From the NCBI GenBank assembly GCA_027596075.1, contig JADGJC010000167.1, positions 1-64,000 on the forward strand: DNA of 64,000 bases, given 5' to 3'. Numbering within the stretch: position 1 is the first letter of the stretch; each line of letters opens with the position of its first letter. The position numbers and the translations under genes are program-made. Of this stretch, positions 1-64,000 are shown in pieces. Below the pieces are notes generated by a model. That model saw only the letters and a program-made list of their open reading frames with translations, was not told the origin of the DNA and did no database searches. This DNA comes from Rhizophlyctis rosea. Taxonomy: Eukaryota; Chytridiomycota; Chytridiomycetes; Rhizophlyctidales; Rhizophlyctidaceae.

Positions 1-3000
1 TCCCCCCTCTAACTGCCATAACCCAATTCGGCGCCTGCGCCGGCCTCAACTCTACACCCCCAACCGGCGGACTCCTCTCCCTCTCCCCCGCCGAACCTCC
101 AAACCCACCAACCGCCTTCGGCGCCACCGCCGGATCCCTCTGCGGACTCGGATGCGGAACAACCGGCGCATCACCCCCATACGTCCCATTAACATACTCA
201 TTCCCCGCACCATACGACGGCGTCGACTCCTGACTACCGGGATTATACGCCCCACCACCACCACCACTACCTCCCCCAACCCCATCCGAAGACGAACTCT
301 GCGCCGGCGACGGCGTCCGTTCCGCAAACGCCGGATGTTGCTGATGGAGATGATGATGCGGATGGAAATGGTGATGATGTCCTGCACTAACTCCAAACCC
401 CAATCCCTTGCCAGGTAATGACCCGAACTGAACGTGATGCATCTGCTGCGGCTGCGGTTGACCCGGCCCACCCCCACCACTCCTGAAACTCCCCGGACTC
501 CCCGGAACAAAGACGCCCGCAATCCCCTGCTGCGACTGCGACGGACTAGTCGAATACCCGCTTCCAACGGGCGCCGGAGAGTTCCGTCCCCCACCCGCAC
601 CACTAGGTCGTCCCACCGCTCTCGATTGCGGTCCCGGAGATTGCGACCCCATCCGAGATGTACTACTTGTGCTCTCCCGTCCCAAACTATCCCGTCCCAT
701 CGGTGATGATGATACTGGCGGACCAGCGCTAGAGCTCCCACTCGAACTTCTTCCTCCCGCCGCTCCAGCGCTAACCCCAGTATCTCCCTCTACCCCAGGA
801 CTTGCCGGTGCGGCCCCATCCCCACCAACCCCCGAAGCCCTCGCCGACCCACCACCCCTCACTCTCTCCGCCCACTCTCTCCTCGCCCCACTCCTATTAC
901 ACTGCCTAACAGCATTCACAATCTTCTTCCGACTCCCAAAAGTCGTAACCCCCAACTCCTTCAAATCCCCCTCCGACAAACTCAACAGCGTCGGGAAATC
1001 AACCTCCTGATCCACAAAAACCGGAATAAACTTGTCCAAGTCCAACGAATGTAACAACAAACGAATCTGCTGATACGCCTTCGGCCGCTCCCCCTCCAAT
1101 CTAAACAACTCCTCAACAACTTCCTCACTGAATCCCACAACATCCCCTTCTTCCTCGTCCTCTCCTCCTCCCCCACCTCCCAACACCTCCTCACTAAGCC
1201 CACTCCGCCTATCAGCAGGTCCCAACGTCCCCCCAAACTCCCCCTCATCCAACCCGCCCGGCATACTACGACTCAGACTCATTCCCCGAAACTTGGCCGT
1301 CGGAACTCTCACTTGCTCCCCCTTTAACGGCACAGACGTCGGACTAGGCAACTCGTCATCATGAGGCGAAAGCGCCGATCCCAACCCCGTCAAAAGAACC
1401 TCAGAATCAGGCGACATCATATCCTCGTCATCCGGTACATGATGCCCCGACGATCCAGACAACGAATGCTGATGATGATGGTGCCCATGATGCCCATGCA
1501 CGCCACCGCCACCAAACCGTCCAAACACCGTATCCGCCGAACTGGCCCTTTGGAACATGGCGTCTCCCCATCCTGCACCACCACCGCCCTGATTGCTCAT
1601 TACTCTCAACGCAAACGGTCCGCTCCCAACCGTGGTAGCCGCCAACGTGTTGCCCAACATACTCCCACGCCCCGCATCTGGGGACCTCCCATCCCCTCGA
1701 TCGCTCATCTCGCTCAAACTCCGCTTCAACTGCTCGCCGCCGCCGTTGATGTGTACGGACGACGTAGACGGGCGCGGGCCGTCTTCGAACAGTTGTCGGA
1801 GGTTTGGTACCGATTGAGAGGGTTTCGTGGTCTGTTTCAATCCAAAAAGTCAATACCTTCATTCCAATCAAAAAGCAAACACATAAAAAGACCAAACAAA
1901 ACACTCACCCTTCCCAAATCAAACCCAACCCCCATATCATGGAACAAACTATAACTCGCCGGCTCTCCAACCGCCACCCCTCCCCCACCTCCTCCCCCAC
2001 TCCCATTCCCACCCTCCCCAGCCAAAGGCGCCGCCGTAACACTCGCCAAAAGCTTACTATTAAAATGCTGGAACGAATCATAACTCCTCTGCGGCGTCAG
2101 ATTCGCATAACTCCCACTCCTCGGCATACCGCCCACACCACCGCCACTCCCACCCCCCAAATACTCCATCGGAACCTGCTTGCTTCCCAAATACTCCACA
2201 AGCACCTTCCTCGCCCCCTCCCACGCGCTGCTGCCGCGCGGAACGTACATCCAGATCGCGCACTCGGCGGGTTGGGGCTCGTCTGGTGGCGGGGAGTAGA
2301 GGTAGATTTGGACGGAAAAGTCTTGATGAAGGCGGAAAACTAGTTCGGCGAATTCGGGGGAGCGGAGGGCGAAGTGCGCCATGGTTGTTGCGGGGAGATG
2401 GAGGGAGTGGACGTCAGGGATTAAGTCCTATTGAAGGGTTATTTGGAAAAAAACGTTTAGGAAGGGGAAAGGAGTACAAGATGGCATATCGGCGAGGATG
2501 CAAGCAAGAAAAAACCAAAAATCAAGCGGAAAACAACCGATGTACAAAGCTCGATTCTTACCTGCAACTTATGCCTCGCAGCCTGAACCTGCGGCTCCGG
2601 CCCCCCCAACCCAATCTCATCCCCCCCACTCTCCTTCTCCGGAAAAGTCACCTTAACCTTCGTCATAGCCTCCAACTCCCTAATATTCCCTCCCCTCGCC
2701 CCAACAACAACCCGATGCAACTGCCGTGGCACATTAACAACAACATTCACCTCCCCCTTCCCCCCACCAAACATCACCAGCTCCACAACCTCCCCCTTTA
2801 ACGCCTCAAGGTTCGGCGAGTTCTTCGAAGGCGTGCGCGCGATGACGTTGTCTTGGTTTTCAAAGTATCCACCCATGAGGGCGTGTTCCTCGGCGTTTGA
2901 GAATTTGACGTAGACGCCGTGCTTTTTCATGATCCGTTGGATGTTTTTGCCGCCGACCCCGATGATGCGTTTGTGGAAGGCTTCGGGGACGTAGAAGGAG

Positions 3001-5273
3001 ATTTCTGCAGGTAGTTCGTCCTGTAGTATGAAATATTCAAACGTTAATTAGTCGCGGATATATAAAGGATCACACCCAACCATCACCAGCTCCGAAAAAA
3101 CGGCAAAAAGGATTGACACAATAAGCAATCCCCCAAGAATCAAAACAGTCAAAACTCACCTCCAAAAGCGCCAACCCCTCCAAAGCCTTACTCGGATACA
3201 TATTCCACAAATCAATCAACATATTATAATCATTATACCGCGTCTCAAACTTCACATCACTCCCACTCGTCTTAACAATCTTATTAACCTTCCCACTCTT
3301 CTTCCCATTAATAAACTCCCGATGCTCCAACGCCGTCTCCAGCTGTATCTTCGTGCTCCTCACGGGCGCCGCACGGACAAACTCTAATTCTGCGACGCGC
3401 ATGAAGGTGGACTTGACGGCCGCTTCGAGGCCGTAGATTTCGAAGAGGGTGGAGCGGGAGAAGACGACTTCGGCGCGGGCGGATTGGCAGATGCGCCCGA
3501 GGTGGGCGTTTAAAGTTGGGAGTGGGGGGAAGGCTATGGGGGAGGGGGCGCGGGATTGTGGGGGGGTTATTTCGATTACGGCGGCGTAGAAGTCGCAGCA
3601 CTGGTTTCGTAGGGAAAACATAAATCAATGAAATTGTTCCAAAATACTTATCCTACAACTTGCATCCACCCGCTCTGACGTGCGCCAACAATTCATCAAA
3701 AGAAACACGATGCCTCACCATTAGATTCACCGCCCTAATCGCCCGCTCCAAATACACTCCATCGTCGCCAGTCACATGCAGAATATTGCTATTGCTCCCG
3801 AGCAAAGGAATGCTAACAAAGCAGGCATTGTCCGTCATGATCTTCTTAATCTGATCTTTGCAGTTGATCAACATCCAGTCGAGTTTGCGCGGCAGGCAGA
3901 GGATCGCGCGCGTTGCGACAAGGGGTTTCTGAATGGCCGTCAATGCAAAACTTAATGATCCAACTCCGAAAGAGATTGCCGACGGCAAAATTGGCTCCAA
4001 TGTCAAGATACAAAGAACTCACCCTAGTAAAAGCCATCTGCAACAACCGATCCCGCGCCTGCGTCACGCCCATCTGTTCTCCCGTGATATGAATCTGATA
4101 AGGATACTTGTCCGGATCCGCCGCGTCCCCACCGCCTCCAGGCATCCCGCGGTTCGACTGCATGCCGGCAAACGGTGACGGGAGATATATATTTGTCATC
4201 GTGTCGTGCATAACGGCGTCGAGTATACAGCGTTTGCGGCCCGCGATGATGGTTTGGAGTTTCGGATCTAGTTCTACGACTTCGTGGTATAAACCGGACT
4301 ATTGGAGTTGTGATGAGAATGCAAAGTGATTTCGTCATTGAGTGGTGAAACGCAGAAATCAGAAACTCACAAGCTCATCAAACAAAACCAAACACTTCAT
4401 CCGTGCTCTCTCTGCGGCATCGGCACCACCGACGATCTCAACATCCATTGAATCAACATCGGTCGACGAATCACCTGTTACATTCCCACCTCCTCCTGAC
4501 ATGAATCCCGGCGGTGGAATATGATGATGGTGCGGGTGAGGTAGCCGCGGCGGTTTATCGTATGTTTGACTATGTCCCACGCAGGTAATTTGGGTTCGCG
4601 TGCTCTTCATCACGTCATCTAATTTGCGTTTAATGGACAGCCGCATCTCTCCGTTTTCGTTTAGCATGAGGGGGCGGTGAACTTTCACTGTCACCATTAT
4701 CTGTGAAGCCATAAATTATGGTGAGTTGCATGCGATTGTCTACTAAACGCAGTAATTCCACTTCCAGCATAATTATCCAGTCTGACAGCCCGACGACCAT
4801 GGAACATCGGCCAATCTGTTCCATCAAATCCACTCCATCCATCTAAATGTCGCCAAAATACTCTATCACCATGATCTGCCGATCCGCCACTCATCCCATC
4901 TTGCAAGCTACCATGCCGATCGCCAACTATTTCTTCCGCCAATCTCACCCCATCCAACCTGCTGAACTCAATCAAAGCTCACCTGAGTCGGGTTATTTCT
5001 CAATAGCGCGCCCCTGGCAGCCTGCACCTGCCCCGCCGTGCCCGTGACACTTAAAGAGTAATTGAATTCGTACTTGCCCTGTTGCCTGGTGAAGACTGGC
5101 TCTGGCGTGGAAAAGGCGACCTGACATCCGTGCTGGGCTGCAACTTCGTCGCACTGTTGTCGTACGAGGTCTGTGACTTGCGCCTGCAGGGAGGCGGTGC
5201 CCGATTCGATGCCATCATAAGTTGTGACGGGATAGGAGAAAGTTACCGAAGTGATTTGAGCGTGCGGGTCCAT
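1..5273 (-). CDS. Bicaudal-C-like multi-KH plus SAM RNA-binding protein (3' end beyond window)
   Basis: Predicted cytoplasmic mRNA-binding regulator. Exons on the minus strand: 5273-4983, 4700-4371, 4298-4023, 3928-about 3661, about 3603-3160, 3020-2562, 2427-1909, 1831-<1; all checked joins are phase 0 with GT-AG. KH signatures are clear in exon 6: an RIIGVGGKNIQRIM stretch (GxxG = GVGG) and a VVVGARGGNIREL stretch (GxxG = GARG). Exons 1-5 look like further degenerate KH-type folds. Exon 8 encodes a SAM domain (about 890-1085, with LDLDKFIPVF, LSEGDLKELGV and FGSRKKIVNAV). A long Gly/Ser/His/Pro-rich disordered tail stays open to base 1. Several KH domains followed by a SAM domain is the Bicaudal-C arrangement; vigilin has KH domains but no SAM. 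The exon 4/exon 5 junction (3604-3660) has no clean in-phase GT-AG pair and is unresolved. The start at 5273 is the first ATG of an exon that is open in frame. Confidence 0.82.
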
Positions 5274-8200
5274 AGTGAGAAGTGGATCGTGAGAGAGGTG
5301 GGTGTAGGTTTTACGAAATTAGGGTAATGGCGTTTGTTTATAGAGTGGTGGGAGGTATGTTGGTGGAGGAGGGTTGAGGTTATAATGGATATGTTTCTAT
5401 GCTAGGGCTGTGGTATGAGTAATAAAAGACGATATCCGTTTCGTTACGTTTTATGGCGTATTTTCCCGGTATGGTGGTTCGGTATACGATATGGTAATAC
5501 TCCTCAATGACTATGTAACAAGTTGTTGCGCGTCCCCAGGGTATCCTCTAACAACGACCCAGCTGGATATGTTCACACTACTAGACGGATTGCAGACTTC
5601 GCTCCAGTTACCGCATCGCGAAATAGGATAGTTGTTTGAAAATACTCGCTTAACTGTTTGGCAGATTCACCAAGCCAGGGAGAAAAACGAACTTCGCGTG
5701 ATATTATGATGAGAGAGCGGGCGGGGGTAGGGAGAGGGAGTCGCTGCCACGTGTGCGGGTGATTCGGTATGGGTGATGCGGAAGTTTGCTAACGGGGATT
5801 GCGAGATTGGGCGGGTGGTGGGAAAGTTTGCCGGCGAAAGCTATTTTTCAGTGTGGTCTCCCTTTCCCGAAAATCCAAAAATACAAAACCACATCACCAC
5901 ACTGCAATGCACTGTTCCAGGAGAGACGTGTGATGGATCAGTGATCCGCATCCAGGACTGTGGGCCCAATGGTCATGCATGATCGAAAAGACTCACCCAA
6001 CGAGTGCGGCTTGTGCACATGGCACAGCAAATGCGGATTTTCGGGATGACTGGGCCATCCGGCATTGTTGCTCAGGACCCGTGGCTGATATACCACATGA
6101 AAATGGTTCAGCCCCGCGTAAAGGCATCTATTTGTAAGCTTCATTGATGTCATTTATAGTTCTTACAGCCGATAACGTAATTGAGTTGACAGGGTTCTCC
6201 AACACCCCGCAACACTCGCAACGGAGATTGAAGGCGCCAAACAGGAGTACCAGGAAGCATCGAGACCTACCTATTCGTCTGCCTGAGCGCGGAGTCCTTG
6301 GAAGAAACTTTTATCATTCAACTTGATCCTATTTACTTGCCCTGAAATTCAGAGCCCTTACAATATTATGACTTGTCAAGTTCATTTTCGATTGACATGA
6401 TCCTCGCAGTTCGGTAGTTTCGGTCAAAGCACATCCATAAGAGGTTTACAATGCGTACATCCAAAGGAGCTTTCCTTTTTGCGTTGACGCCTGTTTTGGT
6501 GGTTGACATATGTTACGATGGGAAAAAATACGCAATGCTCAGGTGTGCTGTTATGAAGTGGTGGTCTGCAAATCGTGCTATTATCTTGTTTGTTTAGAGC
6601 TACTGAGTGATGACCGGATTGTGGTAAAGGGTACACAATGATCTGCAATGGGCCATACCGTCGGCAAGATATCTCGAAACCGGGGAGCTCTGTACGAATC
6701 AAGTACTTGGTCGCAGTAGCAACTAGTGCAACTGCTCACTGTCAATTTATGATCAAATATTTATTACTATCGCTGTCCACCTTGACACAAACTAAGCCAT
6801 AGAAATGTGAAAGTTTCATTGACCCCATTGAATTCACACACGTTGCATTGGTGATGAACAACTCCAAGGTGGTAACTGCGGTTGATTTCCTGATACCATG
6901 CTCCTTTTTCAACCTCGTGTCGTAACTGGACCATGTTCAGAATTTGATACTTGAGCATACTCCATCACAATCAAGGTTGATAATCGAAGTCTCAGAAGGA
7001 TGATTCGAGTATGATTGGAGCATACCTATCATAGCACGTGAAGTTATCTGATTGTGCGTTGCCGCCGCTAGAGCCAGATAGACAAGTCAGAGGAACGCTG
7101 TGAGCAGTGGCCTAAGATTCAATCTCCCATTCCTCATCCGGCCCGTCCATTTCCAAACGTGTAACTCCCAATCTTGAATATCCCATCAAGATACGCTGAT
7201 CCTTGAATTAGACCGCTTCAAACTCTTTCACTAGAAACTTTGAACAAGTTCATCCACGGGTAATCCCTTCTTTTTGTCTTTTTTCAAGAAGTTTGCGGGC
7301 AGTCAGCCTCTTGTGTAGAATTGCATCAGTGGGATGGTGGAATGATTAATCTGGTCAACGAAATCAATTCCTTTACCACACGTGGGAAATCACAGTGGGC
7401 GTAACCCAAGCTTTGTAAGCCTCCTTTTGGCGCCCACGGCGATGAGCCTGATGTTTGTATAGTACGTATGCCATACTGGTATCGTATTGACTTGGTGGCA
7501 TAGTTGGCAGCTCCGATTGACAATCACTACAATCAGACAGACGGTCACCATATCGCCCGGCATTGCGTCTTAGTCGAGCCCTTTGCGGTCTCTGCCAAAA
7601 TCTTATGTGTGAGGCGCCATGTAGTGTGCCAACGAATTCCGTTTCCAGGATTTCCGGATGTATACTGGAGAGCTGACATGATCTTCACAGAGTATCCCGC
7701 TACTTTTTGCTGTCTCCGAAATTGCGCTTTGCAAATCGTTCGTTTCAAACGCTTTGCACCTCTGCCGTTATCTACCCATTCCATTCATGTCTGGAAGTTG
7801 AACTGGTGACATTAAACGAATTTGGAGCATCACTGAGTCCTGTCGTCAGAACGGTTCATTTGTTTTGTTCGTTTTTCCTAATACAATCCAGCAATATGAC
7901 CAGAAGTCTCTCTCGAGACATGTGCGGCCATCGCCGGACATGGACGGCGATGGCCCTTCGCAAACATAAAGCTTGAACAGCAACTCCCAAAAACCGCATC
8001 CACCTTGACTACCTTTGGTGAATCAACCGCACCCATCAAGAATTTGGGTGGCATGACATAATTGTTCACAGGCAGGGGACATCGTCGCAGATAGCGACAT
8101 GCACAATTCTCAGTATCAAGCTTGAGGAGGCGCAATCAGGAGAAGGGTACGGTTTTTTTTTTGCTCCAAACCATGTAATTCAATTAATTCAATCATCTGA

Positions 8201-9886
8201 AACGGTGGTGCCGTCATCATCTTGATGGTGCATAGCTGTAGCACCGCAATCAAAGCAGGGAATCGTACGTTTGAATGGATCGTCACTCATGACTGGCAGC
8301 CCTGTTGTCTACATGTTCTTCCTAGGGACTGCTTCAAAGAAGAGATATATGAATGATAGTTGAAGTCAGATCATAAGATTCTGAAAAGGATTGCCACGGC
8401 CGACTGTTGCACAGCGCCCGTACTTATCCGAAGAAGTTTGGCAGAACCTTTTTTCGCCTACATAACAAACCAAAACTGCCATGCATTCTATTTCCCACGT
8501 GCGTTCTTGAGCACCGCACCCGGTTTTTTGAGATATGTGGCGAGTGCCTACACACCAATCAGGCTGCAGCGTAATGGCAACGCCGTCATGCCAAAAAAGA
8601 ACGGAATGCATATAATGAATAAAATGCATGGATGGCGCGCTTTTTACCACCATTGTGGGCTGCGGTTGAGATAATGGGTGGTACCATACCATATCATCGA
8701 ACGAGGGCCTCAGTTGTATCATGAAGAAGATTCCAACTGGGTGAGAGGCCATTGGGATGTGAATGAAGAAGGACATCCAACTTCATACTCGCAAAAGACT
8801 TTGATGTCCGCAGAAAGTAACCCATGCAACTTCCATCAAATGGTGACCTTGGAATTCCGAGCATCTCAGACCCCACTTTGTATGTCATGCCCATTCATCG
8901 GTCGAATCCACACAACATTCTCAGATGGCGCGCGCCTCAGTTGTCACATTGCGAGAAGCCGTTCAATTCAAAACAAAAAATCATTACGTTCCGATTCGGC
9001 ATATTTTAGAACAGGCATGCCTGCACCTTGAAGTATTCCACATTTGGCGGGTTATCCAAACTCTATCTTATGTCTGATGCAAATACCGGAGATCACCATG
9101 CCATCGGCTCCTTCATGCCTGCTCTGACGACGGGTATGCCAAAATCGTTTGATGACTAGTGCACGACAGCTTCTGATCGCGGAGATTAAGTATGTTTGAT
9201 GAAATGCTCAGGATATCTAATGATGCGCTCCAATTCACATCAACCTGCATTGCACCCGTTACTTTTCTCTCGTCAATGGTCATTAATGAGTTTGATGCAT
9301 ACAACGGAGTCACCAGGTCTGCCATATATTTCAAAACGTCACCAACCACGCCGTTTACCTGCGTCAAGATCTTGCATGACGGCATGTCACGGACCTCATA
9401 TCGAACACGTTCGGATGGCAAAAAGTACCACACCGTTGCAATCGGCGCCGTGAAGCTTTGGAACTTGAGACGTCATGGCATTTAGACCACCATGTAGGCA
9501 AAGCGCGCTGGAGGAAGAGATTACTATTCCGGGATTCAATTCCTCAGGAGGTGTACAACCGCCACACAAAGCGCAGTCTGGTGCCGTTCCAGAAATGGTG
9601 TTGTTGCCTTGCTTGACATTACTCCACCTCCAAATAGGAAGGCATTTCTCCCTTCCCCGTCTCGGACTTCTCCGATAATCGAACACAAAAATGATGGACC
9701 TTGCGGGTCCTGTCTGGAGCATCAGATGCATCAAGTGCATCACAATTTTCCCCACAGACCGAGCAGCCGACACCTTCATCCAACAGATGAATAAATAGTG
9801 AGTTGATAAACCTCTAGCACCCGCTGCGACCTTTGAACCTGCAAAACCAAGTTTTCGTAAAGGATACCATCTCCTCAGGAACAACC
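5274..9886. other. Long stretch without a supported gene
   Basis: About 4.6 kb between the KH/SAM gene and the LPMO gene. Only short open frames on both strands (none above about 160 codons) are present. None shows a recognisable domain, a signal peptide or a credible set of splice sites. Base composition is more AT-balanced than the flanking genes. I saw no terminal repeats, long direct repeats or tRNA/rRNA signatures. It may be intergenic DNA or a very old mobile-element relic, but nothing visible decides this. Confidence 0.5.
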
Positions 9887-11012
9887 ATGTTCTTCAAATC
9901 GACTGCCCTCTCCGTGCTGGCCTTGTTCGCCTCTGCAAATGCTCATTACCACATCGCAAACATTGACGGTCAAACCAATTGTCTCCGTCCGTTGGTGCCG
10001 AACGGAGGCCAAAACAACCCCGTCACGGGCGATGCCATCTCCGTAAGTTCCTGTGCAATTGACTTCATCCACCCATCTACCATGCGTTCAACATCAACCC
10101 AACAGAGCTCGGCCATCATGTGCGGCGCCAATTCGGCTTCCGCCAACCCCGCCGCCGCGAAATGTACGTACGCCGCGGGATCCACACTCACCGCACAATA
10201 CGACCCGAACGGCGCTTGGCACATTGGCCCATGCTATGCTTACATCTCGTCCGACAACGGAAAGAGCTGGGCCAAGATCTTCCAGGACTACAAGAAAACC
10301 AGCGCGGGATGGTGCAATGACCGGTGGTTGGCGAATGACAAGAAGTTGAGGTGGGTGATCAATAGCGCATCGTTGAAACCCCATTACTACAACCCGCCGT
10401 CATGAAAACAAAACCTCACATCAATCTCATACAGCTTCACGATCCCCCCTCAACTCCCCTCCGGAAACTACGTCATCCGCATCGAATCCATCGCCATCCA
10501 CAACGCCCAATCCGCCGGCGGTGCTCAGATCTACGTCACCTGCGCCGACCTCACCATAACCGGTGGAGGTTCCACCCCTCCTTCCCCACTCACCACCTTC
10601 CCCGGCGCATACGGCCCCAGCACTCCCGGCATTCAGTGGAACCCCTACAGCGGCGACCAATCCCTCTACCCCGCTGTCGGACCGGCTTTGGCGTACTCGG
10701 GTAGCAGCGGTGGTGGTAGTTCTAACCCGTGAGTATATCACTTTCGTTGATGCCGCAGCGTCCCTCACTCCAACTAATATCATCGTCATCACTCAATCCA
10801 GACCCTCCTCTACCCAACAACCCCCTCGCACCACGACCACCACCACCAGCATCGTCCAACCTCCCCGCACCACAACCACAACCACCACCGCCCCAGCAAA
10901 CTGCGCAGCCAAATACGCCCAATGCGGCGGACAAGGCTGGACGGGTGCAACATGCTGCTCATCGGGCTCAACCTGCAAGGCTTCAAACGCCTATTATTCT
11001 CAGTGCTTGTAA
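9887..11012 (+). CDS. AA9 lytic polysaccharide monooxygenase with C-terminal CBM1
   Basis: Secreted copper enzyme that oxidatively cleaves cellulose or related beta-glucans. Exons 9887-10042, 10106-10350, 10435-10728, 10802-11012 (GT-AG, phases agree) give 301 aa. Residues 1-19 are a signal peptide; cleavage exposes His20 (HYHIANIDG), the N-terminal histidine of the copper brace. The second brace histidine is His91 in WHIGPC, and the conserved C-terminal core reads [18 protein letters not shown], where Tyr is the expected axial ligand. A Pro/Thr-rich linker leads to a CBM1 of about 36 residues ([14 protein letters not shown] ... YYSQCL). Total length and order match AA9-CBM1 enzymes. Without the second intron the frame would stop early at 10403, which is why the 10351-10434 intron was chosen. 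Upstream DNA shows no recognised regulatory site. Confidence 0.93.
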
Positions 11013-11569
11013 GTTGCTCATATGCTACATGAGCTTACAGACAAGCAAATGTATACCCTTGTATGTGATGCGAAGGAGCAATAAGATCAACGTATCGGTG
11101 AGGAGGGCTGGTCCCTCCCGGATCGCCCGATTCCTTTTCCTCTCCGCGTCTTCCCATTGCAATGCTCGACAAGCTTTCACCAAAATCCCTAACCCCAACC
11201 CTGTTCTCAAATCCGTTGGGTTGCACAGAACCACACCCTGAATGGATGTCATCACTAATAAGGCCACAGCCAACACCCTACATATCATCATCACATCCAT
11301 TTCTTTCTCGTTCAACTTCAGCACTTGCAATTTCCACATCACCCACGTCTTGACTTGATGGAGAAAAAGGACGTATCCATAAATCAGACGGTATTCCATT
11401 TAGAAAATATCCGGGACCATTCCAGACATCAAAAGTCGCGGAAACGACACCAATCACTTGCATTTATTTACAAACAAACCACTGCCAGCATGTTACAAAA
11501 CCTATCATTACACCCTCCAAACGCCCCCCTTCTTCGCACAAAACCCAAACCCAACCCCACACCACCCAC
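11013..11569. other. Convergent intergenic region
   Basis: The 3' flanks of the LPMO gene (+) and the MED25-like gene (-). No coding capacity is supported; open frames on either strand are short and lack features. Confidence 0.5.
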
Positions 11570-14500
11570 TCACCCAAAGAACCCCTGCCCACCACCAGCC
11601 CCCTGCCCGCCCTGCCCACCACCACCCTGCACAACCCCACCCGCCCCCCTCCCAGCAACAGCCTGCTGGACCTGCCTCATCAAAAGCTGCAACTGCCCCC
11701 TCTGCTGCGGATTCAACTGCGCAATATTCGTCGTCCCAAAATTCTTCATCATAATCCCCTGCACAATCTGTTGCTGCTGTTGTGTCAACTGCGGTCTTAC
11801 CGCCCCTCCCCCCGGAGCACCGCCCTGTCCACCCGCACCACCACCTTGCCCTCCACCCGCCTGTCCACCACCAATCGCACCTCCACCTTGTTGCTGTTGC
11901 TGCTGCTGCTGCTGCGCAACAGCCGCCATGGCCGCACTCGCCAACATCTGCGGATTCATCCCCTGCACCCCGCCCCCGCCCCCCACACCCCCCCCCGGGC
12001 CCGGCGGGGCGTGGCCCGGGGCCGTACCCGCCGCCCCCGCCGCCCCCCGGACCGCCGCCGGCGCCGGCGGCCCGCCGCCCGCNNNNNNNNNNCACCGCTC
12101 CACCCCCCACCCCATCACCACCCCCGCGCCCCACCCCTCCACCACCACCCCCAACCTGCACCAACGCCCCCATAACCGGCCCCAACCCCGCCCCAAACAC
12201 CAACCCAACAACCTCCGCCTTCGCCACCATAACCACAACACCCCCCCTATCCTGCCCCTGCGCCCCCGCCCCAAACCGACAAATACACCCCCCCGTCCCA
12301 ACACCACTCGCCCCAGCACCCTTCTGCAACACCGTCCGGAACGTCTCATACGACTTTAAATTATTCGCCGCATTAGCGTTGTTGGTGTCCGGTACGAAGC
12401 GTACCGTTCCGATGGGTGTTTGCTGGTTGGTGAGGATTTGGCGGAGGAGGTCTTGGCGTATTGACCCGATCTGCGTGAATTGGAGGATGATTTTGTCGGG
12501 CCAGTTGGTACGGTCGCTGCGGGGGGTGTCGTAATTAGCGTTGAGTGATTACATGAATCGAAAACTATCCAATGCCCCATCTCCCCCCCGTAAACCCCAC
12601 AAAGAAAGAAAACAAAACCACTCAACAACAAAAAAAAACACTCACAGATGATCAGTACTCCCCCTCGCAAAAGCACTAACCAAACACCCAACACTCTTCG
12701 GCTGCCCCGCAGGCCCAACCGCCTGAATTGCAATCCCCCCACTCCAAAACGGCGCTCCCTGTCCCGTCGACGATGGACCCGCATTACTACTCCCCCCACC
12801 CGCGGCCCCCACCGACGCCGCCGGCTGCTGCACTTGCCCACCCACATGCCCCTGCGGACCCTGCAGCGTCTGCTGTTTAACCGGCGGCGTACCCTGCTGC
12901 TGTTGCTGTTGCTGTGGCGGTTGTCCCTGCGGCTGTTGTCCCTGTCCCTGCCCACCCGCAACCCCCGCAGCCCCACCACCACCCCCAACCAAAGTCCCCT
13001 CCTTCATACTCTTAAGTACCCCCAACACGAAATTCCTCCGCTGCGGATCAAGCTTATTCATCGCCTCCGGGTTCCGCGCGAAGTTCACAATCTGCGCCAG
13101 CTGTTGCTGGCTAAGCTGTGGTGCGCCCCCACCTCCACCCACCCCACCTCCACCATACACCGCACCACCCTGCGGCGCCGTCCCACCACCCACACCAACC
13201 CCACCCCCACTCAACACCCCAACCCCCAAACTCGCCGCCCCCAAACTCGGACTCGCCCCACTCTTCTGCTGCCCCTGCCCCTGTCCTCCCGGCGCCGGCG
13301 GCCCCCCAACAATCGCCCGATTCCTCTCCATATGACTCTGATGCGCCTGACTATGCTGCTGCAAAAGATTCAAACTAGCTTGCTGAAGCCGTTTGTTATC
13401 AACAGCCTGCTGTCTATCCACCTGCATTACCGGTGAATCTACAACCGTCGGCGGTGGTTGCGATGCCTGAGCTTGCGCCGCCGCCGCCGCGGCTGCAGCC
13501 ATCCGATGCAATTCTGCCGGGTTGTTCTGGAACATGCCCGCGGCTGTTGCTCCGAATGCCGGCGTTAGGAAGCCGGACGAACTAGGAGGGATGTGCTGCG
13601 CACCGGTGTTGACGGCACCAGCGGTGGCGGGAGAAGGCCTCGGCGTCGTGGACGCGCCGCTAGTCGGTGGGGTATGGTACGTGGGCGTAGGTTGCGGGGG
13701 ACGCATAGGCATGGTCATATTCGTCGCCGCGGCAGCAGCCGTGGGAGGTAGTGGGCGGGGAGGTGACGCGCCGGGACCTGAGCCGATCAATGCAGGTGAT
13801 GCAGATGGTGCCGCGCTCCGTGGCATTGCCCCGCCAACCGGTTGAGCACCGCCAATCGGTCCCACCCCCGACGACGAAACGCCCACACCCGTCGCCGGAC
13901 CACCCACGACCACCGAAACACTTCCCGTCCCTTCCGTCCTTGCCCGTTTCCCTGGCGGTTCCTTCCCTGCAGGACTTTGCGTCGCACTCGCTACCTGCGA
14001 GACATCCGACGCCGTCCGCTTCAAATCTGTCAAATCAGCCAATCACACACCAATCAGAAATCAACCTTCGAAGTGAAAAATAGCAATCTTGACCATAAGG
14101 TCTTACCACTCCTCACACCCGACGGCAACGCCAACCCAACCAATTTCAACCCATGCGCCCCATTCGTCCCCTCGCTAAGCGGCACCATCGAGCCCCGATT
14201 CGCCTACAAACGAAAGCGGTTAGATCAATAAAAGAAAACAAATCCCCACAAAGTGCAAAAAAGCAAAACTTAGAAGGAACAACGATCACTCACAGTCTGC
14301 ACAAACTCATCCAACTCCCTGATACCCCTCCGCGCCTGGATCACCGACACCCTGATGCCTCTCTGCAAAATCAAGGAAAATCCCAAATTAGCACCTCTCT
14401 CGGATCCGGCCAACCCTCCCAAACACTCAACCGCAACCCCAACCAACCTGACTCATTTCCACCGCCACATCCCCCAACCGCATCCCATTATACCTTTCAT

Positions 14501-15685
14501 TCCCACTCAACCTCGTCGGGTTCTGCAGCGGCATCGTGTTCGTCACTAGAATGACATGTAGAGGTCGGTTTGCGGGCGTCGGATCTCCTTTTGCGGTCAT
14601 CTCGTCTGATAGCTGGGTGAGCGTGATTTTAGATCATGTCAGATTCATTCCATATGGGAAATAACATCATTCAACGTTTCACAACACACCTCAAGAGCGG
14701 CGACGAGACCTTCTGCACAGGCTGTTCTTAGTAAGCCGCCCATGCCCAACCCAACGGTGGCAGTAGTGGAGAAAGAGGCGCGCACGCGGGCGAGGAGGGA
14801 AAGCGGGTCGGGTGTTTTTGAGTCTGTTATGTATCGGGAGATGGTATGTTCTGAGTAGGGCGCGTAGTCGCCGTAGATTATGACGCCGTATCGGGAAGTG
14901 TCGGAAGGGAGGGAGGATGTTGGGGTATCTGTTCTGTTGGGAATTGTGAGCACACGAATTTATATGAGGGTGATCATTACCCAAGCCCTCCAGCCCATCC
15001 CACTCAACAACCCACCAAACCCTTCATGACCCTCAAACCTTTCCACCTTTCAACCCATCGCAATCTTCAGCCCATCCCACCCTCCCACCCAACGCACCAC
15101 CCACACCAGCCCACCCAACAACCCATCGCGCCCCCCAATCCGACCCACCCTCCAGTCCCAACCTCCAACCCACCTCACCCTCCAACCGAAGCCAGCCACC
15201 AACCCAACTCAACCCATTCTCCAACCCAACCCACTATCAAACACGTCCCAATCTACCCTCCAACCCCATCGGTCCGAACATTTAAGCCCCAACCCATTTA
15301 CCCTCCGTACCATCCCATCCCCAAGTTCCAACCCATCTCACCATCCAACGCCATCCTGTTCAGCCTTGAGACTTTCCCACCCTCAACACGTCCCACCCTC
15401 CAACCCACCCCACCACTGGCCCGGTATATACTCACTTGCTGTCAGAGAATTGCGACTGCAGTTGTCTGGAAGAGCGTACAAACAATACAAATAAGCCGAA
15501 GGCAAAGGCAACAGCCGAAACACGAACAACGCAAAAGAGGGAGAGATTAACAAAACTCACTGGACGATGGGAGTCAAGTACGAAGAGAGGATGAGAGGAA
15601 AGACGTCACGCAATCCGGGTGAGCCGTCGATGACGAAGATTGCGCTGAGAGGACCCGCAGGCCTATTTTGGGTTGCTGTAGGCAT
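11570..15685 (-). CDS. MED25: Mediator subunit 25-like protein (vWA domain, Gln-rich tail), interrupted by a sequence gap
   Basis: Predicted nuclear Mediator subunit that contacts activators. Exons: 15685-15561, 15465-15436 (a 30-nt microexon), 14933-14690, 14612-14448, 14362-14294, 14203-14107, 14026-12646, 12516-11570; every phase agrees. The N-terminus is a MED25-type vWA domain: AIFVIDGSPGLRDVFPLIL, then YGVIIYGDYAPYSEHTISRY, LHVILVTNTMPLQNP and the RGIRVSVIQARRGIRELDEF strand, in the order seen in animal and plant MED25. Next comes a long disordered segment rich in Ala/Gly/Pro/Gln, then a conserved-looking block at the start of exon 8 (TNWPDKIILQFTQIG) that could be the ACID/PTOV-like domain. 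Two Gln-rich helices share a PQQR/LDPQRR core. Ten Ns at 12083-12092 break the last exon; the frame differs on either side, as expected if gap length is arbitrary. About 1,020 codons. Identification is good for the vWA part, weaker for the rest. Confidence 0.8.
12083..12092. other. Assembly gap (10 N) beside near-pure GC sequence
   Basis: Ten undetermined bases inside the last exon of the MED25-like gene. The roughly 100 bases before it (11985-12082) are almost entirely G and C, which probably stopped the assembly. Confidence 0.95.
14934..15435 (-). repeat. Unusually long G-rich intron made of degenerate GGGTTGG-type units
   Basis: This 502-nt intron of the MED25-like gene is several times longer than its neighbours. 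From about 14980 to 15430 the plus strand is a degenerate array of CCAACCCA/CCCACCC-like units, so the sense strand and pre-mRNA are packed with GGG tracts separated by one to five bases. Splice sites are canonical and phases agree. Confidence 0.75.
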
Positions 15686-16377
15686 TGTTCTTTTTGTGTG
15701 AGTAGCGTGTCGTTGTGAATGGGTATGGTGGTATGTTGTGTGGAGAGAGTAGCGTTCTGGAGTGACAATGTATATGGGGACGGATTTGCGAGTTGGGAAG
15801 GTGCAGTTAGTTTTGAGCCCTTGTGTAATAGAAAAAGACCAACAGCCTTACGTAGGTATGTATTATGTCCAGGTGTGAGGGGCACGTAGGTAGAGTGGGA
15901 AAGAGGGAGGGGGGGAGTGGGTGGGTATAAGTTGTTCAGCCGCCTGTCGGACGCGCTGGTGCGGACTAAGTAGGGTAGCGTGCCAACAGGTAGGAAAGTT
16001 CACGGCGTTTTCAAGTAGTTATTTGGGTGTGTGCAGCCCAGGGACTCTCTTCACCCTTGATGCTTTTCATGCACACTTTCTTGTGGGCAAAGGTGCAAGA
16101 GTGGCGTGCTGGATGTTGTGAGAAAAAATGGGGTTAAGAATGGAGTGGGAGAAGGTGAGCACAGCACAGTGGGCAGTAGAAAGGAATGGAATGATGGGCG
16201 GAGATCTGGCATGTGCGCGTGCCGATCATGACAGACACGTCAGACTCCCCTGTTCGAAGTAAGGGTATTTCCCTTCCACACCGAGACAGTCAACGGTGCT
16301 GTAATCTCCGCAGCCGCAGGAACCACAAGCCCTTCCTATTCCAATACCCACACCACACCCTCATAACACTCGCAACT
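15686..16377. other. Divergent promoter region between the MED25-like and ataxin-3 genes
   Basis: About 690 bp between two head-to-head starts. No gene is supported. The region should hold both promoters, but no specific element could be identified by eye. Confidence 0.5.
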
Positions 16378-18131
16378 ATGGACCTAATACCTCAGATATT
16401 CCACGAAAAGGTGGTGCATACATACACTCGTAGGCCCAACCGCTGATCACTCGATACTCACACCACTCCCCTACAGCAAGAAGGCCAGTTATGCGCACAG
16501 CACGCACTGAACGCTCTACTGCAGGGTATGTATGCATGCACACTGTGCTTCCAATACGCCAATTGGATACGGATCAACCGCGTGTGCTGTCTTACCAATC
16601 GTTTTCTTCCAAAAGGCGCGTACTTCACGGCAGTAGATCTAGCAGAGATAGCGCGTAACCTCGACGACCAGGAACGGAGGGTAGGCATCTTGTGTTTCAT
16701 ACTGTTGAGCACTTGGAGGAGAGTTGGGGACGCGGGGGCCCGGGGAAGGGTTGGAATGGGTGGGGCACACAATAGCAAGTGATCCTAGTGATGGTGGAGC
16801 TTACTGAAGGGGGACAGGGAAAGAGGTAAAGACAGGTTCAATCACTCACCCACCACCTTCTTCCACAGGCCATGGCAGAAGCCGGCGAAGACACAGAAGA
16901 GTATCAGAAATTCCTAAAAGAAGGATCATCAAATTACGACGATAGCGGTAAATTCACCATCGCCATCATACCACTTCACTCCAACAAACTTACTCTTCTC
17001 ACCGCGTCCAGGTTTCTTCTCGGTACAAGTAATCAGCACCGCCCTCGAAGTATGGAACCTAGCCATAACACCACTGAGACATCCGGATGCCGCGCATTGG
17101 AGAGAGAACCCCACGTATGTGTGATGAGTGGGAATGTGGTGGGGGAAGATTCAGATTTGCAAATGTTCCTTTTTTTGCAATATGTCATGCTGATTCGGAA
17201 TGTTGCCTTTTTCTCCGCTTTTTCACATGATGCAACAGCGAAGCCGAAGCATTTATATGCAATCTTCAAGAACATTGGTTTACATTGCGGAAGTTTGGGG
17301 GATCGACTAAACGGTGCGTAATTATGGAGTGGGCGGGCGGCGTTGCAATGATGAGCGAGACTTTGAAGCATTAGGGAGACGATGAAGCGGGGATGGATTG
17401 TTGGGATTTTTTGGGGGGATGGGCGTTGATTGCAGAGGGAATGGAAATCCAGGGAACAATGCGATCTTATATCGAGGATGGCATTTCCGCTAGAAAGCTA
17501 CAGTCTTCCGCTTCATCTCCAAATACTAAACACACATATTCATACACATCAGATGGTACAATCTAAACTCCCTCTACTCCCAACCCGAATACGTTTCCGA
17601 GACATTCCTGGTACGTCAACCCCTCCCGCTTCACTCTTCCCATTACCCTTCCCCACTGACACCAAAAGCCCCAATACCCCACAGGGCCTCCTCCTAGCCC
17701 AACTCCAAAACGAAGGCTACTCAATCTTCGTCGTCACCGGTCCCATCCCCCAAGCCACCGACGCAGACACCTACGCAACCCTCCACCCCATCCCAACACC
17801 CGCCGACCTCCCCGTCGGGCCCTCCAAACCTCGTGCCACCACCTTCTCCGGCAGCGGAAACCGCCTCGGCGGTGACGAAGAAGACGACGAACGAGAACTC
17901 CAAAAAGCTCTCGCAATGTCTCTTGGAGCTGACGTGTCGTCGTCGTCGGAATCTCTGGGGAGCGGGTCGGGGTGGGGCAGGGGTGAGAGTGATGCGACGT
18001 TAGCGGCTGCGTTGAAGGCGTCGATGGAGGAGGGGGGCGTTGATGATAGGAGTTTGAGGGAGGCGTTGAGGGTTAGTGGGGAGGAGGAGGAGAGGAGGGC
18101 GTTGGAGGAGGCTGTTAGGGCCAGTCTTTAG
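16378..18131 (+). CDS. ATXN3: Ataxin-3 homolog (Josephin deubiquitinase with C-terminal UIMs)
   Basis: Cysteine protease that trims ubiquitin chains. Exons 16378-16410, 16477-16525, 16616-16680, 16869-16947, 17012-17114, 17239-17313, 17553-17610, 17685-18131 give 302 aa. The Josephin domain (about 1-185) matches animal ataxin-3 block by block: IFHEK, QEGQLCAQHALNALLQ with catalytic Cys17, GAYFTAVDL, the MAEAGEDTEEYQKFL helix, NYDDSGFFSVQVISTALEVW, NLQEHWFTLRKF with the catalytic His, WYNLNSLY with the Asn/Asp position, and AQLQNEGYSIFVV. The tail has four UIM-like helices (ELQKALAMSL, TLAAALKASMEE, SLREALRVSGEE, ALEEAVRASL) and no polyglutamine tract. Exon 7 was placed by the WYNLNS motif; the longer open frame starting at 17430 would lose it. 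The family is absent from budding yeast, so its presence fits an early-diverging fungus. Confidence 0.93.
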
Positions 18132-18300
18132 GGTGGGGGTGGTGGTGGGAGTGTGGGTGGGCTTTTTTGTTTGGTTACAGGGGGTTGGGGGTGGGGGGTG
18201 GTTGGGGTTTTGGGGGTGTCTTTTTGGTGGGGGTTGTGGGTGCGTTTGGGGTGTGTGGGGGGGGGTGGGGGTTTTGGGGGTGGGGAGGGTGTGAGTGGGG
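18132..18300 (+). other. G/T-rich 3' flank of the ataxin-3 gene
   Basis: Directly after the ataxin-3 stop codon, about 170 bases consist almost only of G and T on the sense strand, with many runs of three to six G. It would lie in the 3' UTR or terminator region and could slow polymerase or form G-quadruplexes; this is inference. Confidence 0.6.
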
Positions 18301-18689
18301 CTGAAGCCCAGTAAGATGCGTAAAGGTATTTACTGAAGCATAAATATATGTAACGGTTCCATGTCGTGGGACATATGACCCATATGCAATCCAAGCTCTT
18401 GCATAATCCACAAAAGATGAGCCTCAATGTTCGAATCGGTGCACTATGAACCAGTCTTGTACGTGTCTCTATTCATATATACATACTTGCCAAGGAAACA
18501 ATATCCCATCTGTCTTTCTAGTCCGTGCTCTCCCACCGGGATCACTCCACCAACAATGCATTAATTTAAGAAGAATGAATAACTTGGTATACTACTATAT
18601 AAAAGAATTAAGATCGATGTCCAACATCGAAATTCGTGTTGGGCCCACTCCCCCTCTCCATCCCACGTCTCCTCAAACCAGACAGTCAT

Positions 18690-20217
18690 CTACACCCCGT
18701 TCAGCTTCCGATATAAATTCTTGATCTGCTCATAGGCCATGAACGTGATGATCGTATGTGGTCCCAACCTCGTGTACTGAAAAGCAACCAGGTTTCAAAA
18801 AATTCAGCATTTAGCCACCAAGGATAGGCCGCCATATGATTATCCCCACCACACTCAAAAAAGCAAATGCTTTCTGCCACGATACTCACACTGGGAACCC
18901 ACCCCTTCAAGAACGCGCCCACACCCTCACTCCTCAATATCTTCACCGCGGCATCGAGTGTTGATTTGTATGGTTCGCCGTGGTGGTCGGCCGCGTGGGA
19001 CATTATACGGGTTTTCAGGACGTCGAAGGGTGAGCAGAGCTTTTGGTGACGCAAGGGATGGGGGATTGATTAGCAAGTCAGAGCAGCAAATTTCATTTAT
19101 CAGAAAGCGAAGGGGCTAAAGCACTTTACCGTGGTGGCAACGAGTCCAGCAGCCAAACTCGCCCCAAAATGCGTCTTGACATCGTCTTTGAAATAGGGTG
19201 TTGATAACATCCATTGTTTGAATAGATCGTACGACGTGACTTGTGATCCCGTCATGAGGACACCTCGTCCCAAATTCGGCACAACGCCCTTCCACAGCCC
19301 CTTCACACCCTCCGTCCGTGCAATACACACCAACCCATGCCCCGCATTCCTATACCCCCTCCTCTGCTCCACCGGCAACTTCCCATCATTCTGCATCCTT
19401 ATATTGACAATATCCGCCGGCGTACCAATAAACCCGCCAATCACCCCGGCAACCGTGGACGCCAACAACGACTCCGCAGGTGTTACCACACCATCGCGAG
19501 CGAAATAAGCTTTCAGTTCGTCGTAGACTGCGAAACGGGCGGTTGAGTATGTTGCTTGGCGGAGGAGGGAGGCGGAGAGGCCGGCGTAGAGGGCGAGGGG
19601 GCCTTCGGTGTGGAGGAGGGAGCGAAGGGTGGAGGAGAGTGTTGTGGGGGTGGAGGAGGTTTGCATGCGGATTTTTAGGGTGTCTAGGGGGTGGGTGCAG
19701 AGGGCTGCTGTTATTGAGGCTAGGCCGCCTGTTGTGGGTGGAGTGGAGTGGTGAGTGTTGTGCGGTTGTTGTAGTGTGAGGGGGTTTGTCATGTTGTGCT
19801 GTTGTACACCGTGGGGAGAGGGTGATGTCTGGTGGCCTGCTTGCATTCGGTCTTCTACTTTACTCTTCAATCATCACTTTCTCTCTCTCCTTTGCACTTT
19901 CCCTACCCCCATTCTCTCCCTGGTTTCCCCGACCCGTATACCCTCCCCATGGACCGCTCCAAGCTTTTTCCCATCCCTCTCCCTCCATTCTTTACAGTCT
20001 TCGAAGTTGGTTCCCTTGCGGTCATTCTCACCGAACATCAGTGAACATCCGTCTCAATTGAACTTTTCCGGTTCTGACCGTGCCAACGATACTCACCAAA
20101 CCACCATTTAGCCTGGGCCTGCGATTTCTTCTCCTTTTTCTGAACTTGTTTGAGTGTGACGGGGTGCTGTTGCTGCTGCGGGGTCACCGCCAAGAGCTGT
20201 TTTGCGGACTCGGCCAT
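18690..20217 (-). CDS. DIC1: Mitochondrial dicarboxylate carrier (SLC25 family, DIC1-like)
   Basis: Inner-membrane exchanger of malate/succinate for phosphate. Exons 20217-20097, 19728-19130, 19039-18890, 18776-18690 give 318 aa. Three carrier repeats are visible with their signature motifs: PLDTLKIRMQ, PADIVNIRMQND and PFDVLKTRIM, each the Px[DE]xx[KR]x[RK] type. Between them are LYAGLSASLLRQATYSTARF, SYDLFKQWM, GLVATT and RLGPHTIITFMAYEQIKNLY, which match yeast Dic1 more closely than other carriers. A 40-residue Gln/Lys-rich extension precedes the first helix; WWFGG is created across the first splice site, so the start at 20217 is preferred over the open frame that begins at 19870. Substrate assignment is by resemblance and could be a close relative such as the oxaloacetate or thiosulfate/sulfate type. 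Confidence 0.88.
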
Positions 20218-21060
20218 GTCTATCGGGAGGGAGTGGTGGGACCAAGGAAGGGTGTAAATAAGACTGGAGCGTATTTGTTTACTTTGTTTGTTTACAATGG
20301 CCGGGACGACGTGGGGGTGCCTATTTGTTGGCAGCCAAGGCAATTAGCGGGCGGCCTTGTGGAGCCAGTATGAGATGGGGTTTGGAAAGTTGTGAGAGCC
20401 GACCAGCATAAGGCAGGAATCAGGAATCAGGGAAGAAGGGAGAGCGACATGACACTTCATCATGCGACGCGCAAGTTTGCACACACTTCTCCCCCGCCCT
20501 CCGCGTTTGTTTACTCTAATCCATTACGCCTCATCAAGAGTGTCTGTCACACCTTGGCCCAGAAATGTAAACAAATGCGGAGGGCGGCGAAGGTGTCACT
20601 GATGCAAGCCACAATTGCATGACACACAATGAGTCAGTCAATGAGTGTTGGTCAAGGACCACGGAGCGATCCCAAATGGGCCCCACTCGTCCCTGGATGG
20701 ATCACACTAAATTTCGATGGGGACCAGAAATCGTGGATCACAGATCACAGATCACAGGAATGGGGGGTAGGGGGTCACAAGGCTCGCAACGACAAGGAAG
20801 GAAGCCATGGGGACGTGGGAGCTCTGGGAGGGGGCTACTCGGGCTACTCGACTGGGGCCCCACACCTGTTGTAAAGGTTGTTTGGCAGATGGGTTTGCTG
20901 TTGGCCTTCTCGTGCGAACCAATGCCCACGAATGAGGTGATCTACGCAGAAGTGATATCTTGGATGCACGCACACTCCTCCTTATTGTTACTTAGAAAGG
21001 CTTCTTGACGGAAGGTGGGAAGAAAGGAACAAAGGTCAACTAGTTGTCCACACAAAAGAC
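20218..21060. other. Divergent intergenic region
   Basis: About 840 bp between the carrier gene (-) and the next gene (+). It contains a near-tandem TCACAGATCACAGATCACAG stretch at about 20737-20757. No gene or named regulatory site could be supported. Confidence 0.5.
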
Positions 21061-22422
21061 ATGCTGGGAAGAGCAGTGCGTTCGGCCACCGTGGGACGGA
21101 CCGTCTTCGCTTGGCAGTCATGGACGGCACAATGTGCAGCAGCGCATTCCGAAAATAGGGCTGCAACACTGTATCACGGTCGGTTATCCTCGACAACAGC
21201 AACCGCAACTGCCCCTATGCAGACTGCCACCGAAACAGTGGAAGAGGAAGCTCCTACTTCCACTCCTCCCCCTCCCACACCGACCGAGATCCCGACCAAT
21301 CATCCAACACCATCAACATCCCACTTATCCCTAAACCCAACCCTCTCCTCCTTCTCCATACCCTCAATATTCTCCGAATCATCCCCAACATCAACAACCA
21401 CATCTGTGCCAGCACCAACAACAACATCCCCTCCCACCACCGCAGAACTAACACAAAACCTAACAAAACTCCTCACAACATATTACCCATTCGCCCTAAC
21501 CACTACTCCACCACGCACCCCTAACCCCTCCTTCTGGGGCACTCTCAAAAACCGCCACCTCCTCTCAATAGGCACAGACCGTGCCCGCAATCACCTACAT
21601 CACCCCACCTACATGTTTCCCGACCAACTCTACGACGACGTCCGCTCCCTCCTAGCCGAACTCCTCCCCATCCTCTCCCACCCCGCCACCGCCTCAGACC
21701 CCTCAGCCCTCCACTCACTCATGGTCGCCCCCCTCGCCAACCGCTTCGCCCTTACAACCGAACAACTCTACCGCCAAGGCGAGGGCGCATCCATAGCTCT
21801 CAAACTCCACACCCCACCGAATAAACTCAAAGTCCGCCTCACGAATCTAGACTTTACGTACGGACCTTATCCTGCGCCGGCGGACTATATCGCGCAACGA
21901 TGGGTGGATATGCTGACACTTATGATCCCGCAGGAGGATGCGCGGTTCATGAGCGCCCAACGACAAAAAGAAGTCATGAAGAACGCCATGGATGATGGCT
22001 GTTTTATTCGTGCGACCGTTAAAGTCGAAGGCGACCTAGAACTCATCCTCCGATCACCTCCCAATTCCTCTTCCCCATCCTCCTCCTCCGACGACGCCCT
22101 GCCAGAACCCCCATCCCCCTCCTCCCTCCCACCACCCGCCCAAACGTCCCTAACCACGACCTCCACGGACACATCCCTCGCCACCCCCCACGAATCCTTC
22201 ATCCCCCTCCTCCGCGACCGCCGCCGCAGCTTCACGCTGCAACTCGTAAGTCCCCACTTCACGCCGTGGGACGAGCTGTTCGTGCTTGATGAGAATAATG
22301 AATGGCAGGTTGCGTGGCGGTGGAGGATTAGTGATGTTGATGGATTGATGGAGGGGGAGAAGAGGGAGGAGTATAGGAGACAGGGGAAGGTGGCGATTGA
22401 TTATTCGAAGAATTTGTATTAG
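21061..22422 (+). CDS. Unknown protein with predicted mitochondrial targeting sequence
   Basis: Intronless open frame of 453 codons. I do not recognise the family. Residues 1-25 (starting MLGRAVRSATVGRTVFAWQS) are rich in Arg, Ala and Ser with no acidic residue, as in mitochondrial presequences. Residues about 60-125 are Thr/Ser/Pro-rich and probably disordered. The folded part (about 130-330) holds NPSFWGTLKNRHLLSIGTDR, LTNLDFTYGPYPAPADYIAQ and IPQEDARFMSAQRQKEVM. After a second Ser/Pro-rich linker, the end reads RRRSFTLQLVSPHFTPWDEL ... EWQVAWRWRISDVDGL, a beta-rich, conserved-looking segment. The mixture of helix and terminal beta strands faintly recalls Tim44/NTF2-like matrix proteins, but that is a guess. 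A sequence gap follows about 145 bases after the stop. Confidence 0.75.
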   Translation: MLGRAVRSATVGRTVFAWQSWTAQCAAAHSENRAATLYHGRLSSTTATATAPMQTATETVEEEAPTSTPPPPTPTEIPTNHPTPSTSHLSLNPTLSSFSIPSIFSESSPTSTTTSVPAPTTTSPPTTAELTQNLTKLLTTYYPFALTTTPPRTPNPSFWGTLKNRHLLSIGTDRARNHLHHPTYMFPDQLYDDVRSLLAELLPILSHPATASDPSALHSLMVAPLANRFALTTEQLYRQGEGASIALKLHTPPNKLKVRLTNLDFTYGPYPAPADYIAQRWVDMLTLMIPQEDARFMSAQRQKEVMKNAMDDGCFIRATVKVEGDLELILRSPPNSSSPSSSSDDALPEPPSPSSLPPPAQTSLTTTSTDTSLATPHESFIPLLRDRRRSFTLQLVSPHFTPWDELFVLDENNEWQVAWRWRISDVDGLMEGEKREEYRRQGKVAIDYSKNLY

Positions 22423-23267
22423 TTAGCGGTTGGGGGTGAAGGGCAGGGTGGAGTTTTGGAGTTGGATTTTGTGGGTGGAGGGGGGAGGGGATGTATGGGG
22501 TGAGGAGAGGAGGGGAAGGGATGGAGGTTTTAGAGTGAAGACGGAAGGGAAGGACGGGTGTTGGGGGNNNNNNNNNNNNNNNNNNNNNNNNNNNNNNNNN
22601 NNNNNNNNNNNNNNNCCCCCCCCCCCCCGCCCCCCCCCCCGCCCCGCCGGGCCGCCGGGGGGCGGGGCGCGGCGGCGCCGGCCCGTCTCTCAAACGAGGC
22701 CGGGGCCGGGGCGGTTGTGTTGGGGGGGAGGGTGGGGTATTTAGAAATGAAGGTCACCCGAGATGATGGAACGGCAAGATGAACGTAGAAATTGGATGTT
22801 TTTAATATATATTTCCTCTGTATACCTAGATATCTTTGAGATTACGTGTACTCTCGTGTGGGTGTGAGAGAAACGGGATATCATCGACCATGGTTGAGGA
22901 GTTGGGTTTTGGCAATGGTGTTGTTTATTTCTGTGGTTTCTACATTCATCTTTCGCGACTCTGTCCATCCGATTTGACCGTTGTTTGTTTACATCGTCGT
23001 GGCGCAGCAGGATGTCCGATGCTGCGCCATATCGGTCTGACACGAACTTTTCCCCTGTTTTTCGCTCTTGCTGTCTTCCTCATAGGTATCGTCAATTGAT
23101 TCAAATCCTGCATAACTCTGTACCCATCCCCACACATACATAACGCTTCCTGAGCTCCATCCGTACTGCACTATGTTGTGTTTAACGACAAGATTCTTCA
23201 AGTCATAACTTCTGAATTGACTGATCCACTTCAAACTCCGACCCTCAACCTCCCCCCGCCAAAAACC
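22423..23267. other. Intergenic region containing a 48-N assembly gap and a C-run
   Basis: Ns lie at 22568-22615, followed by about 85 bases that are almost pure C and G (22616-22710). The rest (to 23267) has no supported gene. The C-rich part may be an assembly artefact at a gap edge. Confidence 0.7.
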
Positions 23268-25726
23268 ATGCTCCCCAAAGCCCGCATCATACCCTCCCTG
23301 CCGCTTTGTCGGTGCCTAACACCCATACTCCTTACCCAAAGACGGACCGTAACGGTTCAGTCTGCTGGCATATTGCAACGGAATCGTAGGCGGCGAGGTA
23401 CTACCTCCTCCCCACCTTCCCAAAGTCCCGCTCCTTCCCCAGAAATTACCTCCACACCGCCCCAAAATCCCAATATACCGACACAAAGAAGCAATGATGC
23501 AGTAAAGGCGGAGAGTGAGGGAGGAATCACTAAACAGGAAGGTGTGGCTTCTGCCTCACAGTCTTCCTCTCCTCACGCATTAGAAACCACCCCTCCTCCC
23601 TCCAAACCCTCTGGCCGTACAAAACGCTCCACAAAAACAAAGAAGGATGCAAAAACTGAGAGTGGGGAAGTGATGAGCGAGCGGGAAGCGGAGATTAAAG
23701 CTGAGATGGAGGGTGTTGGTAAAGGGGAGAAGACGTATCTTGACGAGGAGAATAAAGGCAACTTCGCCACTAAGGCTGGGATTTTGGGGAGGTTTAGGGG
23801 TGATGAGGTATGTTCTTCACCCATCTCTCTTTTGTGCGGAACGACGTTCCCCTGCCTTTTCCTGTGTATCATACTGACTTCGCCAATCAACAGGCAACCA
23901 CAGAACTAAACTTCACCCACCTCGGCATTCCCAAACACATTTCAAATTCCCTCCTCCAAAACTTCTCCGCCACCACTCCAACACCCATGCAACGCTCCCT
24001 AATCCCCGCCTTCCTCTCCGGCTCCTCCATAATGCTCCGGGACATAACCGGATCAGGAAAATCCCTAGCACTAATCACTTCCCTCCTCTCCCGCACATTC
24101 CCCCGAATCCCAAAACAATTCACTATCTCCGACCCCTTCTCTGACACCGGCACACAAGAAATCACCGCTTTGTCGAAACGATATACAACTACTATCGTGG
24201 TTGTTCCGAGCAGAGATTTAGCGGTGCAGTTGTATACTTGGACCACAACACTTTCAACATTACCTGTCACGGCGCATAAGCATTTAGTTCAATGCCTAAT
24301 CCGCGACGCCTCAATTGATCTCGAAAAACAACGCCTCCAATTAACAGAAACACCCCCCAAAATCATAATCGGAACCGCCGGCCCGATCCTCTCCGCCGTT
24401 AAAGAAGGACACGTAGACGTCTCCCGCCTCCAATGCATCGTAATCGACGAAATCGACCGCGTCTTACCCGCTATAAGACGGTACGAACCCCTTACGCAGA
24501 AATTCAACCAGCAGAAACATGCTGGTGCGGGTGTCGAACTTTTGAACCTCCTCGTGCAACAAAAACGCACCGCACAGGAGGAGGAAGCGAAGAAAGCTGT
24601 GACGAAGAACGATAGGGATGTGGATAGTGCACGTATACGACCCCTCCAAGTCGTGATCAGCAGCGCGACGTTGAATAGCGAAGTTCGGGGGATGTGTGTA
24701 CGGAGTGGGTGGGTTGGTGAAGGAGCGGTTGTGATTAATAATCAGGGGAGACGGGAGGGAGGGGGGATTTTGCATCGTGTTGTTGTTGTTGGGGAGGGGG
24801 GTGTTGGGGGGGTGTGGGAGGGGGTTGAGGTTGGGAGGCGGAGAAAGGACGCACGGGACGACGAAGATGAGGATGGCGCTGAACGTGAGCGTGAACGAGA
24901 ATGGCGAACTGAAGAAGAGATGCGAAAGGCGCAAAGCAAAAAGGATAAAGAGAAGGAGAAAGCTAAGAAGGGGAGTTTGAGTGATTGTGATCCCCGTGTT
25001 CTAGACTACGTCGTACGCTACATGGATGACAAAAGCGTGGCGAAGGCACTGGTGTTTGTGCATAGTAGTGTTAGTTTACGGGGTGTTGTTGAGGAGTTTA
25101 AAGGTAGGGGAGTGGTGGCGGAGGGGTTGAGTGGGATGGCGGATTATGCTCGGGTTGTTGGGGTTGGGAGGGAGGTTGTTGATGTACAGGAGGTTGGGGA
25201 GGGTGAGGGTGGAGTGGAGAATATCACTGGGGATGGTGTCGCTGGGGATGATGTCGTTGGGAATGGTGCTGTAGCAGAGGATGCTCAGACAGCAGAGAAA
25301 ACTCCTGTGGATGTGGCCGAGGTTGTGGACGCAAAGGAGAGTAGTGAAGGTGTTGAGGCTGTTGAAGAGGATAGCACCGTAGAGGAGACGTCCACGGACC
25401 CCCTTGCTGCAACCCCTGCACCAACAACACCCCTCCCCTTCCTCCACCCCACCTACCCAACCCGCCTCCTCCTCCTAACCGAACACGAAGCCCGCGGTCT
25501 GGACCTCCCAGACCTAACAACAGTCTTCATTCTCGGTCCGCCATCTAGCCACGCAACGTACCTCCACATGGCTGGACGTGTGGGACGGTTCGGGAGGAAG
25601 GGCGAGGTTGTGACGGTTGTTGGTGGTGAGCGGTTAGGTGATAGGGTGAGGAGTGTGTGGAAGATGGTGGGGATTAAGGAGAGGGAGGTTGAGGTTGAGG
25701 GGATTTCTTCTTCTGCTGATGTGTGA
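23268..25726 (+). CDS. DEAD-box RNA helicase, probably mitochondrial (Mrh4-like)
   Basis: ATP-dependent RNA helicase. Exons 23268-23807 and 23894-25726 (intron phase 0) give 790 aa. The helicase motifs occur in order: Q motif (THLGIPKHI ... TPTPMQ), motif I TGSGKS (about residue 233), Ia PSRDLA, motif II DEID (about 363), III SAT (about 435), IV ALVFVHS (about 565), V ARGLDLPD (about 713) and VI HMAGRVGRFGR (about 740). DEID replaces the usual DEAD. The first 30 residues are basic and free of acids (LPKARIIPSLPLCRCLTPIL), suggesting mitochondrial import. Two acidic low-complexity inserts are present: a Lys/Glu-rich one before motif IV and an acidic Glu/Val/Asp-rich one of about 100 residues between motifs IV and V. 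Divergent motif II, import signal and inserts resemble Mrh4, which acts in assembly of the large mitochondrial ribosomal subunit; the orthology is inferred. Confidence 0.87.
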
Positions 25727-26271
25727 GTAGGGAGGAAAAAGGAGATTTGAGTAGAAGATATTAGTCTAATATCCTTCCTAACACCCTTTTCGATGTGTAT
25801 ATTGACAAATCATGTATATACTGTTGCATCAATCTAATTTATCGTTTTCAGGGAGTGGTTTTTCGATTCCAAGTTAATTAAATTGTTTTATTGGTTTGGG
25901 AAAGTACACGTACGCGGAGGTGGCTTCTTTTCCTTTCTTGTACTTTACATTATAGAAGGGGAACGGATGTCTATGGTTGAGTGAATTGTGGGTATCTGTC
26001 CACCTTGGCAACTATGACGCCCCGCCAATTTTCTCGTCAAAGGAACGAGGGCGACAAGTGCGAGGTGCGCATGCAAATGCACACATCCAGCCCGCCATCC
26101 CCGCACCCAAATTGCGCAGCTCCGAGGATGTGCGAGTGAGTTTCACGGGGCATTTCGGAGGCCGTCTGTCCAAGTTTCTGCACCCTTCCATTTCAATTTC
26201 CCAAAATACAAAAAGACCACCGAGACCCAAAATCCCGTCGTCCTTTTCCCCATAACAACCACTCAACAAAG
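25727..26271. other. Intergenic region
   Basis: About 545 bp with no supported gene; AT-rich just after the helicase stop. Confidence 0.5.
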
Positions 26272-26787
26272 ATGGACACACAACCACAATCCAATCACAT
26301 ACCCCCCTATTTCGCCTTTGGTTCAAACATGTCCACCACCCAACTCGCCTCCCGCACCATAACCTACACCCACCGCACACCCGCCCACCTCCCCAACCAC
26401 ACACTCACCTTCCATAAACAATCCTCAAAACCCGGAATAGGCTATGCCACCATCCTCCCCTCTCCTTCCTCCACCGTCCACGGCGTGCTGTACTACGGGC
26501 TGGGGAAGTCGGATTATGAGAATCTGGATATGTACGAGGGTGTTGCGGGTGGACATTACCGGAGGGTTTTGGTTCATGTTGTGGGTGGAGGGGGGAAAGT
26601 GGTGGAGGCTGTGACGTATTTTGCTGGGGAGGGGTTTGTGAGGGAGGGGTTGAGACCTTCACGGGAGTATTTGGGGAGGTTGTTGGAGGGTGCTGATATG
26701 TTGCCTGTGGAGTATGTGGAAGGGTTGAGGGCTGTGAAGGTTGGATGGGTGCCAAAATCGAAACAATCTGCGCGCACTTTCAGATGA
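26272..26787 (+). CDS. Gamma-glutamylcyclotransferase-like protein (GGCT/AIG2 fold)
   Basis: Intronless, 171 aa, about the usual size of the family. The N-terminal signature YFAFGSNMSTTQL is the Y-x-x-Y/F-GSN substrate-binding loop of the BtrG/GGCT fold. GVLYYGLGKSDYENLDMYEG ends in the Glu that in human GGCT acts as the general acid/base, followed by GGHYRR and a beta strand (VEAVTYFAG). The end has RPSREYLGRLLEGA, which matches the helix that closes the fold. Likely role: release of 5-oxoproline from gamma-glutamyl dipeptides in glutathione turnover; some members act on other gamma-glutamylamines. Cytosolic, as no targeting signal is seen. Confidence 0.9.
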   Translation: MDTQPQSNHIPPYFAFGSNMSTTQLASRTITYTHRTPAHLPNHTLTFHKQSSKPGIGYATILPSPSSTVHGVLYYGLGKSDYENLDMYEGVAGGHYRRVLVHVVGGGGKVVEAVTYFAGEGFVREGLRPSREYLGRLLEGADMLPVEYVEGLRAVKVGWVPKSKQSARTFR

Positions 26788-27289
26788 CTTGCCCATCTCG
26801 CCGCCATCCAAGTTCATTCAATCTCTTCCCTTTCCGATGATACTCCTTCCGCAACAGCCGTTTGTCCTTACCAATATGGAAGCTTTTCAGTTGTGTTCAA
26901 GGCGCCGACGTGATGCGGGATGATTGACGTAATCCACATGGCCTGTATTGTGAGAGGGTGATTCGTCCACAAGCGAAATTGATGTATTATGGCGCTGTTC
27001 GGCATGCAAATTTGTAAGATGACCAAAAACTTCTCTATTTGATTGATCTAAGATCTACAAGGTCTAAAGTCTTTGACAACATGATTCTATTGCAACAACA
27101 AACTACCTTATTTCCGTTCAACGGAAGCAAAGGATCTCAAAAAAAAGAAACTGACAGGGACAAGGTATATAAAGAAACGAAAAGCTACGCCCAACACATA
27201 GAACTAGCTAAACTCGACGACAAGTCTCGATAGTCTTTGCGACCGACAGCACGTGAGGACCGAAAAGGAAGGGGGTTCAAGTCCGTCGT
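26788..27289. other. Convergent intergenic region
   Basis: About 500 bp between two converging genes. No supported gene or RNA. Confidence 0.5.
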
Positions 27290-28192
27290 CTACGGGCGTC
27301 TCCAGAAGAAGAATTCCTCGACGATACCATTTCCAGTACCGGTACCGATGTATGCATTGTATGTTCCGCCACTGGGTACGGCTCTGAGATCCACTTTTGT
27401 GTTGGCCTATTTTCGTATGTGAGAGGAAGCAAATTAGACGGATAGGTATGAGAACACGGAACCGAACTGATCATAACTTCAATATCAGGGACAGGCCATG
27501 GCCCAATCCAACAGGACAACAGGCCAACCATTTCCATTTAAATGTGTCGGACAAAGTTTTTGATACAAACTCACCACGGGCGTGAAAAATAAGTAGTAGT
27601 CGTTGATTTGTGACTCCCTGAATCGCTGATTGGCTTGGTACTGAGGCAAATTGCATGTATGCAATTCGGCCGGTTGGTTTTCGCCCATGTAGGTTACGCA
27701 GTACTTGGCCGAGATGTTGCCCGCGTCTTCGTAGCGGCGGATTTGGAATACGGTAGATCCGGGTTCGTAGGCTCGATACCAGGATTGCCACCACGGTATA
27801 ATGGCATCTTCGTGGTTGGGATCATTTGATCGGAATGTGGGGGCACATTCTTTGAAGGATAAGGTCGGGTCGGTGATGGTCCACGCCTCTGTGGCGAAAG
27901 TGTGGTTAATGATATTGGTGGGTTTCCGAAGTGCAATGCGATTGAGCAGAAAGGGAAAGGGGAGATGAGGAGGGTGTGGGTCTTACTTTGCGTGCTTAGA
28001 CACCTGTAGTTACTGATGTCGTTTGCCCACCAATACAGTATGTCTGATGAAGGATAATAAAAAGGACTTCAATGACATTATCCAGTATCTCGAATTTCAA
28101 ACGAGAAATCACCTACCGCCTTTAGAGGGCCTCTGAGCTGCCGCTGCTCCCAAAACCGCCAGGATGGAAGAAAGTGCGAAAATGGCTTTCAT
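27290..28192 (-). CDS. Small secreted protein of unknown function
   Basis: Exons 28192-28117, 28043-27987, 27888-27575, 27406-27290 join in phase to 187 aa. Residues 1-20 (MKAIFALSSILAVLGAAAAQ) are a clear signal peptide. The mature part holds four or more cysteines (YRCLST, FKECAP, AKYCVTY, LHTCNLP), two WW pairs (LYWWAND, IPWWQSWYR) and ends in EEFFFWRRP. I do not recognise the family. Four exons that all agree in phase, a signal peptide in the first and evenly spaced cysteines make this a real gene although no single exon exceeds about 105 codons. Possible roles include cell-wall or extracellular ligand binding; nothing in the sequence decides this. Confidence 0.78.
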
Positions 28193-29168
28193 TTTGTCTT
28201 TGCAATTTCAATTTGCAAATGGAGAAGCTGCAATGATTGACGACTTGTTGATTTGCGTGCAGCTTCAGCAACGCGAGCCCTTTTATGATCCGACCATTGT
28301 TGGCGAGAAGACTGAGATGAGTGGGCAGCAAGTGAGTCAAGTAGCTGGCGAGTGATCCACGAATATGCCTTTGATGACCTTGCGGTCTGTGCTGAAACAA
28401 AAATGGAAGGCGTATGTGCTGCGCGTAATACAACATGCGTAATACATGGTTCCTCCCAATGTAATTTCAAACGCAGCTCGTTGCCTCGATGGATCCCACC
28501 GCATAACAGTTCGAATAGACGCGGCGAGTCTTGGGCGAGGCGGCATGTGTTCAAAGTGGGAACGGGTCCTTCGAAATGCGCTTACATAATGTAAGAGCCC
28601 GCTACAATTAAGGTCTCATTGCTTGCCACTCTTGCCATTACGCCAGGAAGTTCGGGAGGCGGGGCGGTGTGCGGTTGGTGTATGTTACGGGCGCGGGAGC
28701 CGAAATTGGAATTAATCGGGTGGTGGGCATGTTTGAGCAGAGGGCAGCAGGGTTGATGGGTGAGAGTGTACCCATTGATTTGAGGAGCTGTTTCGGCAGC
28801 GAAAATGGGCGGGGATGTTGGTGGAGGCTCGACGTGGGAGGTTTTGTTTTTGAAAAAGTTGAAAGGACTGGTGTGCGGCTCCCCAAACTTCACGGTTGAG
28901 GTAGCAACCGAGTGGGACCCCGTTTCAGACACAGCCCGCGCAATTCGATTGTGCGCTCAGGAAATTGTTTGCGCCAATTTCTTCAAATTGAAAATTTTAA
29001 TATGAATATCTATTGAAGAACTGATCAATCAATCAACCAAAACCGCCAAAGATACTATTTGAGGACACTCCCCTCATGGAGCTTACGCAAATGCCGTATT
29101 CGTAGAATTACATATTACAATGACGCAACATATTTCTTCTGATCGAATTCTACCATCCGTCCGCCACA
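28193..29168. other. Intergenic region
   Basis: About 975 bp upstream of the small secreted gene. A 116-codon open frame on the minus strand (28582-28932) is Pro/Thr/His-rich without any domain and is not called. Confidence 0.5.
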
Positions 29169-30907
29169 TTACTTCTTGACCCGCTTGGACCTCCTGATGG
29201 CAACCGCACTGTTCCCCCCTTCCACAGCTTCCGGCCCTTCAATCACCTTGCTCCTCTTCAACTTTCTAGTAGCACCCTTAATCTTCCCACCTTCATCATC
29301 TTGGACCTCGTCAATCAACCTGCCCCTCTTAGACCTTCTAATCACCACCTCCTCCTTTTCCTTTTCATCCACATCCACATCAGCAACACCAAGCTCCTTC
29401 TTCTTCTCCTTCAACCCCTTCCTCGCCTGGGTAAACACGTCATCCATCCAATCGACAAGCTCCCGCATCCTAACCTTCCGCCCCTCATCATACCCCCAAA
29501 TCCTCCTGTTCTCCCTCTCCAAACGCTCCTTAAACCCCAACAATGTGTTCCTCGTAGGCCGCCAATTCACAGTCCCCACCGCCATCTCGTTCACAAGAAA
29601 TTCCAGACAACCCCTGCGGTAAACCTGCTCGGCAGGACTCCCTTGTATGAATGCAACCTGCTCCATCAATTTCCGAACCATCGCTTCGACATACATTCTA
29701 TATTGACAACCGGTCTTTCCGGATTGAAGGAGCCCAGCTGCAACGCAGAACCCACGTATGTCGTCCTGGCGTCCATATAGATGTTCTACTTCGTACCAGA
29801 GATATACTGCATCCAGACGTTGGTCGTTGGCTGTAATTTGATTGTGGATCTCGGCGATGTCGGACTGGCGGACGGCGAGACGAAGGCGGATGTGCGGGTG
29901 AGTTTTCTTCGAGGGGTCTGTGGAGAGTGATTTTGTGATATGGTCCGTAAATCCTGTGAAGAGGTTGTTGCTGATGTCCCAGGCCTTGCCTGATCGCCAG
30001 ACGTCCAGCAAATGGAGAATTTGGCGATCGAACGTGCCTTGGAGGGATGACGGGGCGGAATCGTATAGGGAGTTCAGGACGGCTACACATACGGAGTCCG
30101 AGGCATTTCTTTCCAATCCAGGAAGGACATCCAACAATGTGATTCTCTCCTTTATTATAGGGTTCGATAGAAAATCGCGATCATTACTGTACGACTCTTT
30201 TGCCCTCTCTTTGAAAAATTCTGCAAGAGGAAACAACTCATCGTCCAGCATGCCTTTGAGTTTATCAGGGTTGTTGTGATTCTGGCAGAAACGGACCATT
30301 GATAGGCAGGAAGGTGGTATAGGTCGTCGACGTGGCCAATTGTACGACAGGCGAGGGGGACGAACGGCTGGAGCTGGCATTTCTACAAGCGCGGGACTGT
30401 ACCATTTTTGGCGTAATTTGATGTCCGCCCAAGCAAAACGGAGTGCATCGACCGTCTTAGCTTTCACCAAGAACTTTTCGAGGTAGTAGAGAGGGGGTAT
30501 GGGCCCGTGGAGGAGTTTATCTATGACTTCCGCTTTGCGTCCCAAAAATGGGAAACGACGTAGGTTTGCGACTGTTTGAGGGAAGGGCCCAAGTTGCTCT
30601 CAGAGTTTGTTCCACCAGAGTCTTCTCACTTGGACAACTCACGTGCAATGTAAGGTGCTTCGGATTTGAGCAACACCACAATGATTTGAGGGTCACGTAA
30701 TATGGAGCGCAATTTACGACAGGTGGATAGGAGGGCAGACATGCAGTTGAGTGGAACGTAACGGAGAATGGAGATAAGCGCGTCATCGTCAATTTTAGCC
30801 AGCGTTGGACCAAGAGAGTTCTCTGGCGGGGTAGCACTTGGTGTCGCGATTAGATCGGCGACTTCAACATATGCTTCGTCTGGCATCTTTGCTGTCTTCG
30901 TGGCCAC
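29169..30907 (-). CDS. F-box-like protein with a basic C-terminal tail
   Basis: Probable substrate receptor of an SCF ubiquitin ligase. Exons 30907-30643 and 30571-29169 give 555 aa; an alternative acceptor at 30599 would give a 44-nt intron and keep the frame. Residues about 33-70 (LGPTLAKIDDDALISILRYV, then STCRKLRSILRDP) have the F-box pattern: a PxxL-like helix followed by a conserved Leu/Cys-Lys-Leu helix. The remainder is alpha-helical and unrecognised. The C-terminus carries two copies of a IRRSKR motif and a KKELGV ... KEKEEVV charged region, probably a nuclear localisation signal. A decayed paralog lies just upstream on the same strand (31316-32710). Assignment as F-box is by motif only. 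Confidence 0.75.
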
Positions 30908-31315
30908 CTTCGATGTGGGTTGCCGCTTTTTTTGAGGCCGTCAACAGAATCATGAATGTGTGAAAAGTACAAAGGCCGCAATCGCTGCGGCGTCAGGCTG
31001 AGGCTGGTGGAGCTGGGGAAGTCGCACAAGACACAAGCGGCTGCAGACCCTGACGAACCCTTGAACGCCTCGACCGCAAAGCGTACAGTGTAATTTTGAT
31101 AGCCCATGAAACATCAGACAATCGGCACCCACTTTTTGTACTCGGAAACTTATACTGTCGACATGCAATCAATTCCGCATTGTCATCTGCGGACAATAGC
31201 GCGCAACACAATGATAGCGAGATGTTCATGATAGGTACCAACGTACTTTACATTCATCGCACAATAGCAAGATAGCAAGTCTTTCCCACTCTCGCCCATT
31301 GTGTCCATTATACAA
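30908..31315. other. Intergenic region between the two F-box paralogs
   Basis: About 400 bp; no supported gene. Confidence 0.5.
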
Positions 31316-32710
31316 TCATCTCTTATGCGTCCGACGCCGCCGAGGAGGACCCACCCGCGATGGCCCTAAAACATGGTCATTCTTCGCCGCATGCACCCCA
31401 CACTTCCCCAGACCAACCGCAGCAGCCTGCACTTCCTGACCGCCCCCTTCAGACCTGCGGGCCAAGCTTAGCAGATTTGGCAACCGTTCTCGCCTTTCCC
31501 ACATTCTCCCTCTCCGATGCATCTTTCCCACACCACCACCCGTCCTATCCCTTTCCATCAAGTCCTTTTTCGCCTTACGTTTGACCCTATCCATCCACTC
31601 GCACAACTCGTACATTCGTCGATTGCTCTCTTGCCCGGCCACCCCGCCCTCTTGGTTTGCCCGCACTTCATCCTCCAGAGTGGACGTAAAAGACTGGGTA
31701 GGTCGCCATTTGACCACTCCCGCCACCCTCTCCTTCAAGATGATCTCCAGACAGCCCCTAGCATACTCCGAATTAGATGGTGCATCCCCACGATATAGAG
31801 CAACGGACCGCAGGCATAACAGCATCGCGTCGTTGAGTTCGTCTAAATAAGGGCACTTTGGTTTGAGCGTTTGGAGGAGACCGCAGGCAACGATGTAACC
31901 GTAGATAGAATATGAATTTCGGAAAAGAGTTCGAAAGTCGAGCTGAAGCAGAACCCAATTCACGGTTTGACCGTTTTCTGTTATCTGGCGGTGTATTTCG
32001 GGAATGTTCACGAAGCGGATGGCGAGCCGGAGACGGAGGTTTTGGTATATGGATTGGTTGTGCTCACGGATGGCTTCTTCGATCTGTTTCCGAAAAGACT
32101 GGCAGAATGGGATGGTAGTCTTCCAGCACAACTCTGGTTTGAGATTGTCCAAGGTTTTGAGCACGTGACGTCTAAATGCTGATTGGGTGGACGGTGATGC
32201 GGAGTCGTAGAGGGACTTGTACATGGAGATACATCTTGGGTTTTCGATGTTTTTGCGCAGGATGGGCATGACATCCGATAAGTAATCCGGTCCCTCACTA
32301 TTGGATTGGTGAGAAAGACTTCGTCATCAAGATTTGTCTCCGATTGGCACTCGCGGAAGTATTCCGCAACAGGGAACAACTCTTCCTCAAGCATATGTTG
32401 AAGTTCCTTGGGATTCGATGTTTTCACCCTACTCCATTACGATGGACGGGTCCCTCAATACAGACCGAAGAGTGTGACAGGTAGTATGGAGGGCATGCAC
32501 GGAACCAAGAGGAACGCGGGAGATGATGCATCTGAGTGCATCTTCGTTAATTGTCAACAAGGTCGGGCCAAGATCTTGCTTTTGAAGGCTGCGTTTTGCA
32601 TTCAAGGGGTCCGTCGCTGGACTAAGAATTGTCTCTTTCGAGTCGGGAGTGCTCTTTGTGCGCTCAACACCGCTTGCAACAGCAGGACTGTGGGTGCGAT
32701 CGATCAACAT
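31316..32710 (-). pseudogene. Decayed tandem copy of the F-box gene
   Basis: The upstream part (32710-32430) encodes an F-box segment nearly parallel to that of the intact neighbour (LGPTLLTINEDALRCIISRV, TTCHTLRSVLRDP), then a stop at about 32430. About 80 codons found in the intact gene are missing here; similarity resumes at KELQHMLEEELFPVAEYF. At about 32278-32283 the frame shifts by one base between VRDRIT and the continuation DVMPILRKN; no intron fits. From 32269 to 31316 the second half is again open and aligns with the neighbour (SLYDSA, LRLRLAIR, EIHRQIT, YARGCLE, VKWRPT, ELCEWMD) before diverging at the C-terminus into an Arg/Gly-rich end. One deletion, one stop and one frameshift argue for a pseudogene; a sequencing slip could explain only the frameshift. 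Confidence 0.75.
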
Positions 32711-33164
32711 CCTGACCGTTATTGTCTACAGATTTGCAGTGACGGGAAGATCTGCTGGTGCAAGATTGCTGAGGGGCTCTCAAAAGACCGCGTGTGGGGT
32801 GTGCCCCGATGTCCAGACCATTCAGACACGATGGTAACACAGATGGGGAAACCGTGTGAGGTGCCATTCTACTGGGAACTATGAATTTCTCAACAAACAT
32901 ATCAAAACACGGTTGGTCCGGCATCGAAGGATCTGATAAGCCACTCTCGGTTTGATAAAAGAAACGGGGACAAAGGAGCGGGCATGAATATTACAAGTGG
33001 GGGCGAAAGGGGATGAAAAGGACCAAAATGTACCTGCTGTCTATGCAATATAGGTTGAGCATGGTACAATCTGTACAAAAGCCACGGCTATCGGCTGAGT
33101 GCCGCTCTATCTCTATATATCCTTCGCACAAAGCGAGCAATGTAACCATAATGCCTTCCTCCCC
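32711..33164. other. Intergenic region
   Basis: About 450 bp; no supported gene. Confidence 0.5.
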
Positions 33165-36100
33165 CTACTCCCCAATTTGTACTTCGCGTTGCGTGAACTG
33201 GCTTATGACAAGCTCCTTGGTAGGGGTGATTCGCAACTCCCCTGTGCGGTACAAACGGCATGGGTCGATCAAAAATGCACCGAATGTTGGGGTTGTCTTC
33301 ACGCGTTCCACTCGGATGATCATATACGCCGTCTTGGGATGTGGTTCGTCGAGATGATGAGTGAGCGTTTCAGCCTGCGAAAAACAAGTCCATGATCAGC
33401 CTTTCGATAAAGGAAAGGAAGATGCGACAGAGGTGGTAATGATAATAACAGCTCCTCAGAGGAAAACAAAACTCCCATCGATCAAACGCACCAATTCCCA
33501 TTGCCTCCCCTTCATGAACATATTCTCGTCCACGCTATTCACGGTGGTTTTTATTTCAATCCAATACTGTGTTCCAACGGGAGGTAGATGATCATCGTCG
33601 TCCTCCGTCATCGCATCCTCTTAGTGTTTGATTGGCGTTTGTTGGTCGGAGAACCGTTTCAGAAGTGCTCGCATATGTCCCTCAGTGTCGTGGTGGAAGA
33701 AATCAGAGTTGGTGTTAACGGTTGGTGCGGGGAAGCCTGCAATCTGACGTAGATGACTCGTCCAGTTCGCTTCCGTAAAGTCGGGCAACAGGCCGGAGAG
33801 TTGGTGATAGGTCTGTCATTTCATGCTCAAGAGATAGAGGAATCAAAATATGGTTGTCAACTACGTGTTTGACACTCACAAACAGTTCTCCCAAATATCC
33901 AGTTTCATTTGTTGAATCCGAAGCAGGAGCAATACCTCCATCATCAAGTCGGTCTTGAGGCTGACGTTCCCCACGACGCACACCACGTCTGCGCCCGGTC
34001 CCTTTACTGGTCATCACAGCCGGAGTGCTTTGCCGGATCGTCCTTGGTCTATTTGCTGCAACAGTACCCCTGGTGCCACCTCCCTCCTCAACCGAACCGA
34101 AGCCGCCTATTGTGGAGTCATTCCCAGCCGTCTCAGGAGTAATGGGCGCGTTCGCCATCAATGCAACAAGAGCGGGATCTAGTCGGTCTTGAATCCATCT
34201 CCATGAGTTGGAGTTACCTCCCTGGGTAGATTCGGGGTTGTTATCCCGATTGGCTGCGGGTGCTGGACTTGTATTGACATTGGGGGGAGGACCAGCGGGC
34301 GCTGTTGGAGTTGCGGACCCGCCCGCTTGCATTTTGGGAATAGTCTTGTGTGGTGGAGTTTGCCGGGGGGGGAGGAAGTTGCGAAAAAATGCGATCCATC
34401 CGTTGAGCCCGTTTTGCAGCAGGGAAGATGGAATTGTCAAGCTGGTCGATTGTGCGGCGGAGAGGATGTGATGGCAAAGCGTTATACGGAGTCATGCGGG
34501 TATTCGCCGCATTGTCGGTGGAGAGAGTGGCTTGATTGAGGTGGAAAGGTGCGGTCGTATCTACGTTTAGCTGCTCTACCGTAGGGAAGGTCCCATCACC
34601 CTGGTGCGTTGCTGATGCCTGGGCGTGTTCGTTCGGCAAACTGGTCCCATCCATTTCCATACTCGTCCCTGAAGGTAAACGACTGTGGTGGATGGCCGAT
34701 CCCGACGACTCCCTAAGGCAAGGACTTGGTCGGCTCCCATTAACAACCCTCGCCGGACGTCCTGGCACCCCATCCACATTTTCGGCTGAGTCGATTACAT
34801 CTCCTCCCATCACTGCTGATGTTTGCTCAAAATGTTGAGGCACATAGCCTTGCTCTGAAGTCCTTGCCCTACGTGCCCCAAGTCCCACAGTGGTCTCCAC
34901 CTCCTCTTCACTTTCCTCCTCGTCTTCCTCCTCCTCTTCTTCTTCCTCCGTATCTTCAACCTCTCCTTCATCATCCTCCTCCTCCTCCTCCTCTTCGTCC
35001 ACATCAAACCGAACTCTCTGATCAAACTCCGCAGGCAAGCTTGCAATTCCCTCCTCCTTCAAAAACCCCTCTGCCTCCTGCTTAGACATCCTCAACAACG
35101 TCCGCATAAATTCGGAAATCCGGGCAGGTACCCCAAGAAACTTCCCAATCTGCGCCAAGAATTTGTGATCTTTCAAGTTGTTGGACGCATCTGATGGAAA
35201 CTTGATGTAAATCTCGATGGGCATGGTTGTATCATCTTCCTCTGTATCTGCTTCGGCGGCATGGTCCACGAGCCATACACTCTCCTTGGCTGGTTTCGTA
35301 TAAGTTCCGTTTGCGTACGACAGGGTGTAGGTGCTGTTCAAAGATTGTACTGTGAAAACCTTGAGGTGCTGAAGGCGAAGCAATGCTGGTCGGAGATCGT
35401 CGTGCTTATTATTGTACATGTGATAGAGACATCTGTGGCATAGCTGTCAATATTCAAAAGATTAACCAATTTAACTTGGCACTCGCGTACCTGTCTACCA
35501 AGGGAACGATTGCTCTGATGGCATTGGTATACCACCTATCCAACGTCTTCCCATGAGGCACACATTTCCGTCGCACCAGCGTCGATAATCTTAGCATAGG
35601 CGGTTTGACAAGCTTCAGCAGGGGCATCAGCTGTGGCACGTCCGATACATCAATTTAAAGCATGTCCACGTGGTCTCCGAAATGTTCCACATATTCCGCA
35701 TGATCCGGAATAACAATCCGCTCATTGGCTTTCACGAACCATGTCCTGCCGCCGGCCTTGGTGTATCGACGACGCATGTGGAAGATGGCCTCATTGCAGA
35801 CTAGGGTGGTGATCCAACTGTAAGTTTCTGGCTTGGCACGTTTGTTGTCGGTGATGTGTTGGCTCAATGATCGGAGAATTCTCATGATGATTTCCGAATC
35901 ATCGTGGCTCAGCGGGGATGTGGCGGTGAGTTCCTTTAGGGCGGCTGGAGTGTCGGTGATGTCCATTGAGCGAACGCCAAGAACGTCAAGGAAGAATGTC
36001 TTATGTTCATGGTAGTGGCGATTTAGGAAGGTAGCGTTGCGGAATATGGTAGTAGAGCCGGACCATCGGACTTCGGTAATGCGTTTCCATTCAGGGGGAG

Positions 36101-38986
36101 AGCCATTGATGTAAATCAGCGGAGTCGTCTCGAAGATTTCGCTAAACCCTCACCAGTAAGTCAGGCGGATACAGAGTATGTGGCGAAATCGAACTTACTT
36201 CAACTTCATTTCCCCTCGATTTACCTCCAAAGCCCGGTACATCGACCTGATGAGCCCTCCATCAATGTTCCCCCCTTTCTCCTGTAGTTCTTTCAAGCGC
36301 TTGATCAAAGTCGGCCCATCCGGAGATAACCCAACGCCAAACGTTCCCAGAAACTGCCAGTCCGGATTATCCGAGTTAGCGACGGCAAGGTATGATAATG
36401 AGTGGCCGAAGAATCTCGCCATTTGCGAAGTTTTGAGGTATGTGTGCTTCAAAAGCGCCTGCCCATCCTTCCCGTCAAACCTAACCGGAACCGACAACGT
36501 TTGCATCCTCCGCACGAAGTTTCCATTGGATACAAAATGCTTGTAGTAGGATAGCCAATGGCGTTTGATCATCAGAAGGAGACGCATTGATAGATTGGGT
36601 TTGTGCGAGATCGTGGTGAACTCCCATGTGCAGGTTTGAGTGGCGGAGCCGACGGACTTCTCATCACAAATTCGAACGATATCCCGTACCCCCAAGGTTT
36701 TGAGCAAAGGATGCATGGACGGATCAGCGAGGTCCTTATCAACGAACAATACGTTGTCTTCGCCGGCGAGGAGTGTTTTCAGGTCTTCCGACGGTAAGTA
36801 GCATGCCATGCTGGAGCCACGTTTCCGCTTTCGAGACACAGATACAAGTCGCGGAACTTGGTACGGTCGATTTGGTGCCAAATTGCGTCCCAATGAGAAT
36901 GCAGGAACGAAATGTGCGCTTTCAATTCCGGGATGGAGCGGGGAAGAGATTTGTTGACAGGCCAGGATTGGTGCAGGCGAAGGATGGATTGCGCTAATTC
37001 GAGGGCGTTTGGATTTTTGACACCCAGCAGGTCCAGGAAAAGGCGGGCTTCGTTAGACTGGTGTGTTGCCGGGTGGATGAATTTGAACTCTCTATCAGGC
37101 GATTTCGTGACGTTGGCGGATGTGAAGAAGATGGAATTGGAGGCGACCGCATTTTGAATACTGTTGTCATCCATTAGATAGATCTTTATGCCTGAAAGAA
37201 TTCCGATGTACCTGGCACGAGGATTATTACGCCGGCCGGAGCGCGTCAGTGCCGATAGCTGTATATATAGAGTACTGTAAAGTTTGTTGAACCAGGTAGG
37301 CGTGCGTGTGTTTGTTTCATTCAGGTGGAGGTGTTGAAGGGAGGTGATAAATTGATCCAAAGACAGGTATTGTAGTCCCAACGCCGTCGAAAGTCTATCG
37401 GGGACATGGAATTTCGGGTCCTTGTAGTGACGCCAGATAGTGTTGTACAGGATATTATCAGGAATGAAAGGCTTTCCCGCATCGTCTGTGAACACTGTCC
37501 CAAGTGCCACAACTTCACCGGGCTTTGCCCAAGTGCCATCCATGACCCTAATGATCTGTGTCTGTCGCAGAGTTGTGATGATTTGCAGCGGGACAAGGGC
37601 GAAGAACGGATCCGAGATGTCGTTGCTCAGGGGAACGTATGATAGGAACGAGTTGGCAAGGCTGGGAGATGAGCAAAGAGCTCTTATGGATTGGACAAAT
37701 GCAGGAGCAATATTATCCCGCAATTGTCGATTCCATTGATTTCCGTCGGTGACGCCTTCTCGGCTGGATTGCGTAAGGAAGTCCCCTTGGATGATAAACT
37801 GTGTTGCGTGTTGCATGGGGGCATTGGTTGAATCACGATCTAAGACATTTACGACTTACTTTGAACCCATACGGTCTGAGCGGCAGGAATGCAAAAACGC
37901 TGCACGTTGCTTCCAGCATAGGCTTCCCCTCCTTATGCGGGAAAGCTAGCACCAACTCAGTGCTGGAAATGCCTTCTCGCTTGTGCTCTTTTAGAGCAGA
38001 CATATCGACAGTGAATCGTTGCACTTTGAACGTTTCGATGGTTGTGGAAGGCTTCCCGGTCCCAGTTACGACGACTTTGCTAATCACGCAATCATCTCCC
38101 TCTACAGTCCTGCGCATGGCCATACGGTAATCCCCAATATGTAACTCCAACTCTCTCACTGTGCGGAGAAACAACAGAAGGTTGGGATGGATCTGCAAAA
38201 TCTGCTGCTGAAGGCTGTCACGATTGACACCCTTGCGGAACCGCAGGTAAAAGGAAGTCATTCCTGGCGGGGGAAGAACAGGGAAGGTGTCCACCCATTC
38301 CGGTGCAATCATGCCAAGCGGTTTGGTATCATCAAATCGGAAAACGTAGTTGTTGGAATATATGTACACTTGGGAAGCCACTGTAAACACCGACTTGAAC
38401 CCTGCAGGACAACAAATGCTTGTGAGTTCATCTCTTGATGCCGCCGTACCTCAGCAGCTTAATATAGCAGATATTTACATACCAATGCCCTTTTCCCCGA
38501 TGTATCCTAATTCACGCGAGCTCTTCGTGCTCCCACCGGTTTTGCATATAGCCTCCACATTTTCCGGTCTGAATCCAATCTCATTGCATTCTGTGACAAT
38601 ACAGTTGTCCAACAGCTTGATGCGGGCGATGGGAGAGACACCGTGAGCATATTGATTGTCATCAAAATTCTGAAGAAGTTCAAAGATGAAGTGCGTTTCT
38701 TTGGAGTACAGTTCGGTGGATAATCTGAATTTGCAAAAATATCGCAGATTCTGATTTAATAGCGGGAAACCACCCCGGAAAGAACGAAGTCCATAACGCA
38801 AAGCGAAGTTCAAAGTCGTGATGCCTGGAAGGCATCCGGAACTTACCGTTGCAGAGCGGTATTGTATTGGCTTTGGAGATTAGCCACCATTTCCCTTGCG
38901 TCCTGTGACAGAGTTGAGTTCACCGCCTCATCCCATACCAGGCGTTTGCGGATATTGAGAATGTGCTGTTTCTCCAGGGACGCCAT
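33165..38986 (-). pseudogene. NO VEIN/sacsin-like HSP90-type ATPase with DUF3883 C-terminus, broken
   Basis: Exons: 38986-38847, 38724-38483, 38401-37860, 37798-36199, 36141-35491, 35432-33880, 33812-33492, 33374-33165, about 1,750 codons. The N-terminus is a Bergerat-fold ATPase: HFIFELLQNFDDNQY (ATP-binding Asn/Asp box) and IGEKGIGFKSVF (glycine box, formed across a splice site). The C-terminus is the DUF3883/NO VEIN-type nuclease-like domain: GYLGELF, SDFFHHDTEG, QYWIEIKTT, FMKGRQWEL, AYMIIRV. A Glu/Asp-rich linker (about 34870-34995) precedes it. Four lesions interrupt the frame: TAA at 35655-35657 inside VDML*IDVSDV, TAA at 33621-33623, a missing base at about 36800-36810 (exon length 1600 instead of 3n+2) and an extra base in an eight-base homopolymer at 34365-34372. 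Homology continues past each one. TAA is a normal stop here (LPMO, F-box gene), so code change is unlikely. Fungal members are common, of unknown function. Confidence 0.82.
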
Positions 38987-40404
38987 TGTGTGTTGAAGGG
39001 ACCAGAAGGGAATGTGGGAAGTGTGAGAAGATTGTGTGGCCTGGTCAGGAATCAGTTGGGGATTGCTCAACCACCATGTCAATCTTTTTGGTATTACAGA
39101 TTTACTCCAAATGGGTAAATTGCATGCCTGGACATGGGCCAGACGATGTCTGCCAGATTCGGACACGCCCACCGAAAATTGGCCGAAAACTTCGCAAATG
39201 GAACTTTCGGATGCTTTTCCGAAATTCATGAGTTTACATTTGATCTCTAGGCTGAAGAGCGGCAATGGACGACGCAGCAGCCGTAAAAACACTTCATGTC
39301 GGCAACGACGCATCCGTAGAGCTTGCAAACTTTCCAAAATGAGACGTTGCTAACCTCTCGGTTGAAAGCCATCCCATAATGCTAGTGCGCTGTATGAAAA
39401 TCATTGGACGAACAAGGCACCATACATATAATGGCGCACCTTGCACTAACAAACTTGGTTCGGCCTGGGAGCCAAAACATCGTTCAGTGATGCTCCAGCC
39501 AAGCGTAAAACAGACTCATGCAACAAACACTCCAAGCGACTGACCGTGTAGCGGAGTTCAAAGTGTTGAGAGAATAGAAAGAAGCGAAAAACGAGAGAAT
39601 GGAGGAAAGATGCAAAACTACATATGACAAATCGTATTTGATGCACGCGAAAGGTGCCGACACCACACACAAAAGGGACGCCGCGCAATGTCAAATGCAC
39701 TTGTCCCATAACACCCATCCCTGCATGTCATTGTCAAAAGCAGAGCCTCCGACTATAGCAACCAATAGAGCTCACCAAAGTACGATTTGACATAGGAACA
39801 GAAAACAGAGGACCGTCTCTCAAAACATGTCAAAAGAGATCGGACCGGAAGCTGTGACAACGGGGCGTGCCAGCGGGACGTCTGATTTATAACTTCCTGA
39901 GCGCAACATTTTTTGTTTTCCATTCCTTGCACTCAGTGACTCAATGTGTTTTGATCACAAAGCAACCAAATGGTTCGGATCTTGTGATGAAATTGTTCGG
40001 CTCAATAGCATCTCCAATGGTAAGTTGGCAACATATTATAAAGTCCACACCCTTATGTACAAGTTTGACAGGTGTAGACATTTTGCCAGCACGCGTCTTG
40101 GGGGTGACAAGAGCCTAACTTGGCGTCCCCAGGGTCCAACTGGGCGCGGAGTTTGTTTGTTTAGGTAAGCACGGCATTGCGCCTCCAGCCCCAAGGATTG
40201 TTCTCTGTGTTTGAACTTTGCACTTCCACAATTGACCAGCATGAACTGTGCTAGTAAGTATGAACTTCTTAGACTGCCATACCATATGGCTCTGATCCCA
40301 TGGTGAAGATTGTTTTAAAAAAGTCATCCGCACCGCATCGTTTGGCCGACTTCCTCCTTTGGATCTCCTAACGAGAAAGCACCACCACTCCAGCACCAAG
40401 CATT
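38987..40404. other. Intergenic region
   Basis: About 1.4 kb between the broken ATPase gene and the ankyrin-type gene. Short open frames only; no domain, RNA or repeat recognised. Confidence 0.5.
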
Positions 40405-41748
40405 TTACAATTGGTACAGATCCATATCGAGACGGTAGCATGAACTGTTTTTGAGCGGAAGTCCCTTGCAAGTGAAATCGATGTTGCGGGCATAAGGTTG
40501 CGATGAGACAATGAATACCCCTTGCAAGTGAAATCGATGTTGCGGGCATAAGGTTGCGATGAGACAATGAATACCCCAGAATGAAATTTCATAGTATTGG
40601 CCACCATAGTAGTAGGAGAAGCGTTCCCCTCTCTCCCACAATGGTCGTAGACATGATTCTACCTTCCCGTAGTGTGCCTCAAGCTCTTCGAGTTCCAACT
40701 TGTTACTCTCCAACCACTTTACCACAGCGCCCCGCCGTCCCCTTCGAAACGGCACCTTTGACCACTGGACTTCCAACCCGCTATTTTTCCACCATTCTAA
40801 AACCTCAATGGCGATCCATTCTTTCAGGCTCACAGCCTTGACAGCCCTCTCCGCATCCCATACCGGAAGCCCGCTTGCCCTCCACCACTCGAGCACCGCA
40901 ATCTGGCCATGGACACTAGCTACCGTTATAGGCGAGTTCCAGTATCTAATCTTGAGATCACTTTCCTTCCACCATTCCAACACGTCGATATGACCCCGCC
41001 CCACCGCATGTTCGAAGGCCCGCCAACTATATACTAGATCCAGCCCACTAGCGCGCCACCATTCCAAAACGTGTACATGTCCGTTGGCGGATGCCACATC
41101 CATCGGAGTCGTCCCGCTTGGGTGGTTGTACGTCGGCCGGGAAGGTAAGGGAAGAAATTTGGACCGCCCTACGTAGCAGATATTCTCCACAGGAAGGCCA
41201 AGTGTTCTCAGCCATTCCAAAACCGCCACTTGACCGTCGGCACTCGCTTCGTACCATGCCTGTGCACAGTTCACGACCAACTTTTCACCGGTCAACTCTC
41301 TGTAATTCTGACGCAACCATTCGAATGTGCTCACATCACCCCTCCTGAAAACGCTCCCAACGTCGACAGATATGTCTCCCAGTATCCTCCCAGCTTTATT
41401 TCGTTTCCACCGCAGAAGAATGTCTAGGACTTCGATACGACCTTTAGAGACTGCCCGCTGGAGGGCGCCTGGAAAGTAAGGAATAAGCGCGGTGCGGAGG
41501 TAGGAGTATTTGTAGTGTGTGTGGAGGTAGTTTGCAATGGGGAAGGATCGGCGGATTGGGAGGAGGAGAAGGATCTGAGATATGACGTCGAGTGGTAGAT
41601 CAGGCTCCTGGTGCTTGATGTTAAAATGGCTCATTTGCGAACTAAAAATTGCGGAAAAGCTTACTTCTGCTTCATGAGTTCCATGCCGCGGATGAGGTGA
41701 TTCGGAAGAGTTCTTCATCGCACTCTGCAAAGAATGAAGCTTGTTCAT
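40405..41748 (-). CDS. Ankyrin-type repeat protein of the chytrid VLEWW class
   Basis: Open frame of 447 codons without a required intron. After an F-box-like N-terminal helix (DLPLDVISQILLLLPIRRSF), there are seven or eight ankyrin-like repeats, each centred on a helix such as VLEWLRTLGLP, VLEWWRASGLD, VLEWWKESDLK and VLEWWKNSGLE. Repeats of this VLEWW type are abundant in chytrid genomes and serve as protein-binding scaffolds of unknown targets. The likely start is 41748, but Met at 41634 would leave out a low-complexity leader. The last about 60 residues come from a 56-bp tandem duplication (40463-40574): because 56 is not a multiple of three, the second copy is read in another frame and yields an unrelated peptide. 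Confidence 0.8.
   Translation of the reverse strand: MNKLHSLQSAMKNSSESPHPRHGTHEAEVSFSAIFSSQMSHFNIKHQEPDLPLDVISQILLLLPIRRSFPIANYLHTHYKYSYLRTALIPYFPGALQRAVSKGRIEVLDILLRWKRNKAGRILGDISVDVGSVFRRGDVSTFEWLRQNYRELTGEKLVVNCAQAWYEASADGQVAVLEWLRTLGLPVENICYVGRSKFLPLPSRPTYNHPSGTTPMDVASANGHVHVLEWWRASGLDLVYSWRAFEHAVGRGHIDVLEWWKESDLKIRYWNSPITVASVHGQIAVLEWWRASGLPVWDAERAVKAVSLKEWIAIEVLEWWKNSGLEVQWSKVPFRRGRRGAVVKWLESNKLELEELEAHYGKVESCLRPLWERGERFSYYYGGQYYEISFWGIHCLIATLCPQHRFHLQGVFIVSSQPYARNIDFTCKGLPLKNSSCYRLDMDLYQL
40463..40574. repeat. Perfect 56-bp tandem duplication
   Basis: Two head-to-tail copies, 40463-40518 and 40519-40574, identical at every base compared, with a further CCC after the second copy. It lies in the 3' part of the ankyrin-type gene. 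Confidence 0.93.
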
Positions 41749-42673
41749 AATTCACATCAGCAAGCATGTATATATTCTAGCAAGGCGGAAAGATTTCTTG
41801 TCGACTGATTCGGACGCACAAGCGCATCACCGCGCGCGATTCCGCTGAGGGATATTGAAGATGCGTGCTTTTTTATACAGCTTTTCTGAACCCGGAGCCG
41901 ACACGCCCAAAGTGACAATCGCACCACCAGAGCAACGCCCACACAACTCGCCCAGTGTGTCACACACTTCACACCCCTCATCCAGTCACCGCAGAGCGCT
42001 TGTCCAGTGACTACTCTATGGGCTTTGCTTCCCCGTTCTGCTGTTCTGCTTCCATTTTCCCATGATGGATCTTGTAGAAAACTTTTTGGGTGGAGTCAGG
42101 CTGACGTGCTCACCTCGAGAAAGGAGGTAATCTTCATTGACAAGGTAGTTAGGGCAACAACACCATTGATTCCCTGTGGCCCATTTTCGAATATGTTGGC
42201 TTCATGGCCGGGGTGTGATCATATTCTGATATGTACAAGTGTTTACCTGTCCTTATATAGTATCCGGCCTTGGCACTGAGAAGACATCTTATTCGCGCCG
42301 GCTGTATTATGCATGAGGACCGCCGGCTTGCTGCTAGGGATGCACACGTTTTTCTTCTCCATTGATGATATTGAGAAATGAAGTTTTCAAGTGCTTTCCA
42401 CTTACATTTGTGCCTACGCTCCAAATGCAAAATACACCGAGTGCCGCTCCATTCCAAAAGCTCTTCTTCAAGATGGTAAACAATCACAATATTTTACAGG
42501 AAAAACCGCGACACACAGACAATGGGCCACTAGGTTTACAGTCTCGTCTCCCAACACTAAAAATGGACCTCCAAAAGACGTCTAGCTAAGCTGCTGTCAT
42601 TGGCACTCGCCAATCCCATCATATTGCACCCTGCTCGACTCCGACGCGCAGTTCAGTCACAGGGATTCAGCTC
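41749..42673. other. Intergenic region
   Basis: About 920 bp; a 112-codon minus-strand frame (42149-42487) shows no recognisable feature and is not called. Confidence 0.5.
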
Positions 42674-43024
42674 TCAGGAGGATCCACCGATAGCCTGCTT
42701 AAGGCGCGCATCATTTGAATGTCCCTCAGCGGAACCTTGCGTAGGACGTGAGGGGTCAGCCGTAGTACGATGGCCGGCGTTTGTGATGTTGTTTTGCGGG
42801 TTGTTTGTAAATAGTTGGGTGTTGGCAGTTTCGGAAGAGACATTTTTGGGTGCGGAGGAGTCTTGGCCGAGTACAACCTGAATGAATGAAATCAAATATT
42901 AGCTTGCGTCCTTGACACGAGCAGGCAGAGCAAAGGAGTCGGATGCGAGGAAGAGGGTTTATAGTACATCGCATACCTCCTTGAATTGAGTGCCGAGGGA
43001 CTTTTCGCGTTCGTCTTGAGACAT
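42674..43024 (-). CDS. Small hydrophilic protein of unknown function
   Basis: Exons 43024-42977 and 42877-42674 (GT-AG, phase 0) give 83 aa. It begins MSQDEREKSLGTQFKE and continues as a polar Asn/Thr/Ser/Gln-rich sequence (SSETANTQLFTNNPQ, SAEGHSNDARLKQA) with no cysteine, signal peptide or membrane segment. It is probably disordered; no family is recognised. Support comes from the clean intron and an ATG in a purine-poor CACACC context; confidence is moderate. Confidence 0.5.
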
Positions 43025-45509
43025 GGTGTGTGTGTTTTGGAATTTGTAGATTGGTGTTGTGTTGGTGTGTAAGATTCGGAAGAGTTTGATAGTTTTGGTG
43101 TGAGAATGCAATGCTGCGAGCAGCTTGAGAATGCCGCATTTATATGCCAGAGCGGGTAATTGGATCGAACGGTGGGGAACGGACCCTGCCTGTTACATCA
43201 TAAGCGCGTCTTGAAACGATCAGTGTGGTGGTGGTGAGGTGGCGTCGCTGCGCTGTGGCGTCGTGCATCGCGTAAGGAATGAGCATTGCCCAGACCTGCA
43301 AATTGGCGATTTTGGCAGAATACCCATACTACAAATGTGATTTGAAGCAATAGAAGCATGTGAAAATGACCTGAGGGTTCGAATCCATACCCTCAGAGTG
43401 TTACCCACATACAAGATTTTTTTCCTTGCAATGGGGTTTCAAATTGACATTACATAAAGTGCCCAAACACATAATTTCTGCAATTTGATCTTGGCCGGCA
43501 GTTGCATGCTGGAGAACTTCCCGTCCACCTTCTTTGTTCATGGTCGTGGAATTCCATGTACCAAGTGTAGAACCACCAGCGCTCTGCGTCGGGTGCTTCT
43601 TCGACTTCCATGACAGGGAATCGTATTCCTCATGATGCGTCGCTCGTTGTATTATAATATGCGTTTCCCTTTCCCCCTTCAAAAAATAACCGGTGTCGGT
43701 TCCTCACACCTCAATCGCAGAGATTGTTGGACAGCGAGAAAGATGAAGATAAGTCGATGCCAAGGTAAAATGAATTAGGCGTACATGGGGATGATCCGAT
43801 GACGGTAAGGACATGTTCTCATGATTTCATGCTATTTCATGGCGCCTGCAAGTGCTTTTTTCTTTGCTCCGATATTGGTTGAAGCTTCTTCCGGAGTCTG
43901 AGTCTGCTCCAATCTCATTCCAGTCCGACTCATTCTGCGTACATCTATTTCTGCTTCTCATGTCACATCAGTCAAAAAGACTTCCTTCCGTTGCACAGTG
44001 CCACGATGAAGTGGATCCATCACCCATTTCCGTCAAGATTTGCCTGAATTCAATTCTGAGTTGAATAGAACCTTGAGTTGACACCCCTTTTCTGAAGAAA
44101 TGATTTCATGAGATCCCCGATGGGTTCCGAAGTTCAATGACGTTCACTTCGATGAGGAAAAAAACGCCGACAACTGACGTACTCAATAGTGGTCGAAGCA
44201 TTTAGCTTTGCTTCTATATGCCATCTTTTACATCCATTGAAGGAGCTATGGTACCTACTCAGACGCAAGCAAATCAATTCTGACAACAGAGAAAGTCGTG
44301 AGCAGCGCAAACATGCTGGACACGTCTATTCCAGAAGCTAAGAAAAGGTCAAGCTTCCCATACGTTCGTCTTCAATGCCAGTGCAACAACATGTTGACAT
44401 ATGAGACTGCCTACATTCCTGACAGCGGTGACTCGCTATAAAAGGGAATCAAACAAACGGAATATGCCGGCCGCATACATTGGACAACAAAATTGATGAG
44501 ATCAGCGATAAATGGCGGTGTGTGCTATACGGTGGCGGTGTCTCACCCAGCCGCCACCGCCACCTTCTCGATGTGTTTGGCGACTCCGGGCGAGCCACGA
44601 AATGACGTTTTGCTCTCGTGCTGCCCTCAAAACGCGTCCAACATCGTTTCTCACTTCCCTTCGCACCTCCTTCTCGCCCTTGACGACGATCCGATGCCGT
44701 CATTCATCGCAATCGCATATTTGACTACAACAAAGTCCGATAATACGCATACTGAATATTACTAAGACCTACTGTCTGTCCATTGCAGTTGTTGGTAACA
44801 GCAACTTCTGGATCCTGGTGATTAGTCAACGGCCGAACCTATTGAACCCTTTGGCAATGTCCCAAACAACGTGGCATCATGGAAAATGATGGCATCAGAA
44901 AGATTTTGAGACTCACACTGGGAGACTTTGTGGGAGACTGTCAGTCTCGGAGCCCTGAAGGAGGGCTCAGGAAAACAACCCGAACCGCCGAGCCTCCCAC
45001 AACCCAGATGAGGTAAAGGGACAAAGAATATGAACTCCCAAATTACCAAAAAGATTGACGGGATGGACTTAACAAAACCGGCCCCATTATCCTCCTTACC
45101 AAGAACTTGTCGCTGGTATGGACAGGTCGCATGACCCGGATACCCCACCCTGCATTCCACAGTGCATTGCCAGCATTACGTGCAGAGATCAAAAGAACTA
45201 TTCTGGATTGGTAACAACCCTTTTACGGAGGGCAGGACACATCACAGTCACATAACATACCCCTAAATCACCCACTATCATCTTTTCAAACCTCCGGCAG
45301 AAAACATCACATCCAAAATTTGTGCTGGCGCAACAACCAACACAAGTCACTCCATAAAACCAAACCAAACATTCCCTCTCCTCTTGGTTGACCATCCTAT
45401 ACGACGTCCCTGATACTTGCCAAACAACCCATCTTCAATTGGCTCAAACATATTCCTCACGATACCATAATCAATACTCATCTCCTAGTCAATAAAAAAA
45501 CTCACCATA
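43025..45509. other. Long intergenic region
   Basis: About 2.5 kb with no supported gene. It has a perfect 7-bp inverted repeat CTGAGGG/CCCTCAG at 43371-43396 around a TTCGAATCC loop, which mimics a tRNA T-arm but has no tRNA around it. Confidence 0.5.
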
Positions 45510-47383
45510 ATGCTCCAGATCGTCCACCCAACTCACATCACCCACTTCCCCCGCCAGCCCCGCCACATCACCTCGGCTTCCTCCCTATCAGTCCGGCAAC
45601 CCCAGCCCGCTCCCCAACAGCCCCATTTCCACATCTACATTCGTCAAGCTGCTGATGGCTTATTTGCGGCCAGGTAAGACCCATCAACTCCACCACACAA
45701 CATCCATCGCACCCAATACTGACTCTGAATTCTTGCCCTCAACAGCGGCGGCTACAAAGCCAATCTCGCCCTGGGTCGTGCCTTTACGTTCGGCGGACAT
45801 GTCGTAACGATGGAAGTTCGGTGCACGGCCCAGGAGGCCCGTATCGCCGCTCTGGGCCAAAAAGTTCAAGAAGGCGTGGCAACATTTGGAGATAGGGAGC
45901 TGAAGACGTATCGGTTTATATGGGAGAGGATGAATGTTGTTGGTGTAGATTTAGCTCAATGGGCCAAGGTGTTTGGTGGAGGTACATTGGACGCTAGTGG
46001 GACGGTGTCTAAAAGGGACTTGGGAGATTGGTTGGAAGTAAGTAAATTGATCATTGTTGTGGTGCGGGGAAGGAACTGCGTGGAGCACTAACGGAACGCT
46101 TCTCCTTAACCCTTCCCAATCCTCCCAACCCTCGCCCAACCAAAAAACAGGACAAATCCCAAAATCCCTACCTAACCTCCCTAACCCACTACATCCACAA
46201 AAACCTCCAAACCTGCCGAGCAACCCACATAGTCTTCAACGAATCCACCACCCTCAAGATAACAACCCACCCCTCCACGCCCTCCTCCCTAACCCGCATA
46301 TTCATCTGCCACGCCTTCGAACACCTCCCCTTCGGCCCCTACGCCGGTGTAGGGGGGTTCCTATCTTCCACTTCACCGATTGAACATGAAAGGCTACGAA
46401 GCATTGAGGGAATCTGGGCGGTGAGCAAGGCGTTGGAGGTGTATGTAAAGAAGGAAGGAGGTATTGAACGCGTGACGACGTTGCCGAATCATCCGTTGGT
46501 TTATGGGGATGATTGGGATGGGGTGAGGGTTAGGAAGAATTTTGGGAAGGGCGTGGTGGGGGTGATTAATCTGGGTGTCATCAAGGTGAATAATGAGTGG
46601 TGCTGATTCCAAGGTGTAAGACCAAGGCGTTCATCTCTTTGTGAATGTTGCTAACAACTCTCCGTTATTCCCAATGTTCATTAGGGATGGCCGATCGTGA
46701 AGAGAATATGCGAGGAGATGCAGGACGAACCCATCCGCTTCATAGGTCTAAAGTCCTGGTCCATCACCGCTGCCATCGAAGAAGATATGAAAGATGTACC
46801 TAATTTCACGTATGGCAGCCTCCCGTGCATTCACTTTCTTCACTCCACAAATTTTGTAAACCCCCTGCACCAGACTCCTTCCCTCCTCAAAAGACGTGGA
46901 ACCCTTCTGGGACACCATCTCCGTCCTGCTCGTTCCGTCCATCTGGCAAGAGGCGTTCGGATTGGTGGTCGTAGAAGCGATGTTGAGAGGTATTCCAGTA
47001 ATCTCCTCAAATACTGGTGCGTCTTGCATTCGTTGATCCGCCGTTCCCTCGATATGAAATCCCACCCCTCACAATTCATCCCCAAAGGCGGCCTACCAGA
47101 ATCCCACCTCTCCATCCCCTACGTCCTTCCCGTAACTCCCATTCTCGGTGAGCGTGAAACCGACCTGATTCTACTTTCCCAGTACGGCGAATACAAAGTC
47201 CCACCGCAGTCCGAAGAACATATCATGCAGTGGGTCGAGACGATACGGTTACTTTTTAGAGACCGAGCGACGTATGAGAAAGTTAGCGAGATGGGACGAC
47301 GGAGAAGTTTAGCATACTGTAAAGGAGTAAATTTGGAAGGGTATGTGGAGTGGTTTGGGGAGTGTCAGAAGGGACGAGTGTGA
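45510..47383 (+). CDS. GT4-family glycosyltransferase
   Basis: Exons 45510-45673, 45746-46037, 46151-46585, 46685-46809, 46874-47016, 47088-47383 (phases agree) give 484 aa. The GT-B fold is seen from both ends: the N-terminal domain has SGGYKANLALGRAFTFGGHV, the glycine-rich loop of nucleotide-sugar transferases, and the C-terminal domain holds the GT4 signature PSIWQEAFGLVVVEAML (the E-x7-E motif) followed by GIPVISSNTGGLPE. KGWPIVKRICEEM and IRFIGLKSW lie between. The SNTG-GLPE junction is created by the last splice site, supporting it. Acceptor and donor sugars cannot be told. No signal peptide or membrane helix was seen, so it may act in the cytosol. Confidence 0.88.
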
Positions 47384-48853
47384 TCATGGGATAGGTAGTG
47401 AGAATTGTTGGCATAAGATGTAATCGTTACCACAATAAGAAATTATTACTTCTGAGCGGATTTCCCACCCACAACGTTGCCCTAGCCATCCCTTTTGAAG
47501 GATACCTAGTATCGTGTTTCGACGGTGGCGAAATATCCGCGTCCATGTTGCTTCCCTGTGCGCAAAGTGGCACGATTGATTGAAATTCCTGCCCTCCTTC
47601 TTTGAGAGCCCAACGATGTCTCCTAGGTAGGTGATCAGTCAGCTAAATGTTGCCGGTGCGCTCCGCGCGCGCAGGCGCAATCAAATCGAGCAGTGAGTTA
47701 GAGACACAACAAAATGGGGAAATGGAATCGGAGGTAAGTAGCCCGCACATTCACTCAAAATCGTAATGGCCTCAACTGTTCCTTGGTCGAACATCAATAA
47801 CATCTATAGGTATGGTTGACAATCCTAACATCTATAGGTATGGTTGACATTCCTGAGCTTTAGGAACAGAAGAATGGTCAACTTGGCATATCATGAGGTC
47901 ATATTACGCTCTTGAGATATGCTTTTGTGCTCTCAAGGGGTTGCGATAACTTTCTGATGACGGAGTTGAATCGATTCGTTCACCTATTGGTAGCGGTGCG
48001 GGATATTACTGCGATCGTTCCATGCCCATTGACACGGAACAAGGTGCGGATAAAATGATCGTTCTACTGATTGATTGCCCAGGTGCAAGATCTCATCAAG
48101 TCAGACACAGTAGACACCAAAACTGGATGATCACGAGGCTTACATACTCACCTCTCCGGATTCGTGCGTCATAGGACATTCCCTTACTTATTTGTCCGGC
48201 TTTGTGTCCCAAATTAACGGCGGACATACCGGTAGAGGAAGTGAGCTTTGCCAAGTTCTGATGCCCGACTTATGATAATTTCGTGTCAATCATGACTGCC
48301 GCCTCAGACTCGCCTCGCGTTCCTTTTGATTTCTTTATGATTGGATATGGTTGAGTTACCAAATCTTACAACCTTGAGAAGCTGGGACGTGGACGATGAG
48401 ACAGCGCGAAAGCAATAGGCAGACGGCTTATTTTTCCGGGGCATGTAATGGGAACGGGTGATGTATGGGAATCTGGCTTGATCGCGGTATTTGTCAAACC
48501 CATTGTGCGAATTTGAGCCCGATTGAGTTCATTGGGTTGATCGACTATATGCGGCTCCAAGGCTGGCAAAAGCTTGCATGCACTTATACATTCGTGGGTA
48601 ACTTCAGTTTCACCCCATCAGCTGCACAGAACTTTCTACGACTGCGCAAAAGTGTTCCATCAAAGCCATCGGAGCATGCGGTGCTCCCATTTCGGGGTGC
48701 GCCACGCAGTAACTATTGTTACTCAAGCGCCATATTTCTGCATTTGTCGCCTTCTCTAAGGATTCAGAGAAAATGGCCGGGTTGAAAGAGTCCCACAAGA
48801 AGGTCACACGCCTTCCCACCTCTGCCAATTCACCGTGAAGATTGAGAGACACG
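47384..48853. other. Intergenic region with a 28-bp tandem repeat
   Basis: About 1.5 kb without a supported gene. Two 28-bp copies (47799-47826, 47827-47854) of AACATCTATAGGTATGGTTG plus eight bases lie inside it. Confidence 0.55.
47799..47854. repeat. 28-bp tandem repeat, two copies
   Basis: Head-to-tail copies beginning AACATCTATAGGTATGGTTG; they differ by one base near the end. Too short to classify. Confidence 0.85.
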
Positions 48854-51800
48854 ATGGTTGATATGACCTATAAGGTGTCAGTGAGACTGCTGCTTGCCCT
48901 TGCCCTGCTGCTCACGGTGGTAAGCGCAGCCACTACCACGAAGTCGACAACAACAACAACCACTAGGTGAGACTTTTGAGAGTTTTATTGGCAATCTGGG
49001 ATGAGACCGAAGTGACAGACGTGCCAAGCACATGATGGAGCGTGTGTCCTCTATACCTCCTGAATCAGATTCGCATTAGGGTATCCATACTCCCATTGCA
49101 AAGCCGGACGCAGCAACCGTGACCTGAACTTCGAAGTCACACATCCCCACTTGCTGATCGTGTCACGTGCTTCTTTATTCAATAGGACCACGGCGGCCAC
49201 CACAACCGTTCCCACTGGTATCAGCACATCCGGAGGAAAATGTGGGACCGTTAACGGCATCCGCCTGTTCTGTGCCCGTGGTTTGTGTTGTTCATCCACT
49301 TGGGTATGCGGCACCGGGGCTGCTTGCGGAACTGGATGCAGAAGCGACTTGGGTCAATGCGGCACATCCACCACTTCTACCACCACCACCACTTCCACAA
49401 CGCGTGCTTCTACAACCACCATGACCACACCATCCGTTCCTACTGGGATCAGCACATCGGGAGGAAAATGTGGAACTGTTAATGGCGTCCGCCTTTCCTG
49501 TGCTAGTGGTTTGTGTTGTTCATCCACTTGGGTATGCGGCACCGGGGCTGCTTGTGGAACTGGATGCAGAAGCGACTTGGGTCAGTGCGGCATGATCACA
49601 ACCTCCACCACTACCACGAAACCTACCTCCACAAGCACGAGACCCGACACCACAAACACGATACCCACTGCCACTACACAACTGACCACCACAACTACAA
49701 TTTCTGCAACTCCAACCGGTATCAGCAATCTCGGAGGAAGCTGTGGAACTGTGAATGGCATTCGATACTTCTGCGCCGCTGATTTGTGCTGCTCGTCTGC
49801 ATGGAAGTGCGGCACAGGAACCGCTTGTGGAACTGGATGCCGTAGCGATCTGAGCAATGGCAACTGCATTGCTGCTACCACCATTACTACCGGTACCACT
49901 ACAACATCCAAATCTGCCACTACCACTACACAGTCGTCTATGACCACTTCAACGTCAACTACCACAACAACTGCAGCAAGCAGCAGCAACACCTTCGTGC
50001 CAATTCCAAACCAAGGTACAACACCCTCCTCATCCTTCAAATGCACATACCACATTCCGCCACCGCAAGACCCAGCTAACAGCAGTGGTGTCGGCAACTA
50101 TACCATCAACTATGCATCGTTGAATGACCTTCCCATTCTTGACATTTCCGTCCTCCTCCCCGCATCCGTGAAACTGCAAGCAAACACTACCCTTTTGGTC
50201 ACTACGTCACAATCGCATTCAACAGGAACAACATCCGCATGGCCAAGCTCTTTCCTTCTCATTGTTGGAACCGAATGGAGCTTGCAAGGATCATCCGTCA
50301 ACCCAGTTTTCCTTTTGATCAAATCCTGGACTGCACCAACAACAATGACGTTCACCTTCACCGTTCAAGTCGTCGCCCCCCAACAATACCTGAAATCCAT
50401 GACAATCTCAACCGTCTTCCTTCCCAACCTCAATGGAACATCATTTGTACACACGGATCTGACAAACTCCACCAACACGTCTCCCACCAACACCACAAAC
50501 CTCGCCCGTCGTGATCTCTCTCTCTCCCTAGATCCCTCCATCTCGCTCACCTTCCCTCTGAAAGATATCAAAGTCATCGACACAGATTACTTGAAATTCA
50601 AACTCACCGCAGCGCCCACCATCTCCGCACGCATTGACGCCATGTTCCAGCTTTCCTGGTCCGCAGACGGAGACGCAACGCCCTCCTATGGGTACTACGT
50701 TGTGCAATCGGGAAGTGCGGAGATGAAGTTTGGTGCGACCTTGGAAATTTTCGCCACCAATATCGAGATTATGGTGCCGGCGTTGACACTTTTGCCAAAG
50801 GTGCCGATTGAGGGTGTGCGAATCCCGTACTTGGATGTGGGGCTGTTTGTGGGGATTGAGACGCAGACGGTTTTGAAGCTTGAAATGAAGGCGAAGATCA
50901 CTTGTGGTTCGGTGAGTGAATGGCGATAAGATTTTCGATATGGACAAGCCGGAATGAGAGGACTGCGGATTTTGTTGTGCATTACATGTCACATTCACAC
51001 ATTTCTCTTCATCGTAGACCTTTACTTATACCTTCGCGGACATCATCGCAACCGGCGGTACACTCCCTCTCGCTATCCCCGCCCTCCCATCCAAAGGATT
51101 TACCATGGATAACACGGAACCCCTAACCTTCACTCCAACGCCCGGCAATGGAGAGATCAGCGTGCAGCAGAAAGTCAAACTGTCCCTCTCAGCTGAAGTC
51201 GGAGTAAAGGTCCCATTCGCAAAGGAAGCAGGTGTGGCGATTGGGGCTCAAATGGATTTGAAGCCATATATTGGCGTCGCGGCGAGCATGCCGAATTGTA
51301 CGTGCGGGTTCTTGGTGAATGAGTTCATTGGGGTGGATTTGGATCTGAAAGTGAATGATGAAAGTAGGTATTCTGTTGCCGGAAAAAAATGGGAGGAGAA
51401 GAGCAAGGAGGCATAACGGCTGGACGAAGCTGCACGATACTAAATTTCGCGTAACTATTTCCCAAATTACCAGAGGTCCTTGCCTTCTCCCCGCTCCCCA
51501 AAGAGAAACTGTTCGAGTTTTGCACCGACAATGGTTCCACCACCACAACCGCAACCTGCAGTACAATCACAACAACTACAACGCGGACAACCGCACCCAG
51601 CACAACGACATCAACCATCACATCATCACCCACACCCACCTTGCCTCCACCCTCCAACCTCCTAAGCATAACCATGCCCAACTCAACCTCCTACCTAATC
51701 AGCCCCTACGGCCTCTTCTTCGACGAAACGAGCGGCTTGCTCATATATATGCTCCAAAAGGGTTACGGCAACGCTAAAGTAGGGCCATATTACGTGTTTG

Positions 51801-52932
51801 GGTTGACGTTTGATACGAGCGCGTGGATTAGTGATGGGTGGTTGAGTTATTTGGGGACCCAGCTTGCGTTGGGTGCCCAGGCGCCCACCTTCCAGGATGG
51901 AAGTGCTGGGATGAGTTTAGCGGTGTTTTCCCCTGCCGGTGGTATAACGGTTCCGGCTATGTTGTATGATGCGGGGAATACGCCTGTTTGGTGAGTTATG
52001 TTGTTCTTCTTCAATTTGACCTTTTGGGGCAGAGAAGCACCGCTGCCTCCCCCGACTTTTCATTCACCAATTTGTACTCTCCCACCCACAAAACAGCGGA
52101 ATGTGCTGTCGCATGCAACTCGCCTACACTCTCAACCCCTTCGCTCTGAACTGTGCCGGATCGTCACTTCTCCCTCTTCCCCGATTCCCCCCGGCGTACA
52201 TCAATCTCGGGACGGGAACCAGCCTCACTTGGTACATTAATCACAATATGTCTGATTTTTCAAACTACAACCGCTTGTACTATGAGGCGAGAAACAACGG
52301 GACGTTGATTCCTATGTTACCCTGGCCTCGCAATATCCCGTCCGAGACGTTGTATCCTCAGGGCCAGGTTTCCATTGATGTGAGTGAGGAACAATTCCGA
52401 TGTGGTAACCTTGGCGGAGGCTAATACTTACCATATTTATGCATTGCTTTTTCTTTCCTTTCTATTTCAGGACCAACTCTACATGCTAGCATTCGACAAC
52501 ACCATCTCCGTGAATGCGACAAACCCCGCCTATATCTACAGAATCCACAAAGTGAACGTAACGGGTCACATCTGGACGTCTCCACACCTCATCTACAACG
52601 TGGCCGGCTCCACCGCTTTGTACATCAACCCCAATTTTCCCTCCACAATCGTTCTCTGCGCCCATGACTTCATCGTGCCCGCATTGGGGTGGAAGGCCGG
52701 CAATCTGATTTTGCGAGCGGTGGCCGTGGATGCTGCGACGGGCGCAGTCCAGCATGTCGTTACATTGCCTAATGTGCCTATCGGCCAGTTGAGCTTGATT
52801 GGTCATCCGGAGGATCCATCGACGTTTGTGGTGGTTTCGCATACGGAGAAAGTTCCGGATGTGAATATGTTGGATGTGGTTACTGTGAAGACGTTCCAGT
52901 TTGAACTTGGAGTTGCGCAGGCTGTCGAGTGA
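48854..52932 (+). CDS. Secreted chitin-binding protein with three CBM18 modules and unknown C-terminal region
   Basis: Exons 48854-48966, 49186-50911, 51018-51363, 51474-51990, 52097-52379, 52471-52932 give 1,148 aa. The first exon encodes a signal peptide (LLLALALLLTVVSA) and a Thr-rich start. Three hevein-type CBM18 modules follow (about residues 53-97, 131-174, 221-267), each with eight Cys in the order C..C..CC..C..C..C..C and the CCSS/CGTGxxCGTGC core. Thr-rich, probably O-glycosylated linkers separate them. The rest (about 330-1148) is beta-rich, with a second Thr linker at about 760-800; it is unrecognised. CBM18 binds chitin or chitin oligomers and is expanded in chytrids, where it may shield the wall or bind arthropod/fungal chitin. 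The first two modules are nearly identical in DNA over their second half. Confidence 0.85.
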
Positions 52933-53412
52933 AGGTCTGTTTGATGTAGTGGAAATATAGATGTAAAACAGAATACCGAACTCAAGACGCTACGATATAT
53001 CTGTAGATAGCGATATATATGTAGACAACGGACATCGTACCATTTGGCAGGATACATAGACGTTTTCTTACTCCTACGGTCTTCGTGGAGCCGAAATTTG
53101 CAGTCATACGTGGACATTTGGGTAGCTTGCATCTTACTACTGACGATGGCACACTGTGGCAGTCTGATTAATGCGGCCAATCAGTCGGGTTGGCCAGTCA
53201 AAGAAGTGGGTTTAATCCTTTGATGTTACAAGTCTTTGGCAACGGACTCCTTCCTATGGACAAGCAACACACAAAACAACATTCATTGAAACAACAATGA
53301 AAAGAGTATATACCGTGTCTTCCATTCCCACTGCAATAGCGACGTATGTTCGAAACTGGCTATGCCCCGCTCTTCCGTACCAACAAAAAATTTCCAACCC
53401 ATTTGCACTCTG
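52933..53412. other. Convergent intergenic region
   Basis: About 480 bp; no supported gene. Confidence 0.5.
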
Positions 53413-56400
53413 CTAAACCTCCTCTGGTTTTAACCCATCTTGAAACTTCCCAACCCTACACCCCTTACCCGCCTCGCTCCCCTCAACACTAACCACTTGC
53501 CCCTCCTTATTCGCCTCAATATACACCTCATCCCACTTCCAACCTGCATGACCATGGTCGTCCCAGTTGATCGGCTCAAGAAGCCATCCACCGCGCGCAG
53601 TGTTTGTCAATGTCAGTGGAACGTCTTCAGCGCGGGGGATGTGGTGGATCCCAATGTTAACCCACGCCACAGGGTTTTCCTGTTCCAACGATTCGCCGTT
53701 CGAGTATTTGGCGAAGGGGACGAAGGGGCGGTCGGTGAGTTGTTGGTTGAGAGAATGGGAGGATTCGTGTTCGGATGAGTGGTATTTGGTGATTGTTAGG
53801 TGGTGTTTGGCTGGAGTGATATAGGCGAGTTAGTGCATTGGTTTCGAAACTCCTCATCATAAGCGTGTGACAATGGACAAGGAAAACCTACCGACATCCC
53901 CACTCCGTCTCAACAACCCATTATCCGGAACAATATCCCTAATCGGCGCCATAAGTTCCAACCGGTAACCCCTATCATACCCCCAAGCATTCTTTCTATC
54001 CTTGTTGACAAAAAGTACCATCCCATCACGGTTACCCCAATTGTCGAAATCAATCTTTCCTTCATCTTCGTTCTTGATATCCTTTGTCACAAGCCGTTTC
54101 TCTACCCTTTTCTTCGGATTCAAAGCGTCCGAGTCGTCGGCCCATGCTGGCGTGTATTCTGTCACATTGAGAGTACGCCAGACGGGGGTGTTGGAGGTGG
54201 TAAGGAGGTCCAAGTCAAGTTTGTAGTTCGTCATCTGGTGCAATTTGTATGAGATGGAGAGGAAGATAGGTGCTGGGTAATAGCAGAAGAGGGACAGACA
54301 TACATGATCGTGAATAGCAGCAGCGCTTTCGTCATGTATGCGAGTTGTGAAAGGCTGTTGAGTCTTTGGGTCCCAAATGCCTGCACCGAACGCGTGTCAG
54401 GAAATTGGAAAATGAGAATTGTTAGGCAGAAAGAAGATTCTTACCAGCTTGTGGATATCCCGTGTAACTCGTCTCATGCTCGATTGTTCCATCCGGGTGG
54501 AATAAGTAATCAACGACGTAATCGTAGTTGCCGCTGTGAAGAATAACGCAAAAGGTGAAAGGGGTCAGGACCGACGGATTGATCGTCTTACCCTCTATGG
54601 CAATGTCAACTTACGTAGTATGAATCACCCTAACACCCAACACAACATCTTTTGTAGCTCCATAATACTCCAACCTCCTGCCTTCCAACAGCGGCCAGGC
54701 AAAGTGACGTCCGAGCGGCTAGTTCTGACGCATATTTCAGAAAGAATGCAGCACAGTTCGAATTGCCATCAGTCCTTACCCGATCCACTTCATAAAAGCA
54801 AAGCAATGCGTCGCGACCTTTTCGTCGTAGAAGTCCACGTTGACGAGTGTACCGTACGCGGGACAGTCATAATCAGGGAGCAAGGAGAAGGAGGTTGTGC
54901 CAAAGCCTATGAAGCGGTCCAAGTAGGCTGAGTTGCCCTGACCGAGCGCAGTCAAGTAGTCAGTTATACATTATCGAAATATCAATCCCAGTACTTGTAG
55001 TCAGCATGAATTAGACAACCCTTACCTGCCCAGGATCCGCAGCAGCATAATGCGTCACCGCCTCCTGCAACCCCATCTCATACAACACTCTCTCATTCTT
55101 GAACCTAACATCCCAAAGTACCAATCCAGTCTCCCTCGAGAACGTCCAGTAAAACTGCCAGTCCAGCCATTTGACGTGATGGGTTTTGAGATCAACCGTG
55201 TAGCGTGGGCGGTCAGTAGGGACCTGGCGTGGAGGTGTAGGCTTCTTGCGTTCCTTTGCCGGTCGGGGAAGTGTGGCCCAGGATGGGTCTGATGGAATTG
55301 GGATGTGTGTGAGAGTACCGGTGTCGTAGGCATGGATGAAGTCATTGACGGAGGAGAAGACTTGGGAGGTACCGTAGACGATCTAGCAGCAATGAGACTT
55401 AGAACTTGGAGGAGAACGAGGTCATCTCCCTTGAGAAGACGATATTTACCTTCAAAACGTTCCACTTAAAAGGATTTGTGCCAGAATGATCAACGCGAGC
55501 GTACAACCCTGTTGGCAAAATGTAGCTCCCCTCTGAGTCCCGATTGAAGAAGATCCAGCTCCTGCCAAACGGCGAACCGATCTATGAATCAGATACCGCT
55601 TTAAAGTATGAGCCTTCGATCACTCCGACACGTACCTCCTCAACGACCCATCAGTACTTTTGGGACTAACATCTTGCCAGGTCAATGTATCACTTCCGTC
55701 ACTCTTTCCATAGAACGTGGCGTTGAATAGTGCTTTCGTGACCTTCGCCAAGGGGATGGTGATCTTCTCCGCCACGAACGGAGTTAGACTTTTGTAGGAT
55801 GCCGAATCTTCCACGCGCGAGTTATGCGGAATGTCGTCTGTGAGTAGGGTGTAGGAGATTTTGGAGAGATCGGGTGGGGTTGTGAGTGGACCGACTTTGT
55901 AAACTTCGATGCGGGGGTTGTGGCGGGCACCGGCTACTATGTAGGCCTTATATGGGGGATGGAGTATGCAATAATGAGAACTTGAACCGAATATGCACGC
56001 AATCTTGCAAGATGGCTATCGAAGGAAGTTGTATACTCACTGTGGCAAACAGCTCCGGCGCCTCTCCATCCCCATCCAAATACTTCAGTACATCTGTCTT
56101 CTCATTCTTCCACACATCCACAACCCACAGGTAATTATCCCACACGTTGGCGTCCGCATACTTTGTCAAATTCAGTTCCTCACGTCCCGACAAAAACGTC
56201 TCAACGGCTTCCAAGTGTTGCCGTTCCAGAAAGCCGAATGGGTTTGGTTTCGCGGCGTGAGATGGAGTATATGTGGAGGCATTGTAGGATGGACATTTGG
56301 AAGCATAAGAAGAGTAGGAGGAGAACAAGGGGAGGTGGCCGCCGGTATGGTATTCGCCGGCGCCGAAGAGTTTGGAGAGTGGTGTGGGTGGAGGGAAGAG

Positions 56401-56461
56401 AAAACGCGAGATGAGTAGTGATGGCGATCAGGAAGAGGATTATGAGGAGCCTAGATGGCAT
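53413..56461 (-). CDS. Secreted copper amine oxidase, with a 5' frameshift and one faulty splice junction
   Basis: Topaquinone enzyme oxidising primary amines to aldehydes, H2O2 and ammonia. Exons 56461-56041, 55946-55632, 55581-55450, 55382-55026, 54937-54780, 54718-54615, 54533-54445, 54380-54304, 54234-53892, 53810-53413, about 797 codons. Markers: catalytic-base Asp in AYLDRFIGFG, YDCPAYGT, cofactor Tyr in HTTGNYDYV (across a splice), copper ligands HDH in AAAIHDHMTNYKLDLD, and the third His region GIHHIPRAEDVPL. MPSRLLIILFLIAITTHLAF is a good signal peptide, but between it and LSKLFGAGEYHTGG (about 56365-56430) the frame must shift by one base, with no possible intron. Also, exon 54937-54780 ends in phase 2 while exon 54718 needs phase 0 (before PLGRHFAWPL). 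It is either a young pseudogene or has two base errors in the assembly; the active-site residues remain intact. Confidence 0.8.
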
Positions 56462-58327
56462 GGTTGCGGAGTGACCCATCGTAGGAAATCAGACTCGTTC
56501 TGGCTAAGAAGGCTTCCGTCACCACTTCCAAACTCTGTGGCGTGCACAGAATCCTGTGAAGTTTGACCAGGAAGACAGCGGAGGCCTGCAAGCTTTATAA
56601 CCTCCTGCTGCCATTGCTTGGAGTGCACGGTTTGATATAGTAGGGTCAATACGATGGAGACACGAATGCGATGCTAGCGCGTTGGGAAAAAGAAAGAAGA
56701 AGCATGATGCATACTAACCAACTTCCCTTGACCTCCTTCTCCGCCTTGCTCTAAACAGGAAGATGTCGTCGCGATTCATGGAACTTAATTAATCATAGGC
56801 ATCTTCCTTGGTACCAGCATTCCCAACAGCGCGACGCCCTTGACCAATAGACCAAATCGAGCACAACAGCACAACGCGGATATGGCAAACTGACGCCATT
56901 CGCAACCATGACTGTAGCTAAACGTTGCGTGCATATTCAGCAGGCTACCATTTCGAGCAACTTATATCGGAGGTACGGGCAGCATTGACTTTGGCGAAGT
57001 GCTCCAGCAGGTCCAGTTCGTTTTGCTTTTCGAGAGGGACGCGTGGTGGCGTAAAGACCAGCTTCCTATTTCGAATGCCTGCTTAGCCAGCAGGACGCCG
57101 ATGCTCGGAGGAGTATGCAGATGCATGAGATGACATGATGAAACGCCGCACCTCTTCTCAACAAAGGTGCCGAAAGGATTGCTCTGTTCCTCCCATCCGT
57201 TCCAACTGTGGGATCCTGTCAGCGTCTCGTGTTCATCGACATCGGCCCTGATTGATGAAAACCTGATCGCGGCACAGTCATGTCATTATTGCGCCACGTG
57301 CCATAGCCGTCCCTCTCGGCTTGAGCTATGAAAAGTTCAGAACTGTTCTTTACAGACTGCAAAATTTCGTAACCTTCCGACGCTGTTGACTTGTCAAGCA
57401 TTTTCATAACGGATGGATTATGATGCAATGCACTCCCTACCCCCGATCCCTTCCGAAATCAGCTAAAAACACAGAAATCTGCCAATTTGAACTCTCCACA
57501 ATGCTGCTTGCGTCCAATAGAATTTGATCGTGCGTGCATGTAGTTTCCAGTGGATGAAATGAAGAAATGGAAGCTTTATGTACATCAGAACAGCACGATC
57601 GAATACCGGTACAGGAGCGTACGTGCACGGTCTCCTAAACTATCCACAAGGGTCTGCAACTGATGATTCCATCGTCGTCCGCCGCATCATATGCCAACAT
57701 ATCCCTTACGCTCCACCAATCGACTCTACTTCAACCGCTTCTTGCTCCTACTCATGCGTTCCTTGATATGCCACATGACCTGTCAGGCATCGACAACCTC
57801 CAAAAACATGCTAGGCTGCCGTTGTTTCTGCACTGCCCTCATCCCCCCAAGGATCTCCAACTCGGACGTCCGAACAGTTGCAGGGCGATATCCATGAGAG
57901 AATCGTGGCGGGGCTTGCTCTTCTAGTGATCCGGTGGTTGAGTACAGACTTCGGGCAGGAGTATCGCGATTCACGATCCCTAAATGGCGGAGAGTGGGAT
58001 GCGTGGGAGGGGTGAGATGCAGGTGTGTATGATAATCATGCGGGATGGAGCGATAAAGTGGTGGAGAAGGTACGGATTCCAGATCGGCGAAGGGAGGTGA
58101 TTATTAGGAAGGATGAACGAGCTTTATGTACAGGAAGGTTGAGGCGTTCGAGGAAATGGGTGGACTTCAAACATGCAGCGCTTTCGTAATGTTGATGTGA
58201 TGCCAATCACGTAATTTAGGTGGACTGTAAAGAAATTGCGGAGCCAAAGTTTAGCTCACCATTAACCCTGGCAGCAGTCGAACCGAGTAGATATTACCAA
58301 TGATCTTACCTAAATCCGCTCGGTGTG
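56462..58327. other. Intergenic region
   Basis: About 1.9 kb with only short open frames. No gene, RNA or repeat recognised. Confidence 0.5.
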
Positions 58328-60392
58328 TTACAAACTTCCGACAGATGCCTCTAATTCCTCACCATCTTCCAACTCCTCCTTGACCATACCCAACATCGCC
58401 TGAGCTGACGTCCTCCGCTCATCTGCTCCCATCGTGCTTGCCAAACCTCGCTCACCTAATCCCGCGTACCCATCTATCTCCTTTGTCAGTTCCAACTTCT
58501 CATGCAACATCGCATTGTTCCTGATATTGTCCACCCACTCAGCAATCTGATCATTGGAGGCGACGTTTTTGGCGTAGTTGATGGCGCGACAGACAACTTG
58601 GAGGTTATCAATACTGTGGAGGATTTTCACCCGCTTGCTTCCACAAACGCCAATCTGCTGGTGCTCCTCGTCCGTCGCCACCCTCTCGCTGACGATGCGA
58701 TCAAATGAACCACCTAGAATCCACTCCTCTCCAGATGTTGTGTCCTTCCTGCGATTCCATGCAACAGGCAATCCAGTGATTTGACAATGACCTTGGTGTT
58801 GAGCAAGTTCGGTAAGCTCCTTGCGAGAGACCGTCACTCCTTCCACTCTGTAAGATAATGTTGCTGCCGCCTTTGCTGTGTGCTTTCTGTCGTACCTCCG
58901 AAGACTTCCGTAAAGACTTGTAATGACTGATTTGGTGTTTGTTGATAGGCTTGTTGAACTAGTACAGAGCTGCACATATGGCTTCCCAGCGGATATAACT
59001 TGACGGAAGAAATTTCGGAGTACCTCAACGGGGTAATGGCCCCTGGCCCTGGAAGATATGTGAGTGTTGCTTTCCGCTCTTTATTGAGCTACAATACTTA
59101 CCGATTGCAAGCCACACAGGAAAGAAATACCCTTTGATCTTCATGCGCATATGGGAGTTTACTGAATTTGCGATCAGGAGATGCTGAGAAAATTGGATGC
59201 GTTCCGACAAAGACAAGCCGATCTGTGAAGCAGTGCTCGCATCGCCCTCCGTTGAGACGAAAGAGGGTTTCAGCCATTGCCTGATAGAGTGAAATGGCTG
59301 GGATCTCGGAATTCAGAGACGGAGGATTCTGGACGTTTTGCCGTCTTATATCGGCTTTTCGCATGCCGGCCGCAACTGATCGGAGGAAAACCTTCGCGTC
59401 TCTCTGAAAGAGTTCTGATCAATGATGACAAACTAGATGGGCCATTGACTTGCAGAACTCACTCTATAATATTCCCGCCACTTCCGCTTTCGTTCTTCTC
59501 GCTGCTCTGTAGTCGATGCGTTGCGCCGAGCCTTTTGATATTCACGGCTTCTTTGTCGCATGTCAATTTTTCGCTCTTCCGTCAACTGTTGCCACCATCT
59601 GCTCCTGCGTTCTCGATGTCGATCCCTTTCCTGCAACTTCTGTTCATCCGTGAACAGATCCTGCCGTTTTTTCCGGTTTTCCCAAGCCCGTTTTGCTAAC
59701 TCCTTCTTCTTGTCATCTGTCAAAGAACTCCACCATCTGTTGTGGCGCTCCCGAATCAGCTGTCTTGTTTTCGTTTTCTGTCCTTCCGTCAAAGACTCCC
59801 AATGTTCTCTATTACGAGCTTGACGTTGTTGCCGCACTTCTATCTTCCGTGTATCCGTTAATGAATCCCACCATTTCCTCTTCCGTTCTCGATCTTTGCG
59901 TCGCCGGTCCATCTTTTGTATCTCCGTCAATGCATCCAGCCGTCTCTTGTGCCCCTCTCGATCCCTCTGGCGGATCAACGCCCTGCGTTCATCACTCAAA
60001 GCGTGGCGCCAAGTCATACTTTGTCTTAGACATCCACAGCAAGTTTTCATCAGATTGTCTCCCTGCCAGAATTGCTCAATTGGTTTGAAGTGTTTCCCCT
60101 TTTTGCACCATTGCTTGAGGTTCACAGTGAGATGCTTTGTGGGCTCTTCTGCAACAGAGAGTTGCAGCGGAAATGCTTGTAACCCGCCATTCACCTTCTG
60201 ATTGAGTGTCTGGGCAACAGTTGATGGGACCACCTTGCTGATTGTGGTTGCAAACCACCACTTTTTCAAGCCGATATGAGGTGAACACAAGGACTTTTGG
60301 AGCTGCAACTTCTGTGGTCGAATAAGTCGGAGGCATGGCGGAGAAAAAAGAGCCGGTTGAAGTGAGCGGGGAACGCGTTGAATCGTGAACAT
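58328..60392 (-). CDS. HNH endonuclease-like protein with Cys-rich motif and eight basic 23-residue repeats
   Basis: Exons 60392-59463, 59403-59102, 59048-58328 (phases agree) give 650 aa. Residues 1-45 are Arg/Lys/Leu/Ser-rich without acidic residues, as in mitochondrial presequences. A Cys cluster follows (WCKKGKHFKPIEQFW ... TCCGCL, about 95-125). Residues about 127-310 are eight 23-residue repeats of the form W-x-SLT-[DE]-xxK-x5-R-x6-R-W, strongly basic and probably helical. Exon 2 has GGRCEHC ... LSCVACN, a zinc-ribbon-like pair. Exon 3 has GHCQITGLPV (about 498), FDRI and DNLQVVCRAINYAK, the order of an HNH nuclease of the DRI/DN-x-x-V-C class. The exons lie in separate open frames; in-phase splicing joins them. 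Target and function are unknown; DNA or RNA cleavage is inferred. Confidence 0.78.
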
Positions 60393-61152
60393 GTGAACTG
60401 CAAAACCGTTAATGTCTTCGGGCGTTTCGACCAGGCAATTCGGAAAAGGTAACTTACGACGTCAGCATGCAAATGTGTGGGACAGGAACAAGTTTTGGCT
60501 CTTGGGTTGACATCCCTCTATCCCTCCAGCCTGCCAAACTGGACAGCCCTCCAAGTGAGGCTTATTCTGGGCTGAGATCCATTTGGACTTTTTTGTTTAA
60601 ATGAATGTGTTCCTGGTTCGGACAAGGACCCTCGCGATGCTATCGGCTCTTCAAATCCTCAACACTCCCAACATGGTTCAACAAATTTCAACACTTTGCA
60701 CTGACACTCTTGCTACAAAATCACCTTCCCGAACAATGAATTGAAACCTTGATAAACCGGAATTCCGTATTCTGCAAATTCCGGAATAAAAGTCCTGTGG
60801 ATAAAAGCGTCGACTTTTATGATAAGAAGGTCTCCTCCGTCAGCCAAAAGACGGAGGGGTCCAATTGCTGTACTGTCTTAATTGACGGGCATAAGGGCGT
60901 ATTAGATGTCAGTTTTGATGGAATTTAAGAGACGACCCATTCTCAAGTTCCGGTTTCATGATGTCAAAGGTTTGTGATGTGAGTTGGTACGCTCTTACGC
61001 CGAATTCAGACGTGCACCTGAGCACATGGCACAACATGAAAGGCGCGGCTACCAAAGCATACTTTGTTGAGCATATTCTGTGTGCATTTCTATGAACATG
61101 AATCCTTATTATGATAGAGTTGGTCACGAAGCTAAGTACAACCTTTGCTCAC
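60393..61152. other. Intergenic region with a cluster of inverted repeats
   Basis: About 760 bp between the HNH gene start and the 3' end of the nucleotidyltransferase gene. No gene supported; hairpins lie at 60757-60857. Confidence 0.55.
60757..60857. repeat. Cluster of three perfect stem-loops
   Basis: CCGGAATT (60757-60764) pairs with AATTCCGG (60777-60784). ATAAAAGT (60786-60793) pairs with ACTTTTAT (60813-60820). CCTCCGTC (60834-60841) pairs with GACGGAGG (60850-60857). All three stems are 8 bp without mismatch within 101 bases. Confidence 0.85.
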
Positions 61153-63365
61153 CTAACACAGACATGCCCCATACCATGGATGATCCCCCATCACATGACT
61201 AACAAGAACCTTCCATGTTCCAACTTTCTTTTCGCAAAACGGAACTGGACACGTGTGTAAACTATTCACGTCTTCCTTTGAGAGTGCGACGGGCATCGCC
61301 TTACGAGCACAGGTAGGTGACGGACAGGAGCGCAAATCATGACTTGACCTTCCACCCTTGGGCGGTGATGTGGATCGACGAAACAAGGAGTCCCTCAGCG
61401 ATTTCATGTGCCCTGGCTGAGCTTGATGAGGATGGCTCGTAAGTACCTCCTGCTTGACGAGGATGCTTCGGCATGCTGACACTGGGCACTCAATGTCGGA
61501 CTGTTGGATTTGAGCTGGTGGTGAGGGTGACGGCGTTAGCGGCATGTAGGATTTGAATCCCTTTACATGAAGGTCAGAAGGGGCTGTTGAAGTTGGTGCT
61601 GTGCGGAAAGGAAGTTCGAATGTAAACGGAAATTCACTAGACAATGGTGATGATTCGAATACGGTAGTTGGTGGAGAAGGTATATGCGTTAACGGCATGT
61701 GGGGTTTGGCTTCATTTACATGATTGTCAGAATGAGTTGATGAAGTTGTTGCAGTGCAGGAAGGAGGTTGGAAGGTAAACAAAAATGTCTCAGCCGACAT
61801 GAAGGTAGTAATTGGTGGTGATGGTGGAGGTGTTGACGGCATGTAGTGTTTGATTCCAGTCACATGGATGTCAGGAGGAGTTGACGAAGTCGACGCCGTG
61901 GAGGAAGGAGGTTCGAAGGTAAACGAAAAATCACTAGCCGATGGTGAAGATTGGAAGGTACTACCCGGTGGCGTGGGTGCAGGTGTTGGCGGGTGCTGAA
62001 CGGGCTGAGAGTTTTTCCTCTCGACGGGATGAGAGGCCCACATATGATTTCGCAGCGCCCCTTCAGATGTACAGGGTGCGCAACCGTATCCAGAGGGGTA
62101 CTTCTTCGGTGGATCCTGGACTGTGGGCGGTGACCTTATGGAAGATGTCAAAGCGCTGGCTGATAGCCATTGAGGGAGACTGACCGCAGGGTGTGAATTG
62201 ATCAGATGGCTGTGTATTTCACCGAGCGTTTTGCATGCAATTTGGGGGCAGTGGTAACATTGATAGGGCGGCTGGCGATGGCGGGACAAATGAGCATCAG
62301 CATTCGAAGCATAGTGAACAAAACAATGGCAGCGAGGCTAAATGCAAAGACCAACTATGCATCGCCGACTCACAGTCAAAGCACGTTGCACGGCAACACT
62401 CAAATCGAAAGTTCTATCTTTCATTCCCGTCGGATCCTTATCTCCTAACGCCGTCTGCACGTCCTCCACACTCCTCACCCCCACCAACCTCTTGATGAGC
62501 GCACCAGCTCGATTCCGCCACTGAGTCAAGTCCCCTTGCCACATGAATGTCGCCGGCACCCGTTCCACAATGTGTTTGCATGTCCTAATCATATCCGCAA
62601 GCTCCCTTCCCGCGCCAAGACTTCTCAGAAACATCAGCGACTTCACGAATAACAATAAAACTGCTAGCGGCAAATCCAGCGCGTCCAGGGACGCAAAACA
62701 GGTTTGGTGCTGATGGTAGTTATGGAGCACAATCCACTCGTACTCGATGCCGCATAGGGGAGGTAGACCCGACGGGGAATGGAAGCATTGTGGGGATGTA
62801 GTGAACACCTCCTTGTCCAAAGGATGTATTGGAAAAGGTGATGTCAAAATCGATGGTTGGGGCGTTGGGCGCTATGCGAATTTTAGTGCTACTGATAGCG
62901 CTGAAAACCAAGAACGCACATGTGCATAAGATTGCAGAAAAAGAAAAGAAACAGGCAGACGAACGGCACTGGTTAGGTCGTCTTTCTCCCCTTCACAAGT
63001 TCGACAAGAGAAAGTACTTACTTCGTCTTCGACTCCGACATTCCATCGTTCACCTCCTTCTCTTTCACATCTCCCTTGAACACGCCCTTCAGCGTCAACA
63101 AAAACCTATGCCTCATGGGTTTTGTTATCTCAAAGCTGGCGGGCAGCACAACAATAAAGTCAGCGTCACTGCCAACGATATCGGTCCCTTTCCCTTGCGA
63201 GCCTCCCAACTCGACAATAGCACCCGGGTGGAGGGAACTCATCGCTTCTTCACGAATGAGTTGTTGCGCTTGAGCGTAGAGGGCGCGTACGTGGAGTGGA
63301 ATGGAGTTGTTGGTTATGTATTCGGATACGATGGAGGCCGTGGACTGAAGTGTTGGAACTGTCAT
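61153..63365 (-). CDS. OAS/CD-NTase-like nucleotidyltransferase fused to C2H2-type zinc fingers
   Basis: Exons 63365-63022, 62900-62807, about 62736 (or 62709)-62374, 62271-61153, about 640 aa. The first exon carries LGGSQGKGT (G54-G-S) and SDADFIVVLP (catalytic Asp67/Asp69); exon 2 gives TIDFDITF (third Asp). The GGS-x-GKGT / SDAD / hDhD order is that of 2'-5'-oligoadenylate synthetases and related CD-NTases. Exon 3 is helical (LPLAVLLLFVKSLMFLRSLG, the expected core helix). The donor at 62374 is in phase with the acceptor at 62271, which starts PPYQCYHCPQIAC, so the zinc-finger frame, which has no ATG of its own, is the C-terminus. It has Cys/His motifs (CAPC ... H ... H; CPVPFCEKKVGTWKVLVSHV with H-x4-H) and three about 50-residue Ser/Pro-rich repeats. 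The exon 2/3 junction (weak donor GGT-GTTCAC) is unsure; a frameshift is possible. Confidence 0.75.
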
Positions 63366-64000
63366 GTTTTTTGACAGCTATGTAGGACGTTCCGTTTTTG
63401 GCCCAGACGAATGGTATTTTGCGACAAGAGGCGGAAAAGAATGAACGGATTGGTGTGCGCTGATGGACGCAGAGCGCTCTGTTCAGCACTGTGGGCCCAG
63501 CGTGAACATGTTATGGGAAAGGCAAGGAACACTTCAAGACTTCAAATCTCGAAACCTTGAGAAATACTCCGCCCAAATGTCTCATTGAAAAGACCTGTCA
63601 ATCATGGGTTTGATCAGACCGTCCAAGCCCCCGGGCCAACTGAGACCCACAACTCCTTTCCAGCCGTCCTATTTCCACACAGACGATGGCGACGAATGCT
63701 TGTTTAGGAGCACTGACCTGCCGTTCTGTCTGATATCATATGCTCAACTTCCCATGCGATGTTGCATTCTGGAGATTCGGTTCTAGTTACCTGATGCGAG
63801 AAGGTGACGGTGGCACAGCATGTTTGCTTACGAATGTGGCGATGTTGGGCCAAGCCACATAGCATTGGTCCTTGAAATGGTGATATTTCACTTCTTCTCG
63901 AAATGTCTGCAAGGTGTATTTGCACTCGAGCATGCGAGGACTTCATGGGGCATTGAAAGGCTTCTGAACTTCGTGGCTATGGGTGGTTCAATTCGTCGCT
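63366..64000. other. Right edge, no supported gene
   Basis: About 635 bp upstream of the nucleotidyltransferase start. It should contain its promoter. Short frames here (for example 63704-63946, minus) may be parts of a gene beyond the window but show no feature. Confidence 0.5.

Follow-up and report, generated by a model that had tools for sequence, protein, structure and literature searches.

The window, the 64,000-nucleotide stretch of DNA of the soil chytrid Rhizophlyctis rosea (Chytridiomycota) that was analysed, lies on contig C76 of the searched genome (44.1 Mb). On its minus strand, nucleotidyltransferase (NTase) exons are followed by a zinc-finger region; L2 below is a paralogous locus.

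63022..63365, minus strand: exon 1, with the ATG, a helix, GGSQGKGT and GSDADF (the first two catalytic Asp); the paralogs are aligned here.
62901..63021, minus strand: intron 1, GTAAGT...CAG, phase 2, 121 nt.
62771..62899, minus strand: exon 2a, AISSTKIRIAPNAPTIDFDITFSNTSFGQGGVHYIPTMLPFPV, in which DFDITF carries the third catalytic Asp.
62752..62770, minus strand: site of a frame break; the DNA alignment to L2 has 44 nt fewer here and the R-x-x-K helix is absent.
62374..62751, minus strand: exon 2b, GIEYEWIV..., the C-terminal helical part of the NTase domain, in a frame different from that of exon 2a.
62272..62373, minus strand: proposed junction intron, GTGAGT...CAG, 102 nt, phase 0.
61153..62271, minus strand: exon 3, 372 aa plus stop, with two strict C2H2 patterns.

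The catalytic motifs named in the first-pass annotation (GGSQGKGT, SDAD and DFD) are all seen, the first two in exon 1, whose translation is GGSQGKGTDIVGSDADF, and the third (in DFDITF) beyond intron 1, which connects exon 1 in phase 2 to NAISSTKIRIAPNAPTIDFDITF. The Pfam model NTP_transf_2 scores exon 1 at 24.1 bits (cut-off 21), and exon 2a is 59% identical along its length to the protein record P0002. In exon 3, the C2H2 patterns occupy exon residues 5-27 and 341-364, on either side of three frame-preserving, Pro/Ser/Thr-rich repeats of ~48-51 aa each. Shuffled sequence holds a mean of 0.018 such strict patterns, with two or more in 4 of 2000 shuffles; no Pfam finger model is above its cut-off in the window fingers. 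The finger region was said to lack a start codon of its own, and indeed its head carries no ATG. On the plus strand, a 189-aa open frame (62805-63374) runs opposite the NTase exons and probably mirrors the coding strand. Open frames on the minus strand at 58328-60461 contain repeated basic 'SLT...RR..RW' units beside Cys/His-rich, HNH-looking stretches (CEHC, CVAC); no Pfam family was above cut-off in the two ORFs scanned there.

An NTase with the shared phase-2 intron, a candidate phase-0 intron and C2H2 fingers follow one another in this order, on the same strand, at three of the four R. rosea loci examined (window, L2 and L3); this count leaves out P0004 (best genome match 63%; it begins at SDxD) and a partial copy at C475:2224-2436. 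The fourth locus, P0003 on contig C475, shows no fingers in the downstream ORFs listed. In all four locus models (window, L2, L3 and P0003), the phase-2 intron inside the NTase domain has the same place and phase. L2 and L3 are about 8 kb apart on contig C176. By pattern, L2 has four fingers and L3 two, and L2 also scores above the PF13894 and PF00096 cut-offs; the C2H2 assignment holds by pattern and profile in L2 and by pattern only in the window copy. Between L2 and L3, dN is 0.65 against a dS of about 2.9 (saturated), from which we conclude that both have been kept; judged from their sequences, they appear to be intact and under constraint. The public L2 model (P0002, HDV00_005247, 306 aa, C176 44.3-42.7 kb) reads through the junction donor and ends before the fingers, leaving out four C2H2 patterns just downstream, and it appears to be truncated at an unspliced stop.

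Two further features lie on C475 (L044), the contig of the finger-less P0003. The partial copy at about 2224-2436 belongs to another P0003-like NTase (49% identity), contains stops and is possibly a further sign of decay in the family. Close to P0003, at 2890-4976 (plus strand), an ORF with a TIR-like 'WFISHSW' followed by a TPR array (TPR_12, E 1.9e-32) resembles a receptor-type protein; its TIR-like part has no Pfam match at E<=0.01.

The window NTase had been described as intact. Its motifs are present, but its frame breaks between about 62771 and 62751, where the 44 nt absent relative to L2 shift the frame and where the R-x-x-K helix, kept in all four other members (L2, L3, P0003 and P0004), is gone. 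A 64-nt intron (62806-62743) had been proposed to bridge this site; it begins with GTTCAC and would excise what is coding sequence in the paralogs. Downstream, the proposed junction intron (62373-62272), when translated in frame, shows a C-x4-C-x12-H-x3-H pattern, one position of which is an in-frame TAG. Such a pattern arose in 1 of 5000 base shuffles (a post hoc test), and either a finger has come to lie within an intron or a nonsense codon lies inside a finger. We read the window copy as decaying, which we consider quite likely; the main alternative is an assembly error. The exon 3 repeats have a dN/dS of about 0.6-1.15, i.e., they are under little constraint. It is improbable that the window copy is functional, with the weak 64-nt intron bridging the break and a protein that can do without the R-x-x-K helix and may be a regulatory pseudoenzyme. 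The long open frame of exon 3 (372 aa), the GT/AG ends of the 64-nt intron and the frame kept by the repeats would fit such a protein; the poor donor, the removal of a stretch coding in the paralogs, the missing helix and the low constraint on the repeats would not. In sum, the window copy is probably decaying or unusually spliced, so that a gene taken as intact is now "probably broken", and L2 and L3 are the copies of interest.

The recurrence of the same order at three of the four loci supports, at the level of gene layout, a single fused gene of NTase and fingers. The junction donor GTGAGT (62373) has the same aligned position and phase as the donors of two paralogs (spacing by eye), and the candidate phase-0 introns at this place measure 71 nt in L2 and 60 nt in L3. 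In the window and in L3, the NTase and finger stop-to-stop frames are contiguous and separated by one stop codon; in L2, the two ORFs differ in frame and would be linked by the proposed 71-nt intron. Bare read-through of the stop codon at the junction was not adopted as an explanation, since L2 requires a frame-changing intron there. Of the in-phase splice postulated before, the candidate phase-0 donor shared with two paralogs stands, but in the window copy the "intron" contains the TAG-interrupted, finger-like pattern. That the NTase and the finger ORF are instead two neighbouring but separate genes, or the remnants of such genes, would agree with the end of the public L2 model before the fingers and with the in-frame stops between both parts in the unspliced window and L3. 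We regard this as unlikely in view of the common order, the phase-0 donors at the same aligned place, the missing start codon at the head of the window fingers and the genome searches, in which the L2 fingers matched only themselves at E<=0.01 and the L3 fingers, besides themselves, a single weak site (E 0.083).

The proteins fall among the Pol-beta-fold nucleotidyltransferases: they have the G-S motif, SDxD and, on a strand of the palm fold, the third Asp. NTP_transf_2 is passed by the window exon only, a point against the explanation favoured below: L2 (15.7 bits) and L3 (13.4 bits) are under the cut-off of 21, and P0003 has no match at E<=1. The OAS-like spacing of the catalytic Asp residues applies to the window copy (D2-D3 spacing of 65, compared to 71 in OAS1) but not to three paralogs (51-54). 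The core was compared by hhalign with OAS (4 sequences from three of seven OAS-type entries) and reached 90.2% over 49 columns, covering the helix and GGSxGKGT...SDAD, with a score of 46.5; the highest of 40 column shuffles scored 19.0. Over the full length (60 column shuffles per run), OAS reached 30%. Past the second Asp (40 column shuffles), it reached 0.3%, which is within the shuffles. The PAP/TUT sets were built from L046, L048 and L049 and, for the core run (40 column shuffles), from L048, L049, Trf4, TUT4 and TUT7, with L046 dropped; four of the 16 PF01909 places in the genome were retrieved, and L048 alone was checked as Trf4-like. TUT/PAP reached 70.6% over 134 columns with five sequences and 67% with four, and on the core alone OAS is above TUT/PAP (90% vs 71%). 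PDB profile searches gave OAS2 (E=5e-4) and OAS1 (0.026) with query A1 and OAS1 (E 0.047) with query A2. As a single sequence, window exon 1 matched Pol mu (0.38) and OAS1 (0.73), and L2 and P0003 had no convincing NTase match; the second half of the domain had no PDB match at E<=10. In the window ORFs, L2, L3 and P0003, Pfam at E<=1 gave neither OAS1_C (PF10421) nor the PAP-associated domain, and a genome search for OAS1_C, run without a positive control, was empty. Nothing convincing came from PADLOC (best, "Cyclase" E 0.02 for window exon 1 and PDC-S09 0.023 for P0002) or NCBIfam (allantoinase, 0.036).

With 6 rows, the structure model is shallow (mean pLDDT 54.5) and usable for the palm only; single-sequence prediction gave a pLDDT of 34.7. 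Effectively tested over residues 19-131, the predicted palm had GLD-2 and URT1 as its top rows, tied with Pol mu/lambda, and OAS and cGAS were not among the 50 VIA structure-match rows, which is no exclusion of either. The palm seems compact like that of TUT/PAP, with RNA uridylyl/adenylyl transferases and polymerases mu/lambda as tied best matches in the model. The earlier placement in the OAS/CD-NTase family is supported in part: the OAS profile matches the helix and G-S core segment, but OAS1_C is not matched, the second half cannot be aligned and the palm seems compact.

No relative was found outside R. rosea in the protein database or in viral and prokaryotic contigs. This is weak evidence of absence elsewhere, because the searches with L2 (own record P0002 only; 8000 candidates scored) and with the window protein (nothing at E<=10) missed known paralogs and were insensitive. 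Query A1 found P0002, P0003 and P0004, all from R. rosea, and its scans of viral and prokaryotic contigs yielded 161 and 82 pattern matches, none of them confirmed as a relative. The genome search for STING_LBD was empty, as was its control. If fingers and NTase act as one protein, their domain order, NTase then C2H2, is one for which we found no report in the open-licence literature.

We propose, with a probability of about 0.45, that the window gene is a decaying or unusually spliced member of a small family of Pol-beta-fold nucleotidyltransferases in R. rosea, the intact members of which are finger-guided RNA-tailing enzymes. NTase and finger exons would be joined in one transcript. The palm of L2 and L3, with its three Asp and the R-x-x-K helix, would transfer nucleotides without a template, and the fingers may choose the acceptor, RNA or DNA. 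By analogy to zinc-finger-bearing uridylyl/adenylyl transferases, the likeliest use would be the addition of nucleotides to RNA ends. The higher OAS score of the core, the undetected PAP-associated domain and a shallow model with matches tied across several families speak against RNA tailing; the fingers are omitted from the public L2 model, not shown by P0003 and under the Pfam cut-offs in the window.

The first-pass annotation had suggested a messenger-making sensor, in which nucleic acid bound by the fingers would activate an OAS-like enzyme for an oligonucleotide signal. The GGSxxKGTxLxGSDxD motif, the PDB profile matches to OAS2 and OAS1, the 49-column core alignment and the presence of several copies in one species are in line with such a synthase, as is the R-x-x-K helix, which recalls R210 and K213 of OAS1, residues with a role in ATP binding. 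OAS-like CD-NTases also occur in 8 of 12 eukaryotic supergroups according to the available part of a survey (PMC10732462), which names Fungi among the groups with well-sequenced species in which every immune family sought is missing and does not state that no fungus has an immune CD-NTase; the available part of PMC6723221 has nothing on fungal OAS. The OAS-like core segment thus speaks for a synthase, but OAS1_C is not matched in the proteins scanned, Asp and Lys spacing is compact and unlike that of OAS1, and the similarity falls off with A2, over the full length and past the second Asp. We consider a messenger synthase doubtful and favour an RNA-tailing enzyme. Still less likely is a fungal OAS-like branch whose C-terminal C2H2 fingers would serve as integral sensors of nucleic acid and set off the synthesis of oligonucleotide messengers, with expansion and partial decay of the branch in a single chytrid; were it true, such a history would match an antiviral or anti-element arms race. 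The family is small and testable, and may tell whether early fungi produce nucleotide messengers or use zinc fingers to guide the tailing of RNA.

The R. rosea family shares with animal and protist OAS (CD-NTases) the leading helix, the GGSxGKGTxLxGSDxD motif, the R-x-x-K helix and the third Asp in a [DE]FD strand. It differs from OAS in its C2H2 tail, in a third Asp and Lys that are far closer, in a second half that cannot be aligned and in having no OAS1_C match. DNA polymerases mu/lambda and AadA-type adenylyltransferases have the same palm fold and Asp pattern, but scores are low or tied and no matching flanking domains were found. With TUTs and non-canonical PAPs (GLD-2, URT1, TUT4/7, Trf4 and Tailor), the family shares what seems to be a compact palm, and they are among the tied best structural matches of the predicted palm. 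Unlike theirs, its G-S motif carries KGT, and it has neither a PAP-associated domain match nor the GG..GSY-type motif, the nucleotide-recognition motif of that class. Most TUTases have extra domains, e.g., RRM and zinc fingers, and Tailor possibly has an N-terminal C2H2 finger, as stated in the available part of PMC6326804; the combination of NTase and C2H2 is therefore not unheard of, although the fingers are C-terminal in the R. rosea family.
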